From: Anaerolineae bacterium
GTDB taxonomy: Bacteria; Chloroflexota; Anaerolineae; Caldilineales; Caldilineaceae
NCBI GenBank assembly: GCA_030432295.1
Contig: JAUIHI010000011.1
Span: forward strand, 62,001 to 126,000
Direction of reading: 5' to 3'
Length of the DNA: 64,000 nt
Numbering within the stretch: the stretch's first letter is position 1; the number at the start of each line of letters is the position of its first letter. The notes below the pieces were generated by a model. That model did not search any database, had not been told where the DNA came from, and worked only from the letters and a program-made list of their open reading frames with translations. Shown here piece by piece: positions 1-64,000 of this stretch. A program made the translations under genes and the position numbers.

Positions 1-1489
1 GCAGCACTGGTCCCCGGTAGAAGTCGTCGTAGACGAAATAGTAGAAAGCGGGCACATCCGTCGAAACCCGCGCACAGACCCGGCTGTCGAAGCCGTTGAT
101 GCGCTGGGCCGGCTGCTCCAGAAGCAGAAAGCGGGAGGTCGGGTGATCGATGCCCTGGGGTGCAAAATAGACCCGGCTGGCGGGGTCACTGGCCGCGGCG
201 TCGTAGGCCATGCGGGTCATGCCCTCATCCCACACGTGGAAGATTTCGGGGAGTTGCGCCCAGTCTACAAAATAGACCCGGGCAGTGAGCAGTGTACCCG
301 CCAGCAGCAGCCCATAGCCGAGAATCATCGCGGATTGGGTGAGGCGCTTTCCGGCCCTCTCGGCCCATCGGGTCAGCTGATCCAGCCCCAAAGCAATGCC
401 AAGGGCGAATACCGGCATAGCGCCAATCGCTCGGCCAAAGTTGGGTGTATCCAGGCTGAGAAACGTGGGCAGGAGCATCACCCCGGTCAGGACAAACAGG
501 GCAAAGAACGCGGGGCGGAGCAGATTGCGCAGGGCCAGATATAGACCGATCAGAAAGGGTCCGACAGTAAAAACATCCAAAACTGGGCGGAGAGGATAGT
601 TCATCCGCAGATTGAAATCTCCGCGCACAAAGGCCATGCCCAGAATTCCCCCCAATTGGTCCCACAGACTGACATTTGCCTCTTTGGAAAAGACGCTCAC
701 CTGTCCGCTGCGTAGCAGAAAATCCTCTGGATGGCCCCAAAAGTAGAGAAGCAGGGGCGCGGCTGTCAACAGGCCCACAGCCACTGCCAGCAGCGCGCCC
801 CGCCACTGATGCCGCCATTGCTCCCGCTCGCGCAAGAGTAAGAGCGGCAGAAAGAGAAGGAAAACGCCCGGCAGCAGACGGGCGGGCAGATAAGTGTAGA
901 AGCTGAGGCCCGCAATGAAACCCACCAGCAGCCACCATTTGACCGGCTTCCGGGAATTCCACGCTCGCCAGAAGCTGGCAAGAATCAGCACCTCCAGCAA
1001 CAGAAAAAGCCCCCCGCGCACGAAAATGCGGGCGTGCATCTGTGTCCACAGCAGCGTCAGCGCCGCCGCACCAGTCCACAGGGCAAAGTGTTGGCGACGG
1101 TGTACGCCCAGGCGGGGAGCCATCTCCCAACCGAGCCAGATCAGCGCCGGGGTCAAAGCCACGCTGGCCAGCGCGGGCAGACTGCGCACGGCCACTTTCG
1201 TTGGCCCCAGCAACATTTGCAGCAACGCATCCAGATAAATATGCAGAGGTTCCCGGCCAAAATTGCTGGTGAAAAAGAGAGGCCAGCGCCAGAACGGCAC
1301 CCCGATCAGACTGTACGCGTCCAGGCCGTTATACGTTTCGTCCAGGTGCAGGCCAAAGGGAACTTCGCTCAGACGGTAGAAACGCAAAACCGCGGCAAGT
1401 ACTGTCAGCACCAGAATTGCCAGGAGAAAGACCGACCGCTGCTTCGGCTCTGTTGGCGTCTGTTTGTCGGTACGCACGTCGCTCGTCAA
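1..1489 (-). CDS. ArnT-like GT-C family glycosyltransferase, 3' end beyond window
   Basis: This is a polytopic membrane glycosyltransferase of the GT39/ArnT-like class, expected to move sugars from polyprenyl-phosphate donors outside the membrane. The minus frame is open from a TTG at 1489 to the window edge and has no stop, so the C-terminus is missing. The start is a TTG behind GGAG with 9-nt spacing, two bases after the stop of the upstream gene. An in-frame TGA at 1510 rules out a longer form. It shows an N-terminal membrane segment, the acidic first-loop motif LDETYNGLD and many hydrophobic helices, including FYTYLPARLLP. It is a tandem paralogue of the next gene: RFYRL, PEDF/NPVSF and FYTYLPARLL recur at matching places. 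The acceptor is unknown. Family is fairly sure, substrate is not. Confidence 0.8.
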   Translation of the reverse strand, partial: MTSDVRTDKQTPTEPKQRSVFLLAILVLTVLAAVLRFYRLSEVPFGLHLDETYNGLDAYSLIGVPFWRWPLFFTSNFGREPLHIYLDALLQMLLGPTKVAVRSLPALASVALTPALIWLGWEMAPRLGVHRRQHFALWTGAAALTLLWTQMHARIFVRGGLFLLLEVLILASFWRAWNSRKPVKWWLLVGFIAGLSFYTYLPARLLPGVFLLFLPLLLLREREQWRHQWRGALLAVAVGLLTAAPLLLYFWGHPEDFLLRSGQVSVFSKEANVSLWDQLGGILGMAFVRGDFNLRMNYPLRPVLDVFTVGPFLIGLYLALRNLLRPAFFALFVLTGVMLLPTFLSLDTPNFGRAIGAMPVFALGIALGLDQLTRWAERAGKRLTQSAMILGYGLLLAGTLLTARVYFVDWAQLPEIFHVWDEGMTRMAYDAAASDPASRVYFAPQGIDHPTSRFLLLEQPAQRINGFDSRVCARVSTDVPAFYYFVYDDFYRGPVL

Positions 1490-1490
1490 A

Positions 1491-3572
1491 TTACCTGTCT
1501 CCTCTGGTCAGCGGACCAATCAAAATCTGGTCGTCGGAAGCATTGGGAATGGGAAGTCGTACACCGTCGGCAGGTGTGTAGAAGCCGACCGCCACGAAGA
1601 GATCACCCGCTGGCAGTTCGGCGGGCAGGGCGAATTGTAACTCATCGATCACAACTTCGCCGGGCAGCCACTCTGTCGTGGGGCAGCTTCCGTCGCCGGG
1701 TGGGCGATCCGCACCGGCCAGCCAGACCAGATCGCCCACTTCGTTGCGCCATAGCAGATGGGCAAAGGCAGTGTAATCAGCCGCGGGCGGCGCGCTCACC
1801 TGCCAATAGAGACGGGTGTAGAAAGTAGCACCCGCCTCCATTCCCGCGGGGGGGAAAAGTTGATGGCCCAGCAGAGCGATGCCGTCGTTCAAAGGTACAG
1901 GCTGGGACTGCATCTCCGGGAAGACGACCGCGCCCCCCGCGGGCTGTTCCAGCCGTCTGGCCCAAACCGTTCCCACTGTCTCCACCACAGAAGTCGTCAC
2001 TGTGGCCTGGGGATAAATCCCCGTCAGCAGACTCTCCGTGCGGAAGTCTTCTTTGTCCAAAATGAAATAGCGGGCCGGCACACCCGTCGCCGCCCGCACG
2101 CAGATGCGTCCGTCAAAGCCCTGGGGCAGGGGCGTGCCCGGATGCTCTTCCAGCAGATAGCCCAGCGTCGGATGCTCCCGGCCCCGAGGCGTCATATACG
2201 TGCGCACGCCGTCGTCCGCGGCCGCAAGCTGCTCGGCCACCCGGGTAAAGCCCACATCCCAGGCCGGGAAGAGGTCGGGCAGATTGGCCCACTCCCCAAA
2301 ATAGGCCCGCCAGGTGAGACCGAAGGAAGCCGCCACAATCAGCCAGCCCGCGGCCAGATAGGCCAGCTGTCCCCGGCTCCACAGACGGGTCGCCAGCCGG
2401 ATCAGCCCGTCCAGGCCCAGAGCGATCAGCAACACTACAAAGGGGATCGCGCCGATGGCCCGTTGGAAGTTGGGAGCGAATTCGCTGAGGAGCGTAGGCA
2501 GGAGCATCACCCCCAGCCCGGCCAACAGCCAGAGATGGGCCAGCCGCCAGAAGCGCCCCAGTGCAAAGAGCAGCCCCAGGAAAAAGAAGGGAGCCAGCAG
2601 CCAATCCAGCGCTGCCCGGCCTGGCACATTCGAGCGGGGATTGGCATCGCCTGTCCCTGCGAACATCCCGGCCACGGCTGCGATATTCGCGCCCAGCCCC
2701 TGGGCACCGTCCCGCCCCTCCCGCCCGATAATCGTCACCTGATCGACGCGGGTGGTGAAAGAGACCGGGTTTTGCAGAAAATAAATCCCAATCGGCGCGG
2801 CCACAATCACCGCCACCACCAGCCCCAGGGCCAGACCGGGCAGATGGGCCAGCAGGCGGGCGCACTCCTGCCAGAAAGCGGCCACAACCAGCGGTAGCAA
2901 AATCAGCGGTAGCAGACGGGCGGGCAGGTAGGTGTAGAAACTGAGACCGGCGAAAAGACCGGTGAGGAGCCAGAAGGGGATTGGGGATTGGGAGATTGAC
3001 ACGCTGTCTGCGGTCTGCGGTCTGCGGTCTGCCGTCCACGCCCGCCAGAGCGCCGCCCAGAGCAGGGTCTCGATGAGGACGAAAAGTGAAAGTCGAATGC
3101 CATAGCGGGAGAAGACCTGACTCCAGAAAAGGCAGAGGACGGCGGCTCCGCTCCACAGGGCGAAGGAACGGCGATTTTTCACGCCCAGCCAGGGCGCGAC
3201 TTCCCAGGCCAGCCAGGCCAACGCCGGTGTCAACAGCGCGCCACAGAGTGCAGGCACAGCCCGGATCGTCCAGACCGAGAGTCCATTGGCCCGGTGCAGC
3301 AGGGCCATCAACCAGACGTACAACGCTTCCCGGCCCTGGTTGCCTGTGAGAAAAACAGGCCAACGGCTGACAGAAAGCTGCGAAAGTTTCCAGCCGTCCA
3401 GCCCGTTGAAGGCTTCGTCGTAGAAGAGGCCCGGCGGCAACGAATCCAGCCGGTAGAAGCGCATCACAAAAGCCACGGCAGTCAACACGAAAAGGATCGA
3501 CCATCCCAGACGGCCGATCCTCTCGTTGTTTCGTGTCTCTTCGTGTGCCTTCGTGGATAGCTGTTGATTCAC
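1491..3572 (-). CDS. ArnT-like GT-C family glycosyltransferase with repeat-derived loop
   Basis: Membrane glycosyltransferase of about 693 residues, paralogous to its downstream neighbour. I place the start at the GTG at 3572, one base after the stop of the HIT gene. A longer frame to 3611 would run back into that gene. The N-terminus has a short hydrophilic part, then a membrane helix (about residues 20-40) and the first-loop acidic motif FYDEAFNGLD. About ten more hydrophobic segments follow, then a soluble C-terminal domain. The first hydrophilic residues come from a CACGAAGG-type repeat. A loop near residue 190 contains an extra stretch (TADRRPQTADSVSISQSPIP) that the paralogue lacks and that is encoded by intergenic-type repeat words. 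The gene is likely co-transcribed with the HIT gene above. Substrate unknown. Confidence 0.8.
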   Translation of the reverse strand: MNQQLSTKAHEETRNNERIGRLGWSILFVLTAVAFVMRFYRLDSLPPGLFYDEAFNGLDGWKLSQLSVSRWPVFLTGNQGREALYVWLMALLHRANGLSVWTIRAVPALCGALLTPALAWLAWEVAPWLGVKNRRSFALWSGAAVLCLFWSQVFSRYGIRLSLFVLIETLLWAALWRAWTADRRPQTADSVSISQSPIPFWLLTGLFAGLSFYTYLPARLLPLILLPLVVAAFWQECARLLAHLPGLALGLVVAVIVAAPIGIYFLQNPVSFTTRVDQVTIIGREGRDGAQGLGANIAAVAGMFAGTGDANPRSNVPGRAALDWLLAPFFFLGLLFALGRFWRLAHLWLLAGLGVMLLPTLLSEFAPNFQRAIGAIPFVVLLIALGLDGLIRLATRLWSRGQLAYLAAGWLIVAASFGLTWRAYFGEWANLPDLFPAWDVGFTRVAEQLAAADDGVRTYMTPRGREHPTLGYLLEEHPGTPLPQGFDGRICVRAATGVPARYFILDKEDFRTESLLTGIYPQATVTTSVVETVGTVWARRLEQPAGGAVVFPEMQSQPVPLNDGIALLGHQLFPPAGMEAGATFYTRLYWQVSAPPAADYTAFAHLLWRNEVGDLVWLAGADRPPGDGSCPTTEWLPGEVVIDELQFALPAELPAGDLFVAVGFYTPADGVRLPIPNASDDQILIGPLTRGDR
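2979..3042. repeat. Repeat words inside glycosyltransferase gene
   Basis: GATTGGGGATTGGGAGATTG is followed closely by three copies of the 8-mer TCTGCGGT. The same words occur between genes elsewhere in the window (15468-15540, 53265-53300) and inside dnaE. Here they are read in frame as a loop insertion relative to the tandem paralogue. Confidence 0.8.
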
Positions 3573-3573
3573 T

Positions 3574-3924
3574 CTACCGCGCCACCATCGGCCCCAGTTC
3601 CCGCCCGCCAATCAGATGGAAGTGGGTGTGGTAGACCACCTGACCTGCGTCTGGTCCTGCGTTGACGAGGAAACGAAAGCCGCTTTTGGAGACGCCTTCC
3701 TGCTTTGCCAGTTGGTTTGCCACCGCCACAATCCGGCCCAGGGTTTCCGCGTCGCCATCGCCCATCTCCGTAATGCTGGACGAATGGGCGTTGGGAATGA
3801 CAAGAATGTGGGTCGACGCGACCGGGCGGATGTCCCGGAAGGCGGTCACCAGTTCGTCCTGATAGAGTGTCTCCGAGGGGATTTCCCCGGCGACGATTTT
3901 ACAGAAGATGCAGTCGGTTGTCAT
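3574..3924 (-). CDS. HIT family nucleotide hydrolase (HinT-like)
   Basis: A 116-residue histidine-triad protein, the usual size of HinT. These enzymes hydrolyse purine nucleoside phosphoramidates such as AMP-lysine and act as cytosolic dimers. It begins CIFCKIVAGEIPSE, where CxxC is the common HinT zinc-like motif, contains THILVIPNAH, and ends with the triad HTHFHLIGG around residues 98-106, where the central His is the nucleophile. GGGAG stands 8 nt before the ATG. The stop lies one base before the GTG of the downstream glycosyltransferase, so the two are probably translated from one message. Confidence 0.93.
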   Translation of the reverse strand: MTTDCIFCKIVAGEIPSETLYQDELVTAFRDIRPVASTHILVIPNAHSSSITEMGDGDAETLGRIVAVANQLAKQEGVSKSGFRFLVNAGPDAGQVVYHTHFHLIGGRELGPMVAR

Positions 3925-3972
3925 TGTAAGTCTCCCAACAAAAGGACACGGGTTTGCACGGATAGAAAAGAT

Positions 3973-4719
3973 TTACGCGGATTTGCTGCGCAATGCCTGT
4001 TCAAATTGCTCCATCAGTACAGCATCCATTCCGGCGATTTCGGCCAGCAGTTTCAGGGGCAGGGGCAGGGGTTCTTGCCAGAGCCATTCTTCGCGCAGCC
4101 AGAAACCGGCGATTACGGCGGAGCGGTAGATGCCATCGGAGGGTTGAATGGGCTGATAACGGCCCGCAACGTTGAGTTGATAGAACTCCGCGCGCTGAGT
4201 CAGTGGGTCCAGCAGCCAGAACTCCGGTATCCCGGCCTCCTCGTACTCGAAGAATTTGTCGCCCCGATCCCGGCCAATGCTCTCCGGTGAAATGATTTCG
4301 ACCACCAAATCTGCCGGGCCGTCGAGATAGGTGGGGCGTAGCCGGTCGAGATGTTCGCTGCTGATAAAAAGCACATCCGGTTCCCGCCCGCTATTAGTCA
4401 GCCGCATCTGAAACGGAGCGATCAACAGCTTGCCCAGTTGGTGAAGTTCCACATAATAGCCAACCAGCCGATCCAGGAAACTCACCAACTGCTGATGTCG
4501 ATTCGACGCTGGACTCGTCATAATCACCTTCCCATCCACCCACTCGGCCAGTGTGTCTTCGTCGGCCCAATCGAGAAACTCTTCGTAGCTCATCTCGCGT
4601 AGAGGCTGTTCCTCTTTTTCCAGCAGGGCAGCCAACAATTGGCGGCGCAACTCCTGGGAAATGGGCCAAGTATCTTCCGAATTATGGACTTCAGAATCGT
4701 TCAGAACCCGGCTATTCAT
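3973..4719 (-). CDS. Uma2 family (DUF820) PD-(D/E)XK nuclease-like protein
   Basis: About 248 residues. Uma2/DUF820 proteins have a restriction-endonuclease fold and are expanded in cyanobacteria and Chloroflexota; their biological role is unsettled. Typical features are YEEFLDWADEDTLAEWVDGK (acidic residue in the first strand), REPDVLFIS (catalytic Asp), ADLVVEIISPES (E-x-I-S) and DRGDKFFEYEEAGIPEFWLL. The ATG at 4719 has AAGGA 8 nt upstream; another ATG at 4728 is possible. A longer frame would overlap the end of leuS and would translate the palindrome at 4738-4764, so I reject it. It follows leuS on the same strand. Confidence 0.88.
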   Translation of the reverse strand: MNSRVLNDSEVHNSEDTWPISQELRRQLLAALLEKEEQPLREMSYEEFLDWADEDTLAEWVDGKVIMTSPASNRHQQLVSFLDRLVGYYVELHQLGKLLIAPFQMRLTNSGREPDVLFISSEHLDRLRPTYLDGPADLVVEIISPESIGRDRGDKFFEYEEAGIPEFWLLDPLTQRAEFYQLNVAGRYQPIQPSDGIYRSAVIAGFWLREEWLWQEPLPLPLKLLAEIAGMDAVLMEQFEQALRSKSA

Positions 4720-4737
4720 ACCCTCCATCCTTCCGAA

Positions 4738-4764
4738 GTAACGCAAGCTGACAGCTTGCGTTAC
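4738..4764. repeat. Perfect 13-bp palindrome centred on CTGACAG
   Basis: GTAACGCAAGCTG and its exact complement flank a single A. The element lies between the Uma2 start and the leuS stop. A near copy occurs at 47537-47561, and other hairpins with the same CTG-N-CAG centre occur at 21185, 47571 and 57835. There is no U-tract, so it is more likely a dispersed repeat than a terminator. Confidence 0.75.
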
Positions 4765-4768
4765 CACA

Positions 4769-7252
4769 TCATCCCACCACCACATTTACCAGCTTATCCG
4801 GCACGACAATCACTTTGCGCACATGCTTGCCGTCCATCCATTTTTGTGCGCCTTCGGTGGCCAGGGCCATCGTTTCCAGGGTCTTGGCTGGGGTGGCTGG
4901 GGCGACGGTCAGTTTGTCCCGGTTTTTGCCGTTGACCTGGACGACGACGGTAATTTCGTCATCTTTGGCCCTTTCCGGGTCTCCTACAGGCCAGGCTTGC
5001 AGATGGACCGAATCGCTGTTGCCAATCCGATGCCACAGTTCTTCGCTGATATGCGGGTAGATGGGGGCCATCATCAGCAGCAGACTGCGGATGGCGTCGT
5101 CCCAGATGGGCGAGCCGACCACCGCCGAATCTTTGGCCTTCATCAGCAGATTGTTCAGTTCCATCAGCGCGGCGATGGCGGTGTTGAAACGGAAGTTCGC
5201 CATATCCTCGCCCACTTTGACCAGCGTCTGGTGCAGCTTGCGCTCCACCTCCCGCACTTCGTCGGCACTGGGCGTGGCTGCCAGATGTTCGGCTCGCGGT
5301 TCGTCGGTGACGATCGCCCACACCCGATTCAAGAAGCGGGCAACACCTTCGATAGCGCTGGGATCCCACGGCCCGCCCTGATCCCAGGGGCCGATGAACA
5401 TCAGATAGCCGCGCACGGTATCCGCGCCATAGCGGGCCACATATTCGTCCGGGTTGACCACATTGCCCCGGCTTTTGGACATCTTCTCGCCGTCCGGCCC
5501 CAGAATCATCCCCTGGTTGAACAGGCGCTCCATCGGCTCGGCAAAGGGGACGATACCCATATCCCGCATGGCTTTGGTGAAGAAGCGGGTGTACAGCAGG
5601 TGCATTGTGGCGTGCTCGATGCCGCCGGTGTACTGGTCCACCGGCAGCCAGTAGTCGCCCGCAGCCGGGTCCCAGGGGGTGTCGCCGGCGCTCAGCGGCT
5701 CGCCCTTTTTCCAATAGGGGGTGACGTAGGCATACTGATACCAACTGGAACACATAAATGTGTCCAATGTATCGGTCTCCCGCTCGGCGTCGCCGCCACA
5801 CTGGGGACATTTGACGTTGCGAAAGCCTTCGTGATATTTCAGCGGACTTTCGCCGGTAGGCCGGAACTGGGCATCGTCGGGCAGGACGACGGGCAGGTCG
5901 GCGTAGGGCACGGGCACAACGCCGCATTCCTCACACAGAATCATCGGGATGGGCGCGCCCCACATGCGTTGGCGGCTGATCAGCCAATCCCGCAGGCGGT
6001 AGTTGACCGACTTCTTGCCTGTGCCCATCTCTTCCAGCCAGGCGGTGACCTTCGCGGCTGCACCCTTGACGGGCGTGCCGTCGAAGCTGCCGCTGTTGAT
6101 CATCTCGCCTTCGTCTTTGGAATCCCAGGCTTCGGCCAGTTCACCGGTCGCGCCCTCTGGACCGGTGATGACCCGGCGAATCTCCAGCCCGAACTTTTGG
6201 GCGAATTCGAAGTCCCGCTCGTCGTGGCCGGGCACGGCCATAATTGCGCCGGTCCCGTAGCCCATCATCACATAATCGGCGATCCAAATCGGGATGCGCT
6301 CGCCGTTGACCGGATTGACCGCATAGCCGCCGGTGAAGACGCCGGTCTTCTCTTTGTCGGTTGCGCCCCGGGTCACCTCGTCCAGCCGGGACGCGGCTTC
6401 GACATACGCATCCACTGCGGCCTGTTGCTCAGCAGTGGTGATCGCCTGCACCAGCGGATGCTCTGGAGCCAGGACCATAAAGGTCGCGCCCCACAGGGTA
6501 TCCGGCCGCGTCGTGAAAATCTCAATCGGTTCGCCTGCTTCGGTCTGAAAGACAACCTGTGCGCCTTCGCTGCGCCCGATCCAGTTGGTCTGCATCACCT
6601 TCACCCGCTCCGGCCAGTCGATGATGTCCATATCGGCCAGCAGCTCTTCGGCGTAGTTGGTGATGCGGAACTTCCACTGGTTCAGCTCTTTTTTAATGAC
6701 GGGCGTGCCACAGCGCTCGCAGTGGCGGTCGTCGCCCCAGACCTGCTCCCGGGCCAGGGTTGTGTTGCAGTTGGGACACCAATCCACCGGCGAAAATTCC
6801 CGGTAGGCCAGCCCCATATCGTACAGCTTGCGGAAGAACCACTGGCTCCATTTGTAGTAGTCCGGGTCACAGGTCACAGCCTCCCGATCCCAGGCCCACA
6901 TCGCGCCCATCGCCCGCAGCTGAATCCGCATGCGCTCGATATTCTTGTACGTCCAGATTTTTGGGTGGACGTTATTCTTGATGGCCGCGTTCTCCGCGGG
7001 CAGGCCAAAGGCGTCGAATCCGGGCGGGAAGAAAACGTTGTAGCCATTCATCCGCCGGTAGCGTGCGCCGGCGTCGCTGGGGGTCATAGCGTACCAGTGG
7101 CCCGTATGCAGGTCACCGGAGGGATAGGGCAGCATTGTCAGCGCATACCACTTGGGGCGGCTGGGGTCCTCCACTGTGTCGTGCTGACCCGCGGCTTCCC
7201 AGGCGGCCTGCCATTTGGGTTCGATCTCTTGGGGTGTATATTTGTCTGACAT
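4769..7252 (-). CDS. leuS: Leucine--tRNA ligase
   Basis: Class I aminoacyl-tRNA synthetase of 827 residues that charges tRNA-Leu in the cytosol; the length is normal for bacterial LeuRS. The HIGH-type signature appears as PSGDLHTGH (about residues 44-52). Zinc-ribbon cysteine pairs CPNC and CERC follow near 160-180. The editing domain contains TTRPDTLWGATF and the aspartate of GHDERDFEFA. The catalytic loop EKMSKSRGN lies near residue 590, and an anticodon-binding helical domain plus a C-terminal domain ending KVIVVPDKLVNVVV complete it. Upstream is a 250-nt leader with a possible short peptide and an inverted repeat, after an extended -10 promoter at 7503-7531. The gene stands alone apart from the Uma2 gene downstream. 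Confidence 0.98.
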   Translation of the reverse strand: MSDKYTPQEIEPKWQAAWEAAGQHDTVEDPSRPKWYALTMLPYPSGDLHTGHWYAMTPSDAGARYRRMNGYNVFFPPGFDAFGLPAENAAIKNNVHPKIWTYKNIERMRIQLRAMGAMWAWDREAVTCDPDYYKWSQWFFRKLYDMGLAYREFSPVDWCPNCNTTLAREQVWGDDRHCERCGTPVIKKELNQWKFRITNYAEELLADMDIIDWPERVKVMQTNWIGRSEGAQVVFQTEAGEPIEIFTTRPDTLWGATFMVLAPEHPLVQAITTAEQQAAVDAYVEAASRLDEVTRGATDKEKTGVFTGGYAVNPVNGERIPIWIADYVMMGYGTGAIMAVPGHDERDFEFAQKFGLEIRRVITGPEGATGELAEAWDSKDEGEMINSGSFDGTPVKGAAAKVTAWLEEMGTGKKSVNYRLRDWLISRQRMWGAPIPMILCEECGVVPVPYADLPVVLPDDAQFRPTGESPLKYHEGFRNVKCPQCGGDAERETDTLDTFMCSSWYQYAYVTPYWKKGEPLSAGDTPWDPAAGDYWLPVDQYTGGIEHATMHLLYTRFFTKAMRDMGIVPFAEPMERLFNQGMILGPDGEKMSKSRGNVVNPDEYVARYGADTVRGYLMFIGPWDQGGPWDPSAIEGVARFLNRVWAIVTDEPRAEHLAATPSADEVREVERKLHQTLVKVGEDMANFRFNTAIAALMELNNLLMKAKDSAVVGSPIWDDAIRSLLLMMAPIYPHISEELWHRIGNSDSVHLQAWPVGDPERAKDDEITVVVQVNGKNRDKLTVAPATPAKTLETMALATEGAQKWMDGKHVRKVIVVPDKLVNVVVG

Positions 7253-7295
7253 TATCGGAATCTCCTGAACGGGGAGGTTGGGTGCGTTGCCGGTA

Positions 7296-7362
7296 AACGT
7301 AAAACGTGAAACGTGGCAAACGAAGTACCCGGAAGCACTTGCGTTTCACGTTTCACGTTTCA
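7296..7362. repeat. Inverted repeat of ACGTTTCAC words in leuS leader
   Basis: The left arm is made of AAACGT/AAACGTG words and the right arm of GCGTTTCACGTTTCACG. The arms complement each other imperfectly over about 21 nt, with a 23-nt loop. The same words build the hairpin at 19382-19442. In the leuS transcript it would form a stem about 45 nt before the start codon. It may be an attenuator or only a repeat. Confidence 0.55.
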
Positions 7363-7409
7363 GAGAAGCCCGCTCAAAGCCAGAGGAGACGTTTCCTTCC
7401 TGGCGCGGG

Positions 7410-7496
7410 CTATGTAAGCGCGAGCATACCGCCCACGGCGTTGCCGGGAGTGGCAGGAGAGTCTGAGAAGGAGTTCCAGCGCGCTTGCTGTTGCAT
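7410..7496 (-). CDS. Possible 28-residue leader peptide of leuS
   Basis: A short frame reads MQQQARWNSFSDSPATPGN and continues to a C-terminus with ATG CTC GCG CTT ACA TAG, so two leucine codons precede the stop. Its ATG lies at the transcription start predicted from the TATACT box at 7508-7503, which would make it leaderless. The stop TAG begins the 5' arm of a stem AGCCCGC/GCGGGCT (about 7411 to 7361) with an inner GCCAG/CTGGC pair. Position and stem suggest a regulatory peptide, but no family is recognised and chance is possible. Confidence 0.25.
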   Translation of the reverse strand: MQQQARWNSFSDSPATPGNAVGGMLALT

Positions 7497-7502
7497 AAGG
7501 TG

Positions 7503-7531
7503 AGTATAGCACAAAATCAGCGGCAAGTCAT
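7503..7531 (-). promoter_or_regulatory. Extended -10 promoter of leuS
   Basis: The minus strand reads ATGACT, 17 nt, then TATACT preceded by TGC, which gives the extended form TGCTATACT. The predicted start is near 7496. The 19 nt around this box almost repeat the box upstream of the CCA-transferase gene (59716-59735). Confidence 0.55.
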
Positions 7532-7795
7532 TACCGATTTGCAAGAAAACAGAGCCGACTGGTGCGGATTATAACAGCGGACAAATGGCGTGGCAAATGT
7601 ACAAAGCCATGCCTGCTTACATCGGAAGCCTATCCCCGCAAATCCGTCGGCCATCTCTCCTCCGTCTACGTTCTTTCGATTGGTTCTGCGTTGCAATAGA
7701 GCACGTAATGTTCCTGTTCTATCCTTCCTCTGTCTGGCCGACATCCACATCAGCCAGCCACTCTCTATAAATTTTATTTGTACAAGGAGCAGGTG

Positions 7796-8227
7796 ATGAT
7801 TCAGGAGTTCAAGAAATTTGTGATGCGGGGCAATGTGCTGGACCTGGCCGTTGCGGTGATTCTGGGGGCGGCATTCGGCGCGGTTGTCACATCACTGGTC
7901 AACGATGTGATTATGCCGCCGATCGGGTTGCTGATGGGTGGGGTTGATTTCTCCAATCTCTTTATCAATCTCTCCGGCGGAAGCTACGCCAGCCTGTCCG
8001 CGGCACAGGAGGCCGGTGCTGCCGTGATTGCCTACGGCGCTTTCATCAACACAGTCATCAATTTTCTGATTGTCGCGTTCGCCATTTTTATGGTAGTCAA
8101 AGCGGCCAGTTCCATGCAGAAGAAAGAGGAGGCAGCCCCGGCAGCGCCACCGGTTCCCTCCACCGAGGAGAAGCTGTTGGGCGAAATTCGGGATCTGCTG
8201 AAGAAGGGCGCAGCGACCAATCGCTAG
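7796..8227 (+). CDS. mscL: Large-conductance mechanosensitive channel MscL
   Basis: A 143-residue pentameric membrane channel that opens on membrane tension during hypo-osmotic shock. The start [20 protein letters not shown] matches the family's amphipathic N-terminal helix and TM1, with the hydrophobic pore constriction [14 protein letters not shown]. The region [19 protein letters not shown] is highly conserved. TM2 ([20 protein letters not shown]) is followed by a charged C-terminal bundle ending [14 protein letters not shown]. The ATG at 7796 follows AAGGAG with 6-nt spacing, which beats an upstream ATG at 7778. A terminator follows directly, so it is monocistronic. Confidence 0.97.
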
Positions 8228-8247
8228 TTGAGCCGTCCGTGGCACAC

Positions 8248-8286
8248 AAAAAGAGGGTTCCCGCCTTTGGCAGGAACCCTCTTTTT
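8248..8286 (+). terminator. Intrinsic terminator of mscL
   Basis: The arms AAAAAGAGGGTTCC and GGAACCCTCTTTTT form a perfect stem with an 11-nt loop, ending in a T-run 20 nt after the mscL stop. Confidence 0.9.
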
Positions 8287-8396
8287 GTACACCTCCTATA
8301 CGCTCATTGTATACTGGCTAACCAGTGCTTTGCACAATTCGTGCCAGAAAGTTGAACAGCTACGATTTTTCGACGCAGTGTAACCGGAGATTGCCA

Positions 8397-8930
8397 ATGG
8401 AAACTGCTCTCGCCCAAGCCTATCTCGAAGACACAGCCAAACTTTTCCGCCGTCAGAAAACCCTGGCCGACCGGGCAATGGCCCAGATCGACGACGACGC
8501 TTTCTTTGCCCTGCTCGATCCCGAAGCCAACTCCGTGGCTGTGCTGGTCAAGCATATGGCGGGCAATATGGGCTCCCGCTGGCGGGACTTTCTGACCAGC
8601 GACGGCGAGAAGCCAGACCGCAACCGGGACAGCGAATTTGTCATCGAGCCGGGCCAGGACCGGGCCTGGCTGACCGCCTACTGGGAATCGGGCTGGGAGA
8701 TTCTGCTGGATGCCATCGACAATCTGACCCCGGAGGACCTGGGCCGCACAGTCCCCATCCGCAGCGAACCCCATCTGGTGCTAAAAGCCATCAACCGCCA
8801 GCTCGATCACTACAGCTACCACACCGGACAGATCGTTCTGATCTGCAAACATTACGCGCCGGTCTGGCAAAGCCTGAGCATTCCCAAAGGCGGCTCCGAC
8901 GCCTTCAACGAGCGGATGAACAGGTCGTAG
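8397..8930 (+). CDS. DUF1572 family DinB-like protein
   Basis: A 177-residue four-helix-bundle protein of the DinB/YfiT superfamily (DUF1572). The superfamily includes metal-dependent thiol transferases and stress proteins, but the role of this branch is unknown. Likely metal-binding histidines are in VLVKHMAGN and DHYSYHTGQI (the HxxxH-like pair near residues 140-144). The sequence also has SRWRDFLTSDGEKP and a tail with WQSLSIPKGGS, typical of the family. The ATG at 8397 has GGAG at a proper distance, while the frame upstream to 8325 lacks such support. It is cytosolic and probably monocistronic. Confidence 0.85.
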   Translation: METALAQAYLEDTAKLFRRQKTLADRAMAQIDDDAFFALLDPEANSVAVLVKHMAGNMGSRWRDFLTSDGEKPDRNRDSEFVIEPGQDRAWLTAYWESGWEILLDAIDNLTPEDLGRTVPIRSEPHLVLKAINRQLDHYSYHTGQIVLICKHYAPVWQSLSIPKGGSDAFNERMNRS

Positions 8931-8967
8931 CGCCCCAAACTCACGCGGAGATGCACGAGACATCCAA

Positions 8968-8991
8968 ACGAAATATCCAATACCCATTCGT
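8968..8991. repeat. ATTGGGTATT-family repeat, single copy
   Basis: ACGAAATATCCAATACCCAT, ending in TTCGT, is bounded by short ACGAA/TTCGT arms and lies 25 nt before the start of the reductase gene. The words match those of the long hairpins at 29333, 45484 and 54327. Confidence 0.65.
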
Positions 8992-9016
8992 ACCACACAG
9001 ATTCCGGAGCAACCTT

Positions 9017-10030
9017 TTGTCTACCATTTCCAGCCGTGAAATCCGGCTTGCCAGTCGCCCAACGGGCGAGCCAACCGCCGAAAACTTCGCCCTCGCCACT
9101 GTCGAACTGGACAGCACCCCACCCACAGACCACCTGCTGGTGCGCAATCTCTATATGTCCGTCGATCCGTATATGCGGGGGCGGATGCGGGAAGGACGCA
9201 GCTACACGCCTCCCTTTGCCCTGAACGAAGCAATGACCGGCGGCGCGGTGGGTGAAGTCGTCGCCTCCAGCCATCCCGATTTTGCCCCCGGCGATACGGT
9301 CCTGCACAGCTACGGCTGGCGGGAATACGCCAGCGTCCACGGCAAGGGAGCCGTCAAAGTCGACCCGTCCCTGGCCCCGGTCCAGAGCTTTCTGGGCGTG
9401 TTGGGGATGCCGGGCAAGACGGCCTATGTGGGGTTGCTGGACATCGGCCAGCCCAAAGCCGGAGAGACGGTCTTTGTCTCCGGTGCAGCGGGCGCGGTCG
9501 GTTCGTTGGTCTGTCAGATTGCCAAGCTGAAAGGCTGCCGGGTGGTGGGCAGCGCAGGCAGCCCGGCGAAGATCGCCTGGCTGAAAGAGACAGCAGGCGT
9601 GGACGGCGCTGTCAACTACCGGGAAGTCAAGAATCTGCGCAAGGCCATCGCTGCCGAATGTCCCGACGGGGTGGATGTCTATTTTGAGAATGTGGGCGGC
9701 GAGCATCTGGAAGCCACCCTCTCCCTGATGAACGACTTCGGGCGCATCGCCGTCTGCGGGATGATCTCCCAGTACAACGCCAGCCAGCCCGAGCCAGGCC
9801 CCCGCAATCTGGGCCTGGTGATTGGCCGCCGTCTAAAGATACAGGGCTTTATCGTTTCGGACCACGCGGACCGGGACGCGGATTTCTATCGGGATATGGC
9901 CGCCTGGATGAGCGAAGGCAAAATCCACTGGGAAGAGACAGTTGTGGAGGGGATCGAAAACGCACCCGACGCCTTCCTGGGACTGTTCAGCGGCGAGAAT
10001 CTGGGCAAAATGCTGGTGAAGTTGGCGTAG
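9017..10030 (+). CDS. NADP-dependent oxidoreductase, zinc-free MDR superfamily
   Basis: About 337 residues, similar to the CurA/leukotriene B4 12-hydroxydehydrogenase branch of the medium-chain reductases, which reduce alpha,beta-unsaturated carbonyls with NADPH. The sequence runs STISSREIRLASRPTGEPT, YMSVDPYMRGRM, the nucleotide-binding glycine motif SGAAGAVGSLVCQIAKLKG (about 145-163), then CGMISQYN and GRRLKIQGFIVSDH near the C-terminus. The zinc-ligand cysteines of alcohol dehydrogenases are absent. I choose the TTG at 9017: GGAG lies 7 nt upstream and the protein then begins at the conserved STISSR. A longer frame from 8951 would translate the repeat at 8968-8991. Confidence 0.9.
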   Translation: MSTISSREIRLASRPTGEPTAENFALATVELDSTPPTDHLLVRNLYMSVDPYMRGRMREGRSYTPPFALNEAMTGGAVGEVVASSHPDFAPGDTVLHSYGWREYASVHGKGAVKVDPSLAPVQSFLGVLGMPGKTAYVGLLDIGQPKAGETVFVSGAAGAVGSLVCQIAKLKGCRVVGSAGSPAKIAWLKETAGVDGAVNYREVKNLRKAIAAECPDGVDVYFENVGGEHLEATLSLMNDFGRIAVCGMISQYNASQPEPGPRNLGLVIGRRLKIQGFIVSDHADRDADFYRDMAAWMSEGKIHWEETVVEGIENAPDAFLGLFSGENLGKMLVKLA

Positions 10031-10073
10031 GCTGAACCACAAAGTCACGAAGGAAAAAAGAGGGAGGGACTCG

Positions 10074-10544
10074 ATGACAACACGCAAAATGCAGCCCCCG
10101 ATGGGGTTGTACTTCGAGGAATTTGAAAAGGGCGACAGCAGCGAAAGTGTGGGGCGCACCATCACCGAGACGGATGTGGTGAACTTTGCTGCGCTCTCCG
10201 GCGACTGGAACCGCATCCACACGGACGCGGAATATAGCCGGGAGCAGATGTTCGGCCAACGGGTGGCCCACGGCCTGCTGGTGCTGAGCATAGCCAGTGG
10301 CCTGGCCGTGCGTATGGGTTTTATGGAGGAAACAGTCCAGGCCTTTACAAAGCTGGAATGGAGTTTCCGCCGCCCGATTCTGATGGGTGATACTGTGCGC
10401 CTGCGCGCCACTGTGGCCGAGAAGAAGCCTATGCCCCGGGCTGGCGGCGGGATCGTCACCTTCAAAATGGAAGTGCTGAACCAGAAGAATGAAGTCTGCC
10501 AGCGGGGGAATTGGGAGATTTTGTGCAAGAGTCTGCCTGCATAA
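10074..10544 (+). CDS. MaoC-like hot-dog fold dehydratase
   Basis: A 156-residue single hot-dog domain protein with the (R)-specific enoyl-CoA hydratase signature NFAALSGDWNRIHTD (about residues 41-55), where Asp and His are the catalytic pair. VAHGLLVLSIASGL follows, as in MaoC/PhaJ proteins. It should hydrate enoyl-CoA thioesters or a related substrate. GGGAGGG lies 5 nt before the ATG. It follows the MDR reductase by 43 nt, with a CACAAAGTCACGAAGG repeat between them. The pair could act on acyl substrates together, but that is inference. A terminator follows the stop at once. Confidence 0.9.
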   Translation: MTTRKMQPPMGLYFEEFEKGDSSESVGRTITETDVVNFAALSGDWNRIHTDAEYSREQMFGQRVAHGLLVLSIASGLAVRMGFMEETVQAFTKLEWSFRRPILMGDTVRLRATVAEKKPMPRAGGGIVTFKMEVLNQKNEVCQRGNWEILCKSLPA

Positions 10545-10547
10545 AAA

Positions 10548-10580
10548 AGACCTGCCAGGCTTTTGAGGCCTGACAGGTCT
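10548..10580 (+). terminator. Hairpin after maoC-like gene
   Basis: AGACCTG-C-CAGGC pairs with GCCTG-A-CAGGTCT across a short loop, 4 nt after the stop codon. The run of As before the stem would give a U-tract for minus-strand transcripts too. Confidence 0.7.
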
Positions 10581-10607
10581 TCGGAGACCTATTCTAGACT
10601 CTGCTGC

Positions 10608-10676
10608 AAAAACCGAGTTTTTCGTGAACGCATCCGTAATTCCCAGGAGTGGCTGGGTTTCAAAAACTCGGTTTTT
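10608..10676. terminator. Long hairpin between convergent genes
   Basis: AAAAACCGAGTTTTT and AAAAACTCGGTTTTT are exact complements enclosing about 39 nt with an inner CCAG/CTGG pair. It is placed between the convergent maoC-like and SpaA/LysM genes and could end transcription from both sides. Confidence 0.65.
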
Positions 10677-10699
10677 AGCCTTTTCGCAGTGGAGTCATT

Positions 10700-12223
10700 C
10701 TACGGAATACAAATTGTCTGTCCGACCCGGATAATATTCGGATTGCGGATCGACGGGTTGGCGTCTCTCATCTGCTTGGCCGTTCGTCCGTGATCGCGAC
10801 CGATCTTGTAAAGCTGGTCGCCAGCCTTGACTTTGTAATCGCAGCCAGGAGTGGAAACTGGGCCATTGCCTTTGGATTCAGCGTGGCCCACCTGCTGGTT
10901 CTCAAAATCAAAGCCCGTGTTCACACATGCGCCAGGAATCGAAGGCAGGCGAACCTTCTGGCAGGTGGCTGTGTGGGCCAGCCAGCCATCCACTGTCGTC
11001 TCACAGACATTGTACTCGGAGTCCGGGACCCGATAGTCGTTGCTCGGGAAGTCGATGCGGAAGTAGCCCAGGCCATCGGTAGTCGTCGCCCCAGGCTCGT
11101 AGTCGGTTGATACTGTCGGCTCTGCGGTGATCTCCCAGCCGGGTAGACCGACGAGACCGTTTGTGTCCACTTTGCGCCCTACAATGCAGAAGGCAGGCTC
11201 CACCTGTCGGTTGGAAAATTCCACCGTAACGCATTCCGCGTTTTCCAGCGTAACAGAATAGTTGGCAGCAGAGGCTGCTTCCCATCCACTTGGCGGGAGT
11301 GACTCGTGGACTGTGTAGGGGCCAAAGGGCAGGTCACTGAAGGTAACCTTCCCTGTAGCATCCGTGGCACCCTCGGCTGCTGTCGTGCCGTCAGAACGCA
11401 ACACATACACATGCCAGCCTGGAAGTCCGGTTGGGTCCTGGTTTGATCCCGCTGGCGGCACATCCCGCTTATAGGCCTCGATGCAGCCATCTCCACCGTA
11501 CACACGGTTTTTGAAACGGATGTTATGGGGGCCGGGGGCGGTCACATCCAGAGTCTGCGCCCCATTGGCGGGCGATACGGGCGCTACGACTGAACCCGCA
11601 GGCGCTATCTCTGTGAATTCCCATAGGCCGGCAGTCAGAGTAAATACCGCCATGCCATCGTCGTCTGTTGTCATCTCGACCGGAGAAGCAAAAAAATTGC
11701 CCGCACCCGGACTGGCTTTGATGATATATCCGGACAACGGTGTGTGATTGGTGTCAATTTTCAGCACATTGACAGTCACAACTTCGCGCATCTTAAATCG
11801 GATCGTCACGCAGTCTGTATGACCGTAGGGCAGGGAAACATCAAAGCTGGCCGGGGTAACCGGTGACCAGCCAACCTTTGTTCCAATGGAGAAATTCCAT
11901 TTGCCCACCGCCAGATCATCAAATTTGAACGATCCCAGAGGGCCAACGTCGCTGTCATCAACATTGATCGTCTCCACGTCCACGGCTGTGCCGGGGTCCA
12001 ATAGACCAGTATCCGGATCATACATCACCGCGGTAATCGTCCAATCCGCGCTCGGTTGTTCTGCGTGATCGATTACACTGCCGGTCACACAGAAGACATC
12101 AATGGGTGTTGGGTCCTGCGCATGGGTTGCGGCCCCGGCAACACCTGCTGTCAGCAATGTTGCCAATAGTAGAAGCAGGGCAAGCAACCCGTGGAGTGAA
12201 AATCGTCTGGCCTGAATGTTCAT
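10700..12223 (-). CDS. Secreted SpaA-like/Cna-B-like repeat protein with C-terminal LysM
   Basis: About 507 residues. The N-terminus MNIQARRFSLHG plus a long leucine/alanine helix ending GAATHAQ is a signal peptide. The body holds several prealbumin-like (SpaA/Cna-B type) beta domains, with repeated cues such as GLPGWHVYVLRSDGT, TDATGKVTFSDLPFGPYTV and LPGWEITAEP. The C-terminus has a LysM domain, CDYKVKAGDQLYKIGRDHG through RVGQTICIP, which binds peptidoglycan-type glycans. It is therefore an extracellular, envelope-associated stalk or scaffold protein. The ATG at 12223 follows GGGGG with 7-nt spacing and begins the signal peptide. A TTGCAT-17-TATAAT promoter at 12453-12481 implies a leader of about 220 nt. 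No sortase motif was seen. Confidence 0.85.
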   Translation of the reverse strand: MNIQARRFSLHGLLALLLLLATLLTAGVAGAATHAQDPTPIDVFCVTGSVIDHAEQPSADWTITAVMYDPDTGLLDPGTAVDVETINVDDSDVGPLGSFKFDDLAVGKWNFSIGTKVGWSPVTPASFDVSLPYGHTDCVTIRFKMREVVTVNVLKIDTNHTPLSGYIIKASPGAGNFFASPVEMTTDDDGMAVFTLTAGLWEFTEIAPAGSVVAPVSPANGAQTLDVTAPGPHNIRFKNRVYGGDGCIEAYKRDVPPAGSNQDPTGLPGWHVYVLRSDGTTAAEGATDATGKVTFSDLPFGPYTVHESLPPSGWEAASAANYSVTLENAECVTVEFSNRQVEPAFCIVGRKVDTNGLVGLPGWEITAEPTVSTDYEPGATTTDGLGYFRIDFPSNDYRVPDSEYNVCETTVDGWLAHTATCQKVRLPSIPGACVNTGFDFENQQVGHAESKGNGPVSTPGCDYKVKAGDQLYKIGRDHGRTAKQMRDANPSIRNPNIIRVGQTICIP

Positions 12224-12560
12224 AACGTACCCCCTGTGAATGTGAAAGAGCGGCAGAACAGATATCGCCATTTGCCCAAGTTTATGCAACCAGTCATCAC
12301 CCAAGTTCAAAAACGGGTAATGGCCGAATGAATAAATTTTAGATAAATGATCGACAGTAGAACAACGAGGATAGAAAAGCAGCCACACGGACAGAAGGGA
12401 GTTCTCTTGCGTTGTAGGGGTGTATTGTATGGTTGAGAACACCACGGATTGGATTATAGCTTACTTTACGCAACAATGCAATTGCCATTTTTTGCATCCA
12501 ATGGCTTCGATCAGTATTCAGACAGTACTCTGATAGTATTGAGTGTGGGAAAGGTGAGGG
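12224..12560. other. Divergent intergenic region with strong minus promoter
   Basis: This 337-nt AT-richer gap between the LysM protein (minus) and the Cas4-like gene (plus) contains the minus promoter at 12453-12481. A possible plus -10 (TAGTAT, about 12533) stands before the Cas4-like gene. I see no gene in it. Confidence 0.5.
12453..12481 (-). promoter_or_regulatory. Sigma-70-type promoter of LysM protein
   Basis: The minus strand reads TTGCAT, 17 nt, TATAAT. The predicted start is near 12446, leaving about 220 nt of untranslated leader before the ATG at 12223. Confidence 0.7.
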
Positions 12561-13100
12561 ATGGGGTATCTTTGGGGATTCGTTCTGTTACTGCTGATTG
12601 CGGGTGTGCTGCTGCTGCGTGGAGGACGCCGCCGCTGGCAGCAGACCGGCCTGCCCGCGGGCGAAGTCGTCTACAGCGACACGGGCCAGTGGGAAAAGCA
12701 GGAGCAGCCTCTGATCAGCCGCCGCTACGGGCTGGTGGGTCGCCCGGACTATCTGGTGCAGGTGGTGGAGAGCGGCCAGTCGGTCTCCATTCCGGTGGAG
12801 GTAAAGAGCCGTCGCCGCCCTGCCGAACCCTTCGCCAGCCACATTCTGCAACTGGCAACCTACTGTCTGCTGGTGGAAGATGTGCTGAAAGTGCGCCCGC
12901 CCTATGGCCTGCTACGCTACGCCGACGCTACCCTGCGCATCGACTACAGCGACGGACTGCGCGATGCAGTGCTGGCCGCGGCCGATGGCATCCGCTCGGC
13001 CCGCACAGCGGCGAATGTGGGCCGGGATCATCAGGACGCCAACCGTTGCCGCAACTGTGGCTACCGCCAGGCCTGCGGGACAGAAGCGCTTGATGCGTAG
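12561..13100 (+). CDS. Membrane-anchored Cas4-like (RecB/PD-(D/E)XK) nuclease
   Basis: A 179-residue protein with an N-terminal membrane helix (GFVLLLLIAGVLLLRGG), then a Cas4/Dna2-type nuclease core. Visible motifs are GLVGRPDYLVQ (motif with Asp), PVEVKSRRRP (the E-x-K of PD-(D/E)XK) and QLATYCLLVE (the QxxxY motif of RecB-like nucleases). A C-terminal cysteine cluster CRNCGYRQACG follows. Cas4 proteins use four cysteines for an Fe-S cluster; here three lie at the C-terminus and I see none in the usual N-terminal position. There is no CRISPR array or other cas gene in the window, so a CRISPR role is unlikely. The start has GGTGAGGG next to the ATG. Probably an exonuclease of unknown purpose. 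Confidence 0.8.
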   Translation: MGYLWGFVLLLLIAGVLLLRGGRRRWQQTGLPAGEVVYSDTGQWEKQEQPLISRRYGLVGRPDYLVQVVESGQSVSIPVEVKSRRRPAEPFASHILQLATYCLLVEDVLKVRPPYGLLRYADATLRIDYSDGLRDAVLAAADGIRSARTAANVGRDHQDANRCRNCGYRQACGTEALDA

Positions 13101-13121
13101 GCGCATATGACAAAAAGAATA

Positions 13122-13191
13122 GGACGCAGATAAACGCTGAAAACGCAGATTTATTCTCCGGATCAGCGTTTATCCGCGTAGATCAGCGTCC
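13122..13191. repeat. ATCCGCG/ATCAGCGT word repeat overlapping the cofC end
   Basis: GATAAACGCTGA (13129-13140) complements TCAGCGTTTATC (13163-13174). Outer GGACGC and GCGTCC words also pair. The right arm is part of the cofC reading frame and encodes its last nine or so residues and the stop. The same words occur at 15612, 31030, 43090, 53160 and 59760. Confidence 0.65.
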
Positions 13192-13840
13192 CATTTTCTG
13201 TTCCAGCCAGCAATCGGTATTCGTCCGGTGTGTCCACATCCCAGGCCAGCCCCTCGGATTCTACAATCGCTACAGATAGCCCCTTCGCTTCGGCCAGGTG
13301 GATGTGGCGGGCGAAGCTCTCCACGCCAAAGGCCGGCGTAATGGCGTTGGGCGGGGCCAGCAGCAGGGCGTTGGTTCCCCCGTCGTGGCTGGGCGCGATG
13401 ACGACACAATTCTCCCGCTCATCCCAGGCGCGTATCAATCGGTGAATGTCTTCGGCCTGCAACAGTGGCAGGTCCGTGGGCAGAAAGAGCAGTCCGTCGC
13501 CCCGCTTGTGCCGGCCAAAAGCCGCGGCCTGGACAACGGCCTGATTCAGCCCCCACTCCTTTTCCCCAGAAATAGCCGCCCCGTTTCGCCGTTCAATCCT
13601 ATTCTCCCGCAGGGCCAGCGCGCCGTAGCCTTCGGCCAATGCAAGAATCTCCGCATCCCGACTGACGACGAGCACCCCAGCCAGATTTGACACAGAAAGG
13701 ACAACGCCCAGTGTACGCGCCAGCAGTTGGCGGGCCAGGGCGTGCCGTTCCTGGCCCGTCAGCGCAGAGGCCAACCGACTTTTGCCCTCGTCCAGGGGTT
13801 TGGCCGGGATGATAAGCCACAATTGCTTTGGCTGGGACAT
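13163..13840 (-). CDS. cofC: 2-phospho-L-lactate (or PEP) guanylyltransferase, CofC/FbiD
   Basis: A 225-residue enzyme that uses GTP to activate 2-phospholactate (CofC) or phosphoenolpyruvate (FbiD) in coenzyme F420 synthesis. It shows WLIIPAKPLDEGKSRLA, a nucleotidyltransferase P-loop-like start, then VLVVSRD, the aspartate motif LLFLPTDLPLL, and SHDGGTNALLLAPPNAI, typical of CofC, and a terminal WDVDTPDEYR. The ATG at 13840 overlaps the TGA of cofD by one base (TGATG), so the two are translationally coupled. The last residues (GTLIYADKR) come from the repeat at 13122-13191. Whether the substrate is phospholactate or PEP cannot be told, though the nitroreductase neighbour favours PEP. Confidence 0.93.
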   Translation of the reverse strand: MSQPKQLWLIIPAKPLDEGKSRLASALTGQERHALARQLLARTLGVVLSVSNLAGVLVVSRDAEILALAEGYGALALRENRIERRNGAAISGEKEWGLNQAVVQAAAFGRHKRGDGLLFLPTDLPLLQAEDIHRLIRAWDERENCVVIAPSHDGGTNALLLAPPNAITPAFGVESFARHIHLAEAKGLSVAIVESEGLAWDVDTPDEYRLLAGTENGTLIYADKR

Positions 13841-14814
13841 CAATCGGCGGCGACAGGCGAGGATTGGAGGTTGGCAGCAAAGGCGAGAATTTCGTGGGCC
13901 AGCCGTTCTTTCGAGGGGAGGTCGGTCATCACTGTATCGGTGACCAGTGCAGGCAGAATCACCGCATCGGCCAGGGCCGCGTCCGCGTTGTCTATGACAA
14001 AGCCATCCAGCACATCGCCCAAATGATCCAGCACCGTCAGCGGGCTGCTCACTTCGCCCAACTCCCGCATCATTTTGGCCGCAGGCCCCTTCAACGCCTG
14101 CCCCCCCACAATCGGACTGACCGCAACTTTGGGCACGCTGGACTGGCGCAAAAAATCCCGGAAGCCGGGCACACTCAGAATGGGGTCGATGCTGACGTAG
14201 GGGTTGCTGGGGCAGAAGACGATCAGATCAGCGCCGAGCAGGGCTTTGCGCACTTCGGACGAAAGAGTGGCGCTGGTTGCCCCCACAAAGGAGAGATCGA
14301 GCAGCGTCGGTTCGCAGCGGCGGCGCACAAAATAGTGCTGAAAGGGCAGGTCGCCCTCGTCCGTGTGGACAAGCGTGCGCACCGATTCGTTGCACATAGG
14401 CAAAATGAGCGAGGGGACACCCAGCATCCGGCGCAGACGGTCGGTGACTTCGGTCAGGGGCATCCCCATACGCAGCCATTCCGTGCGGCGCAGATGCAGG
14501 GCCAGGTCCCGGTCGCCGATGCGAAACCAGTCATCCCCCGCGTAGCGTTCCATCTCGCCCAGCACAGTCCACACCTCATCCCGACGCCCCCAGCCCATTT
14601 CCGGGTTGTGTTTGTCGGCCAGATTGTAGAGAACTGTGTCCAGGTCCGGGCAGATATTCAGCCCCCAGTGCTCGAAGTCGTCGCCGGTATTGACGATGAC
14701 CGTCAGGCTGGCCGGGGGCAGGGCGGCCTGGAGTCCAGCGGCCAATTTGGCCCCACCCACACCGCCAGCCAGAGCTACCACCCGGGGTTTTGTTGCTTTT
14801 TTCTTCAGCGCCAT
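13840..14814 (-). CDS. cofD: 2-phospho-L-lactate transferase CofD/FbiA
   Basis: A 324-residue enzyme that joins the GDP-activated lactyl or enolpyruvyl group to the deazaflavin Fo, giving F420-0 or dehydro-F420-0. The start [18 protein letters not shown] is the nucleotide-binding glycine motif. [20 protein letters not shown] is a hallmark of the family and binds Fo and metal. [12 protein letters not shown] and [17 protein letters not shown] follow. The ATG at 14814 gives this conserved N-terminus. It overlaps the preceding nitroreductase by 10 nt and cofC by 1 nt, forming a tight three-gene operon. Confidence 0.96.
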
Positions 14815-15437
14815 AGCACCCGTTCCTCCAGGGAGAGTCGTTCTTTTTCCTTCGTTTCTGCCGGATAGCCCAGTGTAATCAGGGCTTGTGGATGCCACGT
14901 CTCCGGCAGATTGAGTATACCCTGCACAGTGTCGGGAACAAAAAGCGGTGCACACATCCAACACCCGCCCAGGCCGTAGTGGTGGGCAGCCAGGAGCAGA
15001 TTCTGGCAGGCCAGAGCAGTGCTTTGCACCGCCATCAGCCATTCTGCTTCGGCCCGCACCGGGTCCGGGTAGACATCCATCTCTTCCATCGAGACCGCAG
15101 CCACCACCAGCGCGGCCGCGCCGGTGATGCGGGCGTGGCTGATGGCGATCCGGCGTTCGATAAAATTCGGGTCCGCGCTGTCCCCGGCCAGGTCCCGTCG
15201 CCAGCGGGCAGCCATCGCCTCGCTCAGGGCCAGCTTCTCGGATTGAGTTTCGATGACACAGAAGCGCCAGGGCTGGCGGTTGTGGGCGGAAGGTGCCCAG
15301 ATAGCAGCGGTGAGGATGCGTTCTAACAGGGCGCGGTCGATGGCGCGGGGCAGATAGCGGCGGATCGAGCGCCGCCCCTGGATCAGTTGCCAGAAGCGGG
15401 CTTCTTCGTCTGCGTTCTCCTGGGGCTGGTCGGTCAC
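14805..15437 (-). CDS. Nitroreductase family protein, FbiB C-terminal-like (F420 synthesis)
   Basis: About 210 residues, FMN-dependent nitroreductase fold. Motifs are [20 protein letters not shown] (family start), [17 protein letters not shown] (FMN contacts), an [11 protein letters not shown] loop and [15 protein letters not shown]. In actinobacteria this domain is fused to the glutamyl ligase in FbiB and reduces dehydro-F420-0; here it stands alone, first in an operon with cofD and cofC. The start is uncertain: I take the GTG at 15437, because the frame above it (to a TTG at 15521) reads through CTGCGGT repeat words and has no ribosome site. A glutamyl ligase (CofE) is not in the window. 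Confidence 0.8.
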
Positions 15438-15467
15438 AGAGCGAATACCTGTGGGTTTATGGATGAT

Positions 15468-15700
15468 ATAGACGGCAGACCGCAGACAGCGGACCGCGAT
15501 CGCGACACGTCGGTTGCCCAATTTACTGCGGTCTGCTGATTATAGCCGTACCAGGGCCAGGGGTCAAAGCAGGCGCGGATCGTACAGCTTTCAGGGTGTG
15601 GTCATAGGGAGCAATGAAAACCGGAACGCAGATTGCGCAGAGGCCGCAGATTGCGCAGATTGAATCCGTGTTCCCTTTCATCCGTGTATACAATCCAGAT
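15468..15700. repeat. Mixed repeat words (CTGCGGT and GCAGATTGCGC types)
   Basis: 15468-15540 holds GACGGCAGACCGCAGACAGC plus CTGCGGTCTGCTG. 15612-15665 holds two copies of a GCAGATTGCGCAGA unit and CATCCGTGT words. There is no gene in this interval between the nitroreductase and the SLC13 gene. The elements resemble those in the other gaps of the window. Confidence 0.6.
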
Positions 15701-15707
15701 AAAACCA

Positions 15708-17555
15708 TCAGAAGGGGAAAAGCAGGGGCAGCACACCCACACTCAGGAGCAGCATCAGCACCACCAGCGGCACGCCGACTTTGACGAAATCGAAGAAGTG
15801 ATAGCCGCCGGGCGCGAGGACGAGGGTGTTGACAGGAGAGGCGATGGGCGTGGCAAAGGCGCTGGACGCGGCCATCGCCACCGCCATCAGAAATGCCTGG
15901 GGGGCCACACCCATTTGCAAGGCCGCGGTGTAGGCGATGGGCGCGACCAGCACAGTCGTGGCGGTGTTGGAGATGAATTGGCTGAAAAGGCTGGTGATGA
16001 TAAATAGTCCGGCCAACACGGCCAGGGGTCCCATCTCGCCCACGCCAGCGATCAGCCCGTCGGCGATGAACTCTACGCCGCCCACCTTTTGCAGGGCCGT
16101 GGACATGGGCAGCATCCCCGCGATTAGCACCAGCGATTCCCAACTGATGGTGCGGTAGACCTCCTGGGGGCGCAGGCAGCCGGTGAGGACCAGCGCCACC
16201 GCGGCCAGCAGCACAGTCGTCACTGTGGGCAGCAGGCCCAAGATCATAATTCCCAGCATTCCGAGCAGAATGACCCCAGCCAGGGGTGCTTTGGCTGTGT
16301 CGAGCAGGGCATCGGCCATCTCTTTGGGCTGACCGATCACCACCAGATTGTGCCGTTCTTTTTGCAGCCGGGCAATGTCGGCCCAGGCCCCAGAGACCAG
16401 TAGGGTGTCGCCAAAAGCCAGCTTGACAGTAGCCGGATCGCCGGTCAAGGCATTGCCCATCCGTTTGATACCGAGGACAGTTACCCCATAGAGCGAGCGA
16501 AAACGTATATCCTGCAGAGTCTGTCCCACCAGTTGGGAATCGGGCGTGGGCATAATTTCGGCTAAACCCAACTCCGCGGAGACCGGACGACCCGGCGCTT
16601 CTTCCGCGGGCCGCAGACCCAACTCCTGCTCCCGGGCCAGCCGCATCACATCCGTGGCCCGGCCCTGGACATGCAGCACATCGTGGGCCTGGATGGGATA
16701 GCCGTCGTGGGCAGCGCAAGGAGGGTGGATATGCCCGCTCCCGTCCGGCCAGGACTGCACCTCTACCACCTGAATGTGATAGCGGGTTCCCATTCCAGTC
16801 TCGGCCAGGCAATAGCCAACCAGAGGCGAATTGCGCCGCACCCGCAACCGGAAGAGGCTGTTGTGCAGGCCATAGGCCGCGGCCATATCAGCCACAGCCA
16901 CCGCGTGTTCGTGGGCCATATATTCTTCGCTGCCGCCTGCTTCCCGATCCGGCAGCAGATGGCGCCCGATCAGCAGCATGAAAACAATCAACACGACGAT
17001 GGCCAGCAGCCCTAGTGGTGTAAAGGTAAGAAAACCAAAGGGGGAAAGCCCCTGCTCCCGCAGCACATTGCTCACGACAATATTGGGCGGTGTACCGATG
17101 AGTGTCAGCAATCCACCGGCTAGCGCGCCAAAAGCCAGAGGCATCAGCAATTTGGAGGGGCTGACTTTGGCATCCCTGGCCAGCATCACCACCACAGGCA
17201 GCAGAATAGCCGTTGCGCCGGTGGAACTCATAAAGGCGGAGAGCAGAGCCACGGCCAGCACAGCAAAAATCATCAGGCGGGTGACATTGCCTTCCGCCAC
17301 CCGATAGAGCCAGCGGCCTATCAGCGCGGCGACACCCGTCTGGTAGAGCGCGCCGCCCACCACAAAGAGACCGGCAATGATAATCACAATCGGATCGGCA
17401 AAACCGGCCAGGGCTTCGCTGGTGGTGACAACGCCCGTGAGCAGGAGCGTCAACAGGGCCATCATCGCCACCAGGTCCAGCCGGATGCGGTCCGTGAGAA
17501 AAAGCAGGATTGTTGCGCCTAGAATCGAAAAGACAAGCACCATTTCGGGGGTCAT
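15708..17555 (-). CDS. SLC13/DASS family transporter with RCK_C (TrkA-C) domains
   Basis: A 615-residue membrane transporter. The N-terminal half has repeated helices with SSTGATAILLPVVVMLA and LIGTPPNIVVSNVL (the conserved S-N/T-P hairpins of the divalent-anion:Na+ symporter family). Two soluble TrkA-C-like domains lie in the middle (about 205-395; RVRRNSPLVGYCLAETGMG and EIMPTPDSQLVGQTLQDIRF). A second membrane half follows with FISNTATTVLVAPIAYTAA and the closing FDFVKVGVPLVVLM. Such proteins move sulfate, carboxylates or similar anions with Na+; the cargo is not clear. AGGA lies 5 nt before the ATG. It is monocistronic and flanked by repeat-rich gaps. Confidence 0.9.
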   Translation of the reverse strand: MTPEMVLVFSILGATILLFLTDRIRLDLVAMMALLTLLLTGVVTTSEALAGFADPIVIIIAGLFVVGGALYQTGVAALIGRWLYRVAEGNVTRLMIFAVLAVALLSAFMSSTGATAILLPVVVMLARDAKVSPSKLLMPLAFGALAGGLLTLIGTPPNIVVSNVLREQGLSPFGFLTFTPLGLLAIVVLIVFMLLIGRHLLPDREAGGSEEYMAHEHAVAVADMAAAYGLHNSLFRLRVRRNSPLVGYCLAETGMGTRYHIQVVEVQSWPDGSGHIHPPCAAHDGYPIQAHDVLHVQGRATDVMRLAREQELGLRPAEEAPGRPVSAELGLAEIMPTPDSQLVGQTLQDIRFRSLYGVTVLGIKRMGNALTGDPATVKLAFGDTLLVSGAWADIARLQKERHNLVVIGQPKEMADALLDTAKAPLAGVILLGMLGIMILGLLPTVTTVLLAAVALVLTGCLRPQEVYRTISWESLVLIAGMLPMSTALQKVGGVEFIADGLIAGVGEMGPLAVLAGLFIITSLFSQFISNTATTVLVAPIAYTAALQMGVAPQAFLMAVAMAASSAFATPIASPVNTLVLAPGGYHFFDFVKVGVPLVVLMLLLSVGVLPLLFPF

Positions 17556-18036
17556 ACATTCCTCGCAAAAGTTGTCAAAGGTATACGCTCCGGGAACAAG
17601 TCTATACCCATATCATCAAAAGGGGACTAGCCGCGGGGCCAGTCCCGCTCCTATGCGTCTGGTGTGAATCCTGGAAAGGAATGTATTTCACTTTTCGGGC
17701 AAATGAGCGGTTGCTGTGATCGCTCCGGGCTAAAGACCCGGAGCTATTGAGCAACGCCGAATCAATCCGGCTGAATATTGGGCCATCTGCTTCTCTGAAA
17801 GCCCCGTTGAGGGGGCGTCGCTCGGTAGCCCGGCGACTTTAGCCGGGCGGCACGGACGACTCCAGCCCACTTTAAAACTGAAATGCACCTCTGGAAAGTG
17901 CCCAGTTGGAAGGCCATCGCGCCTGTGGTAGACTGCGAAAAGAAGTGGGATGAAGGGATGCTGCGATAATGCATCGATTCGTACACCACAATCTCATCAT
18001 CTCACAATCCCATTATCCCTTCATCGGTACCCGCCT
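17556..18036. other. Intergenic hairpin cluster upstream of nitrilase-like gene
   Basis: About 480 nt without a clear gene. It holds hairpins GGGACT/AGTCCC (17623-17646), GCTCCGGG/CCCGGAGC (17722-17744) and GCCCGGC/GCCGGGC with a GACTTTA loop (17828-17848). A TTGGAA-17-TAGACT promoter is at 17906-17934. An inverted pair GATGAAGGGAT/ATCCCTTCATC lies near 17948-18025. Confidence 0.6.
17906..17934 (+). promoter_or_regulatory. Extended -10 promoter of nitrilase-like gene
   Basis: TTGGAA, 17 nt, TAGACT with TG one base upstream (TGGTAGACT). The predicted start is near 17941, just before an ATG at 17950. Confidence 0.6.
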
Positions 18037-19380
18037 GTGGAAACTCTGATTGTCGCCTGTGTTCAACAGAAAATGCGTCTGCCCCGCAGCCAGGAGGAGC
18101 ACAAGGACGATCTGCGCCGCTTCCTGCGTTCCGCGGCCACCAAACGGGCGCGGCTGGTCATCTTCCCCGAACTGGCCGGGCTGATGGTGACGCCCCCCCT
18201 GCTGGCGGGCTTCCACGCGTCGCTGCTCATGCGGGCCGACCTGGCCCGGCGGCGACGGGTCTCCTTTTGGCAGAAAATGACGGGCAGTCTGGCGGGGAGT
18301 CTGGCGCGTTCGGTCAAGGCGGATTTTCGGCGACTGCTGGGTGGGCTGTTGGAGAGCGAATCCGGGGCGGTCTGGTCGGCCTATGAGGAGACCTACGGCA
18401 GTCTGGCCAAAGAGTTCGACCTGACCCTCGTCGCGCCCAGCGCCTATCTGCCCGACCCGCTGGATGGGGTGATCCGCAACATCGCGGTGGTCTACGGGCC
18501 GGGGGGCGAGCGGCTGGGCTATCAGGCCAAAGGCATCCTCCACCCGGAGGACGAAGACCTGGCCCAGCCCGGCGCAGAATGGAATGTGATCCCGACTGAT
18601 GTGGGGCGAATTGGTCTGATGCTGGGCGGCGATGTCCTCTACCCGGAGATTGGGCGGCTGCTGGCCTATCAGGGCGCAGAGATGCTGATTGCCCAGGGCG
18701 CAGCCACGGAACGGGTGCTCTACGAGAAGCTGCGTTCGGGGATGCTGGCCCGGATGCAGGACAATCAATTGTTTGGGGCGATCAGCTTTCTGGTGGGGAG
18801 CAACGATTTCAGCCGCCGCCAGCGGGACCCCTTTGCGGGCAAGTCGGCGATTCTGGCCCCCCAGGAGTTGACGCCCAATTCCAGCGGCGTGCTGGTGGAG
18901 AGCGCCAACTTCCGCAGCGAAAGTGTGATGGCCGCGGTCTGGGACTTCCCCGCCCTGGCGAATCTGTGGGACACATCCGACACGCCCGTGCGCAGCCGAT
19001 TGCCTATGGAAAAGGCCGGGGCAGCTTTGGCCCAACTCTACCAGCAGATGCAGCAGCTTCCCCGCATGGCAGATTTGCCCGCGCTGGCTGCCCCGTCAGG
19101 CCCACCCGCCGTTAGCCTGGACGAGTTGCCCGTTCTGGCATCGGTCACAGCCCGCTGGCCCCTGGAAGTAACTGAGGAAGATATTGAGAGCGGCGATGAA
19201 GATGATCTGCGGGACGAGGGCCTGCGGGACGAGGGCAGCCGGGACTTTTTGCACGCGGCCCACAACTCGGCGGATGAGGTGGGGGTGATACCCGGCGGGA
19301 ACGACGAAACCCAGGAGATGGATGTGCTGCTTCAGCCGGGAGAAAATGACGGGGAGCCAGACTCCTCACAAACTTCATAG
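18037..19380 (+). CDS. Nitrilase-superfamily protein lacking the catalytic cysteine
   Basis: About 447 residues. The carbon-nitrogen hydrolase fold is seen from LIVACVQQKM, the catalytic Glu in LVIFPELAGL and the Lys in YQAKGILHPED. Where active members have Cys (I-C-Y/W-D-x-x-F/Y-P-E), this protein reads LGGDVLYPE, so the nucleophile is Gly. It is probably not an amidase of the usual kind and may bind a ligand or act as a scaffold. After the fold a low-complexity acidic tail of about 100 residues follows, with the repeat LRDEGLRDEGSRD. I use the GTG at 18037, where homology begins. An ATG at 17950 just behind the promoter is a real alternative and would add 29 residues made of repeat words. 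Confidence 0.75.
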   Translation: METLIVACVQQKMRLPRSQEEHKDDLRRFLRSAATKRARLVIFPELAGLMVTPPLLAGFHASLLMRADLARRRRVSFWQKMTGSLAGSLARSVKADFRRLLGGLLESESGAVWSAYEETYGSLAKEFDLTLVAPSAYLPDPLDGVIRNIAVVYGPGGERLGYQAKGILHPEDEDLAQPGAEWNVIPTDVGRIGLMLGGDVLYPEIGRLLAYQGAEMLIAQGAATERVLYEKLRSGMLARMQDNQLFGAISFLVGSNDFSRRQRDPFAGKSAILAPQELTPNSSGVLVESANFRSESVMAAVWDFPALANLWDTSDTPVRSRLPMEKAGAALAQLYQQMQQLPRMADLPALAAPSGPPAVSLDELPVLASVTARWPLEVTEEDIESGDEDDLRDEGLRDEGSRDFLHAAHNSADEVGVIPGGNDETQEMDVLLQPGENDGEPDSSQTS

Positions 19381-19381
19381 C

Positions 19382-19442
19382 AAAAAGTGACCGGTGAAAC
19401 GTGAGAGTACCACCCTTTCTCACGTTTCACCGGTCACTTTTT
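19382..19442. terminator. Bidirectional terminator built from ACGTTTCAC words
   Basis: A perfect 25-bp stem begins AAAAAGTGACCGGTGAAACG and ends in a T-run on both strands. It has an 11-nt loop and lies between two convergent genes, one base after the stop of the nitrilase-like gene. Confidence 0.88.
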
Positions 19443-19482
19443 ACCCATTTTTCGGTGCGGGCAGCTTTTACATCCCGTCGTT

Positions 19483-20874
19483 CTATTTCTGCACAGCCGC
19501 CAGCATCTCGGCTTCACTCGTAAACTTCACCCGGGGCCGCCCCTGGGCCTTGCCCCGCTCGTCTTCAATCGCCTCCAATTTTAACCAGTCTTCAAAAGTA
19601 AAGTAGTCCGCGCCCCGCTCTTTCAACAGAGCCACAATCGCGCCAGGAGCCGCGTTTGCATCCGTCACCGGTGTCAGATTCTTCACATCCTCCATCATCG
19701 CCGCCACAGTCTCCACAGAGTCGGGCTTGTTCGTTCCAATCACACCGGTTGGCCCCCGCTTGGCCCAGCCCACCACATATTCGCCGGGGACGACTTCGCC
19801 TTTGTGGGTGGCGGTGACCCGCCCCTTTTCGTTGGGAATAATCCCCCATTTGTCATAGAAGGGCACGCCGGGGATGGGTACGCTGCGATAGCCGATGGAG
19901 CGGAAGACCAGTCCCACATCCAGCGTCTCGAAACGGCCAATGCCATCACAGGTGATGTAGCCACTCTCTGTCGGGTGTAGTTCGTTGACTTCCATGCGCA
20001 TGGATTTGACAGCTCTGTCGCCGCACAGTTCCACAGGCGAACGCAGAAAGTGGAAGTGAATCTGCTTCGGTTTGCCGGTTGCACCCCGTTCGGCCAATTC
20101 CTGCATCGTTTCCAGATTGCGGGTTGCGGTGCGGTCCGATTCCAGAGATGCCTGGCTGACTTCATCCAGAATCAGATCGATGGGATTGATAATCACATCG
20201 GCTTCGGCCAGTTCGCCCAGCTCTTTGATTTCGGGATTGGTGAATTTGGCCTGGGCGGGTCCCCGGCGGGCCAGGACGTGGATGCGCTTCACCCGGCTGT
20301 CTCGCAGCTTTTCCAGCGCGTAGTCGGCGATGTCGGTCTCGGCCAGTTCCGCATAGGATTTTGCCAGAATACGGGTGACATCCATCGCCACATTGCCCAC
20401 GCCAATGATTGCCACGCTCTCTACGCTCAGGTCAAAGTCCCGGTCGGCAAAGTCCGGGTGGCCATTGTACCAGGCCACGAATTCGGTGGCAGAGAAGCTG
20501 CCCGCCAACTCTTCGCCGGGGATATTCAACTGTTTGTCGGAAGATGCGCCCGTGGCATAGATAATCTGGTCGTAGTAGTTTTTCAGATCGGCGTGGACGA
20601 TCTCTTCGCCCAGGCCCACATTACCAAAATAGCGCACCCGGCTATCCCGCACGGTGCGCTCATAGACTTTTGTGACCGATTTGATCTTCTGGTGATCCGG
20701 CGCGACGCCATAGCGCACAAGCCCATAGGGGGTGGGCAGCCGGTCGAAGATGTCGATGGAGACGTGAATCTCTTTCTGTTGGAGGAGCGCGCCGGCGGCA
20801 TAAAAGCCTGATGGACCGGCACCTACAATTGCAACCCGTAGGGGCCTACTGCTGGAACCTGGTTTCCCCGCCAA
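19483..20874 (-). CDS. Ferredoxin/adrenodoxin-type NADP+ reductase (FprA-like)
   Basis: A 463-residue FAD enzyme that passes electrons between NADPH and ferredoxin. It opens RVAIVGAGPSGFYAAGALL (FAD Rossmann motif), then DRLPTPYGLVRYGVAPDHQ (characteristic of adrenodoxin reductase/FprA), VAIIGVGNVAMDVTRILA (NADPH motif), HVLARRGPAQAKFTNPEIKE, and a closing VGWAKRGPTGVIGTNKPDS. The C-terminal extension of about 70 residues resembles that of actinobacterial FprA. The start is a TTG at 20874, behind AAGGAG with 7-nt spacing. No ferredoxin gene is adjacent, although the ASKHA protein at 43 kb has a 2Fe-2S domain. Confidence 0.94.
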   Translation of the reverse strand: MAGKPGSSSRPLRVAIVGAGPSGFYAAGALLQQKEIHVSIDIFDRLPTPYGLVRYGVAPDHQKIKSVTKVYERTVRDSRVRYFGNVGLGEEIVHADLKNYYDQIIYATGASSDKQLNIPGEELAGSFSATEFVAWYNGHPDFADRDFDLSVESVAIIGVGNVAMDVTRILAKSYAELAETDIADYALEKLRDSRVKRIHVLARRGPAQAKFTNPEIKELGELAEADVIINPIDLILDEVSQASLESDRTATRNLETMQELAERGATGKPKQIHFHFLRSPVELCGDRAVKSMRMEVNELHPTESGYITCDGIGRFETLDVGLVFRSIGYRSVPIPGVPFYDKWGIIPNEKGRVTATHKGEVVPGEYVVGWAKRGPTGVIGTNKPDSVETVAAMMEDVKNLTPVTDANAAPGAIVALLKERGADYFTFEDWLKLEAIEDERGKAQGRPRVKFTSEAEMLAAVQK

Positions 20875-20909
20875 TGGTCAACTCCTTTGTTGTGGGAAGA
20901 TAAATTAGA

Positions 20910-20943
20910 AGAAGTTCGACTTTTTGGAAAAAGTCGAACTTCT
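20910..20943. terminator. Near-perfect hairpin AGAAGTTCGACTTTTT
   Basis: The 16-nt arms are exact complements around GG. It lies between the small membrane-protein genes and the FprA-like gene (all minus). It shares its plan with 58408-58441 and may end the upstream transcript. Confidence 0.7.
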
Positions 20944-20950
20944 GTCGTTG

Positions 20951-21160
20951 TCAGCTTTTGTTGAGCATTGACCCAAATTGTCGGGCCAGTGTCAATATAC
21001 TAATGCCAAGTTGGAAGTAGTCCGACGGACCCAGCGCGGCTACCGCGGCGTTCTCGGCATCGTCTTCTTTGCTGCTGGCCATCCAGGCGAAGATGCCGCC
21101 GAGAAACGCACCGGCCAGCACGCCTGTGAAAATAATGACTGATCGATTGGAAGATTTCAT
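20951..21160 (-). CDS. Small single-pass membrane protein (YtxH-like)
   Basis: 69 residues: a short polar start, one glycine-rich membrane helix (VIIFTGVLAGAFLGGIFAWMA), then an acidic linker SSKEDDAEN and an amphipathic C-terminus. The layout resembles YtxH-type small envelope proteins, whose function is unknown. GAGG precedes the ATG. The gene follows another small membrane-protein gene on the same strand, with two short hairpins between them. Confidence 0.65.
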   Translation of the reverse strand: MKSSNRSVIIFTGVLAGAFLGGIFAWMASSKEDDAENAAVAALGPSDYFQLGISILTLARQFGSMLNKS

Positions 21161-21184
21161 CGTAATTCCTCTACTTCGCTGTTA

Positions 21185-21229
21185 GGCAGATTGACAATCT
21201 GCCAGAGCGGACGGAATCCCACTCCGTCC
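21185..21229. repeat. Two short hairpins, one CTGACAG-type
   Basis: GGCAGATTG-A-CAATCTGCC (21185-21203) and GGACGGA/TCCGTCC (21209-21229). The first has the same arm-N-arm design as the hairpins at 4738, 47571 and 57835. Confidence 0.65.
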
Positions 21230-21504
21230 TACGCTAGAAAACTCTTGCCCACCTGTTGCACTTTTCTGGCTTTGCTATGCGCGGCAATCACCGGCGCGGC
21301 CACCCGCTCGGACAGGGCCTCGGTCTTCTCGTTGACCTGTCGGCTGAATCCCTGGGCCTTGGAGAAGCCCAGTTTCGTTTTGGCAAGCACCCAATTGATG
21401 CCCCGCACCGTAAAGTAGGCGATGACAGTGGGAATCAAAAAAAGAACGAAGGCGTGTATGGCTATCCAGACAACCGATACATTGCGCCAGAATTCGAGAG
21501 ACAT
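21229..21504 (-). CDS. Small membrane protein of unknown function
   Basis: About 91 residues from the ATG at 21504 (MSLEFWRNVSVVWIAIHAFV). One or two hydrophobic segments (VVWIAIHAFVLFLIPTVIAYF) are followed by a charged amphipathic part with RQVNEKTEALSERVAAPVI that may form a helix or coiled coil. I do not recognise a family. It is followed by the YtxH-like gene. The frame upstream to 21540 adds only 12 residues and no better ribosome site. Confidence 0.6.
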   Translation of the reverse strand: MSLEFWRNVSVVWIAIHAFVLFLIPTVIAYFTVRGINWVLAKTKLGFSKAQGFSRQVNEKTEALSERVAAPVIAAHSKARKVQQVGKSFLA

Positions 21505-21777
21505 AATATCGCATACCCCATTACGAGTTCCGCATTTCAAACTCCTTCTTCAAATTGTAGCAGAGCCATGGGGCAGAGTAAAACAGACGGACTACTCGAT
21601 CCCTGGAATCAGTTTTCCCCTACAGAACAGAAGTTTGTTTTCCCCTTGCCGATTGGTGTATGATGGAATCACTGTCGCGGGTGCGACATACCACCGCTCG
21701 ACTACACCGCCACAAACTGCCAGCCATCCGGCCTCACGGCTGTCTATGCCGATTATCGATCTGGAAGCAGACTTTCA

Positions 21778-24700
21778 ATGCCCAACGATTTTGTCCATTT
21801 GCACACCCATTCAGAATACTCTTTACTGGACGGCCTAGGTCGAGTGAAAGACCTGGTAAAAGAGGCCAAACGGCTGGGCCACACCGCGCTGGCCCTTACG
21901 GATCACGGGGTGATGCACGGAGCGGTCGAATTTTTCCGCGCCTGCAAAGGGGCAGACATCCGCCCGATTATCGGCGTGGAGACGTACCAGACGGTCTGGG
22001 GACGGCCAATGGGGGGCCGGGATGCCCAGTTCGACAAAGAGAACTATCACCTGCTCCTCCTGGCCAAGGATATGGAGGGCTATCGCAATCTGCTCAAAAT
22101 CACCAGCGAGAGCAATGTAAACGGCTACTATTACAAGCCCCGGGTCGATCACGACTTTCTGGCGGCCCACGCCAAAGGGCTGGTTGCCACCACCGGCTGC
22201 CTGGGCGCGGAAGTCCCCCAACTCCTGATGCAGGGCAAAGAGAAGGAAGCCTACGAGCGCCTCGGCTGGTATGTGGACGTCTTTGGCAAAGAGAACTATT
22301 TCATCGAACTCCAGGAACATTCCATTCCCGAACTGGTGGAGGTGAACAAAGTTCTGGTGCCCTGGGCCGACAAATTTGGCCTGGGCCTGCTGGCCACCAA
22401 CGACGTCCACTACGTGGCCGAAGCCGACGGATCGCCCCACGATGTGCTGCTCTGCGTGCAGACCAGCGCCAAAGTGCAGGACGAGAAGCGGATGCGGTTG
22501 AGCGACCGCAGCTATTTTATGAAGAGTCGGGCGCAGATGGAGGATACCTTCCGTCCCCTGGTGGACCTGCCCGCCAGCGCCTTTGACAACGCCCTGCGCA
22601 TCGCCGAGATGTGCGATGTGGACCTGGAAGACCCCAACTATCACCTGCCCGACCTGCCCATTCCCGAGGGCTTCAACTACGAAAGCTATCTGCGCCACCT
22701 GACCGAAGAGGGCATGCGCCGCCTCTACGGCGACCGCACGGACCTGCCAGAGATGCAGGAGCGCAAAGAGCGGGAACTGCGCATCATCCACGAAATGGGC
22801 TTTGACGTCTACTTTCTGATTGTGCGCGACCTATGCGAATATGCCCGCAGCCGCAACATCTGGTGGAATGTGCGTGGCTCCGGTGCTGGCTCTCTCGTCG
22901 CCTACACAATCGGCATCACCGGCCTGGACCCGCTGAAGAACAATCTGATTTTCGAGCGCTTCCTCAATCCGGGCCGGGTGAGTATGCCCGACTTTGACCT
23001 GGACTACCCGGACGATCAGCGGGAGGAGATGATCCGCTATACGGTTGAAAAGTATGGCAGCGATCAGGTGGCCCAGATCGTCACCTTTGGCCGCATGAAA
23101 GCCCGGGCCGCCATCCGGGATGTGGGCCGGGCGTCGGACGTTTCGCTGGATCAGGTGGACCGCATCGCCAAACTCATCCCGGCCATCCCCGGCAAACCGG
23201 TGACGATTCAGGACGTTCTGACCGAAGGCCACGAATTCTACAACCCGGAATTGGTCGAGCTATACCGCAAAGAGAAGTGGGTCGCCGATCTGCTGGACAC
23301 ATCCAAACAGTTGGAGGGCGTGGCCCGACACGGGGGCATCCACGCCGCGGCGGTGATTGTGGCGGATCGGGAACTCTCCCACTACACGCCCCTCAGCCGG
23401 GGATCAAAAACATCCATCACCGGGACGATTACCCAGTACGAATTCCCGATTCTGGAATCCATCGGCCTGCTCAAAGTCGACTTTTTGGGGCTGAGCACCC
23501 TGACGGTCCTGCGCGAGGCGTGCCGGTTGATCCAGGAACATCACGGCATCGAATACCGGCTGGACAATATCCCCTTTGAGGGCGAAGCCGCCGAACCGGC
23601 CTTCCGTCTGCTCTCCAGCGGCGAGGTGGCCGGCGTCTTTCAGGTGGAGTCCCAGGGCATGCGTCGGGTGCTGACCGAGATGCGGCCCAGCGCCTTCGAG
23701 CACATCATCGCCACCATCTCCCTCTACCGTCCCGGCCCCCTGGAGTACATCCCCCTCTTCATCCGGCGTATGCACGGGGATGAAAAAGTGGAATACAAGC
23801 ATCCAGCGCTGGAATCAATTCTGGCCGAAACCTACGGAATCATCACCTATCAGGAGCAGATCATCCAGATTCTCAGCCAACTGGCGGGCTATACCCCCGG
23901 CGAGGCGGACCTGGTGCGGCGGGCCATCAGTAAGAAAAAGGCCAGCGATATTGAAAAACACAAGAAAATCTTCGTGGCGGGCTGCGAGAAGAACGGCATC
24001 CCCACCAAAGCAGCAGAAGCGATCTACGGGGATATCGAATTTTTCGCCCGTTACGGATTCAACAAGTCGCATGCGGCAGACTACGCGGTCATCACCGTCC
24101 AGACCGCCTATCTGAAGGCCCTCTACCCGGTGGAGTATATGGCTGCGCTGCTGCTGGTGGAGCGGGACAAGACCGATAAGGTGATCAACTTCATCAACGA
24201 ATGTCGGCGTATGGGCATTCAGGTGCTGCCGCCGGACATCAACTACAGCGGGCTGGACTTTGAGAAACAGGCCGTGCCGCCCGACTCTGCCCAGTTGGCC
24301 CTGAACAAAGACCCCGGCCTGCAATTCGACTTCCCTGTGCCCGAAGGCGCGGCCATCCGTTTTGGCATGGCCGCGGTCAAAAATGTGGGCGAGGGACCAG
24401 TCAATGTCATCCTGCGCAATCGTCGGGAAGAGGGGCCGTTCGAGAGCCTGGAAGATTTCTGCGACCGGGTGGACCTGCGCCAGGTCAACAAACGGGCGCT
24501 GGAATGTCTGATCAAAGTGGGCGCGCTGGACCGCTTTGGCCGCCGCCGTCCCCTGCTGGATGTGCTGGACCAGATGATGGCTCGCTCCGCTAAAAAACAT
24601 GATGCGCTGGATAAAGGCCAACCATCCCTCTTCGATAATTCGGAGGACACAGGTAAGGCTGAAGTCGTGATCATCAATTTACCATTTGTGGAAGACGCCA

Positions 24701-25926
24701 AAAGCCGGGAGCGACTGCTTTGGGAGAAGGAATTGTTGGGCGTCTTTGCCAGCAGCCACCCCCTGCAACAGTTGAGTGTGGACCTGAGCAAAATTGTCAC
24801 CTGCTCCTGCGCGGAGCTGAACGATAGCTACGACGAGCGCACTGTCACAGTGGCCGGGATGATTGCCAGCATCCGCACGACGCTGACGAAAAAGAGCGAC
24901 AAAATGGCCTTTGTCCAGTTGGAAGATTTGCAGGGCCAGTGCGAAGTGGTCGTCTTCCCCCGCACCTATCAGGAATATCAGGAACAGTTGGAGCAGGACC
25001 GAGTGGTGCTGGTGAAGGGCAAGGCCCAGAGCCGCAACGGGCGCACAAGCGTCCTGGCCGATTCGATCCAGACCGCCGTAGACATCGCCCACGAAATCGT
25101 CAGCGACGAGGAGAAGTATCAGGACAAGTTGCTGGACGTGCCCACCTTCAACGGAACGGGCGCGGATGAAGACGACTTTGGGCTGGCCGATCCCAGCGAC
25201 GAGGCAGAAGTGGACGAAGTGCCACGGGTGATGGGCGGCGAAGTGATGCGTGAACACACAAACGGCTACAGCGGCGACACAATTGCGGTCAAAACACCTG
25301 CGCCCGCGGTCGTGCGAATGCCCCAAGCCGTGGCCGAATCTTTCGATCCCTTCGCCGGGTTGGACAACGACGACACGCCGTCCCCGGAGAGCAACCCCTT
25401 TGCCGACGAAATCCCCGATTGGATGCTGGCAGAGATGGGGGGCGGACAGGCTGACAGCGTGACAAAGAGACCAGGCGACAAGCCGTCTGCCAACGGGTCA
25501 CACGCGGGGAAGAATGGGAAACACGCGCCGGAAAACGGTCACCGGTCGCCAGTGAACAGTGACCCGTCAACAGTTGCCAGTGAGCAGTCGCCTGTCGCCA
25601 GCCACCGGTCACCCGTGACCCGTGATCCATCGCCAGCCCCCAATCTCCAATCGCCGATCTCCAATCCCCAGTCCCCAATTCCCACCCACCGCCGCACCTT
25701 GCGCATCACCTTCAGCCGGTCGGGGCAGTTGGATCGGGACAAATACCGGCTGCGGGAGATTGTGGACGCGGTGCGGGACCCCAAAGGGAGAGACGGATTC
25801 GTGATTGTGATGGAATCGGACGGGACTCGCCACCAGTTGGCCTTTCCTAACGAGTACTGCACAGCCAGCGACCGGCTCATCAACGAACTGCGTACCCATT
25901 TCCGGGTGGATGTCGCGGTGGAATAA
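21778..25926 (+). CDS. dnaE: DNA polymerase III alpha subunit (DnaE1)
   Basis: A 1382-residue replicative polymerase. The N-terminal PHP domain starts [18 protein letters not shown] (HTH metal ligands at about 8-10, LTDHGV following). The palm has [10 protein letters not shown] near residue 404 (catalytic aspartates), preceded by [16 protein letters not shown]. The finger/thumb region contains [17 protein letters not shown] and [21 protein letters not shown] helix-hairpin-helix and an OB domain ([20 protein letters not shown], about 1020-1110) follow. The C-terminus is unusual: about 85 residues (1220-1304) of low complexity are encoded by repeat words, before a final domain of about 75 residues. 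Likely -35/-10 boxes are TTGTTT and TATGAT near 21635-21663. Confidence 0.97.
25535..25690. repeat. In-frame repeat block in dnaE 3' region
   Basis: Degenerate tandem words such as GGTCACCCGTGACCCGTGA and CCAATCCCCAGTCCCCAAT encode a Ser/Pro-rich linker ([12 protein letters not shown]). The same 7- to 10-nt words occur as GATTGGGGATTGGG inside the glycosyltransferase gene. It resembles the short tandem (STRR-like) repeats known from filamentous cyanobacteria. Confidence 0.75.
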
Positions 25927-26667
25927 TTGGACAGAGTCGTGTCTATTGTCAATCAGTATAGCCCAAGTATAGAAGCCCTTGTGCGGGCCGTTGGCCAAAG
26001 CCCGGACGGGGTAGCCGTGCTGGCCTGGGAAGGTGAGATTCTCTACGCCAACCCGGCCTGGATGGAGATGCACGGCTACAGCGCCGAGGAAAGCATTGGC
26101 CGCCGCATTCAGGACCTCTACCCTGGGGAGGCATTGGCGCGCCATGCGGAAGAAACCATTCGCCATTTGGCTGTTCAAGACAGTTACCAAATCGAACTGA
26201 GCCATTTCAAGCGCGACGGCTCACCCTTCCAAGCCTGGCTGATTACGACACTGCTGCGGGATGAGCGAGGGAAGCCGAACGGTTTTGTATTGACAGCCAG
26301 GGATGTGACCGAATGGAACCGGCTGAAAGAGGCGCTGGAGGCAGAAAAGATACGGCTGGAACAGCAATATCAGCGACAGCAAGCGCTCGCCAATATCGAA
26401 CTGGCGATCAACGAACCGGACGAACTGGTGATAGCGCTTGACCGCATTGTGGAGATTGTGACCGAATTCTTGCCCGCCAGTGGAGGAGCCAGCATTCTGC
26501 TCTGGGACGCGGCCAACCAGACCTATACGGTCAGTGCCTCGTCCGTGCCCGGCCAAACCCCATCGATTGCAGCCCGGCGCATCCGCGAGAAGGGGGGGGG
26601 CCACCCGCTGGATTATCGACAATCGGATGCCTGTGGTCGTCCCCGATGTCAGCGAAGACTCTTTTGA
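25927..26667 (+). CDS. PAS-GAF histidine kinase, N-terminal fragment (frameshifted)
   Basis: 246 residues: a PAS domain (about 15-130; GEILYANPAWMEMHGYSAEESIG, then FVLTARDVTEWNRLK), a coiled linker and the first half of a GAF domain ([14 protein letters not shown]). The frame then leaves the family sequence within a 31-nt insertion at 26572-26602 that ends in nine Gs, and stops at 26667. The tandem paralogue downstream lacks the insertion. The TTG start abuts the TAA of dnaE, with GTG at 25939 as an alternative. As it stands the kinase half is out of frame; loss of one G would restore it. It could be a dead gene, a phase-variable gene or a sequencing error. Confidence 0.75.
   Translation: MDRVVSIVNQYSPSIEALVRAVGQSPDGVAVLAWEGEILYANPAWMEMHGYSAEESIGRRIQDLYPGEALARHAEETIRHLAVQDSYQIELSHFKRDGSPFQAWLITTLLRDERGKPNGFVLTARDVTEWNRLKEALEAEKIRLEQQYQRQQALANIELAINEPDELVIALDRIVEIVTEFLPASGGASILLWDAANQTYTVSASSVPGQTPSIAARRIREKGGGHPLDYRQSDACGRPRCQRRLF
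26572..26602. repeat. 31-nt insertion with nine-G tract
   Basis: This stretch is absent from the matching place of the paralogue, where TCGATCGCT runs straight into ACCCGCTGG. It contains G x 9 at 26592-26600. Its length is 3n+1, which causes the frameshift. Confidence 0.75.
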
Positions 26668-27592
26668 GGTCAATTCACTCCTGACCGAATTTGGACTGCA
26701 CGCCTATGTGGGCGTCCCCCTCCTCTCCGACACCGACTGCATCGGTGTTCTCTATGCCCTGGACACAGCACCCCGTGACTACTCAGCCAACGACGTGGAC
26801 TTTCTGGCCACCCTGGCGGCCAGGGCGAGTACGGCTATCAGCAAAGTTCAACTCTACGAGAAACTGCGCGAGACAAATTCAATTTTGCAGAGTCAGGCTG
26901 GCGATCTGGCCGTGCGCAACGCGGACCTGGACGCCTTTGCCCATTCGGTGGCCCACGACCTGAAGAATCCCCTCACGTCGATTATGGGCTATGCAGAGAT
27001 GCTCCTGGATGATTATGACCTGCTCGAGGATGAGGTACGCAAGGAGTTTTTGAGTATCATCGCCCAGCGGGGCGTGAAGATGCGCCAGATTGTGGATGAA
27101 CTGTTGCTAATGTCCCAACTTCGCAACCGGGAAGTGCAACTTTCGCCGCTAAATATGCAGGCAATCGTCGACGAGGCCGTCCACCGATTGGATGCAGTTT
27201 GTCGGGAAAAGGGTGCGGTTATCCATCTTCCCAAGGGCTGGCCGCCTGCCTTGGGCTATGCCCAATGGCTGGAAGAGGTCTGGACCAACTACCTGAGCAA
27301 TGCGCTCAAGTATGGCGGGCGTCCGCCAGAAATCTGGCTGGGTGCCAGCAAAAGTGATGCCGAATCAGTCAGGTTCTGGGTAAAAGACAACGGCCCGGGG
27401 CTTTCCGCCGAAGATCAGAAATTGCTCTTCCTGCCCTTCACCCGTCTGCACACCACCCAGGAAGAAGGCCACGGCCTGGGGCTTTCGATTGTCAAGCGCA
27501 TTGTGGAAAAATGTCAGGGCAGGGTGGGTGTGGACAGCACACCCGGCACTGGGAGTATTTTCTGGTTTACATTACCCCAAGAGGAGAGGTAA
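26627..27592 (+). CDS. GAF-histidine kinase, C-terminal fragment (frameshifted)
   Basis: Second part of the split kinase, about 321 residues from an internal ATG. It contains the rest of the GAF domain ([20 protein letters not shown]), a HisKA dimerisation helix with the phosphoacceptor His in [20 protein letters not shown], and an HATPase domain with NYLSNALKYGG (N box), VKDNGPGLS (G1) and [12 protein letters not shown] (G2). The catalytic part is intact and matches the downstream paralogue closely, so the shift is recent. There is no ribosome site at the internal ATG, so separate translation is doubtful. No response regulator is adjacent. Confidence 0.75.
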   Translation: MPVVVPDVSEDSFEVNSLLTEFGLHAYVGVPLLSDTDCIGVLYALDTAPRDYSANDVDFLATLAARASTAISKVQLYEKLRETNSILQSQAGDLAVRNADLDAFAHSVAHDLKNPLTSIMGYAEMLLDDYDLLEDEVRKEFLSIIAQRGVKMRQIVDELLLMSQLRNREVQLSPLNMQAIVDEAVHRLDAVCREKGAVIHLPKGWPPALGYAQWLEEVWTNYLSNALKYGGRPPEIWLGASKSDAESVRFWVKDNGPGLSAEDQKLLFLPFTRLHTTQEEGHGLGLSIVKRIVEKCQGRVGVDSTPGTGSIFWFTLPQEER

Positions 27593-27705
27593 AATCAACA
27601 GAGCCACCCCGCACTATAGGCTGCCCACACACATCTGTGGATACCCACGGAGTGGTTGTTGTGGTTCTGGTGATAGAATTAGAATAAAGAATAGAAAAAT
27701 TCACG

Positions 27706-29328
27706 GTGCCAATTTCTACACGGAAATCTATAAATATAGAAGCATTGACCCGTGCGCTTGCCCAAAGCCCGGATGGGATCGCCTTGTTGGATGTGAACGG
27801 GGTCTATCTGTACGTCAACCCCGCTTGGGAAAAGATCCACGGTTTTAGCGCCGAAGATAGCATTGGCCACACTGACGATGAACTCTATTTGAATGAAGCA
27901 TCTGTCCGCAACAGAGCAGAAGGCAGCAGGCGGATGGAAGGCAAAGAGAGCACTGAATTTGAGTTCAATGTCACCAGAAGCGGCGTCACCCCCATGCGGG
28001 TGCGGCTTATGATGACCAAAATCCGGGATGAGGCAGAAAACCACACGGGCTATCTCGTAACAAGCCGAGACGTCACCGAGCCAAATCGACTAAAACAGGC
28101 GCTGGAAGACGAAAAGGCACGATTGAATCAGCAGTATCAACGGCAAAAGGCCCTTGCCTCTATCCAACTGGCTATCAACGAACCGGACGAACTAGCGACA
28201 GCACTTGACCAGATTGTAGAGATGGTGACCGAACTCTTACCTGCCAGCGGAGGGGCCAGCATCCTCCTTGGGAACGCAAGCGACCAGACATACACTGTCA
28301 GCGCATCCTCTGCATCCGGCCAACTCCCGTCGATCGCTACCCGCTGGATTATCGACAACCGGAAGCCTGTGGTTGTCAGTGATGTCCAAAACGATCCCTT
28401 TGGGACCGATTCCTTGCTGAAAGAGTTTGGGCTGCACGCCTACGTGGGCGTTCCCCTCCTTTCCGACAACCTCTGCCTGGGCGTTCTCTATGCCCTGGAC
28501 ACAGCCCCTCGTGAATACTCAACCAACGATATGGCTTTCCTGACCACACTGGCGGACAGGGCGAGTGCGGCTATCAGCAAAGTCCAGCTCTACGAGCAGC
28601 TACGCGAGGCAAACAGGATATTGCGTAGTCAGACTGCCGACCTGGCCGTGCGCAACGCAGACCTGGACGCCTTTGCCCATTCGGTGGCCCACGACCTGAA
28701 GAACCCCCTCACGACGATTATGGGTTTTGCGGAGATGCTCCTGGATGATTATGGCCTGCTGGACGACGAGGAGCGCAAGAAATATATGGGCATCATTGCC
28801 CAGCGGGGCGTGAAGATGCGCCAGATTGTCGACGAACTGTTGCTCATGTCCCAACTTCGCAACCAGGAAGTGCAACTTTCGCCGCTGAATATGCAGGCAA
28901 TCGTAGACGAGGCGTTGCAACGGTTGGACACTATCCGTAGAGAGCGGGGCGCGATCGTTCACATCCCCGAAAGTTGGCCGCCTGCCTTGGGCTATGCCCA
29001 ATGGCTGGAAGAGGTCTGGGTCAACTACCTGAGCAATGGGCTCAAGTATGGCGGGCGTCCGCCAGAAATATGGCTGGGCGCCCGCGAAGACGCCGCCGAA
29101 TCAGTCAGATTCTGGATAAAGGACAACGGCCCAGGGCTTTCCGCCGAAGATCAGAAATTGCTCTTTCTGCCCTTCACCCGTCTGCACACCAGCCAGGAAG
29201 AAGGCCACGGCCTGGGGCTTTCGATTGTCAAGCGTATTGTGGAAAAATGTCGGGGCAGCGTGGGTGTGGATAGCACACCCGGTGCGGGGAGCACCTTTTG
29301 GTTTACGCTGCCCCGAGCAAAGGAGTAA
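27706..29328 (+). CDS. PAS-GAF sensor histidine kinase
   Basis: 540 residues, cytosolic, no membrane helix. Domains: PAS (about 15-125; [22 protein letters not shown]), linker helix with [19 protein letters not shown] (about 160-305), HisKA with the phosphoacceptor His in [20 protein letters not shown] (near 330), and HATPase with [20 protein letters not shown] and [12 protein letters not shown]. It starts at a GTG (27706) without a clear ribosome site. A TGATAGAAT extended -10-like box stands about 30 nt upstream. It arose by tandem duplication with the frameshifted gene before it. The signal and the partner regulator are unknown; no receiver-domain gene is nearby. Confidence 0.92.
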
Positions 29329-29332
29329 AAAA

Positions 29333-29386
29333 GTATTGGATATTTTGTTGAAATGTCGATGGGACACCCAACAAAATATCCAATAC
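29333..29386. repeat. ATTGGATATT-family inverted repeat
   Basis: A perfect 18-bp stem, GTATTGGATATTTTGTTG and its complement, with an 18-nt loop. It lies between convergent genes, 5 nt after the kinase stop, where it could also end transcription. Confidence 0.85.
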
Positions 29387-29396
29387 GCAATAGCTG

Positions 29397-30308
29397 TTAT
29401 TCCCCGGCTACGTTTTCGATTACCACCTGGCCGATGCCGCTGGAAATGTTGAGAGTGGCACGTTCACCGCTCTCTTGGGCCGCGGCAGAAAGGTAGACAT
29501 TCTCGCCGGACTGATTGAAGTCTCCGTTTACCTGCACTTGACCGATCCCCGTATCCACGTGTAGACGCACAGCCAGGGATTCGGGCACACGGATCACCAG
29601 TTTGCCTATGCCGCCGTTAATTTCGCCGGAGAATGTGCCGGAGCGAGGCAGGGTAATGGTCATTGCACCGACGCCCATCTCCACCTTTAGGCTCGTCAAG
29701 CGTGCCCGCTCCAGATTCAATTCAGCCTCTCCTGCGCCGGTGTTGATGTCCAGATTGCTGGGAACCTCGGCGTTGATGCGCAGATCCCAGAGCGAGTCGT
29801 TGCCCGCAACCCCCACAACTCCCATACCTTCGCTGCTCAATCGATAGACGGCTTTACCGCCTTCTTCGCTGCTCTCTTCTCTCACTTCTTCGTTGCCCGC
29901 CAGCCGCACTGTGCCAGCCACCAGCACGCCGCTCTCGCCCAAAGTGCCCACAGTCAGCCGTCCGGTGGAAGCCGAGATGTGGATGTCTGCTTCTTGAACA
30001 ATGCCCGGCGCATAGCGAATCTCTGTCACTTCGCCCCGGTTGGTTGTCACGGGATCAACACCCACAAAGATCGCACCCCCGACCAGAAAGATGGCTGTGA
30101 CCAGCAGTGCCAGCAGAGAGCCGGTCGTGGAGCGTCTGCCAATCAGCATATCCAGCCCGATACCGATAAGGACCACCGGCCAGAGCGTTGAAGCCAGTTG
30201 CCAGAAATTGACTTGGACCAGCCCCAGATTGTTGAGCAGAAAGAGGATGCCGATCCCCACCAGAATAAACGGGCCGACAAATCCACTTCTGTTTTCGTTT
30301 TTGTTCAT
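29397..30308 (-). CDS. LiaF-like membrane protein with C-terminal toast-rack domain
   Basis: 303 residues. The N-terminal part has three or four membrane helices of the LiaI/LiaF (DUF5668) type (GFVGPFILVGIGILFLLNNLG, FWQLASTLWPVVLIGIGLDML). The C-terminal half is a right-handed beta-repeat with periodic glycine motifs (SASTGRLTVGTL, NTGAGEAELNLERARL, MGVGAMTITLP, NGGIGKLVIRVP), as in the DUF2154/LiaF C-terminal family. LiaF-type proteins modulate envelope-stress signalling. AGGAGA precedes the ATG. It is last of three similar genes in one operon. The sensor kinases next door are on the other strand, so a link is only suggested. Confidence 0.85.
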   Translation of the reverse strand: MNKNENRSGFVGPFILVGIGILFLLNNLGLVQVNFWQLASTLWPVVLIGIGLDMLIGRRSTTGSLLALLVTAIFLVGGAIFVGVDPVTTNRGEVTEIRYAPGIVQEADIHISASTGRLTVGTLGESGVLVAGTVRLAGNEEVREESSEEGGKAVYRLSSEGMGVVGVAGNDSLWDLRINAEVPSNLDINTGAGEAELNLERARLTSLKVEMGVGAMTITLPRSGTFSGEINGGIGKLVIRVPESLAVRLHVDTGIGQVQVNGDFNQSGENVYLSAAAQESGERATLNISSGIGQVVIENVAGE

Positions 30309-30317
30309 AAGGTTCTC

Positions 30318-31004
30318 CTATTCCTTGCCTGTGCGCAGATAGTTGCGGTAGAGCAGCGCACCGCCGACAGCCACCAGCACCAGCGGCCACAAAATGTTGA
30401 TTAAGCCTTCCACCGACGCTGTTGTCACCACAGCCAGGGCAAAGAGAACCCCGGCTGGAATCCAGGCCCAGGTCATCTTGCCCCTGGCTGTGGCGGGCGA
30501 CAGGGCAACCAGCGCAAAGGTGGCCGCCAGCCCGAAGAAGAAGATGCCACCGGTCTCCCAGCCGCTCACCTCATCCAGCCCGGCCACTACCGATAGGGTA
30601 AAGAGTACGCCGCCGGGAATAATCGCCCACCAGTGCTCCCGGTTCATCACATAGACGGTGATAAAAGCCAGGCTGATGCTGCCCAAAAAGATCGAGCCGC
30701 TGAAGGGAAAACCGGTGAGAATTTCATCGGTGAAAATTGTGGCCGAGAGACCGAGCAGCATAAAGCCGGGAATCGCCATCCACCAGTTCTCCCGGTTCAG
30801 CCACAGCCCGACCAGAAAGAGCGCGCCCGCGCTGCCAAATGCACCAATCCAGAAAACTGTCCACAGGCTTTCGGGGATCAGCCCGAAGATGTCAAAGATG
30901 CCCAGGTTTTGGAGCAGAAAGCCAAGGCCCAACAGAATCAGCACCCCACCCCAAATCAAGCGCATATCACTGCTGGTAAATGAAAATCGTTCCCGTTCGC
31001 TCAT
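30318..31004 (-). CDS. Polytopic membrane protein, LiaI/DUF5668-like
   Basis: 228 residues with about seven hydrophobic helices. It opens MRLIWGGVLILLGLGFLLQNLG, which mirrors the start of its neighbours, and has tryptophan-rich repeats (NRENWWMAIPGFMLLGLSAT and NREHWWAIIPGGVLFTLSVV), showing an internal duplication. There is no soluble domain. It starts behind GGGAG and lies 9 nt before the next gene of the LiaF-like trio. A role in envelope sensing is inferred from the neighbours only. Confidence 0.75.
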   Translation of the reverse strand: MSERERFSFTSSDMRLIWGGVLILLGLGFLLQNLGIFDIFGLIPESLWTVFWIGAFGSAGALFLVGLWLNRENWWMAIPGFMLLGLSATIFTDEILTGFPFSGSIFLGSISLAFITVYVMNREHWWAIIPGGVLFTLSVVAGLDEVSGWETGGIFFFGLAATFALVALSPATARGKMTWAWIPAGVLFALAVVTTASVEGLINILWPLVLVAVGGALLYRNYLRTGKE

Positions 31005-31029
31005 TGTTCGTCTCCCTCTCTTCTTATAT

Positions 31030-31100
31030 TTAGGATACTGATGACGCTGATAAAATCTGCGCTAATCAGTTGTTTCTGCGAAATCAGCGTCCGCCTGTTG
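31030..31100. repeat. ATCAGCGT-word repeat
   Basis: GATGACGCTGATAAAATCTGC and GAAATCAGCGTCCGC words in the 106-nt gap between two LiaF-like genes form a weak inverted repeat (GACGCTGAT/ATCAGCGTC), as at 13122-13191. Confidence 0.6.
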
Positions 31101-31110
31101 TCGTTATCCA

Positions 31111-31806
31111 TTAGTTTGCAATGTCAATCCCGCCGAAGAGGGCAAAACCCGTCACCACCAGATCAGCCTGCCCGTCGAAACTATCCGGTTTCTGCTTGCG
31201 GCTGTCGTCCGTGCCGCCAAAGATACCGATCACATCCCGGCGCACGCGCCACTCCGTGGGCACTTTCATCTCCACGCCGCCAAAGAGGGTAAAGGCGTTG
31301 ATCACAATCGGCTGCTCGGCTGGCGTGGCCTGGCGCATATCCACTTCCACACCGCCAAAGATGGCCGTCATTTCGCCCCCGGTAAAGGCTTCCGATTCGA
31401 CCGTATGATCCACGCCGTTGAAGATGGACAGAATGTTCACCGCGTCCGGGTCCTGGCTGCGCCCTGGCAGAGAAGGCAGTTCAATGCCCAGCCGCTCCAC
31501 CAGAATCGAACCACCGATGACAATCAGAATCAGCGGCCAGAGATCGAAGACCGAATCGATGCCCAGTGCGCCCAGGGCCGACAACTGGAAGAGAAAGCCG
31601 CCCCCGATCAGAATCACCGGGCCGGTCCAGAAGCGGAAGTTGTTCACATACAGCTGCCAGATGCCGAGCAGAATGAAGGCAGAGGGCAACCAGCGCCAGA
31701 TTCCGCCGATGTCGAGAATATTCAGATTATTCAGAAAGATAAGCAGCCCACCCAGTACGAGGGCCGCCCCCACAAAGAGTTGGTTGGAATGTTGGCGTGT
31801 GTTCAT
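31111..31806 (-). CDS. LiaF-like membrane protein
   Basis: 231 residues: an N-terminal membrane block with HSNQLFVGAALVLGGLLIFLNN and WRWLPSAFILLGIWQLYV, then a soluble beta domain with the repeated signature NILSIFNGVDH, MTAIFGGVEVDMRQA, INAFTLFGGVEMKVP, VIGIFGGTDDSR and GFALFGGIDI. This is the classic LiaF/DUF2154 C-terminal pattern of F-G-G turns. AGGGG lies 7 nt before the ATG. It is first of the three-gene cluster and probably an envelope-stress modulator. No LiaR-type regulator is visible here. Confidence 0.85.
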   Translation of the reverse strand: MNTRQHSNQLFVGAALVLGGLLIFLNNLNILDIGGIWRWLPSAFILLGIWQLYVNNFRFWTGPVILIGGGFLFQLSALGALGIDSVFDLWPLILIVIGGSILVERLGIELPSLPGRSQDPDAVNILSIFNGVDHTVESEAFTGGEMTAIFGGVEVDMRQATPAEQPIVINAFTLFGGVEMKVPTEWRVRRDVIGIFGGTDDSRKQKPDSFDGQADLVVTGFALFGGIDIAN

Positions 31807-31929
31807 CGTAGTTCCCCTTGACTATTCGATACGACGACGGACGTTCGTGTCCGCCTGTGTATAGCATAGCGACAAAGGGTCATACGGTCACGTGCCGTTG
31901 GTCACGTGGCGGGTCATATGCGTGTAGCG

Positions 31930-32211
31930 CTATTTCTGTTCATTTGCCCTATCGGTTCCGCCGGCCTGTTCGGCGTTCACTTGGGTGAAGGAGAGCAAGG
32001 GCAAGCCCAAATCCCGCACTCTCCGCAGCAAGCCATACAAAGCGGCCTGATCGACCACAGGGCCGGTCAGCACGGAATCGCCATTCTCCTCCAGCGTGAT
32101 GGTCAGGCCATCAAACCAGTCGGCCCATTGGACGCTCAGATGGCCCTTGAGCCGGATTTGATAGACCATCTCCTGGCCTGCATTATTTTCTACACTGCTG
32201 TCATCTGACAT
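31930..32211 (-). CDS. Small conserved hypothetical protein
   Basis: 93 residues from the ATG at 32211, with GGAG 7 nt upstream; a longer frame to 32256 is unsupported. The sequence MVYQIRLKGHLSVQWADWF, GLTITLEENGDSVLTGPVVD and LYGLLRRVRDLGLPLLSF suggests a small alpha/beta protein. I have the impression of similar short proteins in Chloroflexota genomes, but function is unknown. It stands alone between the LiaF-like genes and the DUF2938 gene. Confidence 0.65.
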   Translation of the reverse strand: MSDDSSVENNAGQEMVYQIRLKGHLSVQWADWFDGLTITLEENGDSVLTGPVVDQAALYGLLRRVRDLGLPLLSFTQVNAEQAGGTDRANEQK

Positions 32212-32287
32212 TCTTCTGCTCCAGGGTGATGACGACCGCGCCAGTTGTGTCTCCAATGGAAATGCAGGTGGTTCTCACTCATTCACC

Positions 32288-32800
32288 TCAGTGGACAGCC
32301 GACAAGAGCAACCAGCGAGCCAACACCCCGAAGAGGTAAAGACCGATGCCAAAGGCCGTATGATTCATCAGACTACGAACTCTTGCCTGGGCAGGGTTTG
32401 GCGTTCTGGATGCAGCAAATCCGAACCCAAATAGGGGTTGCATGACAAAAAGTGGCGCCAAAACCGTGACGACTCCGAAGGCGATTGCAGGAATCAGCGT
32501 CGGATGCTGAAGCCAGCCATTGCCTGCCAGTACCACAAAGGCGGTGGCGAATGTGACACCGATCAGGTAGTGGGCGATCCACCCTACTGTACACTCCCCA
32601 CCCTTCTGGGGAGCAGACACAATCGTCGAATGGCTGAAAGTCCCTTCTGGCATGTAGCGCAGCCAACGCCCGACCAGACAGATGTTGGAGGGTGGTATCT
32701 TGAAGGCGTATTTGAGAAACTGCGCCCAAAGGTCAAACGTAAGAGTTGCGCCAAGTCCGATAAGGACTGGGCTGATGAAGGGAAGAGCAAGATTGTCCAT
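32288..32800 (-). CDS. DUF2938 family membrane protein
   Basis: 170 residues with four hydrophobic segments. It begins LPFISPVLIGLGATLTFDLWAQ, then contains CLVGRWLRYMPEGTF, VGWIAHYLIGVTFATAFVVL and LMNHTAFGIGLYLFGVLARW, typical of DUF2938, an inner-membrane family of unknown function. It is last in a run of four minus-strand genes (35316 to 32288) that follows the MalT-like regulator. The GC content of this and the next gene looks lower than average, a possible sign of transfer. Confidence 0.85.
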   Translation of the reverse strand: MDNLALPFISPVLIGLGATLTFDLWAQFLKYAFKIPPSNICLVGRWLRYMPEGTFSHSTIVSAPQKGGECTVGWIAHYLIGVTFATAFVVLAGNGWLQHPTLIPAIAFGVVTVLAPLFVMQPLFGFGFAASRTPNPAQARVRSLMNHTAFGIGLYLFGVLARWLLLSAVH

Positions 32801-32838
32801 AAATTACCTTTCTATCTGGGTTCCGTTCTGGGCTATCT

Positions 32839-33765
32839 TTACTTGACACTCTGCTGTCCCACTGTGATAACCACATTTCCCTTTTTGTGTCCAGCGTCCA
32901 CATACCGGTGGGCCTGGACCATTTGCTCCAGGGAATAGCAGCGATCGATAACCGCTTTGATTTTGCCCGCCTCAATCAGATCTCTGACGAAGAGTAGATT
33001 TTCCATCTTCTCTTTCGAGTCCAGCCTGGCAATCGTTACAAATGTCCCGTTCGACTTGAGAGCTTGCGAGTATTTTGATTTCGGCAGTTTCCCCACCGTG
33101 TCAAAGATGGCGTCATAGCGCGCTGGGCTGGATGAAAAATCCTCTGTTGTGTAATCGACGACCCGATCAGCGCCCAGAGAACTCACCATTTCCAGATTGG
33201 CTATACTGCAAACCCCGGTCACTTCTGCCCCAAAGAATTTGGCAAGTTGAATCGCATATGTGCCCACGCTTCCCGAAGCACCGTAGATCAGGACTTTTTG
33301 TCCCTGCTGGATGTTTCCGCTACGAAGCAGACGCAGCGCTGTGGTTGCGCCGATAGGAACGGCTGCCGCTTGTGCATAGGTCATATTGGCCGGTTTGACC
33401 GCCACCATCGCCTGTTCCGGCAGAGATTTGTATTCGGCGTAGCCACCGAAATTCTGTGTGAGGGTTGATGCAAACACCTGATCACCGGCCTTGAACCGGG
33501 TAACCTCTTTGCCAACGGCTTCCACTTCTCCGGCAAGTTCCATCCCGTAGATCGGATGCTTTGGTCCTGTGAGGCCCAGCGCGATTCGAGCCGGGAGCCA
33601 CAGCAGGGGAGGAACAGTAAAACTGCGCATTCTACAGTCCCCAGCCGTGACAGTCGTCGCATGTACTTTGATCAGCAGTTCATTCTCTCTGGGTGCTGGT
33701 TTTTCAACCTCTTGGAGTTGAAGAACTTCCGGTGCGCCGTATCTGCTTGCCACAATCGCTTTCAT
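32839..33765 (-). CDS. NAD(P)-dependent alcohol dehydrogenase/quinone reductase-like MDR protein
   Basis: 308 residues. The N-terminal GroES-like domain reads [20 protein letters not shown], with [19 protein letters not shown]. The nucleotide domain has [19 protein letters not shown] (about 145-163). Structural-zinc cysteines are missing, placing it with quinone-reductase-like members that reduce quinones or enones. It ends [14 protein letters not shown], the usual signature. It lies in a four-gene set of membrane proteins. GC content is lower than in the flanks. Substrate unknown. Confidence 0.9.
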
Positions 33766-33783
33766 TTGCGGATCGTCCTTTTC

Positions 33784-34506
33784 TTAAGAATGAGCGGAAC
33801 GGATGACAGGGCGGGCGGGACGGGCTGGACGCCTACGGATGATCCATTCGGCCACCGCCAGATTGATGACCCAGGCCGCGCCCATCAGCAGCGCTCGGCT
33901 GAACTCGTTCGGCGGGCCGACAAGCAGTTCCCCAACCAGGAGAGTCAGGGTTTGCGTGGCTGCACCCATACCGATGGCATAGCCGCGCAACATCCAGTCA
34001 CCGTGCCGGGCAAAGTCCCGTCGTCGGATGGCAGCTACTCCGAGGAGAATGGAGAGAAGCATCCCAGACCCGAAAAGCAGCCGCAATCCATATAAGATCA
34101 CACCGTCGCCCGCCGGCCAGGGATAGAACAGCGTCATCCACAGACCTGACAGCGCCGCCACCAGGCCACAGGGGATCACTATCCACCCGGCGATGCGATG
34201 CCAACTGCGCCGCCGCTGGCACAGGCTGGGAACAAACTGGAAAGCGCCCAGGATAGCGTAGAAGCTGGCACTCACAATATGCAGCACCACAGGCAGGGGC
34301 GACGCAAAGAAGCGGGCGTTGGCCGGTGTGATTTCTGCACCGCCCGCCAACTGGGCCAGGCGGTAGATACCGGCGGCCACCGGCACGAGACTGAGCAGAA
34401 TCAACGCGGTGGTCACGAGCCATACAGACCAGGATTTTCTCGGTGACGTTTTGGTGCGCTGAGGCACATCTGGGGTTCGAGTATTACCGTAAACATTCGC
34501 TTCCAT
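33784..34506 (-). CDS. DUF2306 family membrane protein
   Basis: About 240 residues from the ATG at 34506, with AAGGAG at 7 nt; the frame to 34578 above it is unsupported. It has six or so helices, with LPVVLHIVSASFYAILGAFQ, SWHRIAGWIVIPCGLVAALS and RHGDWMLRGYAIGMGAATQT. The His of the HxxxG and RHxxWM motifs fits DUF2306, a family thought to be heme- or redox-related but not characterised. It lies in one operon with the MDR reductase (18 nt downstream). Confidence 0.85.
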   Translation of the reverse strand: MEANVYGNTRTPDVPQRTKTSPRKSWSVWLVTTALILLSLVPVAAGIYRLAQLAGGAEITPANARFFASPLPVVLHIVSASFYAILGAFQFVPSLCQRRRSWHRIAGWIVIPCGLVAALSGLWMTLFYPWPAGDGVILYGLRLLFGSGMLLSILLGVAAIRRRDFARHGDWMLRGYAIGMGAATQTLTLLVGELLVGPPNEFSRALLMGAAWVINLAVAEWIIRRRPARPARPVIRSAHS

Positions 34507-34541
34507 TTGTTGGCTCCTTGGAAAAATATAGGCAGTGCTGA

Positions 34542-34572
34542 GAGACAAGCGGTTCGGATGACCGCTTGTCTC
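34542..34572. terminator. Hairpin between operon genes
   Basis: GAGACAAGCGGT and ACCGCTTGTCTC form a perfect 12-bp stem with a 7-nt loop, between the stop of one membrane-protein gene and the start of the next. There is no long U-run, so it may be a partial terminator or an RNA-stability element. Confidence 0.6.
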
Positions 34573-34584
34573 CCCCATACAATC

Positions 34585-35316
34585 TCAGGCGGCGTTGCTC
34601 AGTTCCGGTTTGGCTGTTCTCAGGTCGGGCAAAGACTGGAAGGATTTCTCCCGCCGTTCCGACCAGAGTGCATAGCCGAGCCAGGCCAGAGCCAACCCCA
34701 CCGGTAGCATAGCGACCGCAGGCTGGTACTCGGGTGGAACCAATGCGCCAACGGGGACCAGAACAGCGCCGACGGCAAGTAAGCCGCCCGCCCAGCGTGG
34801 CAGAACACGGGCACGGAAGGTAGCGATGCCAAACAGCAGAGGTCCCAAGATATACAAGGGGCCGGACAGATTCCAAAGCGTTGGGAGGACGCCGAGATCA
34901 ATCTCGCTGGTAGTCCCACTGAACATCCCAAGGAAGGCTGCCACAAATTTTGGCGACTCGGTTGCCAGTTGAGGCAGAATGAAGGCTTCCACGAAGGAGA
35001 AGCCACTCACCAGCATCATCCAGACGCTCAGCAGGAGAAATCCAGCCAGAGCCATCCAACCAGACTTTTCCGCTTGCCGGGCATACAGCCCTGCCATGCC
35101 AAACAATCCGAAGAAGCCCAGGGCAACAGCAAAAATGTGGACGTTTACCCAAGTGGTAGTAGTGACGGACGAGGGAATGTTCACTTGATGGAACATCCCG
35201 ATGACGATGAAGCACAGCCCGGCAATGATGGCAGATAAGCCGGCCAGCCGCATGAGAGTAGCTGTGGTCATCTTCGGTTTGCTCTCCTTAAGCGAGTTCT
35301 TTCCTTTGGCGTTCAT
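34585..35316 (-). CDS. Polytopic membrane protein of unknown function
   Basis: About 243 residues from the ATG at 35316 (GGAG at 8 nt). A longer frame to 35550 would cross the operator-like repeats. It has about six membrane helices, including LMRLAGLSAIIAGLCFIVIG, VNVHIFAVALGFFGLFGMAG and RVLPRWAGGLLAVGAVLVPV. The pattern is that of DUF4386-like or similar small polytopic proteins, but I cannot fix the family. It is first gene after the MalT-like regulator and its terminator, preceded by GGGGAG repeats and a GTGTCA palindrome, so it is the likely target of that regulator. Confidence 0.7.
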   Translation of the reverse strand: MNAKGKNSLKESKPKMTTATLMRLAGLSAIIAGLCFIVIGMFHQVNIPSSVTTTTWVNVHIFAVALGFFGLFGMAGLYARQAEKSGWMALAGFLLLSVWMMLVSGFSFVEAFILPQLATESPKFVAAFLGMFSGTTSEIDLGVLPTLWNLSGPLYILGPLLFGIATFRARVLPRWAGGLLAVGAVLVPVGALVPPEYQPAVAMLPVGLALAWLGYALWSERREKSFQSLPDLRTAKPELSNAA

Positions 35317-35348
35317 CTGTTTGTCTCCTGTTTTGAACCGTGGGATTC

Positions 35349-35365
35349 GTGTCATTGCTTGACAC
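35349..35365. promoter_or_regulatory. GTGTCA-N5-TGACAC palindrome
   Basis: A perfect inverted repeat 33 nt upstream of the membrane-protein start at 35316, close to a weak TATGCC -10-like box on the minus strand. It could be an operator. Confidence 0.4.
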
Positions 35366-35417
35366 CTGGCATAGCTGCCTGTTTCGGTTCGATTGACGAT
35401 ACTGTACAGGCCGATGG

Positions 35418-35483
35418 GGGGAGATGTCGTCCCCACAAGTGGGGATTTATATGGGGAGATGTGGGGAGGGATGCTGGGGAGAC
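35418..35483. promoter_or_regulatory. Five GGGGAG/GGGGAT repeats, MalT-box-like
   Basis: GGGGAG or GGGGAT begins at 35418, 35441, 35453, 35463 and 35476, with steps of 23, 12, 10 and 13 nt. The known MalT box is GGGGA(T/G)GAGG. The cluster lies between the gene for a MalT-like regulator and the operon starting at 35316. One pair also forms the palindrome CCCCAC-AA-GTGGGG (35431-35444). Confidence 0.45.
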
Positions 35484-35489
35484 AAAAAA

Positions 35490-35523
35490 CTCCCAGACCA
35501 ACAATGAAATGCTGGTCTGGGAG
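35490..35523 (-). terminator. Intrinsic terminator of LuxR/MalT gene
   Basis: On the minus strand CTCCCAGACCA, a 12-nt loop and TGGTCTGGGAG are followed by TTTTTT, 40 nt after the regulator's stop. Confidence 0.88.
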
Positions 35524-35563
35524 GGTCGTGTGGGATATGTGCCTGGACAACCCTTTGGCAGGG

Positions 35564-38296
35564 TTAGATCAAATTCAGATCAACTGCCCGTCTGACAGCC
35601 GCCCGGCGATTATCGACGTTGAGTTTACTGTAGATGCTTTTGGTATGGGTGCGGACAGTGCTCAGGCCGATCACAAGTTCCTGGGCGATCTCCGGACCGG
35701 AAAGCTCGGTTTTGAACAATCGGAGCACATCCAACTCGCGCTGGCTGAGTGGCTCGATCAGAGGCTGAGAAGTGGGCGACGATTTGCCCGGCGCGGGGAG
35801 ATGCGATTCGCCTGTCCCGCTCTGTTGCTCAGTTGCCAAGGCGGACAAAAGTTTGCCCGTATAGTCCGGCATAATCCCACGCTTGGCTGCTTCAAAAAGC
35901 AATTGTCCCATGGGCTGGCCTTCCTCCACAAAGATACGGATATAGCCCTCAGGCTCAGCCAACTTCAACGCCTGTTGCAGGGGCACAAGAGCAGCGGGTG
36001 TGTCGCCTCGTATCCGGTGGACAAGCGCCTGCACTATCAGAATTTCGATTGCGCTCCCTGTCCGTCCGCCTTCCTCCGCTGCTTTCAGAAGGCGTTCCAG
36101 AAAGCCGATCACCTCGCTGATTGGGCCGTCAGCACACTCACTCTTGCATTGGGCAAGGCGCACCCTGGCCAGTGTGATGTGCTCAAACTCGTGCAGGTAG
36201 CTGAGTTCGTTCGCAACAGACAGACTCTGGGCACGCGCCCAGTCGAGAGCTTCGCCCAGCCTTCCCTGGGCGACCCATACCCGTGCCTTCAACGCGGCCA
36301 CAGGACGCACGTTTGGGAGAAAGTCACTCACATACAAGCGCTCTGCCTCGTGGAGCAGTTCGAGCGCGCCGTCCAGATCGCCCTGGGTTTGTTGAATTCG
36401 GGCCATTGCTACACGCCAGCGGTATGGGTATTGGGGGAATCCCGTGTGATCGCCCTGGGCCTTGCTTGTCAGCAGATGCTGTGTGGCGACCGCCAGATCA
36501 TTCTGTTCACGCTTAATCTCGCCGATTCCCACGTACATATCGGCAGTACCCCGCATGAGAGGCGCGCCCTGCTCTGCGGCAAGCTGCAAACCCCTCTCGT
36601 AGAGACCCATCGCCTCGTGCAGACGGCTTTGCGCAATCCGTATATCAGCCAGGGCGATTGATCCCCCTATCGCGTCCGAAATATATCCGACTCGCTGCAA
36701 ATGGGCCATCCCATCGGTATACATCCGGTACGCGGTATCGAGATCGCCGCCTGTCCAGGACGCAAGTCCTAAAATCGCCGAGGCCGCGCCGCGCAAGAAA
36801 TTGTCATCCCCAGGTGCGAGTTCCAGCACCCACCGGGCAGAACTCATTGCGCTGGTCACATCGCCACGAATCAGGGCCATCCCGGCATAGTACATAGCGA
36901 CCAACGCAGGCAGACGGTGAAAATCCTCCGCATCGATGAAAACAGGCTGCTCATCCTGATTCGCCGACATATCCAGCCACCGTTCCGCGACCCGTAGCCG
37001 GTCCTCCACGCCATCAAGCTGGCCCATCTGCAGTAGCGTTCCTGCATAGTGAACGTTGAGGACGGGTCTGTCCTGTAGCAACTCAGCAGGGAGGGCCTTA
37101 AGCCAGCCCAATAACGTGGACTCCTGCCGGCTCTGGCGCATGGCTGGCACGGCCCGTTCGATCAGATCCGCGGCGCGCTCGAAATTTGCGGCGGCCAGCG
37201 CGTGGTGGATTGCATCTGCTGGCGAGCCATTGCGTTCATACCATTCGCTGGCGCGCCCGTGCAGAACAGAAACCTGTTCGGGCTGCTCCGCCCGCAGATG
37301 CGCCGCGAGAACCTCAGCGAAGAGGTGGTGATAGCGATACCACAGGCGTTTGTCATCCAATGGAACGATGAATAAGTTGCCACGCTCCAGGGCATCCAAC
37401 CGTGCGCTGCCCCCCTCCTGGCCGGTGACAGCATCGCACAGTGGCCCATTCAAGCGGTCGAGAATGGCGGTCTGGAGCAGGAAGTTGCGGACAGGTGCGG
37501 GCTGGCGTTGGAGTACCTCTTCGACCAGATAGTCCACAATGTACCGGTGATCTCCCGCAAAGGTCCGGATAAAACCGGGCACATCTGGGCGGCCCTGTAT
37601 AGAAAGCGCGGCCAATTGCAGACCGGCAATCCAACCTTCGGTGCGCTCTTCCAATGCAGCGATGTCCGCCGCCGAGAGACGCAGACCCATCACCTGGTTG
37701 AGAAAGTCGGCGGCTTCAGAGGCAGTAAAACGCAGTTCGGCGGCGCGCACTTCAGTCAACTGTCCCCGGGCTCGTAAGCGGGCCAGGGGTAGTTGGGGAT
37801 CCTGCCGGGTGGTAATCACAAGATGCATCCGGGCTGGCAGATGCTCGACCAGAAAGGCGAGGGCAATGTCAACCGGTTTGGTATCGATCAGATGATAGTC
37901 ATCGAGAACGAGGATAAAATCGCGGGGAATGGTAATGATTTCATTGAGCAATGCCGTCAGGATCACTTCGGTGGATGGCGGTTGCGATGATTGCAGATCA
38001 CCCAACATGCCTTCGCCAATCCCCGGCTCAATCGTCTGCAAAGCAGCCGCCAGATAGGCCAGAAAGCGTGCGGGGTCGTTGTCCCCCTCATCGAGGGAGA
38101 GCCAAGCGGCCTGTTGCCCACTTTCCTCGATCCACTCGCTGACGAGTGTGGTTTTCCCAAAGCCCGCAGGAGCAGAGATGAGAATCAGCTTGCGATACAG
38201 CCCGCCATTCAGTCGCTCAGTCAGGCGCGGGCGAAGGACAAACCCTGGCCGCGGGGGAGGGAGATAGAGTTTTGTGGCTAGAATTGATGTAGACAT
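35564..38296 (-). CDS. MalT-like LuxR family ATP-dependent transcriptional regulator
   Basis: About 910 residues. After MSTSILATKLYLPPPRPGFV, the usual start of the family, comes a STAND-type ATPase: Walker A APAGFGKTT near residue 45 and Walker B FILVLDDYHLI near 125. A winged-helix linker is followed by a long TPR-like helical region (about 400-780) that normally senses a ligand. The C-terminal LuxR helix-turn-helix reads LSQRELDVLRLF, then VIGLSTVRTHTKSIYSKLNV. Such proteins activate promoters through GGGGAKGAGG-type boxes after ligand and ATP binding. Similar boxes lie just downstream at 35418-35483. The ATG at 38296 gives the family start; a frame to 38359 is longer than needed. The ligand is unknown. 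Confidence 0.93.
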   Translation of the reverse strand: MSTSILATKLYLPPPRPGFVLRPRLTERLNGGLYRKLILISAPAGFGKTTLVSEWIEESGQQAAWLSLDEGDNDPARFLAYLAAALQTIEPGIGEGMLGDLQSSQPPSTEVILTALLNEIITIPRDFILVLDDYHLIDTKPVDIALAFLVEHLPARMHLVITTRQDPQLPLARLRARGQLTEVRAAELRFTASEAADFLNQVMGLRLSAADIAALEERTEGWIAGLQLAALSIQGRPDVPGFIRTFAGDHRYIVDYLVEEVLQRQPAPVRNFLLQTAILDRLNGPLCDAVTGQEGGSARLDALERGNLFIVPLDDKRLWYRYHHLFAEVLAAHLRAEQPEQVSVLHGRASEWYERNGSPADAIHHALAAANFERAADLIERAVPAMRQSRQESTLLGWLKALPAELLQDRPVLNVHYAGTLLQMGQLDGVEDRLRVAERWLDMSANQDEQPVFIDAEDFHRLPALVAMYYAGMALIRGDVTSAMSSARWVLELAPGDDNFLRGAASAILGLASWTGGDLDTAYRMYTDGMAHLQRVGYISDAIGGSIALADIRIAQSRLHEAMGLYERGLQLAAEQGAPLMRGTADMYVGIGEIKREQNDLAVATQHLLTSKAQGDHTGFPQYPYRWRVAMARIQQTQGDLDGALELLHEAERLYVSDFLPNVRPVAALKARVWVAQGRLGEALDWARAQSLSVANELSYLHEFEHITLARVRLAQCKSECADGPISEVIGFLERLLKAAEEGGRTGSAIEILIVQALVHRIRGDTPAALVPLQQALKLAEPEGYIRIFVEEGQPMGQLLFEAAKRGIMPDYTGKLLSALATEQQSGTGESHLPAPGKSSPTSQPLIEPLSQRELDVLRLFKTELSGPEIAQELVIGLSTVRTHTKSIYSKLNVDNRRAAVRRAVDLNLI

Positions 38297-38365
38297 AACC
38301 CTCTCTGCGGGGGCTTTTGCAGCGCTCCCCCAGCGGAATCCAGAAGTGTCCAATCCCATTCATTA

Positions 38366-38908
38366 TTACATCACCCGAGGAAAACCTGTGGGCGCGATAA
38401 TAATCGAATACCACCAGAAGGAGCCGTCGGCGCGCTGGGCCACAAAGAGCATTGCCTCGCCCAGCCCTTCCGGTCCCCAGCCCTGACTGAAGAGCACATC
38501 CACCACCTGCACATCCGATTGGAAAATGTGGACTGGGTCCTGATTGTCCAGCATATCAGAGAGAGGCGCGTCCGGTTCGGGGAAACGGATGGGGCCGCCG
38601 GTCATATACAGATTGCGTAGCTGACCGATGGCATCGTCCGCGGGCAGGGGCGGCAGACTGTTGCCCGGCCAAAAAGCGATGACAAAAAGATTGTCATCCA
38701 TCAGACCGCGCATCGCGTCAAAACCCGCGGATTCCACCGACTGGCGTAGCTGGCCGGAAAAGGCGTCCGGGCTGATAGTCGGGCTGGGTGTTTCCGTGGC
38801 TGCCGCTGGCTGGGGTTGAAGCGGTTGCAACCCGGGCGCAGCACAACCGCTGACAAAGAGAAGAATCACAAGCAGGAAAGTAATGGTTTTTTGCGCAGCA
38901 GAAGGCAT
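38366..38908 (-). CDS. Putative lipoprotein of unknown function
   Basis: 180 residues with a lipoprotein signal peptide: charged start, hydrophobic TITFLLVILLFVSGC with the lipobox Cys at about residue 22. A proline/threonine-rich linker is followed by a soluble domain with FDAMRGLMDDNLFVIAFWPG and QVVDVLFSQGWGPEGL. I do not recognise the domain. It is exported and membrane-anchored on the outside. It follows the serine hydrolase on the same strand, with the inverted repeat at 38950-39016 between. Confidence 0.75.
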   Translation of the reverse strand: MPSAAQKTITFLLVILLFVSGCAAPGLQPLQPQPAAATETPSPTISPDAFSGQLRQSVESAGFDAMRGLMDDNLFVIAFWPGNSLPPLPADDAIGQLRNLYMTGGPIRFPEPDAPLSDMLDNQDPVHIFQSDVQVVDVLFSQGWGPEGLGEAMLFVAQRADGSFWWYSIIIAPTGFPRVM

Positions 38909-38949
38909 AGGAAGAACTCGCTTTTGAAGGCAATCGGTCGAAAGAGATC

Positions 38950-39016
38950 ACCACAAAGGCACGAAGACACAAAGAACAGCAATCGACTTTCTTTGCGCCT
39001 TTGTGACTTTGTGGTT
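38950..39016. repeat. CACAAAGG/CACGAAG inverted repeat
   Basis: ACCACAAAGGCACGAAGACA on the left and CTTTGTGACTTTGTGGTT on the right pair over about 26 nt with four mismatches. The same words occur at 3535-3560 and 10033-10058. Confidence 0.65.
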
Positions 39017-39022
39017 CAAAAA

Positions 39023-40624
39023 TCAGGGCAGGGCTGGTTCGCCGCTGGTAGCAGCCCGGCTGGTATAGTTGTCCAGAACCGGCAGGTAATTGGCAGGCGC
39101 TTCCAGCACCAGCGGCTCTGGCGGGGTGACATTCTGCAATTCCTGTTGAAAGGCGAAATAAGACCAGACAATGCGGCTGATCTCTTTCATCGCTACGTTG
39201 CTCGTCTCCCAGTCCATCCAACCCCGACGGTAGAGGTAGACGCTGAGCACATACGGCCCGGTTGGTCCCCAAATCAGCGCCAGATCGCTGTGGGCGTCGT
39301 TGACGAAGCCGTGCTTGTGGACAATCCAGGCGTCATCGGGCCGGGGCAGCCCAGCCCAAATCAGTTCCGTAAATTCGTCGTGGCTCAAGTAAAAGAGGAG
39401 GGTATTGCACTCTTCGGCAGTCAAGTCGCCGGGATAGACTTCCAGCAATTTCCCTTCCCCCTGGGTGCAGCGGTAGATTTCCGCCAGCAATCGGCCCATA
39501 TCAGCGGGGGTGGATTGAAGATGGGTGTCCGGTTCGGTGTTCCAGTCTGTGCGCTGGTTGGCCGCGGTGGGAATCTGGGCAACCGCGCTTTTGTCGTCGT
39601 AGCCGGTCTGGATAAAGCTGTTGACATAGCCCAGGCCACGCATTAACTCCGTCACCCGCCTTCCGCCCGTGAAGATATCCCCGTCGCCCACCCGACGCAA
39701 CACACCGTTGGCCGCCACATTGTTGCTCTCGCCCAGGGCGTAGTCGATCAACTGGCCGATCTCCACATCTTCGACGCCATCCATACGGCTGAACATTGCC
39801 GTCACAATCGCGACTTTCATTGTGGACATCCCGGAGAAGGCCACATCCACATCCACAGTGCCTTCCTCACCCGTCGCCAAATCCTGCACATAAATCGCCG
39901 CGAAGCCGGGAAAATCCGCTGTGAAGCTGTTGAGAACCGCGGCCAGATCGTCCAGGGTGGGCGGCCCCGCGGGGGTTTCGTCCAGCAGCAGATGGGCTTC
40001 CCGCTGGTCTGCGCTGCCCAGCGCGTCCAGAATGACCGGCACATTTTCGTCCAGCAACAGACGCTGCCCCGGTGCGCCCACACTCCATTGCCATTCGTCC
40101 CGCACTACGCCCACAAAACCGGTGGAAGCATCCGGGGTGCTGGTGTCGTCGGCCCAATTCCAGCGGGGCGGGATGGCCCGGGCCGGCTGGGGCGGGTGGT
40201 CGTTCTCGGCAGCGACACTTTCCAGCCAGGCGGTCAGTTTTGCGGCGTTGACTGTGGCGTAGACGGGTACATCCCGCCGTTTCTGTTCCAGGCCCAGCAG
40301 ATGACGGACGGCAATATCCACAAAATCCGGGCCGTCCAGATAGCGGGTGGCGTCGGAAATCATCCGCGTCACATCCACCCGATATTCCACATCTTCCGGG
40401 CGCAGGATCAGCCGGGTATCGCCGTAGTAGACGGCCACCGGTTCGGTGTTGCGTGTATCCAAGAGCGCGGCGGCCTCGGCCACATCTTTGACGCGGCCCA
40501 TCTCCACCCCCCCCAAATAGACACCCGGCGGTATCGGCGCAGCAGACGCTTTGTAGCGGGTGTAGAGAGGGAAGACAGAGAGGAGGAGTATGAGAGTCAG
40601 GAAGAATTTGGTGAAACTATTCAT
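39023..40624 (-). CDS. Secreted serine hydrolase: VanW-like N-terminus plus class A beta-lactamase-like domain
   Basis: 533 residues with an N-terminal signal/anchor helix (FFLTLILLLSVFPLYTRY). The first domain (about 30-160; IPPGVYLGGVEMGRVKDVAE) resembles the PG-binding region found with VanW proteins. The second is a beta-lactamase/transpeptidase fold: SxxK in SGMSTMKVAIV (near residue 265), an SDN-like ESNNVAANG, and HKHGF in place of KTG. The fold is known from beta-lactamases, PBPs and esterases; the altered third motif argues for a peptidoglycan-related or esterase role rather than strong lactamase activity. Its start overlaps the end of the PIN gene by 8 nt. Confidence 0.85.
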   Translation of the reverse strand: MNSFTKFFLTLILLLSVFPLYTRYKASAAPIPPGVYLGGVEMGRVKDVAEAAALLDTRNTEPVAVYYGDTRLILRPEDVEYRVDVTRMISDATRYLDGPDFVDIAVRHLLGLEQKRRDVPVYATVNAAKLTAWLESVAAENDHPPQPARAIPPRWNWADDTSTPDASTGFVGVVRDEWQWSVGAPGQRLLLDENVPVILDALGSADQREAHLLLDETPAGPPTLDDLAAVLNSFTADFPGFAAIYVQDLATGEEGTVDVDVAFSGMSTMKVAIVTAMFSRMDGVEDVEIGQLIDYALGESNNVAANGVLRRVGDGDIFTGGRRVTELMRGLGYVNSFIQTGYDDKSAVAQIPTAANQRTDWNTEPDTHLQSTPADMGRLLAEIYRCTQGEGKLLEVYPGDLTAEECNTLLFYLSHDEFTELIWAGLPRPDDAWIVHKHGFVNDAHSDLALIWGPTGPYVLSVYLYRRGWMDWETSNVAMKEISRIVWSYFAFQQELQNVTPPEPLVLEAPANYLPVLDNYTSRAATSGEPALP

Positions 40625-41090
40625 TCGGTTGGGGGGGAGGATCGCAATCCGCCAGGACGATGACTTCGATTTCTGTCACTTTTTGCAGCCGTTTGTCGTT
40701 GGTTATGAATACTTCACAGCCAGCCTCCAAACAACTGCTGATCTGTATTGCGTCGGCTGTTCGCAGGCCGTGTCTTGCGCGTAAGGCAGCAGCCAATAGC
40801 AAGACAGAATTCGACACCGCAATTACTTCCACTGATGTCGAATTCAGGAAGAACGAAATGTACTGATTGTAAAGCGCCTGTTGCTGGGAACGAATCGGCA
40901 TTACCAATACTTCAGCCAACGTAATGCCCGATGTATAAAGCCGCACACTATCGGGAGCATTCGCTGACTGAACGAACAGATCGGAGACAATTGAATACCA
41001 ATCTGAATTTCGCTCGAAGTAATAGATGAAAGGTGAGGAATCCAGCCCGATACGTGAACGACCAGCTATTCCATCCAGGAGGGTTCCCAT
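40617..41090 (-). CDS. PIN domain nuclease, VapC-like toxin
   Basis: 157 residues. The acidic residues of the PIN active site are visible: Asp in RIGLDSSPFIYYF, Glu in ITLAEVLVMP, Asp in RTADAIQIS and Asp in EVFITNDKRLQ. VapC-type toxins cleave tRNA or rRNA with Mg2+. It overlaps the preceding small gene by 25 nt, the usual arrangement of an antitoxin-toxin pair, and also overlaps the start of the serine hydrolase gene by 8 nt. Function as a toxin is inferred from fold and context. Confidence 0.88.
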   Translation of the reverse strand: MGTLLDGIAGRSRIGLDSSPFIYYFERNSDWYSIVSDLFVQSANAPDSVRLYTSGITLAEVLVMPIRSQQQALYNQYISFFLNSTSVEVIAVSNSVLLLAAALRARHGLRTADAIQISSCLEAGCEVFITNDKRLQKVTEIEVIVLADCDPPPQPNE

Positions 41091-41404
41091 GAGTTTCTCT
41101 CTTCCTCGATGTAAGCGTCTATGTCAATAGTAGACCACATTTCTGCACCCAAACCGGCAAAGTCAGTGATTTTCACTTTCTCTGGTCCGAGTGTGCGGGC
41201 CATTTCCTGCAGACGCTTGCCCAGTTCAAGAGCGCTTTCCTGTTCTGCTGGCATCTGTACACCTACAGCAGGCGATACTTCTGGCTCAGGCGATTTCACA
41301 TCGGGAATCAGGACGAACACTTTTGTCCGCTCTGGCAAATCCCAGAAGGAATCCAAGCGGATGGCACCCTTTTCAACCACAGCTTCCAATGCAATTACAC
41401 TCAT
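41066..41404 (-). CDS. Probable antitoxin partner of the PIN protein
   Basis: 112 residues: a short N-terminal beta part (IALEAVVEKGAIRLDSFWDLPERTKVFVLIPD) like the AF2212/DUF104 DNA-binding antitoxins, a variable linker, and a C-terminal acidic region ending STIDIDAYIEEERNSWEPSW, which would bind the toxin. GAAGGAGG stands just before the ATG, a strong site. It overlaps the PIN gene by 25 nt. The antitoxin role is inferred from the pairing. Confidence 0.7.
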   Translation of the reverse strand: MSVIALEAVVEKGAIRLDSFWDLPERTKVFVLIPDVKSPEPEVSPAVGVQMPAEQESALELGKRLQEMARTLGPEKVKITDFAGLGAEMWSTIDIDAYIEEERNSWEPSWME

Positions 41405-41504
41405 TTCAAGCCTCCTTCATATAGAAACCTACACACGCCAATACACCCCACCCTCCTTGTTCATCAACCAATACACCACGCACAGTTACCACCAACCCTT
41501 CCCC

Positions 41505-43070
41505 CTACTCCCACTCAATCGTCGCTGGCGGCTTGCTGGAAATATCATACACCACCCGATTCACCCCGTCTACCTCATTGACGATCCGGTTGCTGATGCG
41601 GGCCAGTAGATCGTAGGGCAGCCGCGCCCAATCCGCGGTCATAAAATCGTCGGTGGTGACGGCGCGCAGGGCGATGGTATTGGCGTAGGTGCGCCCGTCC
41701 CCCATCACGCCCACACTCTTCACCGGCAGCAGCACACAGAAGACCTGACTCGTCTCCCGATAGAAGCCCGCGTCTCGCAATTCGCTCAGAAAGATGCGGT
41801 CCGCCTTGCGCAGAATCTCCAGCTTCTCCCAAGACACCTCGCCCAGCAGGCGGATGGCCAGGCCAGGACCGGGGAAGGGATGCCGCCAGACGATCTCTTC
41901 CGGCAGCCCCAACTCCTCGCCCACATTGCGCACTTCGTCTTTGAAGAGCATCCGCAGGGGTTCGATCAGTTGGAAGGTCATATCCGCGGGCAGGCCACCC
42001 ACATTGTGATGGGTTTTGATGGTGCGGGCGTTTTTGGTGTCGTCGTTGCTGGCCGACTCGATCACATCCGGGTAGAGCGTGCCCTGGGCCAGAAAGGCCG
42101 GGCTGTCGATACCCCATTCCACGGCCAACCGGGCCGCCTCTGCCTCGAAGGTGCGCACAAAACGCGCGCCGATCAGCTTGCGCTTCTGCTCCGGATCGGC
42201 CACGCCTGCCAGGTCGCTCAGAAATTCCTCTTTGGCATCCACCGCAATCAGCCGCATCCCCTGGTGCTTCTCGAACGTCTCCACCACCTGCTCTGGTTCC
42301 CCGGCCCGCAGCAGGCCGTGATCCACGAAAATGCAGGTCAGCCGATCGCCGATAGCCCGATGAACAATGGCCGCTGCCACCGCGCTGTCCACGCCACCGC
42401 TCAGCCCGCAGACGACGTGGCCGTCCGGCCCCACCTGTTGGCGGATGCGATCCACCGTTTCCAGAATAAAGTTACCTGCGGTCCAGTCACCAGAACAGCC
42501 GCAGATGCCTTTGACAAAGTTGGAAAGCACTTGCGACCCCAGGGGCGTGTGCACCACCTCCGGGTGGAACTGAATGCCGTAGATGTGCCGTTTTTCATCG
42601 GCAAAGGCGGCCAGAGGCGAGTTGTCGCTGTGGGCGATGGCCTGAAAACCCGTGGGCAGCCGGTCCACCCGGTCGCCGTGGCTCATCCAGACCTGCTGGC
42701 GGATGGGCAGAGCGGCGAAGAGCGGGCTGGGGGAAGTCACTTCGATCTGGGCTGCGCCGTACTCTCGTTCCTGGCTGGGGGCCACGTGACCGCCGCCGTA
42801 GTGGGCCAGCAGTTGCAGCCCATAGCAGACGCCCAGCACAGGCACGCCGCTCTCCCAGACAATCTCTGGCAGGGTGGGCGCGCCGGGATCGTAGACGCTA
42901 TTGGGGCCACCGGAGAGGATAATCCCCTTTAGATTCATCTGGGGCAGACGCTCAGCGGCCTGCTCCCAGGAGATCAGTTCGGCGTAGACGTGGGCTTCCC
43001 GCACCCGGCGGCAGATCAGTTGGCTGTATTGGCTGCCGTAGTCGAGAACGGCGATTGTCTGGTGTTGCAT
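41505..43070 (-). CDS. guaA: GMP synthase (glutamine-hydrolysing)
   Basis: 521 residues, a normal length. It converts XMP to GMP with glutamine and ATP. Class I amidotransferase domain: [14 protein letters not shown], the nucleophile in [15 protein letters not shown] (near residue 80) and the His/Glu in [15 protein letters not shown]-pyrophosphatase domain: [15 protein letters not shown] (P-loop near 225) and [14 protein letters not shown]. Dimerisation domain: [17 protein letters not shown] through [14 protein letters not shown]. The ATG at 43070 follows GGGG. The open frame above it (to 43121) is repeat sequence (ATCCGCG words). It is monocistronic and divergent from the ASKHA gene. Confidence 0.98.
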
Positions 43071-43087
43071 TGATTTTCCCCGGAATG

Positions 43088-43132
43088 GAACGCGGATGAC
43101 GCGGATCGGGCGGATTTGCACGGATAAAAAGT
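43088..43132. repeat. ATCCGCG-word repeat between guaA and ASKHA gene
   Basis: AACGCGGATGACGCGGATCG, then GGGCGGATTTGCACGGAT: four degenerate copies of a CGCGGAT unit. Same family as 13122, 15612, 53160 and 59760. Confidence 0.65.
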
Positions 43133-43217
43133 GGCTTTAGTTTACCACCAGACCAGTGTCACTACACAACGAACGCCGGTAGTGTTACAGGGGTGGGATA
43201 TTTGACAGAGAATCCCC

Positions 43218-43247
43218 TTGGCTTCGCCCCAATTAGGCGTGTATAAT
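43218..43247 (+). promoter_or_regulatory. Promoter of ASKHA gene, leaderless
   Basis: TTGGCT, 18 nt, TATAAT. The expected transcription start falls at or within 2 nt of the ATG at 43254, and no ribosome site precedes that ATG. Confidence 0.65.
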
Positions 43248-43253
43248 ACCCCA

Positions 43254-45482
43254 ATGTCACACATCACTTCCCCCCAAACCGAGACTGTGCGCATCGTCTT
43301 CCAGCCCGCCGGGCGACAGGGCGACATCCCTGCTGGCACGACGCTGCTGGAAGCGGCCCGCCGTCTGGGCGTGGAAATCGAATCCATCTGCGGCGGCCAC
43401 CAGACGTGCAGCAAGTGCAAAGTGCTGGTGGAAGAGGGCGACTTCGCCAAATTTGCCATCCGCTCCGCCGCCGAGCACCTGACGCCGCCCGGTGAACGGG
43501 AGATCGAATACGCCCGCAAACACAGCTTTGGCGAGGGCGAGCGGCTGAGTTGCGCCTGCCAGGTGACCGGCGATCTGGTCATCCGCGTGCCGGAGGAGAG
43601 CCAGACCCGCAAGCAGGTGGTGCGCAAGGCCGCGGGTGTGGAGCGGGCCATTTCTGTGGACGCGCCTATGCGCCTCTATTACGCCGAACTGCCCATCCCC
43701 GATATGAAAGATCACCGGGGGGACTGGCAGCGGCTGGCCGACGAACTGTCTGCGGTCCACGGGCTGGAGAATCTAGCCATCGACCCGGCCATCCTGCCCA
43801 GCCTGCAACCGGCCCTGGCCGCGGGCAAGCGCGCCGTCACCGTCACCGTTTTTGCCAGTGGGAAATCAGAAAGTCGGGAGGTGGTGAGCGTCCAGCCCGG
43901 CTTCCACGACGAAATTTACGGGATGGCCTTTGACGTGGGCACGACGACCGTCGCCGGTCATCTCTGCCACCTGCGCACGGGCGAAATCCTCGCCACCGCC
44001 AGCCGGATGAACCCCCAGCTCCCCTACGGCGAGGATTTGATGAGCCGGGTCAGCTATGCGATGGTCAACCCGGACGGGACCGAACGAATGCACGGCGCGA
44101 TTATCGACGGGCTGAACGAACTGATCGCCGAAGCCTGCGCGGACGCAGGGATTGTCCCGACGGATGTGGTGGAACTGGTCGTCGTCGGCAACACGACAAT
44201 GCACCACTTGATTTTGGGCGTGAACCCGCAAGAGTTGGGCGGCGCGCCCTTCAGCCTCGTCACCCACGACGCCCTGGACGTGAAGGCCCGGGATCTGGGC
44301 ATCGCCATCGCCCGGGGCGGCAATCTCCACATCCCACCCTGCGAAGCGGGCCACGTGGGCGCGGACAATGTGGGGGTGCTGGTGGCCGAGGCCCCCTACG
44401 CCCAGGACGAGCAGATGCTTGTGCTGGACATCGGCACAAACGGCGAGATTCTGCTGGGCAACCGGGAACGAATGTTCAGCGCCAGCAGCCCCACCGGTCC
44501 CGCCTTTGAAGGCGCGCAGATTCTCCACGGGATGCGGGCCGCGGCAGGCGCAATCGAACGCGTCCGCATCGACCCGGCCAGCCTGGACGTACGCTACCAG
44601 ATGATCGGGAAGGACGAATGGGTGGAGAGTAAAGAAGGTATTGGGTATTCGATATTGGGTAGTGACGTCCCGGAGACATACCAACCCAATACCCAATACC
44701 CAATATCCAACACCCCTGCCAGCCGCAAAGCCCGTAGAGATGCTATTCTCAACCCCACCCTCAAAGCCTCGGGCATCTGTGGCTCCGGGATTATCGAGGC
44801 GATTGCCGAACTGCTGACCGCCGGTGTGCTGGCTCCCAACGGGCGTTTTGTGGAAATTGCTCACCCCCGCCTGCGCACGGGGCTGGGAGACGGTGGGGGC
44901 AAAGCCGAGTTTGTGCTGGCCTTTCCCCACGAGACCAGCACTGGTCGGGCGATTACCGTCCATTCCGACGATATACGCGCCATTCAGTTGGGCAAGGCCG
45001 CGCTCTACGCCGGATCGAAGTTGCTGATGGCACGGCTGGGGCTGGAAACAGTGGACCGGATTGTCCTGGCTGGTGGTTTCGGCAGTTACATCGACCCCAA
45101 ACACGCGATGCTCATCGGGCTGATCCCCGACTGCGATCTGACGAAGGTGACAGCCGTGGGCAACGCGGCCGGCGACGGGGCGCGTATGGTTCTGCTCGAC
45201 AAGGCCAAACGGAGCGAGGCCCAGTGGGCCGCGCGCTGGGTGCGCTATGTGGAGACCGCGGTGGAACCGTCCTTCCAGGACGAATTTGTGGGGGCCATCA
45301 ACCTGCCCCACGCCAGCGACACTTTCCCCCATTTGCAGCCGTATGTGGACGAATGCAGAGCACAGTGGAGTGCAGACCGACAGGCGGCCATTGCCGCACT
45401 GGAAAATAGTGGCGGCGGCCAGCGCACGAGCCGCGCCGATCGGGCCGCCCGCCGTGCCGAGCGCCAACAGAGACGGGGATAA
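43254..45482 (+). CDS. ASKHA-domain corrinoid activation protein (RamA/RACo-like, DUF4445) with 2Fe-2S domain
   Basis: 742 residues. The N-terminal ferredoxin domain has CGGHQTCSKC (C-x5-C-x2-C near 46-55) and a fourth Cys in LSCACQV (about 101). A linker is followed by an ASKHA ATPase-like domain (about 220-690; AFDVGTTTVAGHL, VVGNTTMHHLILGV, LDIGTNGEI, LAGGFGSYIDP). RamA/RACo proteins reduce Co(II) corrinoids back to Co(I), using the Fe-S cluster and ATP. A stretch at about 461-487 (GIGYSILGSDVPETYQPN) is made of repeat words. The tail is Arg-rich (SRADRAARRAERQQRRG). It stands 5' of a homocysteine methyltransferase region, which fits reactivation of methionine-synthase cobalamin. Confidence 0.92.
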   Translation: MSHITSPQTETVRIVFQPAGRQGDIPAGTTLLEAARRLGVEIESICGGHQTCSKCKVLVEEGDFAKFAIRSAAEHLTPPGEREIEYARKHSFGEGERLSCACQVTGDLVIRVPEESQTRKQVVRKAAGVERAISVDAPMRLYYAELPIPDMKDHRGDWQRLADELSAVHGLENLAIDPAILPSLQPALAAGKRAVTVTVFASGKSESREVVSVQPGFHDEIYGMAFDVGTTTVAGHLCHLRTGEILATASRMNPQLPYGEDLMSRVSYAMVNPDGTERMHGAIIDGLNELIAEACADAGIVPTDVVELVVVGNTTMHHLILGVNPQELGGAPFSLVTHDALDVKARDLGIAIARGGNLHIPPCEAGHVGADNVGVLVAEAPYAQDEQMLVLDIGTNGEILLGNRERMFSASSPTGPAFEGAQILHGMRAAAGAIERVRIDPASLDVRYQMIGKDEWVESKEGIGYSILGSDVPETYQPNTQYPISNTPASRKARRDAILNPTLKASGICGSGIIEAIAELLTAGVLAPNGRFVEIAHPRLRTGLGDGGGKAEFVLAFPHETSTGRAITVHSDDIRAIQLGKAALYAGSKLLMARLGLETVDRIVLAGGFGSYIDPKHAMLIGLIPDCDLTKVTAVGNAAGDGARMVLLDKAKRSEAQWAARWVRYVETAVEPSFQDEFVGAINLPHASDTFPHLQPYVDECRAQWSADRQAAIAALENSGGGQRTSRADRAARRAERQQRRG
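44636..44714. repeat. ATTGGGTATT-family inverted repeat inside coding sequence
   Basis: GGTATTGGGTATT on the left and AATACCCAATACC on the right are exact complements, with further partly pairing words. The block is in frame with the ASKHA gene and adds about 27 residues between conserved parts. Confidence 0.8.
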
Positions 45483-45483
45483 C

Positions 45484-45556
45484 AGATATTGGGTATTGGA
45501 TATTTGGTTGGGATACCCCTGGGGCATCCCAACCAAATATCCAATACCCAATATCT
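45484..45556. repeat. Longest ATTGGGTATTGGATATT hairpin
   Basis: Two 36-nt arms with one mismatch around a single T. Each arm reads AGATATTGGGTATTGGATAT, TTGGTTGGGAT, then ACCCC or GCCCC. It starts 2 nt after the ASKHA stop and ends 24 nt before the peptidase start. Confidence 0.92.
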
Positions 45557-45580
45557 ACCACCCACACAGGAGAACGACAA

Positions 45581-47515
45581 ATGACACACCCAACCACCGC
45601 CCCCTACGGCATGTGGAAATCGCCCATCACCGCCGACCTGATTGTGGCCGAGTCCATCGGTCTGGGGCAGGTGATGCGAGACGGCCCGGACATTTACTGG
45701 GCCGAGATGCGTCCCCAGGAAAAGGGCCGTTATGTGGTGGTGCGGCGCACGCCCGACGGCCAAACTGCGGATGTGAACCCGGCCCCCTTCAACGCCCGCA
45801 CCCGAGTCCACGAGTACGGCGGCGGCTCCTATACTGTCCACGAGGGGTCGCTCTACTTCACGAATTTTGCCGATCAGCGGCTCTATCGCCAACTGCCGGG
45901 CAGCGCACCGGAAGCGCTTACCCCGGAAGGCGCAGGCATCCGTTTCGCCGACTGTGTGATGGACAGCCAGCGCAACCGGCTGATCGGCGTGCGGGAGGAT
46001 CACCGGCTGGCGGATCGGGAAGCGGTCAATGCCATCGCCGCGCTCGATTTGACGACAGGCGGCGAAGGAGAGGTGCTCGTCTCCGGCAGCGACTTTTTCG
46101 CCTCGCCCCGGCTCAGCCCGGACGGCTCTCAACTGGTCTGGCAGAGTTGGAATCACCCCAATATGCCCTGGGACGGCTGCGAACTCTGGCTGGCCGATGT
46201 GCAGGCGGACGGTTCCCTGGGCACGCCAAAGCTGGTGGCGGGCGGTGTGGAAGAGTCGATCTTCCAGCCCCAGTGGTCGCCGGACGGTACGCTCTACTTT
46301 GTCTCGGATCGGTCGGGCTGGTGGAATTTGTACAGGCTCGTCGGGAGCGCAGTGGAAGCAGTGACCCAACGGGAAGCCGAGTTTGGCGCGCCCCAGTGGG
46401 TCTTCGGCCAGTCCACCTACGGCTTTGCCGGGCCGGAGCGGATACTCTGCACTTATGGCAGCGACGGCATCTGGCATCTGGCCGAAATTGACACCCGAAC
46501 GCTGGCCTTCAGCCCCCTGGAATCGCCCTACACAGCCATTCACAGCCTGCGTGTCAGCGAGACAGATGCGGTCTTTGAAGGTGGTTCGCCGACGCGGGAA
46601 TCGGAAATCGTGCGTCTTGACCTGGCAACGGGGCAATTTTCCACCCTGCGTCGCTCCAGCGGGGCAGCGCCGGACAGCCGCTACATTTCGCCTGCCCAGC
46701 CCATCACTTTTCCCACCGAAAAGGGGCAGACGGCCCACGGCTTCTACTACCCACCCCACAACGCAGACTTTGCCGCACCGGCTGACGACAGACCGCCTCT
46801 CCTCGTCATCAGCCACGGCGGGCCGACCGGCGCAACGGACAGTGTATTGAAACTGCCCATCCAATTCTGGACAAGCCGGGGCATTGCAGTGCTGGATGTG
46901 AACTACGGCGGCAGCACCGGCTATGGCCGGGCCTACCGGATGCGGCTGAACGACAATTGGGGCATTGTGGACATCGACGACTGCTGCAACGGCGCGCGCT
47001 TTCTGGTGGAGCAGGGGCTGGCCGACGGCAAGCGGCTGATCATCCGGGGCGGCAGCGCAGGTGGCTACACCACACTGGGCGCGCTGACCTTCCGAGATGT
47101 TTTCAGCGTCGGGGCCAGCTACTACGGCGTCAGCGATCTGGGCGGTCTGGCCGAAGAGACCCACAAATTCGAGTCCCGCTATCTGGACAATCTGGTGGGG
47201 CCATACCCCGCTACTAAAGCTGTCTACGAAGAGCGTTCGCCGGTCTATCACGCGGAGAATCTCAACTGCCCGGTAATTTTCTTCCAGGGGCTGGAAGACA
47301 AAGTTGTGTTGCCCAATCAGGCCGAGCGGATGGTTGACGCTATGCGTTATAATGAGGTGGCTGTCGCCTACGTCCCCTTCGCTGGGGAGCAGCACGGCTT
47401 TCGGCAGGCGGCCAATATCAAACGCGCGCTGGAAGGCGAGTTATACTTCTATGGCCGGGTACTCGGCTTTCAACCGGCGGATGAGATTGAGCCGGTGGTG
47501 ATTGAAAATATGTAA
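45581..47515 (+). CDS. S9 family (prolyl oligopeptidase-type) peptidase
   Basis: 644 residues: an N-terminal beta-propeller (repeats such as PRLSPDGSQLVWQSWNHPNM and FQPQWSPDGTLYFVSDRSGW) followed by an alpha/beta-hydrolase domain. The catalytic triad is visible: Ser in RGGSAGGYTTLGAL (near 490), Asp in QGLEDKVVLPNQ and His in GEQHGFRQ. VISHGGPTG is the oxyanion region. No signal peptide is seen, so it is probably cytosolic and cleaves short peptides. It sits between the ASKHA gene and the methyltransferase genes, but has no known link to them. Confidence 0.93.
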   Translation: MTHPTTAPYGMWKSPITADLIVAESIGLGQVMRDGPDIYWAEMRPQEKGRYVVVRRTPDGQTADVNPAPFNARTRVHEYGGGSYTVHEGSLYFTNFADQRLYRQLPGSAPEALTPEGAGIRFADCVMDSQRNRLIGVREDHRLADREAVNAIAALDLTTGGEGEVLVSGSDFFASPRLSPDGSQLVWQSWNHPNMPWDGCELWLADVQADGSLGTPKLVAGGVEESIFQPQWSPDGTLYFVSDRSGWWNLYRLVGSAVEAVTQREAEFGAPQWVFGQSTYGFAGPERILCTYGSDGIWHLAEIDTRTLAFSPLESPYTAIHSLRVSETDAVFEGGSPTRESEIVRLDLATGQFSTLRRSSGAAPDSRYISPAQPITFPTEKGQTAHGFYYPPHNADFAAPADDRPPLLVISHGGPTGATDSVLKLPIQFWTSRGIAVLDVNYGGSTGYGRAYRMRLNDNWGIVDIDDCCNGARFLVEQGLADGKRLIIRGGSAGGYTTLGALTFRDVFSVGASYYGVSDLGGLAEETHKFESRYLDNLVGPYPATKAVYEERSPVYHAENLNCPVIFFQGLEDKVVLPNQAERMVDAMRYNEVAVAYVPFAGEQHGFRQAANIKRALEGELYFYGRVLGFQPADEIEPVVIENM

Positions 47516-47536
47516 CGAGGACGGTTAGTCCGCCGC

Positions 47537-47587
47537 AGCGCAAGCTAACAGCCTGCGTTACAAATGTGACGCGAACTGTCAGTTCGC
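47537..47587. repeat. Two CTGACAG-type hairpins
   Basis: CGCAAGCT-AAC-AGCCTGCG (about 47539-47557), nearly the same as the palindrome at 4738, and GCGAACTG-T-CAGTTCGC (47571-47587). They lie between the peptidase stop and the next start. Confidence 0.7.
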
Positions 47588-47602
47588 CAGAGAAGGGACG
47601 AA

Positions 47603-47896
47603 ATGGCCGAGTATCAGATCACCTATTGGAAGAGTATCCCGTCGATGGTTTCGGCGCGGGAAGGCCGCCGGGATCGGGCCAAAGCCGAGTTGAGCGAGCG
47701 CTTTCAGGTCGCCATCGACGATGCCGCCATGCGCGCCGGTCTGATCGGGACAGACGCCTATCTGGAGCAGTGGCGGCGGGACGAGTGGCAGGCGCGAGAC
47801 GGCACGCCCGGCGAAGTGGCCGCAGCCGTCGCCGCTGAGTTGGAAGCCGAATATACGCCGGAGCGGTTGGCGAGACTACTGCGTGAAATCCGCTGA
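47603..47896 (+). CDS. 'Virulence factor' domain protein (PF13769-like)
   Basis: 97 residues. It begins YQITYWKSIPSMVSAREGRR, the typical YW-K/R-x-I-P opening of this small family, and ends with LEAEYTPERLARLLREI. Despite the name there is no evidence of virulence. The family is known to me mainly beside corrinoid and folate methyltransferase genes, and here it precedes a homocysteine methyltransferase by 30 nt. GAAGGGA precedes the ATG. Probably an accessory subunit of the methyl-transfer system (inference). Confidence 0.75.
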   Translation: MAEYQITYWKSIPSMVSAREGRRDRAKAELSERFQVAIDDAAMRAGLIGTDAYLEQWRRDEWQARDGTPGEVAAAVAAELEAEYTPERLARLLREIR

Positions 47897-47926
47897 ACAG
47901 TTATCAGTGACCAGTGAGGACTACCA

Positions 47927-48940
47927 ATGACCACACCCAACACCCTTCTCACCTGGCTGCAAGAGGGCCGTCTGTTGATGAGCGACGGCGCGATGGGCAC
48001 AATGCTCCAGCAGGCAGGGCTGACCGACGGCGGCGCGCCCGAACTCTGGAATGTGAAGCAGCCCGAAGTCGTGCGCGCCATCTACCAGGGCTATCTGGAC
48101 GCGGGATCGAATATCATTTCCACCAACACTTTTGGCGGCACATCGGCCCGGCTGAAGCTGCACAACTTGCAGGATCGGGTGGCTGAACTCAACGAAGCGG
48201 GCGTGCGCCTGGCCGCGGAAGTCGCCCACCCAGCGGGCGCGCTGGTGGCGGCCAGCATCGGCCCCACCGGTGAACTGATTGTGCCGCTGGGTCCCCTGAC
48301 GATTGAAGAAGCGACCGAAATTTTCGCCGAACAGGCCGCTGCCCTGGCCGAGGGCGGCGCAGACTGTATCCTCATCGAAACGATGAGCGATATGCGCGAG
48401 GTGGAAGCCGCGGTCAAAGGCAGCCAGCAGGCCACGAATTTGCCCGTCGTCGTCACCCTCACCTTCGACACCAACTTCCACACAATGATGGGCGTCAGCC
48501 CCAAGCAGGCGGTGGAGACGCTGAGCGAGTGGGGCGTCTTTTTGATCGGGGCCAACTGTGGCAACGGGCCTGGGGAGATCGAAGCGGTGATGACGGAGAT
48601 GGCCCAGCACCGGCCCGATGGGGGCTTTCTGATGGCCCAGAGCAACGCGGGGATGCCCCAGTACAATGCGGGCCACATCCACTACGACGGCACGCCGGAG
48701 GTGATGGCCGCCTATGCCACAAAGATGCGCAATCTGGGCGTGAACGTCATCGGTGGCTGCTGCGGCACGACGCCGGAACATCTGCGGGCCATGCGCGCCG
48801 CGCTGGATGCGGTGGCGGATCAGCCGATTGCCGGGCCACCAGTCGTCAGCGCCGCGGGCAGTGACATTGAAACTGATGCGTCGCGTGCCAGCCGTCGGGA
48901 TTCTCGGCGGGCCGCGCGACGGCAAAAGGCGACGTCATGA
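47927..48940 (+). CDS. Homocysteine S-methyltransferase domain protein (split MetH/BHMT-like)
   Basis: 337 residues forming one TIM barrel. LLMSDGAMGTMLQQAGL and STNTFGGTSARLKLH are the homocysteine-binding signatures. The zinc cysteines lie in GANCGNGPGE (near 210) and GGCCGTTPEH (277-278). It has no folate, cobalamin or reactivation domain, unlike full MetH. With the ASKHA protein nearby, the best reading is the homocysteine module of a split, B12-dependent methionine synthase; a betaine- or other methyl-donor enzyme is the alternative. The C-terminal tail RASRRDSRRAARRQ is Arg-rich like that of the ASKHA protein. Its TGA overlaps the next ATG (ATGA). Confidence 0.92.
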   Translation: MTTPNTLLTWLQEGRLLMSDGAMGTMLQQAGLTDGGAPELWNVKQPEVVRAIYQGYLDAGSNIISTNTFGGTSARLKLHNLQDRVAELNEAGVRLAAEVAHPAGALVAASIGPTGELIVPLGPLTIEEATEIFAEQAAALAEGGADCILIETMSDMREVEAAVKGSQQATNLPVVVTLTFDTNFHTMMGVSPKQAVETLSEWGVFLIGANCGNGPGEIEAVMTEMAQHRPDGGFLMAQSNAGMPQYNAGHIHYDGTPEVMAAYATKMRNLGVNVIGGCCGTTPEHLRAMRAALDAVADQPIAGPPVVSAAGSDIETDASRASRRDSRRAARRQKATS

Positions 48941-49518
48941 AAATTGGGATTATCGCCTGCGGCGCGATTGTGCGGGAACTGGTGGCCGTGGCCGAACGCC
49001 TGGGCTGGGACTACGAGTTGACTGCCGTGCCCGCCCAACTCCACAATCGGCCCGAGCGCATCGCGCCCGCGGTGGAGAAGCGGCTGGACGAGTGGGCAGG
49101 CCGTTTTGACCGCATCCTCGTGGGCTATGCGGACTGCGGGACCGGCGGCGCGCTGGACGCGCTGCTGGAACGCTATCCCCACGCCCTGCGCATCCCCGGC
49201 CCCCACTGCTACGATTTCTACGGCGGCGAGGTTTTTCGTCAGCAGTCCGAGGCCCAGCCCGGCACTTTCTATCTGACCGACTTTCTGGCCCGCCACTTCG
49301 ACGGGCTGGTGATTGAGGGGCTGGGGCTGGACCGCTTCCCCCAACTGCGGGACACCTATTTCGGCAACTACAGTGAGTTGCTCTATCTGCGCCAGTTGCC
49401 CGACCAGAACGAATCCGAACGGGCACAGGCCGCGGCAAAACGGCTGGGGTTGGCCTATCGGGAGGCGGATACGGGACTGGGGGAATTGGAGTTGCGGCTG
49501 AAAGTGCTTGCCGGTTGA
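48937..49518 (+). CDS. DUF1638 family protein
   Basis: 193 residues, start overlapping the methyltransferase stop by 4 nt. It opens KIGIIACGAIVRELVAVAER, then has ILVGYADCGTGGALDALLER, the GPHCYDFYGG motif and FYLTDFLARHFDGLVIEGLG. Conserved Cys (CG, DCG, HCYDFY) suggest metal or cofactor binding. DUF1638 genes are regularly found beside corrinoid methyltransferase and ASKHA genes. The exact role is unknown; here translational coupling points to joint action with the methyltransferase. Confidence 0.88.
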   Translation: MKIGIIACGAIVRELVAVAERLGWDYELTAVPAQLHNRPERIAPAVEKRLDEWAGRFDRILVGYADCGTGGALDALLERYPHALRIPGPHCYDFYGGEVFRQQSEAQPGTFYLTDFLARHFDGLVIEGLGLDRFPQLRDTYFGNYSELLYLRQLPDQNESERAQAAAKRLGLAYREADTGLGELELRLKVLAG

Positions 49519-49543
49519 TCCCTTTTGGGGATCGTGATAAGAT
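49515..49543 (+). promoter_or_regulatory. higBA promoter with internal operator
   Basis: TTGATC, 17 nt, TAAGAT preceded by TGA (extended -10). The spacer holds the inverted repeat GATCCC-TTTTG-GGGATC (49517-49533), a likely binding site for HigA. The expected start is at the HigB ATG (49550), so the message would be leaderless. Confidence 0.65.
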
Positions 49544-49549
49544 TGAGCC

Positions 49550-49843
49550 ATGCACATTGTTTCCATCAAAACGCTACGCGAGTTTTGGGAGTCTCATCCA
49601 GACGCTGAGCAGCCTTTACGGGCTTGGTACGCCATTGCAAGGCGCGCTCAGTGGCGATCCCCGACGGACATCAAAGCCGAATATGCAAGCGCCAGTGTTG
49701 TAGGTGGTAATCGGGTTGTGTTCAATATTAAAGGTAACACATACCGGCTGATTGTGATTGCAGAGTACCGCAAAGGACGGCTTTTCATTCGTTTTGTGGG
49801 CACACATTCTGAATACGACCGAATCGATGCGGCGACAATCTGA
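49550..49843 (+). CDS. higB: HigB-type mRNA interferase toxin
   Basis: 97 residues, RelE-like fold of the HigB family. MHIVSIKTLREFWESHPDAE is the usual start. IKAEYASASVVGGNRVVFNI, then YRLIVIAEYRKGRLFIRFVG and the closing THSEYDRI contain the basic and aromatic residues used in ribosome-dependent mRNA cleavage. The toxin comes before the antitoxin, as is normal for hig loci. The start coincides with the predicted transcription start, and no ribosome site is seen. Confidence 0.92.
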   Translation: MHIVSIKTLREFWESHPDAEQPLRAWYAIARRAQWRSPTDIKAEYASASVVGGNRVVFNIKGNTYRLIVIAEYRKGRLFIRFVGTHSEYDRIDAATI

Positions 49844-49864
49844 GGGAAATCTGAGGGAAATCAA

Positions 49865-50272
49865 ATGGATATCAAACCGATCCGCAATGACGAAGACTAC
49901 GAAACCGCCTTGGAGGAAATTGAGGCGCTGTGGGATGCTGAAACTGGTTCTGCAGATGAGGATCGTCTTGATGTATTGGTGCTATTGGTCGAAGCATACG
50001 AACAGGAAAACTATCCGATTCCTGCGCCTGATCCTATCGAGATGATTCTGCACGTTTTGGACGCTCGCGGTTTGACCAGGCGCGATTTGGAACAGTTTTT
50101 GGGTGGGCGAGGACGTGTGTCGGAAATCCTGAACCGTCGTCGTCCACTTTCCCTGGAAATGATTCGCCGGCTGCAAAGCGGGCTGGGCATTCCCGCCGAT
50201 GTGTTGATTCAGCCATATGCGCTCCAAAACAGAGACGCGTCGCTTTTGCAACTTTCGGGAGTGAATTCATAA
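49865..50272 (+). CDS. higA: HigA-type XRE antitoxin
   Basis: 135 residues. The N-terminal acidic helix region (DEDYETALEEIEALWDAETG) is typical of HigA partners of this HigB class. A helix-turn-helix follows (LDARGLTRRDLEQFLGGRGR, SEILNRRRPLSLEMIRRLQSG). It neutralises HigB and should repress its own promoter, where an inverted repeat is visible. It begins 21 nt after higB. Its TAA shares a base with the ATG of a 45-residue zinc-ribbon gene. Confidence 0.93.
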   Translation: MDIKPIRNDEDYETALEEIEALWDAETGSADEDRLDVLVLLVEAYEQENYPIPAPDPIEMILHVLDARGLTRRDLEQFLGGRGRVSEILNRRRPLSLEMIRRLQSGLGIPADVLIQPYALQNRDASLLQLSGVNS

Positions 50273-50409
50273 TGCCCGCCCCAATCTGCCCCATCTGCGA
50301 GAGCCACCTGACCGGCGACGCCGTGCGCGAAGGCCGCTGCCAGTGTTGTGGCAGTTCCCTGCCCAAAGCCGAACCCAAAGAAACGCCCAAGGAAGAAAAC
50401 GCCCAGTGA
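50272..50409 (+). CDS. 45-residue zinc-ribbon-like protein coupled to higA
   Basis: A short gene reading MPAPICPICESHLTGDAVRE, then GRCQCCGSSLPKAEPKETPK and a charged tail. The two cysteine pairs (CPIC and CQCC) would bind one zinc. The ATG overlaps the higA stop (TAATG), so translation is coupled. Codon use matches the neighbours. I cannot name a family. It might be a third, regulatory member of the toxin-antitoxin operon or an unrelated small zinc protein. Confidence 0.6.
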   Translation: MPAPICPICESHLTGDAVREGRCQCCGSSLPKAEPKETPKEENAQ

Positions 50410-50417
50410 TCCTCCTA

Positions 50418-50450
50418 CTTTTGCCTTCTCCTTTTGCCTTTTGCCTTTAA
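50418..50450. repeat. Tandem TTTTGCC words
   Basis: CTTTTGCCTTCTCC, then TTTTGCCTTTTGCC: three degenerate copies directly upstream of the next gene (7 nt before its ATG). It leaves no purine-rich ribosome site there. Confidence 0.6.
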
Positions 50451-50456
50451 TCCCCT

Positions 50457-51371
50457 ATGCGACGCGTACTCTTCCTCTTCCTGGATGGCGTGGGCCTGGG
50501 CAGCGATGACCCGACTGTCAATCCGGTGGCAGCGGCCGAACTCCCAACTCTGCGCGGACTGATCGACGGCAAACCGCTCACGGCCTCTACCGGACGTTAC
50601 AGCAACGGACGCGGCCACCTGATCCCAACCGATGCCCGTTTGGGCGTGCCGGGTCAACCCCAGAGCGCAACGGGCCAGGCTGCCATTCTCACCGGTGTCA
50701 ACGCGCCGGCCCGGCTGGGTGAACACTACGGCCCCCGGCCCGACCAGCGGGTGCGGGACATCCTGGACGAAGCCAGCCTCTTTGCCCGGCTCAACCAAGC
50801 CGGGCTGCCCAGCTATTTTTGCAACGCCTATCCCCAGGGCTATTTTGATCGGATCAAACAGGGCAAGCGGGGGCTGAGCGCGGTGCCCTATGCGGCTACT
50901 GTGGGCGGGCAGGCCCTGCTCACTGCGGACGCGATGCGGGCGGGCACGGCTTTGAGCGCCAATTTCACGGGGGAAGGCTGGCGCACCCAATTGGGCTACA
51001 CCGACATTCCCGACTATACATTGGAAGAGGCCGGGGCCAGGTGGTGGGAGATCGCCCAGCCCTATCGTTTTGTCTTCTTCGAGCATTGGCTGACCGACAG
51101 GCTGGGCCACTATCGGGATATGGCCGGTGCGGTGAAAAACTTTCAACGCATCGACCGCTTTGTGGCGGGTCTGCTGGCCGCCGCAGATTGGGAGAACACA
51201 CTGCTGATTATCAGCAGCGATCACGGCAACATCGAGGATTGCACGGTTCGTCTCCACACGGAAAACCCGGCGCTGACACTGCTCTACGGCGCGCAGAGCA
51301 GCCGCATCGCCCCGCGTATTCGTGGCCTGGATGACTTCGCCAGTGTGATCGAAAATTTTCTGCAACTGTAG
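50457..51371 (+). CDS. Alkaline phosphatase superfamily metalloenzyme (phosphopentomutase/iPGM-like)
   Basis: 304 residues. The first strand RVLFLFLDGVGLGSDD gives the metal-binding Asp, PQSATGQAAILTG the Ser/Thr nucleophile region, and ISSDHGNIED the second metal site, as in cofactor-independent phosphoglycerate mutases and phosphopentomutases. It lacks the long inserts of those enzymes and is shorter, so the reaction is not assignable; a phosphatase or phosphotransferase is likely. The ATG lies just after TTTTGCC repeats and has no clear ribosome site. The stop TAG is inside the hairpin at 51367-51423. Confidence 0.82.
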   Translation: MRRVLFLFLDGVGLGSDDPTVNPVAAAELPTLRGLIDGKPLTASTGRYSNGRGHLIPTDARLGVPGQPQSATGQAAILTGVNAPARLGEHYGPRPDQRVRDILDEASLFARLNQAGLPSYFCNAYPQGYFDRIKQGKRGLSAVPYAATVGGQALLTADAMRAGTALSANFTGEGWRTQLGYTDIPDYTLEEAGARWWEIAQPYRFVFFEHWLTDRLGHYRDMAGAVKNFQRIDRFVAGLLAAADWENTLLIISSDHGNIEDCTVRLHTENPALTLLYGAQSSRIAPRIRGLDDFASVIENFLQL

Positions 51372-51423
51372 GGGCGCTGCTTGCTGCGCCCGTGTGTCGG
51401 ACGCAGCAAGCAGCGCCCCTACA
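51367..51423. terminator. Perfect 22-bp hairpin after metalloenzyme gene
   Basis: TGTAGGGGCGCTGCTTGCTG plus CG, and its exact complement, enclose 13 nt. The stop codon is part of the stem. There is no strong U-run, so it is either a terminator or a dispersed repeat. Confidence 0.7.
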
Positions 51424-51475
51424 GATTTATCTGGAGCTGAACCTATCCAATAGGACGGGTGCGCAGGGCCAAAGT

Positions 51476-51486
51476 TATGCTAGACT
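51476..51486 (+). promoter_or_regulatory. -10 region of tlpA-like gene
   Basis: TATGCT and the overlapping TGCTAGACT (extended -10 type) end 6 nt before the ATG at 51493, implying a leaderless or nearly leaderless message. The -35 match is weak. Confidence 0.45.
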
Positions 51487-51492
51487 GAACAT

Positions 51493-52080
51493 ATGGAAGA
51501 AATTGCTACCACACCTCCACAAACCGGAACTTCTGACCGTCGCCCTATCTTCTATGGCCTGGGCGGGGTGATTCTGCTGGCACTGCTGGGCTGGTTCGTC
51601 TGGGCGCGCCTTTCTCCGGCCCCGCCTTCTGCCCCGATTTCCTCCATCCCTGCGCCAGAAGTGGGCCACCCGGCCCCGGATTTCGTCTTGCCCGCTCTGG
51701 ACGGAAGCGAAGTCCGCCTGGCCGACCTGCGGGGTAAACCGGTGATCCTCAACTTCTGGGCCACCTGGTGTCCCCCCTGTCGGCGGGAGATGCCCGCGCT
51801 GGAAATTGTCTGGCAGCAATACAGCCGGGGCGATGTGATGGTGCTGGGGGTGGATCAGGGAGAGAGCATCGCGGTGGTGAGCGAGTATGTGCGCCAGAAT
51901 GTGGGTGTCACCTTCCCCCTGCTGCTGGACCGCAGCCAGGATGTGGGCGATCTCTATCTGGTGCGTTCTCTGCCCACTACTTTTTTCATCGACGCCGATG
52001 GAATCATCCGGGAGGTTCGGGTGGGTGGACCGATGGAAGTGGATTTTCTCAATGAGAAAGCGCGGTCGCTGGCACGATAG
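51493..52080 (+). CDS. Membrane-anchored TlpA-like thiol-disulfide oxidoreductase
   Basis: 195 residues: one N-terminal membrane helix (IFYGLGGVILLALLGWFVWA), a proline-rich linker and an extracytoplasmic thioredoxin fold. HPAPDFVLPALDGSEVRLAD and VILNFWATWCPPCRREMPAL give the active-site CPPC (about 93-96). LPTTFFIDADG has the cis-Pro. It reduces or oxidises exported protein thiols, for instance in cytochrome c maturation. It begins at an ATG with no ribosome site 7 nt after a -10 box. A perfect hairpin follows the stop. Confidence 0.93.
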   Translation: MEEIATTPPQTGTSDRRPIFYGLGGVILLALLGWFVWARLSPAPPSAPISSIPAPEVGHPAPDFVLPALDGSEVRLADLRGKPVILNFWATWCPPCRREMPALEIVWQQYSRGDVMVLGVDQGESIAVVSEYVRQNVGVTFPLLLDRSQDVGDLYLVRSLPTTFFIDADGIIREVRVGGPMEVDFLNEKARSLAR

Positions 52081-52105
52081 CGCGCAAAGCTCTGCGGTAG
52101 GAACG

Positions 52106-52160
52106 CATAGAAAAGAGAAACGAGAGATCGTCGTTCGATCTCTCGTTTCTCTTTTCTATG
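52106..52160. terminator. 25-bp perfect hairpin between convergent genes
   Basis: CATAGAAAAGAGAAACGAGA plus GATCG and its exact complement enclose TCGTT. Convergent placement suggests a bidirectional terminator. Confidence 0.85.
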
Positions 52161-52171
52161 GCCTAGACGCA

Positions 52172-53104
52172 TCAATCGGCGGTGCTGGCTTTCCCTTGCC
52201 GGGTACGCCGGATGAACCAGCGCAGCAGCCAGAACAGTGCCGCCAGAGGAATGGCCGCGATCAGCGCCAGGGGCAGGAAGAAGATGAGCAGCCAGATGGC
52301 CGCGGAGCCAAGCCACTGAAGTGCGGAGACCAGACCTCGCAGCGCGGAACGGGCCACGCCCGTCGGCTGCCAGCCCGCCACCACAATCGGGCGGCTGAGT
52401 GCGTCCGGAGTCAGGTTCACCTCTACGGTGGCGAGACCAATCAGATTGTCCAGCAGATTTCTGCGCCCCTGAATCACTTCGATCTGACCGCGGATTTCGC
52501 TCATCCGGGCGTGGACCTGCAAAATATCCTCGGCAGTGGAGCCGGGGCGTTCCCGCACGTCACTCAACAGGGCCAGCAATTCCTGTTCCGTCGCCTGCAA
52601 ATTGGTCAGTTGCGCGGTCAGGTCTGTGTACTGGTCGGTCACATCTTCCCGGCTGATTGTGCGGGATTCCACACTCAGGGCCAGACTCTCCAATTGGGCA
52701 AGCAACGCGTCCAAACCTTCTGCTGGCACGCGCAGAGTCATCGACCCGGCCAAAGCCCGGTCTGCTTCGGAGCCACTTTTGTAGAAGTTGGCATTGGCGA
52801 CAAAGCCACCCGCGGCAGTCACAGTCGATTCAATGGCGCTGACGGCCGCATCGGTGTCCGCCACCACCAGCGAAAGAGCAGCCCGCCCAATGACTTTGCG
52901 CTCCACCGCGTTGCTCAGGCTGGCGTCGCCGTCGTAGGCCAGAAACGCGCCACCGCTGGATTCTTCCTGGTACATCTCCGCCGCCGGGGCTGCGGGCGCA
53001 TATTCCATCGGCGCAGATTGAGACATCGGCGCGCTCGCACAGCCAGCCAATAGGAGAACACACACCGCCAATAACAGACCGAACCGCATATAAAATCTGC
53101 CCAT
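52172..53104 (-). CDS. DUF4349 domain lipoprotein
   Basis: 310 residues. The lipoprotein signal peptide FGLLLAVCVLLLAGCAS has its lipobox Cys near 22. The DUF4349 domain (about 65-270) begins RKVIGRAALSLVVADTDAAV, has AGGFVANANFY and MTLRVPAEGLDALLAQLE, then a long coiled coil (DVTDQYTDLTAQLTNLQATE, EILQV-type heptads). A C-terminal membrane helix (AAIWLLIFFLPLALIAAIPL) and a basic tail follow. So it is anchored at both ends; function unknown. The ATG at 53104 has AGGAGG 9 nt upstream; GTG at 53110 is too close to that site. Confidence 0.9.
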   Translation of the reverse strand: MGRFYMRFGLLLAVCVLLLAGCASAPMSQSAPMEYAPAAPAAEMYQEESSGGAFLAYDGDASLSNAVERKVIGRAALSLVVADTDAAVSAIESTVTAAGGFVANANFYKSGSEADRALAGSMTLRVPAEGLDALLAQLESLALSVESRTISREDVTDQYTDLTAQLTNLQATEQELLALLSDVRERPGSTAEDILQVHARMSEIRGQIEVIQGRRNLLDNLIGLATVEVNLTPDALSRPIVVAGWQPTGVARSALRGLVSALQWLGSAAIWLLIFFLPLALIAAIPLAALFWLLRWFIRRTRQGKASTAD

Positions 53105-53157
53105 TTTCACTCTCCTCCTGTGCTGTGCGAACCAACTGATTCCACGAAAGTCTTTGT

Positions 53158-53300
53158 CCGCAGATGACGCAGATTCCGCAGATTGAATCCGGCAAATCTT
53201 GAAAATCTGTGGATAAGCACTTCTTTGGTTTTACTCAATTCGCTGATGAAACCAAAAATGAGAGTCTGCGGTCAGCGGTCGGTCGTCCGCCGTCTTCTCT
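53158..53300. repeat. GCAGATTG and CTGCGGT word repeats
   Basis: 53158-53215 has TCCGCAGATGACGCAGATTC, then CGCAGATTGAATCCG and AAATCTTGAAAATCTGTGGAT. 53265-53300 has GAGAGTCTGCGGTCAGCGGT, then a GCCGTC...CTCTC return arm. No gene is seen in the 278-nt gap apart from the promoter at 53305. Confidence 0.6.
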
Positions 53301-53304
53301 CTGG

Positions 53305-53333
53305 TTGCCACCCTACCCTACAAATGATAGACT
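53305..53333 (+). promoter_or_regulatory. Extended -10 promoter of dehydrogenase gene
   Basis: TTGCCA, 17 nt, TAGACT preceded by TGA (TGATAGACT). The predicted start is near 53340, 43 nt before the ATG. Confidence 0.65.
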
Positions 53334-53382
53334 ACTTTTGATCTCTGTTTGTTCCCATCCCCCACCCAAAGGAAGAGACCCG

Positions 53383-54324
53383 ATGTTGAGCCACACCCTG
53401 CGCTATTTGGATAACGGTAGCATCGAATTGATCGAACAGGAAATCGGCGATCCCCAGCCAGGGGAGGTGCAACTGAGCGGCGGCGCGTGCGGCATCTGCT
53501 CTTGGGACATTGCCACGGCCCGCTATGGCAAGGATATGCACCCCAAGGCCCCGGCTGGTCACGAAGGCGTGGGCTATGTGGCAAAGGTGGGCACTGGTGT
53601 GACCGGTCTGCGCGAGGGTGACCGGGTGGCGGGCGGCGGCTTTGCCACTGTGCGCAATCTGGCCGCGGAGCGGGTCTACAAACTCCCCGATTCATCCCTG
53701 GCCGACGAATTCTGGATCGTCGAGCCGGTTTCCTGTGCGGTGACCGGGCTGGACCACTGCCGCTTGCAGCCCGGCCAGCGCATCGCCCTCATCGGCTGCG
53801 GATTTATGGGCCAGTTGATTTTGCAGGGGCTGCTCCACGCACCCCTGGCCGAGCTGGTGGTCATTGACATCGCCGACAACCGGCTGGCGCTGGCGGCCAA
53901 ACAGGGCGCGACAGAAACCATCAACAGCGCTCAGGTGGATCGGGCCGAGCTGGTCGCCAGCCTGAAGGCACGCAATTTCGATGTGGTGGTGGACACCACT
54001 GGCAGCCAGCCAGCCCTGGACCTGGCCACGGACATTGTGCGCCGGGGTGGGCTGATCAATCTCTTCGGCTGGATCAAAGGCAGCCAGGCCACATTCGACC
54101 CGACCAAATGGCATCTCGGCGGCTTTTCGGTAGTCAACTCTGCGCCCAGTTCCCGGCTGCGCGATCCCTTCCCCCCCGCCATCGATCTGATCCACCGGGG
54201 CATCTTCGATCTGCGCCCACTCGTCACCCACACCGTTCCCCTGGCCGACTACCCGGACCTGATGGCGGAGATTCTGAGTGGGGACGGCGGGTATGTGAAG
54301 GGCGTTGTGACGCTGAGGGGATAG
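53383..54324 (+). CDS. Zinc-type MDR alcohol/polyol dehydrogenase
   Basis: About 313 residues from the ATG at 53383 (AGGAAGAG upstream); a longer frame to 53209 would run through promoter and repeats. CGICSWDIATARYG and APAGHEGVGYVAKVGTGV contain the catalytic Cys and the GHE motif of zinc MDR enzymes. The structural-zinc cysteine lobe is short or absent. IALIGCGFMGQLILQGLL is the NAD site. Similar to sorbitol/threonine-dehydrogenase-like proteins. Substrate unknown; no sugar genes are adjacent. Confidence 0.85.
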   Translation: MLSHTLRYLDNGSIELIEQEIGDPQPGEVQLSGGACGICSWDIATARYGKDMHPKAPAGHEGVGYVAKVGTGVTGLREGDRVAGGGFATVRNLAAERVYKLPDSSLADEFWIVEPVSCAVTGLDHCRLQPGQRIALIGCGFMGQLILQGLLHAPLAELVVIDIADNRLALAAKQGATETINSAQVDRAELVASLKARNFDVVVDTTGSQPALDLATDIVRRGGLINLFGWIKGSQATFDPTKWHLGGFSVVNSAPSSRLRDPFPPAIDLIHRGIFDLRPLVTHTVPLADYPDLMAEILSGDGGYVKGVVTLRG

Positions 54325-54326
54325 GA

Positions 54327-54450
54327 GGTATTGGATATTGGGTATTTCGTGGGGGCGTTGGCGGCCCGTTTCCATCTTTGCCCACCGGCCCTACCCAATC
54401 TCTTTATTCAGCGATTCCTTTACCCAACGAAATATCTGATACCCAATACC
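54327..54450. repeat. ATTGGATATT-family repeat with distant arms
   Basis: GGTATTGGATATTGGGTATT plus TCGT (54327-54350) and ACGAAATATCTGATACCCAA plus TACC (54427-54450) pair imperfectly across 76 nt. A further TGATACCCAA copy follows and touches the next start codon. Confidence 0.75.
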
Positions 54451-54461
54451 TGATACCCAAA

Positions 54462-54671
54462 ATGTCCATCAAAACCTTCGATTCCCTCGCCGATCTGGGC
54501 GACTATTACAGCAGCGAAGTCTTCCGTTCTATGGACGACGACACCCTCTTTGTCTTCGACAGCCGGCAATACCAGTGGCTGCGCTATCGATGGAGCCAGG
54601 GCCGACGGGAGGTGCGCTTTGTGGAAGTCGTGAGCGGTGGCCTGCCGATTGTGACACAGATATACCCGTGA
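54462..54671 (+). CDS. 69-residue hypothetical protein
   Basis: MSIKTFDSLADLGDYYSSEV, then SMDDDTLFVFDSRQYQWLRY and a basic, beta-rich end. Composition and codon use look like a real small protein, but I do not recognise a family. The ATG begins 2 nt after a repeat word (ATACCCAA) and has no ribosome site. Confidence 0.45.
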   Translation: MSIKTFDSLADLGDYYSSEVFRSMDDDTLFVFDSRQYQWLRYRWSQGRREVRFVEVVSGGLPIVTQIYP

Positions 54672-54827
54672 AATCTGTTGTGGGGCAAAACAGTTGGACA
54701 GGCGACGGCTCTGGCGCGACAATGAGAACGTCTTATGCGTAGTGTCACTTGGCATAACGCCAGCGCGGAGATTCTGGATGCTGTTCGGTGTAGCGCGCTG
54801 GGACAAAGATAATCAGAAAGGAAGCGA

Positions 54828-55085
54828 ATGATGAGCGACGGGAAACAGAAGAAGAAGTGGAGCGAGTTGTCCGGTCCGGCCAAAGCAGGCTCGGTGGTGA
54901 TGGGACTGATTCAGGTCAGCCTGCTGGTTGCAGCGCTGGTCGACATCTACCGCCGACCCGCCGAGGAGATCAACGGCAGCAAAACCATGTGGACAGGTCT
55001 GGCCTTTATCAACTATGCGGGACCGATAGCCTATTTCATCAAAGGTCGCAAGCAGTTGCCCGCGGTGGAAGACTCCCAGGGCTAA
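54828..55085 (+). CDS. Small membrane protein with PLD-nuclease N-terminal-like (PLDc_N) segments
   Basis: 85 residues. A charged start (SDGKQKKKWSELSGPAKAG) is followed by two membrane helices, VVMGLIQVSLLVAALVDIYR and MWTGLAFINYAGPIAYFIKG. The D-x-x-R-R-P and PIAYFIKGR features are those of the cardiolipin-synthase N-terminal (PLDc_N) family. AGGAAG precedes two ATGs in tandem (54828, 54831). It is monocistronic with its own terminator. Function unknown. Confidence 0.75.
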   Translation: MMSDGKQKKKWSELSGPAKAGSVVMGLIQVSLLVAALVDIYRRPAEEINGSKTMWTGLAFINYAGPIAYFIKGRKQLPAVEDSQG

Positions 55086-55096
55086 GTTGTGGCTGC

Positions 55097-55139
55097 AAAG
55101 AGATGCCGGGTTTTCGGGAAACCCGGCATCTCTTTTTTT
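55097..55139 (+). terminator. Intrinsic terminator
   Basis: AAAGAGATGCCGGGTTT and AAACCCGGCATCTCTTT with a 5-nt loop and a continuing T-run, 11 nt after the stop of the small membrane-protein gene. Confidence 0.92.
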
Positions 55140-55174
55140 ATACTGAACAATCACCCAACCATCGGAGGACCCCA

Positions 55175-56797
55175 ATGCCCGCAGCCATTTGCGCCCCCCA
55201 GCCCGACGCGGTTGACGCCGGGGCCACAATTTTACGCAAGGGCGGCAACGCCATCGACGCCGCGGTGGCCTGTGCCCTGGCCCAGGCAATCGTCGATCCC
55301 CAGGACTGCGGACTGGGCGGCTATGCCTTGGCCAATCTGCACCTGGCCGGGATGAGCGGCTCTGTCGGGCTGGATGCGCCCGCGCTGGCCGGGGCCAAAG
55401 TCACCGGCGATATGTGGGTGGATCAGGTCATCCGCCCCAACCCGGACGGCTGGGGCTTCTTCCTGAAGGGCCACGTCAACGAAAGCGGCTACACATCCGT
55501 CTGTACCCCCGGCACTGTCGCAATGCTGGCCGCGCTGCTGGAACGCTGGGGAACCCTCTCCTGGGCGGAGGTGGCCGCGCCCGCGCTGCGACTGGCCGAG
55601 GAGGGCTGGATGGTGGGTGGGATGATTGCGGGCTGGTGGCAGCGCTCCCGCCGCTATCCAGAGACCGTCTCCTTTTTGGACCAGATCACCCGCCACGCCG
55701 AGGCCAGCCGCATCTATCTGGACGCAGAAGGCAACGCCCACGAAGCGGGCGATGTCATCCGCAATCCCGACTACGCCCGCAGCCTGCAACGGATTATCGA
55801 CAACGGCCCGGAGGATTTCTATCACGGCGATCTGATGGAGCAGATGACTTCCGACCTGGCGGCCAACGGCAGCTTCGTCACTCGCCAGGATTTCGAGAGC
55901 TATGCGTTGCGGGAGCAGATGTCGGTCAGCGGAACCTATCGGGGCCACGTCGTCACCAGCGCTGCGCCTCCCCACGGCGGGCCGACACTTATTGCCATTC
56001 TTAACATTCTGGAAGGTTACGATTTGGCAGCCCTGGGCCACAATTCGCCCGAATACATTTACACCGTTTCGATGGCGATGAAAGCTGCCTTTGCCGACCG
56101 CAACCCGCATATGGCCGATCCCAACTTTGAGGACGTGCCCACCGAATGGATGATGACGAAAGAGCGGGCCGCCTTCTGGCGAGATCACATCGCCGCTGGC
56201 AAACCGATCCACGCCGAATTCACACCGACCGGCTCGCCCCACACTACCCACGTCAGCGTCGTGGACGGCGCAGGCAACGTCGTCAATCTCACCCACTCCT
56301 TGGGGATGTCTTCGGGCGTCATCACACCGGGGCTGGGCTTTATGTACAACAATTCGATGGTGAACTTTCACCCCTGGCCCGGCCACCCCAACTCGATTGT
56401 GCCAGGCAAAGGACGCACAACCGGAATGGCTCCGACAATTGTCTATACAAAGGGAGACAGCGACGCGCATCAACCCCTGCTGGCCCTGGGCGCGCCGGGT
56501 GCAACTCGCATCATCACCGGCTGCGTGCAGGTGATCCTGAATGCGCTGGACTTTGGGATGAGCGCGGCAGAGGCGGTCTACGCGCCCCGCTTCGACTGCC
56601 AGGTGGGGGCCATTCGCCACGAGCGACGCATCCCCGGCTCGGTGATGGCGGAAGTGGCCAAACGCCACCCGGTGCTGGAATTGCCCTACAGTTACGGCGG
56701 CGTGGGGCTGGTCCACGCCATCTACCGGGACCCGACCACCGGCGCGCTCAGCGGCGGCGCGGACGGCGGCGGCGAGGGGATGGCGGTCGTTGTTTGA
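55175..56797 (+). CDS. Gamma-glutamyltransferase family protein
   Basis: 540 residues of the Ntn-hydrolase family that cleaves gamma-glutamyl bonds (glutathione) after autoprocessing. The large subunit begins AICAPQPDAVDAGATILRKG, then NAIDAAVACALAQAIVDPQDCGLGG in the usual form. The processing site is SPHTTHVSVVDGAGN with the new N-terminal Thr (about residue 354). GVITPGLGFMYNNSM and GAPGATRIITG follow. There is no signal peptide, so it may be cytosolic, as in some bacterial GGT-like amidases. GGAGG precedes the ATG. It lies before an arginase gene. Confidence 0.92.
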   Translation: MPAAICAPQPDAVDAGATILRKGGNAIDAAVACALAQAIVDPQDCGLGGYALANLHLAGMSGSVGLDAPALAGAKVTGDMWVDQVIRPNPDGWGFFLKGHVNESGYTSVCTPGTVAMLAALLERWGTLSWAEVAAPALRLAEEGWMVGGMIAGWWQRSRRYPETVSFLDQITRHAEASRIYLDAEGNAHEAGDVIRNPDYARSLQRIIDNGPEDFYHGDLMEQMTSDLAANGSFVTRQDFESYALREQMSVSGTYRGHVVTSAAPPHGGPTLIAILNILEGYDLAALGHNSPEYIYTVSMAMKAAFADRNPHMADPNFEDVPTEWMMTKERAAFWRDHIAAGKPIHAEFTPTGSPHTTHVSVVDGAGNVVNLTHSLGMSSGVITPGLGFMYNNSMVNFHPWPGHPNSIVPGKGRTTGMAPTIVYTKGDSDAHQPLLALGAPGATRIITGCVQVILNALDFGMSAAEAVYAPRFDCQVGAIRHERRIPGSVMAEVAKRHPVLELPYSYGGVGLVHAIYRDPTTGALSGGADGGGEGMAVVV

Positions 56798-56890
56798 GAT
56801 ATTCGGTATTGGATATTGGGCGTGCGGAGACGTAATTGCGTACTGCGTATTCCGTCGTGCGGGCCGAGCATTCACAATTCCGTTCACTAT
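56798..56890. repeat. ATTGGATATT and GCGTATT words
   Basis: GATATTCGGTATTGGATATT plus GGGCG, followed by CGTAATTGCGTACTGCGTAT. A single arm without a clear return arm, placed between the gamma-glutamyltransferase and arginase genes. Confidence 0.6.
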
Positions 56891-56921
56891 TTGTTTTGCT
56901 GTTGAAAGTTGAGCCAACTTC

Positions 56922-57836
56922 ATGCACAAAATCCGAATTGTCGGCGTGCCGATGGACCTGGGCCAGCAGCGCCGGGGCGTGGATATGGGACCCAGCGCGG
57001 TGCGCTATGCGGGTCTCTATGAGCGGTTGCAACGGCTGGGCCACGAAGTGGAAGATGTGGGCAATGTCTCTGTGCCTGTGCGGGACGAGGCTGGCGTGCG
57101 CGCCGAACAGTGGATCGAAAGCGGCAGCGGCGGCCTGCGCCATCTGACCGCGGTCATCGAAGCCTGTAGTGCCATCTACGCGATGGCAGAAGAGTGCGCG
57201 ACGACGCCGGAAATCCCCATCTTCCTGGGCGGGGACCACTCCATCGCCATCGGCACAGTCGGCGGCAGTGCCAGCAGCGGGCCATTGGGTCTGATTTGGG
57301 TCGACGCCCACGGCGACTACAACACACCGGAGATCACCCCGTCGGGCAACATCCACGGGATGCCGGTGGCGGTGCTGTTGGGAGAGGGCCGGGAGGAACT
57401 GGTCAATCTCGGCCACCCCGGCCCCAAACTGCAACCTCAGGATGTGGTAATGATCGGCATCCGGGATTTGGACGCTAAAGAACGCCAGGCATTGGCGGTC
57501 AGCGGCGTGACTGTTTTCACAATGCGGGATATGGACGAACTGGGGATGGGGACTGTCGCCCGCCGCGCCCTGACCCGGCTCAGCCACCTGGACCGCATCC
57601 ACGTCAGCTTCGATATGGACGCAATGGAGCCGTCCGCCGCGCCGGGGGTGGGCACGCCTGTCACCGGTGGGCTGACCTTTCGGGAGGCCCATCTGCTGAT
57701 GGAGATTCTGGCCGAATCGCGTAAAATTGCGTCGCTGGATGTGGTGGAGATCAACCCGATTCTGGACGAAGGCAACCGCACTGCGGAACTGGCTGTGGAG
57801 TTGATTGCGTCGATCTTTGGGCAGAAAATTTTGTAG
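56922..57836 (+). CDS. rocF: Arginase
   Basis: 304 residues of the ureohydrolase family; it hydrolyses arginine to ornithine and urea with two Mn2+. The metal-site motifs are [24 protein letters not shown] and [20 protein letters not shown]. The start [20 protein letters not shown] is typical of arginases rather than agmatinases. No ribosome site is evident (CAACTTC before the ATG). The stop codon overlaps a CTGGCAG palindrome. Confidence 0.93.
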
Positions 57837-57857
57837 GTCGGACTGGCAGTCCGACCT
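57835..57857. repeat. Palindrome AGGTCGGACTG-G-CAGTCCGACCT
   Basis: A perfect 11-bp stem with a one-base centre, overlapping the arginase stop. It has the same CTG-N-CAG design as the elements at 4738, 21185 and 47571. Confidence 0.75.
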
Positions 57858-57876
57858 GCGCGCTGGAGAACTTTCT

Positions 57877-58395
57877 ATGACGACAGTCGCACTTCTATCC
57901 CACAGCGAAGCCCTGGCCGAGCTGTATGGGCTGGTCGGAATTCTGGTGGATTCGGTCAATGACGGCGCATCGGTGGGATTTCACCGCCCAATGGACCCGG
58001 CAGAGGCCGTCGCCTATTGGCAGGGCGTCTGCGCGGATGTGGAAAAGGGGCGGGTTCTGCTCTTCGCCGCCTGGGTGGACGGCCAACTGGCGGGCACAGC
58101 CCAATTGCAACCCAGCCCGAAACCCAACGGCAGAAACCGGGCGGAAGTGGCCAAAGTGCTGGTTCACTCAGCCTTCCGCCGCCGGGGGATAGGCCGGGCG
58201 CTGATGGACGCACTGGAAGCCGAGGCCCGCCGCCTGGACCGCACGACGCTTGTGCTGGACACCCGTCTGGGCGATGCGGGGGAACCGCTCTACACCAGTT
58301 GCGGCTATACGCGGGTCGGCGTCATTCCCGCGTACGTCATCGACGAAGATGGCAGACCGGACGCGACGGTCTTCTATTACAAATTGCTGTCGTAA
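57877..58395 (+). CDS. GNAT family N-acetyltransferase
   Basis: About 172 residues from the ATG at 57877 (GGAG at 8 nt). The acetyl-CoA binding motif is VAKVLVHSAFRRRGIGRALMD (R-R-x-G-I-G, about 88-108), followed by LVLDTRLGDAGEPLYTSCGYTRVGVIP, as usual in the family. The acceptor is unknown. It follows arginase by 40 nt, with a palindrome between, and may be co-transcribed. A hairpin terminator follows. Confidence 0.9.
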   Translation: MTTVALLSHSEALAELYGLVGILVDSVNDGASVGFHRPMDPAEAVAYWQGVCADVEKGRVLLFAAWVDGQLAGTAQLQPSPKPNGRNRAEVAKVLVHSAFRRRGIGRALMDALEAEARRLDRTTLVLDTRLGDAGEPLYTSCGYTRVGVIPAYVIDEDGRPDATVFYYKLLS

Positions 58396-58407
58396 TTTCC
58401 CCACGAG

Positions 58408-58441
58408 AGAAGTCCGACTTTTTCTGAAAAGTCGGACTTCT
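58408..58441 (+). terminator. Hairpin AGAAGTCCGACTTTT
   Basis: The 15-nt arms are exact complements with a 4-nt loop, 12 nt after the acetyltransferase stop. Same design as 20910-20943. Confidence 0.75.
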
Positions 58442-58457
58442 GAGCCACGGAGAATAT

Positions 58458-58919
58458 ATGCCCAACCCTACCTTTGACACCGCCGCTGCCCACCGCTGGT
58501 TTGCCGCGGAACTGAACAACAATCTCTGGCTCGCGCTGGACGCAGGCCGCTGGTCCGCGGACGAGACGGAGCAGAATATCCACGCGGCCCACGCCTCCTG
58601 CTACCACTGGCTGCAAGTAGGCAATGTCAGCCATCACGCCCGGGCCGAATGTCTGGTGGCAAATGTCTACGCCGCGGCTGGTTTCGGCGAATCAGCCCTG
58701 CGTCACGCCCTGCGCTGCCAGGAACTGATCGAAGACAGCCCCTACGCCTTCGAGGATTGGGATTTCGCCTTTGCCTACGACGCGCTGGCCCGAGCCTACA
58801 CACTGACTGACGACGCGGGGGAAGCCGAGTATCACCTGCAACGGGCGCAAACTGCCGGGGATGGGATTGTGGATGAGGAAGATCGGGCGATTTTTCTGAA
58901 GTGGTTTGCCCTAAGATAG
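58458..58919 (+). CDS. Conserved hypothetical protein, TPR-like helical
   Basis: 153 residues, all helical by pattern: AAHRWFAAELNNNLWLALDA, HAAHASCYHWLQVGNVSHHA, RAECLVANVYAAAGFGESAL and AFAYDALARAYTLTDDAGEA resemble tetratricopeptide-type helix pairs. Many His/Cys/Trp residues are found in the second helix. I know of no defined function. GGAG lies 6 nt before the ATG. Confidence 0.7.
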   Translation: MPNPTFDTAAAHRWFAAELNNNLWLALDAGRWSADETEQNIHAAHASCYHWLQVGNVSHHARAECLVANVYAAAGFGESALRHALRCQELIEDSPYAFEDWDFAFAYDALARAYTLTDDAGEAEYHLQRAQTAGDGIVDEEDRAIFLKWFALR

Positions 58920-58964
58920 ACGGCGGACCGCTGACGACAGACCGCAACTCGCAACTCGCAACCA

Positions 58965-59600
58965 ATGTCACACCAAAACCGCGTCACCCCCGTTTCCCAA
59001 CTGATTGACACCCCAGCTCGGGGCACACTGATGGGCAACCGGGGCTGCCTGCACAATGCGCGGGGCGAGATCATCCGGAGTTTTGTGGGCAAGCGCTGGA
59101 TCGCCTGTCTGCTGGAATTTCGGGGACGAAAACGGGCGCTGATGACGCCTGGACGCTATACGGAACTCTTCTTTCTGGACGAAGTGACGGCCCTGGCCGC
59201 GGGACACCGCCCCTGTGCCGAGTGCAGGCGAGCAGACTACAACCTTTTCCGCCAGGCGTGGGTGGCCGCGGGTCTGCCCAGCCGGGGCAGCCTGCCCGGC
59301 GCGGACGAGATGGACGCGCATCTGCACGCGGAGCGGCTCGACGCCGCAGGTGCGAAAGCCACCCACCCCGCGCTCCTGGCCGATCTCCCCGCTGGCGTCT
59401 TTATCGTTTTGGACGGCAACGACCGGCCTCTCCTTTTCCACGACGGCCTGTTGTGGCCGTGGACGCCCGGCGGCTATTCAACGCCCGTTTCGCTCACACC
59501 GGATACACCGCTCCGGCTTCTCACCCCGCCGTCGATTGTGGCTGTTCTGGCCGCCGGGTATGTGCCGACGGTTCACAGGTCTATCTTGGACGCGGTGTGA
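58965..59600 (+). CDS. Conserved hypothetical protein with AGHRPCAECRR motif
   Basis: 211 residues. An N-terminal beta-rich region (TLMGNRGCLHNARGEIIRSF, KRWIACLLEFRGRKRALM) is followed by LAAGHRPCAECRRADYNLFR (about 79-98). This Cys-x2-Cys site resembles the metal-binding Ada-type signature AGxRPCxxC but without the rest of Ada. The C-terminal half is another small domain with HPALLADLPAGVFIVLDGN. A nucleic-acid or metal role is possible, not shown. The ATG follows a CAACTCGCAACTCGCAACC repeat and lacks a ribosome site. Confidence 0.7.
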   Translation: MSHQNRVTPVSQLIDTPARGTLMGNRGCLHNARGEIIRSFVGKRWIACLLEFRGRKRALMTPGRYTELFFLDEVTALAAGHRPCAECRRADYNLFRQAWVAAGLPSRGSLPGADEMDAHLHAERLDAAGAKATHPALLADLPAGVFIVLDGNDRPLLFHDGLLWPWTPGGYSTPVSLTPDTPLRLLTPPSIVAVLAAGYVPTVHRSILDAV

Positions 59601-59613
59601 TGTCCGCCCGACC

Positions 59614-59688
59614 CTAAAGAGGCCGGCCACGCTAACGTGGCCCAGCTACCGAACAACGCCCCGTAAACGGGGCTTGCGACGCCTTTAG
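59614..59688. repeat. Cruciform-like hairpin cluster
   Basis: The inner hairpins GCCACG-CTAA-CGTGGC and GCCCCGT-A-AACGGGGC are enclosed by CTAAAG-A-GGC/GCC-TTTAG. Similar GC-rich hairpins occur at 17722-17848. Confidence 0.6.
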
Positions 59689-59715
59689 TTTCCTGCGTAG
59701 AAAAAGCCCTCCACA

Positions 59716-59735
59716 TCTGCTATACTTACCTTAAC
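59716..59735 (+). promoter_or_regulatory. Extended -10 promoter of CCA-transferase gene
   Basis: TCTGCTATACTTACCTTAAC, with TAGAAA 17 nt before TATACT as a possible -35. It differs from the leuS promoter (TGTGCTATACTCACCTTATG) at only four of twenty positions. Confidence 0.5.
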
Positions 59736-59754
59736 TGTACCGGTTTTATGGTTT

Positions 59755-59808
59755 TCCTATCCGCTTCGATCCGCTCAATCCGCGTCATCCGCGGTCTATT
59801 CCCATTTT
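59755..59808. repeat. ATCCGCG-word repeat before CCA-transferase gene
   Basis: CTATCCGCTTCGATCCGCTC, then AATCCGCGTCATCCGCGGTC: four degenerate copies of an ATCCGC unit directly upstream of the start codon. Confidence 0.65.
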
Positions 59809-59809
59809 T

Positions 59810-62533
59810 ATGCCCATTCACACCGTCATCCTGACCCACGAACACGCGGACTTCGACGCCCTGGCTTCCCTGCTGGGCGGGGCGCTGCTCTTCCCTGGCA
59901 CAATTCCCGTACTGCCCCGCACAATCAACCGCAATGGAAAGGCTTTTCTGGCCCTCTACCGCTCCTCCTTTCCCTTTGTCGAGCCGGATCGGATGCCACG
60001 TGGCCAGGTGGAGCAGGCCATTCTGGTGGATACCCGCACTTTCAACGCGGTCAAAGGAATGGACGAAGCCACCGAATATCTGCTCATCGACCACCACACC
60101 CACACAGAGCCATTGCCCGCTGGCTGGCGCAGGTGGGAGGATGGGCTTGGCCCGCTGAATACCGGGGCCAATACAACGCTGCTGGTAGAAAAGTTGATGG
60201 TGCAGGGCGCAGATGTAACGCCGATTCAGGCCACACTGCTGGCCCTGGGCATCTACGAAGACACAGGCGGACTGCTCTACAGTTCCACAACCCACCGGGA
60301 CGCCCGTTGCGTGGCCTGGCTGCTGGAGGAAGGAGCGAAGGTGGAAGTTGTGCATCGTTTTACCCACTATCCCCTTAGCCCCCAGCAGCAGGCATTGGGC
60401 GACGATCTGATCGCCAACGCCGAGCACGTGCAGGTGGCCGGTCAGACACTCGTCATTGCCACAGCCAGCGCGCCCGACTTTCAGGACGAAGTGAGCGCGC
60501 TGGCCCATAAACTGCGCGAACTCTACGAAGCAGACGCTGTCTTTGTGGTGGTGGCCCTGCACGACCGGGTGCAGGTAGTGGCGCGCAGCCGTAGCGACGG
60601 GGTGGATGTGGGCGCAATCGCCACGGCCCTGGGCGGCGGTGGACACAGACGGGCCGCGGCCGCACTTGTGCGCGGGGGGAGTCTGGCCGATGTGCGGGCC
60701 AGAATTTTGAAGATGGCTGGCGTCTCTGTACGCCCCCCCCTGACCGTCCGGGAAATGATGAGCCGGGGACGTCCCCAAACTTTGCCACCGGAAATGGCTG
60801 TGGGAGACGCGGCCATCCTCATGCGCCGCTACGGCCACGAGGGCTTTCCCGTTGTGGCGACCAAAGCGGATGGACACGACGATCTGTTGGGGATTCTCCT
60901 GCGCCGGGACGCAGATCGGGCCATCGATCACGGCCTGGAGAAGCGCTCGGTGGAGATGCTTATGCGCGCAGGCAGGGTGACTATCGGTCCTGACGCGCCC
61001 ATCACCGAACTGCACCGGCTGATGATCGAGAGCGGCTGGGGGCAGATTCCGGTTGTGGACGGCGCGGGGCAGATCATCGGCATTGTCACCCGCACAGACC
61101 TGATAAAGCTGTGGGGCGAAGAGGGGGACGACAGCCACAGCCTTCCCGACGTAAGCCGGGAACTGGTCGAAATTCTCCCACCTGTCCAACACCGGCTGCT
61201 GCGGCTGGCCGGGGAGATGGCGACAGAATACGGCCACGCCGTCTATGTAGTCGGTGGCTTTGCCCGGGACCTGCTGCTGGGACGCATCCACGAAAGAGGC
61301 AGCAACGCGGATTTGGATGTGGTGGTAGAAGGCGACGCCATCGCCCTGCTGGAAGCGATGCAGAGCCGCTGCGGGGGGCGCATTGTCACCCACCGGCGTT
61401 TTGGCACGGCCAAATGGCTGCTGGACGAGCCGACCCATCCCATCACCTGCGTCGAACTGGTGGCTGAGGCTGGTACGCTGCCGGCCCATCTGGACCTGGT
61501 GACGGCACGCACAGAATTCTACACCGAGCCGACTGTCCTGCCCACAGTCGAGCAGGGCAGTATTAAACTGGACCTGCACCGGCGGGATTTTACTATCAAC
61601 ACCCTGGCGATTGTGCTGACGCCGGACCGCTGGGGCGATCTACTGGACTTCTACGGCGGGCTGGCCGATCTGCGATTGGGGCTGATCCGGGTGCTGCACA
61701 GTCTGAGTTTTGTAGACGATCCCACCCGCATTCTGCGCGCGGTGCGCTACGAGCAACGCTTCGATTTCAGCATCGAAAAGCGCACGCTGGAGTTGCTGAC
61801 CGATGCCGTGCCCCTGGTGGATCGGGTGACGCCAGCCCGCATCCGCCACGAACTGGACCGCATCTTTCAGGAGCAGACGCCGGAGAAAGCCCTCTACCGG
61901 CTGGACGAATTGGGAGTGCTGGCGGCCATCCATCCCCAGCTGGCGACGACCGCCACGCTGGCAGGGAAGTATGCAGCCCTGCGTTCCCGGCTGGCCGCGG
62001 GCGATCCCTCTCTGGCCGAGGCGGGGGAAGTCATCGAGCGCCTCTACTGGGGGCTGCTAGTCTATCCGCTGCTGCCCGCCGAAGCCGTGGACGCGGATGA
62101 GGAAATCGCCACGGGTATCGTCGGCGAACTGACCGAAACACTGAAACTGCGGGGCGAAACCACCCGGCTGATGCTGCGCCTGGCCCATCTGAAAGCTTAT
62201 CGGGACGAACTGGCCGACGCTTCTCTGCGTCCCAGCCGGGTCGTGGAGATTCTGGACCGGTCGCCCCTGGCCGCGCGCCTGCTCTTTGGCCTGGCCGAAG
62301 ACGACCCAACTATCGACGCCCACCTGCGCCGCTTCCAGGACGAGTGGCAGCACATCCGCCCGACAGTCACAGGTCGGGAGCTGGCGGGAATGGGCATTCG
62401 TCCCGGCCCGACTTTCGGCCACATTTTGCGCCGTCTGCGTGCCGACCTGCTGGATGGGAAGATTGCGGGCGTGGCAGAAGAGAAGCGGTTGGCTGGGGCG
62501 TTGATAGAGGAGCAATCACACCCACAGGAGTAA
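59810..62533 (+). CDS. cca: CCA tRNA nucleotidyltransferase with N-terminal DHH/DHHA1 and CBS domains
   Basis: 907 residues, far longer than a plain CCA enzyme (about 400-450). N-terminal DHH phosphoesterase: THEHADFDALAS, LLIDHHTHTE and the DHHA1 motif GGGGHRRAAAA (about 280). Two CBS modules (about 310-440; VREMMSRGRPQT, GQIPVVDGAGQIIGIVTRTD) may sense adenine nucleotides. Then the polymerase head, VYVVGGFARDLLLG and NADLDVVVEGDA (catalytic DxD), RRDFTINTLAI, and the RNA-binding helical part (FVDDPTRILRAVRYEQRF). The architecture is known in Aquifex-like and other deep bacterial lineages, where it adds A or CCA to tRNA; the DHH part may remove nucleotides. Whether it adds all of CCA or only A is open. 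Confidence 0.93.
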   Translation: MPIHTVILTHEHADFDALASLLGGALLFPGTIPVLPRTINRNGKAFLALYRSSFPFVEPDRMPRGQVEQAILVDTRTFNAVKGMDEATEYLLIDHHTHTEPLPAGWRRWEDGLGPLNTGANTTLLVEKLMVQGADVTPIQATLLALGIYEDTGGLLYSSTTHRDARCVAWLLEEGAKVEVVHRFTHYPLSPQQQALGDDLIANAEHVQVAGQTLVIATASAPDFQDEVSALAHKLRELYEADAVFVVVALHDRVQVVARSRSDGVDVGAIATALGGGGHRRAAAALVRGGSLADVRARILKMAGVSVRPPLTVREMMSRGRPQTLPPEMAVGDAAILMRRYGHEGFPVVATKADGHDDLLGILLRRDADRAIDHGLEKRSVEMLMRAGRVTIGPDAPITELHRLMIESGWGQIPVVDGAGQIIGIVTRTDLIKLWGEEGDDSHSLPDVSRELVEILPPVQHRLLRLAGEMATEYGHAVYVVGGFARDLLLGRIHERGSNADLDVVVEGDAIALLEAMQSRCGGRIVTHRRFGTAKWLLDEPTHPITCVELVAEAGTLPAHLDLVTARTEFYTEPTVLPTVEQGSIKLDLHRRDFTINTLAIVLTPDRWGDLLDFYGGLADLRLGLIRVLHSLSFVDDPTRILRAVRYEQRFDFSIEKRTLELLTDAVPLVDRVTPARIRHELDRIFQEQTPEKALYRLDELGVLAAIHPQLATTATLAGKYAALRSRLAAGDPSLAEAGEVIERLYWGLLVYPLLPAEAVDADEEIATGIVGELTETLKLRGETTRLMLRLAHLKAYRDELADASLRPSRVVEILDRSPLAARLLFGLAEDDPTIDAHLRRFQDEWQHIRPTVTGRELAGMGIRPGPTFGHILRRLRADLLDGKIAGVAEEKRLAGALIEEQSHPQE

Positions 62534-62538
62534 AAGCG

Positions 62539-62835
62539 ATGGCCTTTGTAGCTATGTTTCAAGGAACAGCAGCAGCGGAACATCTGTCCACAGTGAAAGA
62601 ATCTGTGGCGATTCTGGAACGCGAGAGCAGAGATCAGCCGGGAACGATCCGCTACGAATTTTATCAATCCGCAGAAGAGCCAACACTTTTTCTGCTCTTT
62701 GCCATCTGGGAAACCGAAGCAGACTGGCGAGCGCACATTGCGTCGGAAGCCCATCGCAAACACGTGTCATTCCTGCCTGCCGGTGCCTGGAAGATACGAC
62801 CTGCCAAGAGCGAATGGCAGGCTTTGTCTGATTGA
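62539..62835 (+). CDS. Antibiotic biosynthesis monooxygenase (ABM) domain protein
   Basis: 98 residues, ferredoxin-like fold. FVAMFQGTAAAEHLSTVKES, PGTIRYEFYQSAEEPTLFLL and WETEADWRAHIASEAHRKHV follow the ABM pattern (E-P-G-x-x-x-Y/F, Y/F-E-x-W, H near the end). Such small dimeric proteins oxidise quinols or degrade heme, and many are uncharacterised. AGGAG stands before the ATG. It starts 5 nt after the CCA-transferase stop and so is probably in the same message. Confidence 0.85.
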   Translation: MAFVAMFQGTAAAEHLSTVKESVAILERESRDQPGTIRYEFYQSAEEPTLFLLFAIWETEADWRAHIASEAHRKHVSFLPAGAWKIRPAKSEWQALSD

Positions 62836-62895
62836 GTAGAAGTACGCTATCGAGTTCCAGTCTATCGAAATCCCCCATCCATAGGAGAACCCTCA

Positions 62896-64000
62896 ATGAA
62901 AATCACCGCCATCAGACCCATCTTCGCTCAGGGCGAGCGCCGGGTCTTTGTCTTTGTCAAAGTGGAGACCGATCAGCCCGGTCTGATCGGTTGGGGCGAG
63001 GCATCGTTGGAGGGCAAGCCCCGGGCTGTGGCTGGCTGCATCCAGGATATGGAGCCGATGATTCTGGGGATGGACCCGCGCAATGTGGAGCATTGCTGGC
63101 AGATTCTCTACCGCAGCGCGTTCTGGCGGATGGGGATTATCGGCCTGTCGGCCATCTCCGGCATTGACCAGGCCCTGTGGGACATCAAAGGCAAAGAACT
63201 GGGACGGCCTGTCTACGAACTGCTGGGCGGCAAAGTGCGGGACCGGGTGCGGATGTACACCCACTTCGGCGGGGCCACGCCGGATGAGATGGCCGAAGAC
63301 GCGGCATCCAAAGTGGCAAAGGGCTGGACGGCAGTCAAGACAGTGCCTGTGCCCATTACAAATATTGTAGATGGCATTGGCGTCCAGAAGCAGGCCGAGG
63401 CCGGTCTGCGTGCCGTGCGGGAAGCCGTGGGCGACGATATCGACATTCTGCTCGATATGCACGGCCGGGTGACACCCCAGATGGCGATCCAATACGCCCG
63501 ACGCTTCGAGCCGTATGCCCCATTCTTTATGGAGGAACCAGCCCAGGCCGAGAACCCCGCGGCGATGGCCGCGATTGCCAAAGCCACGACGATTCCCATT
63601 GCCACCGGCGAACGGCTGCTCACACGCTGGGGTTTCCGGGAGATTCTGGAGACGGGCGCGGCCAGCCTGCTCCAGCCCGACACCTGCCACGCGGGGGGCA
63701 TCAGCGAAATCCGGCGCATCGGCGCGCTGGCCGAAGTCTACTACGCGGGGATGGCCCCCCACAACCCCTACGGGCCGGTTTCCACCGCGGCCTGTGTCCA
63801 GGTGGATTTTGCCATGCCCAACTTTGTGATTCAAGAAATGGTAGACCCGGATGTTTCACCCATTTCTATGTTAGAATTTGTGGTCGAACCACTGGAAGTG
63901 GTAGACGGCCATATTCTGCCCCCCACCAAACCGGGCATCGGCGTGGAGGTGGACGAGGCGGCCTGTCTGCGTCGCCAGCCCGATTTCACAGCGCCCAGCT
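62896..64000 (+). CDS. Mandelate racemase/galactonate dehydratase-like enolase superfamily enzyme, 3' end beyond window
   Basis: At least 368 residues; the stop lies outside the window. It begins MKITAIRPIFAQGERRVFVF with AGGAGA 8 nt upstream. GWGEASLEGKPRAV, AFWRMGIIGLSAISGIDQAL and ALWDIKGKELGRPVYELLGG are the capping-domain signatures. Catalytic and metal residues: Asp/His in LLDMHGRVTP (about 188-190), Glu in FMEEPAQAEN, Glu in ATGERLLTRW and His in APHNPYGPVS. The D-x-H acid/base pair together with H-N-P-Y-G is typical of the D-galactonate dehydratase group, so it probably dehydrates an acid sugar. No sugar transporter is in view. Confidence 0.9.
   Translation, partial: MKITAIRPIFAQGERRVFVFVKVETDQPGLIGWGEASLEGKPRAVAGCIQDMEPMILGMDPRNVEHCWQILYRSAFWRMGIIGLSAISGIDQALWDIKGKELGRPVYELLGGKVRDRVRMYTHFGGATPDEMAEDAASKVAKGWTAVKTVPVPITNIVDGIGVQKQAEAGLRAVREAVGDDIDILLDMHGRVTPQMAIQYARRFEPYAPFFMEEPAQAENPAAMAAIAKATTIPIATGERLLTRWGFREILETGAASLLQPDTCHAGGISEIRRIGALAEVYYAGMAPHNPYGPVSTAACVQVDFAMPNFVIQEMVDPDVSPISMLEFVVEPLEVVDGHILPPTKPGIGVEVDEAACLRRQPDFTAPS

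Follow-up and report, generated by a model that had tools for sequence, protein, structure and literature searches.

Does the run of nine G residues that interrupts a histidine kinase gene in this 64-kb stretch of DNA (hereafter the window, meaning the whole of the stretch analyzed) act as an on/off switch, or does it mark an ordinary mutation or a mistake in the assembled sequence? The gene, designated copy 1, is the first of two tandem genes for PAS-GAF histidine kinases, and its frame is broken in the assembled sequence. Positions 26572–26602 read GCCCGGCGCATCCGCGAGAAGGGGGGGGGCC, with the nine Gs at 26592–26600 (+ strand); this tract is the longest G run in the window and the only one there of nine or more. 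The reading frame of copy 1 changes at the tract and leaves two open reading frames in different frames. The 5' half (25927–26667, + strand, 246 amino acids) encodes the PAS domain (PAS_9, 2.1e-16) and the first part of the GAF domain, and the 3' half, in the +1 frame (26480–27592, + strand), encodes the rest of GAF, HisKA (about 26930–27127), and HATPase_c (about 27260–27583) and is open to a normal stop. The two overlap, and when combined they match the intact paralogue, copy 2 (27706–29328, + strand, 540 amino acids); Pfam detected PAS, GAF, HisKA, and HATPase_c in the halves of copy 1 taken together, as it did in copy 2. An earlier note on this DNA had placed a G9 tract at the kinase frame break, and the sequence and open reading frames bear this out. 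As in a contingency gene, a simple-sequence tract within the coding region sets the frame by its length; as in a frameshift pseudogene, the frame is broken relative to intact orthologues.

We searched 60 related genomes, one genome per species, and found orthologues of copy 1 in five of the six congeners (G001, G003, G004, G005, and G006), with 65 to 90% amino acid identity between the 5' half and the single orthologue of each. Four orthologues have a single open frame across the site (the G006 contig starts within the gene), and the fifth, from G004, is interrupted solely by contig ends. A scan of public genome contigs yielded distant relatives only, at most 53% identical, with Anaerolineae MAGs among the closest named. 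An in-frame 30-nt (10-codon) loop of the GAF domain, located between PSI/PSL-like and ATRWI segments, is kept in all five congeneric orthologues and missing from copy 2, and the loop is also filled in several distant homologues. According to DNA and protein alignment with the five orthologues, 26572–26602 (+ strand) comprises this conserved loop and one surplus G, so that copy 1 inherited 30 of these 31 bases and has the surplus G as its sole novelty. Because the congeneric orthologues all have the loop and the paralogue alone is without it, copy 2 is the changed copy, having undergone a 30-nt in-frame deletion; its junction, placed by aligning copy 2 to copy 1 and the orthologues, lies at 28330–28339 (+ strand), where the loop is gone between ...PSI and ATRW.... 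The earlier note had read this difference with the opposite polarity, as a 31-nt insertion in copy 1 that is absent from its paralogue, and the orthologue alignment rules out such an insertion: the paralogue lost 30 nt and copy 1 gained one base. Its further claim that copy 1 has one G too many was upheld, the single additional base relative to the orthologues falling inside the G run.

The surroundings of the gene are shared with the congeners. The dnaE gene (21778–25926, + strand) lies immediately upstream of copy 1, and it adjoins the kinase orthologue in G001, G003, G004, and G005; orf29397 is on the other side of the orthologue in G003, G005, and, across a contig break, G004. One kinase copy was seen at the locus in each of the five congeners. 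The occurrence of a PAS-GAF histidine kinase directly 3' of dnaE in at least four congeners (21778–27592 in the window) amounts to an apparent operon of a replicative polymerase with a sensor kinase, which is unusual. The tandem kinases themselves (25927–27592 versus 27706–29328) are mosaic, with a dS of 0.45 between the kinase halves and 1.43 between the PAS-GAF halves, and copy 1 compared with its G006 orthologue gave 0.96 and 0.76, respectively. Such a pattern suggests that the kinase half underwent gene conversion or that copy 2 had its sensor replaced. The dnaE gene of G001 is split by an intein of about 1 kb with a LAGLIDADG domain (L069:3659–4683; Intein_splicing 1.2e-24, LAGLIDADG_3 2.3e-15), that of G004 (L073) has a similar gap of about 1 kb at roughly the same place, and dnaE of the window is without this type of interruption. 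Near the C-terminal end of the latter (25460–25700) is a low-complexity linker with short degenerate repeats (SPVAS/NPQSP-like), apparently much expanded in G004 (L073).

Copy 1 shows no sign of decay. Its 3' half is 81% identical to copy 2, with a dN/dS of 0.24, and is changed at 3 of 167 residues that do not vary among copy 2 and four orthologues, whereas the intact copy 2 is changed at 10 of 174 residues that are constant among copy 1 and the orthologues. At first and second codon positions that are identical in copy 2 and all four outgroups, copy 1 exhibited 5 changes in 409 sites compared to about 79 expected if it had been neutral since the copies diverged. The 95% upper bound on the unconstrained time of the 3' half is about 15% of the branch, and neutrality over the whole branch yielded a stop-free frame in only 0.25% of simulations. 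Relaxed selection after the break, as would mark a frameshift pseudogene, was not detected in this half, and the scarcity of private changes there rules out a long-standing pseudogene. These counts agree with the description of both halves in the earlier note as otherwise intact. Given the lack of decay, the break is very recent, is present in some cells only, or is not real. The view that it is recent or reversible is thus sustained with regard to the preserved 3' half, but a break that is possibly no more than a consensus error falls outside it; the absence of decay would be equally expected from a reversible switch or from an error in an intact gene.

The G tract is itself of recent origin. 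The longest G runs at the site in the five congeneric orthologues are 2, 3, 3, 4, and 6 nt; because these runs extend only from G2 to G6, the tract is not a contingency site kept among relatives and appears to have arisen by codon drift at Lys-Gly-Gly-Ala. Runs of eight or more Gs are rarer in the window than chance, with 4 observed versus 9.1 expected from dinucleotide shuffles. The genome (6.72 Mb in 61 contigs) contains 20 runs of G9 or more, and a G9 run is therein uncommon, not special. We tested 78 G/C tracts of at least 8 nt (all 20 of the G9+ runs plus 58 taken from among the G8 runs) for a coding frame on either side, using a codon-usage score trained on the window that can miss short genes: 56 tracts lie within one open coding frame, 21 lie elsewhere, and one, the present G9, is at a frame change. 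The unusual feature is this coincidence of a G run with a frame change, which is unique among the 78. That no other tract shows it is evidence against a genome-wide homopolymer error, and systematic homopolymer miscalling was rejected on this basis; it likewise weighs against a whole set of contingency genes governed by G tracts. Nearly every other kinase match in this genome falls within a single open frame, and a candidate for a second truncated kinase was discarded when the TGA in L006 proved to be a normal stop.

The explanation that we favor, by a narrow balance of the evidence, is an ordinary and very recent loss-of-function slippage indel in copy 1, with the tandem gene as a backup. According to this scheme, copy 1 is the direct orthologue of the single PAS-GAF histidine kinase that the congeners maintain immediately 3' of dnaE; the gene would have been duplicated in tandem in this lineage, and the 10-codon GAF loop was lost from copy 2. 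Codon drift at the Lys-Gly-Gly-Ala of the loop in copy 1 may have created an uninterrupted G run by chance, and replication slippage within it may have added one G, placing the kinase domains out of frame and stranding a 3' half too recently for it to have decayed. The sequences show the frame break, the ancestral loop, the deletion in copy 2, and the lack of decay, whereas we infer that slippage was the cause, that the extra G exists in the organism, and that copy 1 yields no active product; the indel is probably strain-level or polymorphic. The intact stretch in the relatives has no long G run, which points to an ordinary slip, or a slip in assembly, rather than to a dedicated switch.

An assembly or consensus error, by which the tract gained a G that the real DNA lacks, with copy 1 encoding an intact kinase, is a serious competitor to which we assign a substantial probability, short of an even chance. 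A one-base consensus error in the G run fits every observation equally well: neither half of copy 1 shows decay, the orthologues are all in frame, and the break coincides exactly with the window's longest G run. According to a survey of frame transitions (GeneTack), isolated frameshifts validated by homology are mostly sequencing errors or recent indels, and phase variation and programmed sites cluster across relatives (PMC3711429). The frame break of copy 1 is an isolated case, not clustered across relatives; like the singleton transitions and recent frameshift pseudogenes of that survey, it is an isolated break with intact homologues and no conserved tract, and no tested feature of copy 1 differs from them (PMC3711429). 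Homology-validated singletons are expected to be mostly sequencing errors and not genuine indels (PMC3711429). Counting against an error, none of the other 56 in-frame G/C tracts is at a frame change, so there is no general homopolymer problem, and the other kinase genes are almost uniformly open. Since the other genomic tracts behave well, we rank a real slippage indel slightly above the consensus error.

Selected phase variation, with the G run serving as a contingency locus whose slipped-strand mispairing turns the kinase on and off, is unlikely. A coding G9 is long enough for slippage, both halves of copy 1 are preserved, and the mechanism has precedents. In Bordetella pertussis, a poly-C tract in bvgS is on at C6 and off at C7 (PMC1891110); as in copy 1, a single added base in a G/C homopolymer shifts the frame of a sensor histidine kinase. 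In contrast to copy 1, which is known from one genome and whose congeners are without the tract, the length variation and phenotype of bvgS were shown in strains and mixed cultures. FlgS of Campylobacter jejuni is a phase-variable sensor kinase, and flgS/flgR resemble copy 1 as two-component genes toggled by indels in coding homopolymers, although the flgR tracts are A/T and reversion was experimentally observed there (PMC3930126). With BvgS (PMC1891110) and FlgS (PMC3930126) already known as phase-variable sensor kinases, even a true switch in copy 1 would add one more case to an established kind. The positive evidence for a selected switch is the tract itself; opposing it, the long tract is missing from all five congeners, no other coding tract among the 78 was caught off, long G runs in the window are below the shuffle expectation, and the one genome of the species compared offers a single tract length. 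A dedicated contingency switch is not supported for a tract that is G2–G6 in the orthologues, in a genome with no other gene broken at the 78 tracts. Of 15 papers mentioning both phase variation and Chloroflexi, 10 were listed, and to judge by title and abstract none of these 10 deals with phase variation in the phylum.

It is quite improbable that a newly arisen, lineage-specific G-tract switch toggles one of the tandem kinases. The kinase halves of the two copies are similar and their PAS sensors have diverged, and with such a switch cells would differ in the sensor that feeds a shared kinase output. Recoding or split expression, with a +1 slip by the ribosome or polymerase providing some full-length kinase or with a restart of the 3' half (e.g., at ATG 26627, yielding a PAS-less kinase), is very improbable: the two open reading frames of copy 1 overlap and the 3' half retains conserved kinase domains, but the frame arrangement and tract are conserved in no relative, programmed recoding sites are normally conserved, no clear Shine-Dalgarno sequence precedes ATG 26627, and the restart product would begin mid-GAF.

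The locus offers a caution, in that polarity judged from a paralogue alone was misleading as to insertion versus deletion and a handful of congeneric orthologues corrected it. If the tract truly varies in the population, copy 1 would be the first phase-variable sensor kinase in Chloroflexota, within the literature searched, and its tandem partner would provide a built-in comparison.

What the first reader, a model, noticed from the sequence alone, without database searches (positions are those of the whole stretch)
45484..45556. Dispersed inverted-repeat family built from ATTGGGTATTGGATATT words
At least six places in 64 kb carry the same words (8968, 29333, 44636, 45484, 54327, 56798). The best copy has 36-nt arms with one mismatch and a one-base loop. 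Others have perfect 18-bp stems or only one arm. Loop sequences differ, while the stem words recur in altered order. That does not fit simple copying of one fixed element, as in a MITE or REP. It looks more like local word amplification followed by inversion. I do not know a described family with this form in Chloroflexota; the nearest analogue I know is the STRR repeats of filamentous cyanobacteria.
Basis: partly seen in the sequence, partly recalled or inferred. Interest (0 to 1): 0.72.

Follow-up and report, generated by a model that had tools for sequence, protein, structure and literature searches.

The report
Species-specific seven-base-word hairpins
A bacterium of the Chloroflexota carries many copies of a short DNA hairpin built from repeated seven-letter words, mostly just after gene ends but sometimes inside genes, and the same spots inside genes of sister species often carry repeats of different seven-letter words, which suggests that such spots are rewritten rather than filled by one fixed mobile element.

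Summary
The word ATTGGRTATTGGRTATT (up to 1 mismatch) matches 378 times in the 6.7 Mb genome, 0 times reversed. It builds hairpins whose arms are 7-nt words (ATTGGGT/ATTGGAT). In 46 of 80 measured two-armed copies the innermost words lie 41 or 42 nt apart, in a roughly 73-nt hairpin; all 80 loops differ. The 81 two-armed sites sampled lie between tandem genes (57), convergent genes (10), inside genes (12), unassigned (2), none divergent, typically a few bases after a stop codon. Word matches range from 7 to 378 among seven congeners; a related word, GGGGAYT, ranks them differently. At in-gene sites, 23 of 24 sister-species comparisons show 7-nt periodicity, 16 of them with other words. Stem mismatches show no G-U excess in the transcript sense (58 GU, 58 AC). 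Tyrosine-transposase genes with flanking hairpins exist in this genome, but those hairpins have other sequences. Best reading: heptad-repeat hairpins of the kind known from Xanthomonas and cyanobacteria, kept alike by DNA-level arm copying and repeat slippage. That mechanism is inferred; a REPIN-like unit is the main rival. New variant of a known kind.

The parts
45484..45556 (.). best copy: 36-nt arms, 1-nt loop; one base lies between it and the stop codon of the gene ending at 45482
   Evidence: site empty in G001, G002, G003, other sequence in G004 and G006
44636..44707 (.). two-armed copy in frame inside the gene 43254-45482 (RACo-like protein)
   Evidence: orthologous position holds other heptad words in the five congeners compared
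43254..45482 (+). host gene: Fer2, RACo linker, middle and C-terminal domains
   Evidence: own gene call; Pfam
29333..29386 (.). two-armed copy, perfect 18-bp stem, 4 nt after a gene end, between convergent genes
54326..54349 (+). left arm of a long-loop copy, just after the gene ending at 54324
54423..54451 (-). right arm of the same copy
8964..8992 (-). single arm between genes ending at 8930 and starting at 9017
56797..56820 (+). single arm at the stop codon of the gene ending at 56797; four of five relatives compared hold GTGAAAC-like or GCGATTA-like words here
7295..7360 (.). hairpin of another 7-nt word family (GTGAAAC)
19382..19442 (.). hairpin with GTGAAAC-like words, 1 nt after a gene end

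Best explanation
This is one family out of several dispersed hairpin families whose arms are arrays of degenerate 7-nt words. SHOWN: period 7, hairpin form, position directly after stop codons and in some spots inside genes, uneven abundance between sister species, other words at the same in-gene sites in relatives, arms that match each other better than arms of other sites, and no sign of RNA-level pairing selection in the one test made. INFERRED: the words spread and stay alike by DNA processes. Replication slippage adds or removes 7-nt units; polymerase template switching between the two arms of a hairpin copies one arm onto the other; and recombination or template switching between dispersed copies spreads the word that dominates in that genome. 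Selection then keeps the hairpins where they do least harm: after stop codons, not between divergent genes, and, in frame, in tolerant protein segments. The roughly 73-nt form with a shared inner arm was also copied as a unit at some stage, by an unknown route.
For: Genome-wide matches 378 vs 0 in the reversed control; 7 to 378 in seven congeners. GGGGAYT words rank the same genomes differently (G000 126, G001 742, G002 62, G003 12, G004 852, G005 164, G006 806). 37 of 49 periodic-armed hairpins (106 hairpins scanned) have period 7; shuffles give 0.2. In-gene sites: 23 of 24 ortholog comparisons have lag-7 repeats, 16 without ATTGGRT words; random 130-mers 26 of 600 (pieces not matched in length). 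Hairpins at in-gene sites 9 of 24 vs 4 of 173 control comparisons. Mosaic copy in G004 at the C54:133008 site: ATTGGGT/ATTGGAT words run into GGGATTG words on one arm, the other arm being mostly CCCCAAT words. Arms within a site are more alike than permuted arms, 0 of 2000 permutations. GU 58 vs AC 58 among 177 non-Watson-Crick cells of 1636, from 64 copies. 80 of 80 loops distinct, none of 533 equal-length pairs at 90% or more. Template switching is described as homogenising arms of inverted repeats (PMC8604942, abstract and passages).
Against: No slippage or conversion event was observed directly. The fixed spacing and shared inner arm of 46 of 80 copies look like unit copying, and arm similarity within a site would also follow from subfamilies copied as units. 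At intergenic sites, hairpins in relatives are not significantly commoner where G000 has one (12 of 31 vs 13 of 57, p = 0.14), so replacement in place is only supported inside genes, and that rests on 5 sites and related species. Of the 16 in-gene comparisons with other words only 6 still form a hairpin by my threshold. In other genera the same RACo linker holds other words (G020, G015), so repeated independent origin in a tolerant linker can mimic rewriting of one old copy. The GU/AC test had no adequate positive control (only 3 terminator-like hairpins).
Confidence: 0.5

Rival explanations
1. A REPIN-like or MITE-like element: two inverted conserved words with a variable spacer, moved as a unit in trans by a transposase such as a RAYT; variable words are decay.
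For: Fixed spacing in 46 of 80 copies with a shared inner arm, also seen in G002, G004, G006; single-armed copies (29 of 110) like REP singlets; empty sites; uneven abundance. Y1 transposase genes with flanking hairpins exist in this genome.
Against: No two measured copies share a loop, although the same genome has a roughly 100-nt family whose listed G000 copies are mostly 90-98% identical over nearly the whole length. The Y1 transposase loci that have flanking hairpins carry other hairpins. Of 7 Y1_Tnp matches (6 over the family cut-off) only one lies near a degenerate arm (L188), about what chance gives by a rough estimate of mine. It does not explain other 7-nt words at the same in-gene sites.
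Confidence: 0.27
2. RNA hairpins selected as terminators or 3' mRNA stabilisers; words are a convenient building material.
For: 82 of 99 stop-codon sides (single-armed sites included) lie within -20 to +15 nt of the first or last word, median 5 nt; no two-armed copy between divergent genes (0 of 67 vs 6 of 46 window spacers, p = 0.004); strong predicted folding.
Against: GU and AC mismatches are equal in the sense of transcription (58 and 58). A run of 4 or more T within 25 nt downstream of the right-hand word occurs in 6 of 53 tandem copies, against 14 of 53 on the other side read outward, so no terminator-like U-run. 12 of 81 two-armed copies lie inside genes. Xanthomonas heptamer repeats show a similar gene-end bias, so it may be tolerance.
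Confidence: 0.13
3. Ordinary independent microsatellite growth in tolerant sequence, with no spread between sites; shared words within a genome are historical accident.
For: The same tolerant segments hold unrelated words in other genera (G020 and G015 in one gene, G020 and G014 in another); intergenic co-occurrence is not significant.
Against: 378 matches to one word, and a shared inner arm at unlinked sites, are hard to explain by independent origin. Genomes differ in which word dominates.
Confidence: 0.08

Closest known systems
Heptameric (GGGAATC)n repeats of Xanthomonas (Rehm et al. 2015, PMC4692102; section 10 and passages read)
   Same: 7-nt degenerate units, 183-186 sites per genome, 70-75 inverted close pairs, mostly intergenic, closer to the upstream gene end, mostly tandem neighbours, few divergent, 7-11% intragenic; prominent repeats not at the same genes in two species.
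   Different: Different word; here a fixed-size ~73-nt form with a shared inner arm, several word families in one genome, and other words at the same in-gene site in sister species. The parts I read do not report these.
Cyanobacterial heptanucleotide repeats (name STRR recalled; GGGGA(C/T)T in Nostoc, passages in PMC4692102)
   Same: 7-nt words; the GGGGAYT word is itself abundant in this genus.
   Different: In Nostoc only a few paired inverted repeats are reported; here 81 of 110 sampled sites are two-armed.
REPINs / GTAG REPs (PMC3116915 passages; PMC3733652 passages)
   Same: Two inverted conserved words, variable spacer, singlets, gene-end position, stop codon sometimes supplied, some copies inside genes.
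   Different: No associated RAYT shown; arms are 7-nt arrays; loops unique in the sample; other words at the same in-gene site in relatives.
Rickettsia palindromic elements (recalled; the term occurs in the MITE review PMC10969869, search listing only)
   Same: Palindromic repeat in frame inside unrelated protein genes (recalled).
   Different: Recalled as longer and without 7-nt arrays; not compared here.
TAACTGA heptamer repeats of Beggiatoaceae (PMC4679880, abstract)
   Same: Dispersed intergenic 7-nt repeats.
   Different: Direct repeats, mostly upstream of start codons; only one indirect repeat in the main genome.

Membership tests
Heptanucleotide repeats (Xanthomonas / cyanobacterial type) | unit of 7 nt in degenerate tandem arrays | tested here: met
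   37 of 49 periodic arms have period 7; tandem run of about 10 ATTGGGT units at G000:C25:127-199
Heptanucleotide repeats (Xanthomonas / cyanobacterial type) | dispersed, mainly intergenic, many copies | tested here: met
   (15 of 110 sites inside genes, 5 unassigned)
Heptanucleotide repeats (Xanthomonas / cyanobacterial type) | paired inverted arrays (Xanthomonas form) | tested here: met
   81 of 110 sampled sites two-armed
REPIN | inverted pair of conserved words with spacer | tested here: met
REPIN | cognate RAYT gene flanked by the same word | tested here: not met
   7 Y1_Tnp matches (6 over cut-off); no locus has intact words within about 1.5 kb; L188 has one degenerate arm; L187, L189, L191, L192 have other hairpins. 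Whether these genes are RAYTs was not tested (one search failed)
MITE | copies alike over the full length, spacer included | tested here: not met
   80 distinct loops, none of 533 equal-length pairs at 90% or more
MITE | target-site duplication | not tested
   flanks of the congeners are roughly 70-90% identical, too diverged to judge
MITE | filled and empty sites in relatives | tested here: met
   5 of 26 intergenic comparisons scored empty
RNA hairpin under pairing selection | G-U mismatches tolerated over A-C in the transcript | tested here: not met
   58 vs 58, p = 1.0; no adequate positive control
Intrinsic terminator | U-run after the stem | tested here: not met
   T-run of 4 or more within 25 nt downstream in 6 of 53 tandem copies, 14 of 53 on the opposite side

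The most novel reading that the evidence does not exclude
Each genome of this genus has its own changing vocabulary of 7-nt words that is written, as matched hairpin arms, into tolerant sites and overwritten in place by newer words, including in frame inside enzyme genes. It would be a self-templating repeat system that evolves in concert across hundreds of sites without a transposase.
Probability: 0.3. Interest if true: 0.82.

Novelty: new variant of a known kind. Interest (0 to 1): 0.6.

Why it matters
Why some bacterial genomes carry so many 7-nt repeat units is, as far as I know, open. Here the same sites can be read in up to seven congeners, so the alternatives (unit transposition, RNA function, self-templated rewriting) make different predictions that strain-level sequencing could test. 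The copies inside genes for a RACo-like protein, a molybdopterin enzyme, a xanthine-dehydrogenase-like protein, an aminotransferase and others show how such DNA can feed new peptide segments into unrelated proteins.

Tried and rejected
Tried or rejected: a viral carrier (the perfect-arm pattern has 0 matches in viral contigs). A transposon with these words as ends: 7 close pairs of single-arm sites were listed and only two were looked at. At C9:61196-62515 a gene call on the - strand lies between a GGGATTG-type and an ATTGGAT-type arm (gene not identified); C54:11167-11419 is a short stretch. So this idea is only partly tested. Autocorrelation of all window spacers pooled was uninformative (lag 7 0.269, similar to other lags; strong lag-7 runs in only 3 of 46 spacers, and 33 positions in coding sequence); I then measured the arms of hairpins only. 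A first classification with 3 mismatches was too loose and counted GGGATTG words as ATTGGRT; it was repeated with 1 mismatch. A tRNA control for the GU/AC test was dropped (6 tRNA lines), and a terminator-like control gave only 3 hairpins (1 GU, 0 AC). An NCBIfam scan of the Y1 transposase loci failed on frame and was not repeated. I looked for a shared stretch between G020 loci and MAG ACE_CHL9 loci, to see if they are one genome, and found none in the pieces held, which decides nothing.

Limits of the counts: the 110 sites were not drawn at random. They come from the first listed places and the listed matches, in 82 stretches (318,615 bases, overlaps counted twice). One search counts overlapping registers of one array separately, and one search scored only 150 of 2018 candidates. 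Gene calls are my own codon-model calls. 80 of 81 two-armed sites could be measured. One search took 74 of the 80 (4 with spacing over 60 nt and 2 unassigned dropped), of which 64 tandem or in-gene copies enter the GU/AC count. One search took 46 and 76. One search chose the best inverted repeat in each sequence, so its within-site score is high by construction. The relatives' loci were fetched by likeness to element-rich G000 stretches, so they are not a random sample. Congener assemblies are 74 to 98% complete.

Full report
What is there. The best copy, 45484-45556, has 36-nt arms with one mismatch and a 1-nt loop; one base separates it from the stop codon of the preceding gene. In the whole 6.7 Mb genome the word ATTGGRTATTGGRTATT matches 378 times with up to one mismatch, and 0 times when read backwards. 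A covariance model built from 20 copies finds 150 matches, both strands counted, which is the number of candidates scored out of 2018.

Architecture. Of 110 sampled sites, 81 have both arms, 15 only the + arm and 14 only the - arm. In 46 of 80 measured two-armed copies the innermost words start 41 or 42 nt apart. Their arms read, in 7-nt steps, ATTGGGT-ATTGGAT-ATTTCGT-AGTGACG with variants, then a short loop and the reverse complement. All 80 loops are different; among 533 equal-length pairs none reaches 90% identity, 10 reach 80%, mean 54%. In contrast, a family of about 100 nt at C9:118585-118686 has G000 copies listed mostly at 90-98% identity over nearly its whole length. The same 41/42-nt form with the same inner arm occurs in G002, G004 and G006, where I pooled congener loci with named MAG contigs that I take to be the same genomes from equal contig lengths. 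MAG ACE_CHL9 of the family Caldilineaceae (its genus not established by a call) uses the same words, with innermost spacing 25 or 26 in 6 of 9 copies.

Where it sits. With simple gene calls of my own, the 81 two-armed copies lie between tandem genes (57), convergent genes (10) and inside genes (12), with 2 unassigned and none between divergent genes; of the 29 single-armed sites 4 are divergent. Window spacers of 40 nt or more are 35 tandem, 6 divergent, 5 convergent (p = 0.004 for 0 of 67 against 6 of 46). Of 99 stop-codon sides, single-armed sites included, 82 lie within -20 to +15 nt of the first or last word, median 5 nt; 81 start-codon sides have median 30 nt. The 12 two-armed in-gene copies lie in 10 genes; nine of these had Pfam matches: a RACo-like protein (window 43254-45482), PMT_2, an ILEI-domain protein, an RNase_H_2 protein, a molybdopterin oxidoreductase, a class I/II aminotransferase, a penicillin-binding protein, a xanthine-dehydrogenase-like protein and a radical SAM protein. 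The encoded peptide commonly resembles GIGYWILG...ISNTQYPIS.

Sister species. Word matches in the seven congeners are 378, 16, 201, 7, 226, 14 and 175 for G000 to G006. Of 34 other genomes searched, only G020 (516), G010 (4) and G016 (1) have any. A related word, GGGGAYTGGGGAYTGGG, has 126, 742, 62, 12, 852, 164 and 806 matches, so congeners differ in their dominant word. Assemblies of the relatives are 74 to 98% complete, so counts are rough. The 45484 site is empty in G001, G002 and G003, and holds other sequence without 7-nt repeats in G004 and G006. In contrast, the 44636 site inside the RACo-like gene holds 7-nt repeats in all five relatives compared (G005 gave no match there), made of GGGATTG/GGGACTG, GAGATTG or GCGACCA/GCGAACG words, with the frame kept. 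Over 13 sites, in-gene comparisons show 7-nt periodicity in 23 of 24 (7 with ATTGGRT words, 16 with others, of which 6 with a hairpin); intergenic ones in 16 of 26 (3 ATTGGRT, 13 others), with 5 empty and 5 without 7-nt repeats; random 130-nt pieces show it in 26 of 600, not matched in length. At in-gene sites relatives have a hairpin in 9 of 24 comparisons against 4 of 173 at control positions (p = 7e-7), but at intergenic sites the excess is not significant (12 of 31 vs 13 of 57, p = 0.14). The comparisons are not independent, since species are related.

Rewriting or new insertion. Some copies are mosaics. At C54:133008, G004 starts with the ATTGGGT/ATTGGAT words seen in G000, G006 and G002 and goes over to GGGATTG words, while its other arm is mostly CCCCAAT words. 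This favours change in place. Against a single old copy, other genera show coding sequence without such repeats in the RACo linker (for example G016, G018, G010, G012), or other words there (G020, G015), and G003 has coding sequence of the same length without repeats at the L169:7072 site. Tolerant protein segments may therefore gain words repeatedly.

DNA or RNA. Stem cells of 64 tandem and in-gene copies were read in the sense of transcription: 1459 Watson-Crick, 58 GU, 58 AC, 61 other. RNA selection should favour GU over AC; no adequate positive control was available. A T-run of 4 or more follows within 25 nt in 6 of 53 tandem copies, against 14 of 53 on the other side. The two arms of a site are more alike than arms paired at random between sites, for the word part (0.946 vs 0.910) and the inner part (0.696 vs 0.584), 0 of 2000 permutations each (46 fixed-size copies). 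This fits arm copying, but also subfamilies copied as units.

Mobility. Seven Y1 transposase matches were found, six over the family's cut-off. L187, L189, L191 and L192 have hairpins flanking the transposase gene, of other sequence; L188 has one degenerate arm of the present type. By a rough estimate of mine about one such arm is expected by chance. I call these genes RAYT-like from memory of the family; no call classed them. A REPIN-like unit moved in trans is therefore not excluded.

Comparison with print. Rehm et al. 2015 (PMC4692102, section 10 and passages) describe heptamer repeats in Xanthomonas that share most features: inverted pairs, nearness to the upstream gene end, few divergent neighbours, some intragenic copies, and different genes in two species. 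Arm homogenisation by template switching is described in PMC8604942 (abstract and passages). REPINs: PMC3116915 (passages); GTAG REPs: PMC3733652 (passages). Two searches naming Chloroflexi, Litorilinea or Caldilinea with repeat terms listed 15 of 334 and 12 of 528 papers, none of which, by title and opening lines, is about such repeats in this phylum; the library is open-licence only, so this is weak evidence of absence.

Verdict. The kind is known (heptanucleotide-repeat hairpins). The variant, several word families with other words at the same in-gene sites of sister species and a fixed-size form, looks new to me, with the mechanism open.

Noticed in passing
window 51366-51424: 59-nt hairpin (CTGTAGGGGCGCTGC...) with many copies at up to 94% identity in the own genome and copies in congeners; may be a REP family.
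   Followed up: no
L187:588-2121, L189:1213-1960, L191:1304-2184, L192:1103-1863: Y1 transposase genes with hairpins on both sides, sequence different at each locus: candidate REPtrons.
   Followed up: partly
L170:8586-8686 (G000:C9:118585-118686): About 100-nt dispersed repeat with G000 copies listed mostly at 90-98% identity, a likely unit-copied element.
   Followed up: no
window 53153-53233 and 15636-15668: Repeats of about 9-nt words (CGCAGATTG type); the first has further copies in G000 and G005.
   Followed up: no
L168:11212-11394: Roughly 180-nt repeat, whole or in part, with many copies in the own genome and congeners.
   Followed up: no
L188:2010-2045: Degenerate single arm near a Y1 transposase-like gene.
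   Followed up: partly
G000:C25:127-199: Tandem run of about 10 ATTGGGT units close to a contig end; several G002 contigs also start with these words, so assemblies seem to break in them.
   Followed up: no
window 38950-39015: Hairpin of 8-nt words (CACAAAGG type), so not all word hairpins here have period 7.
   Followed up: no
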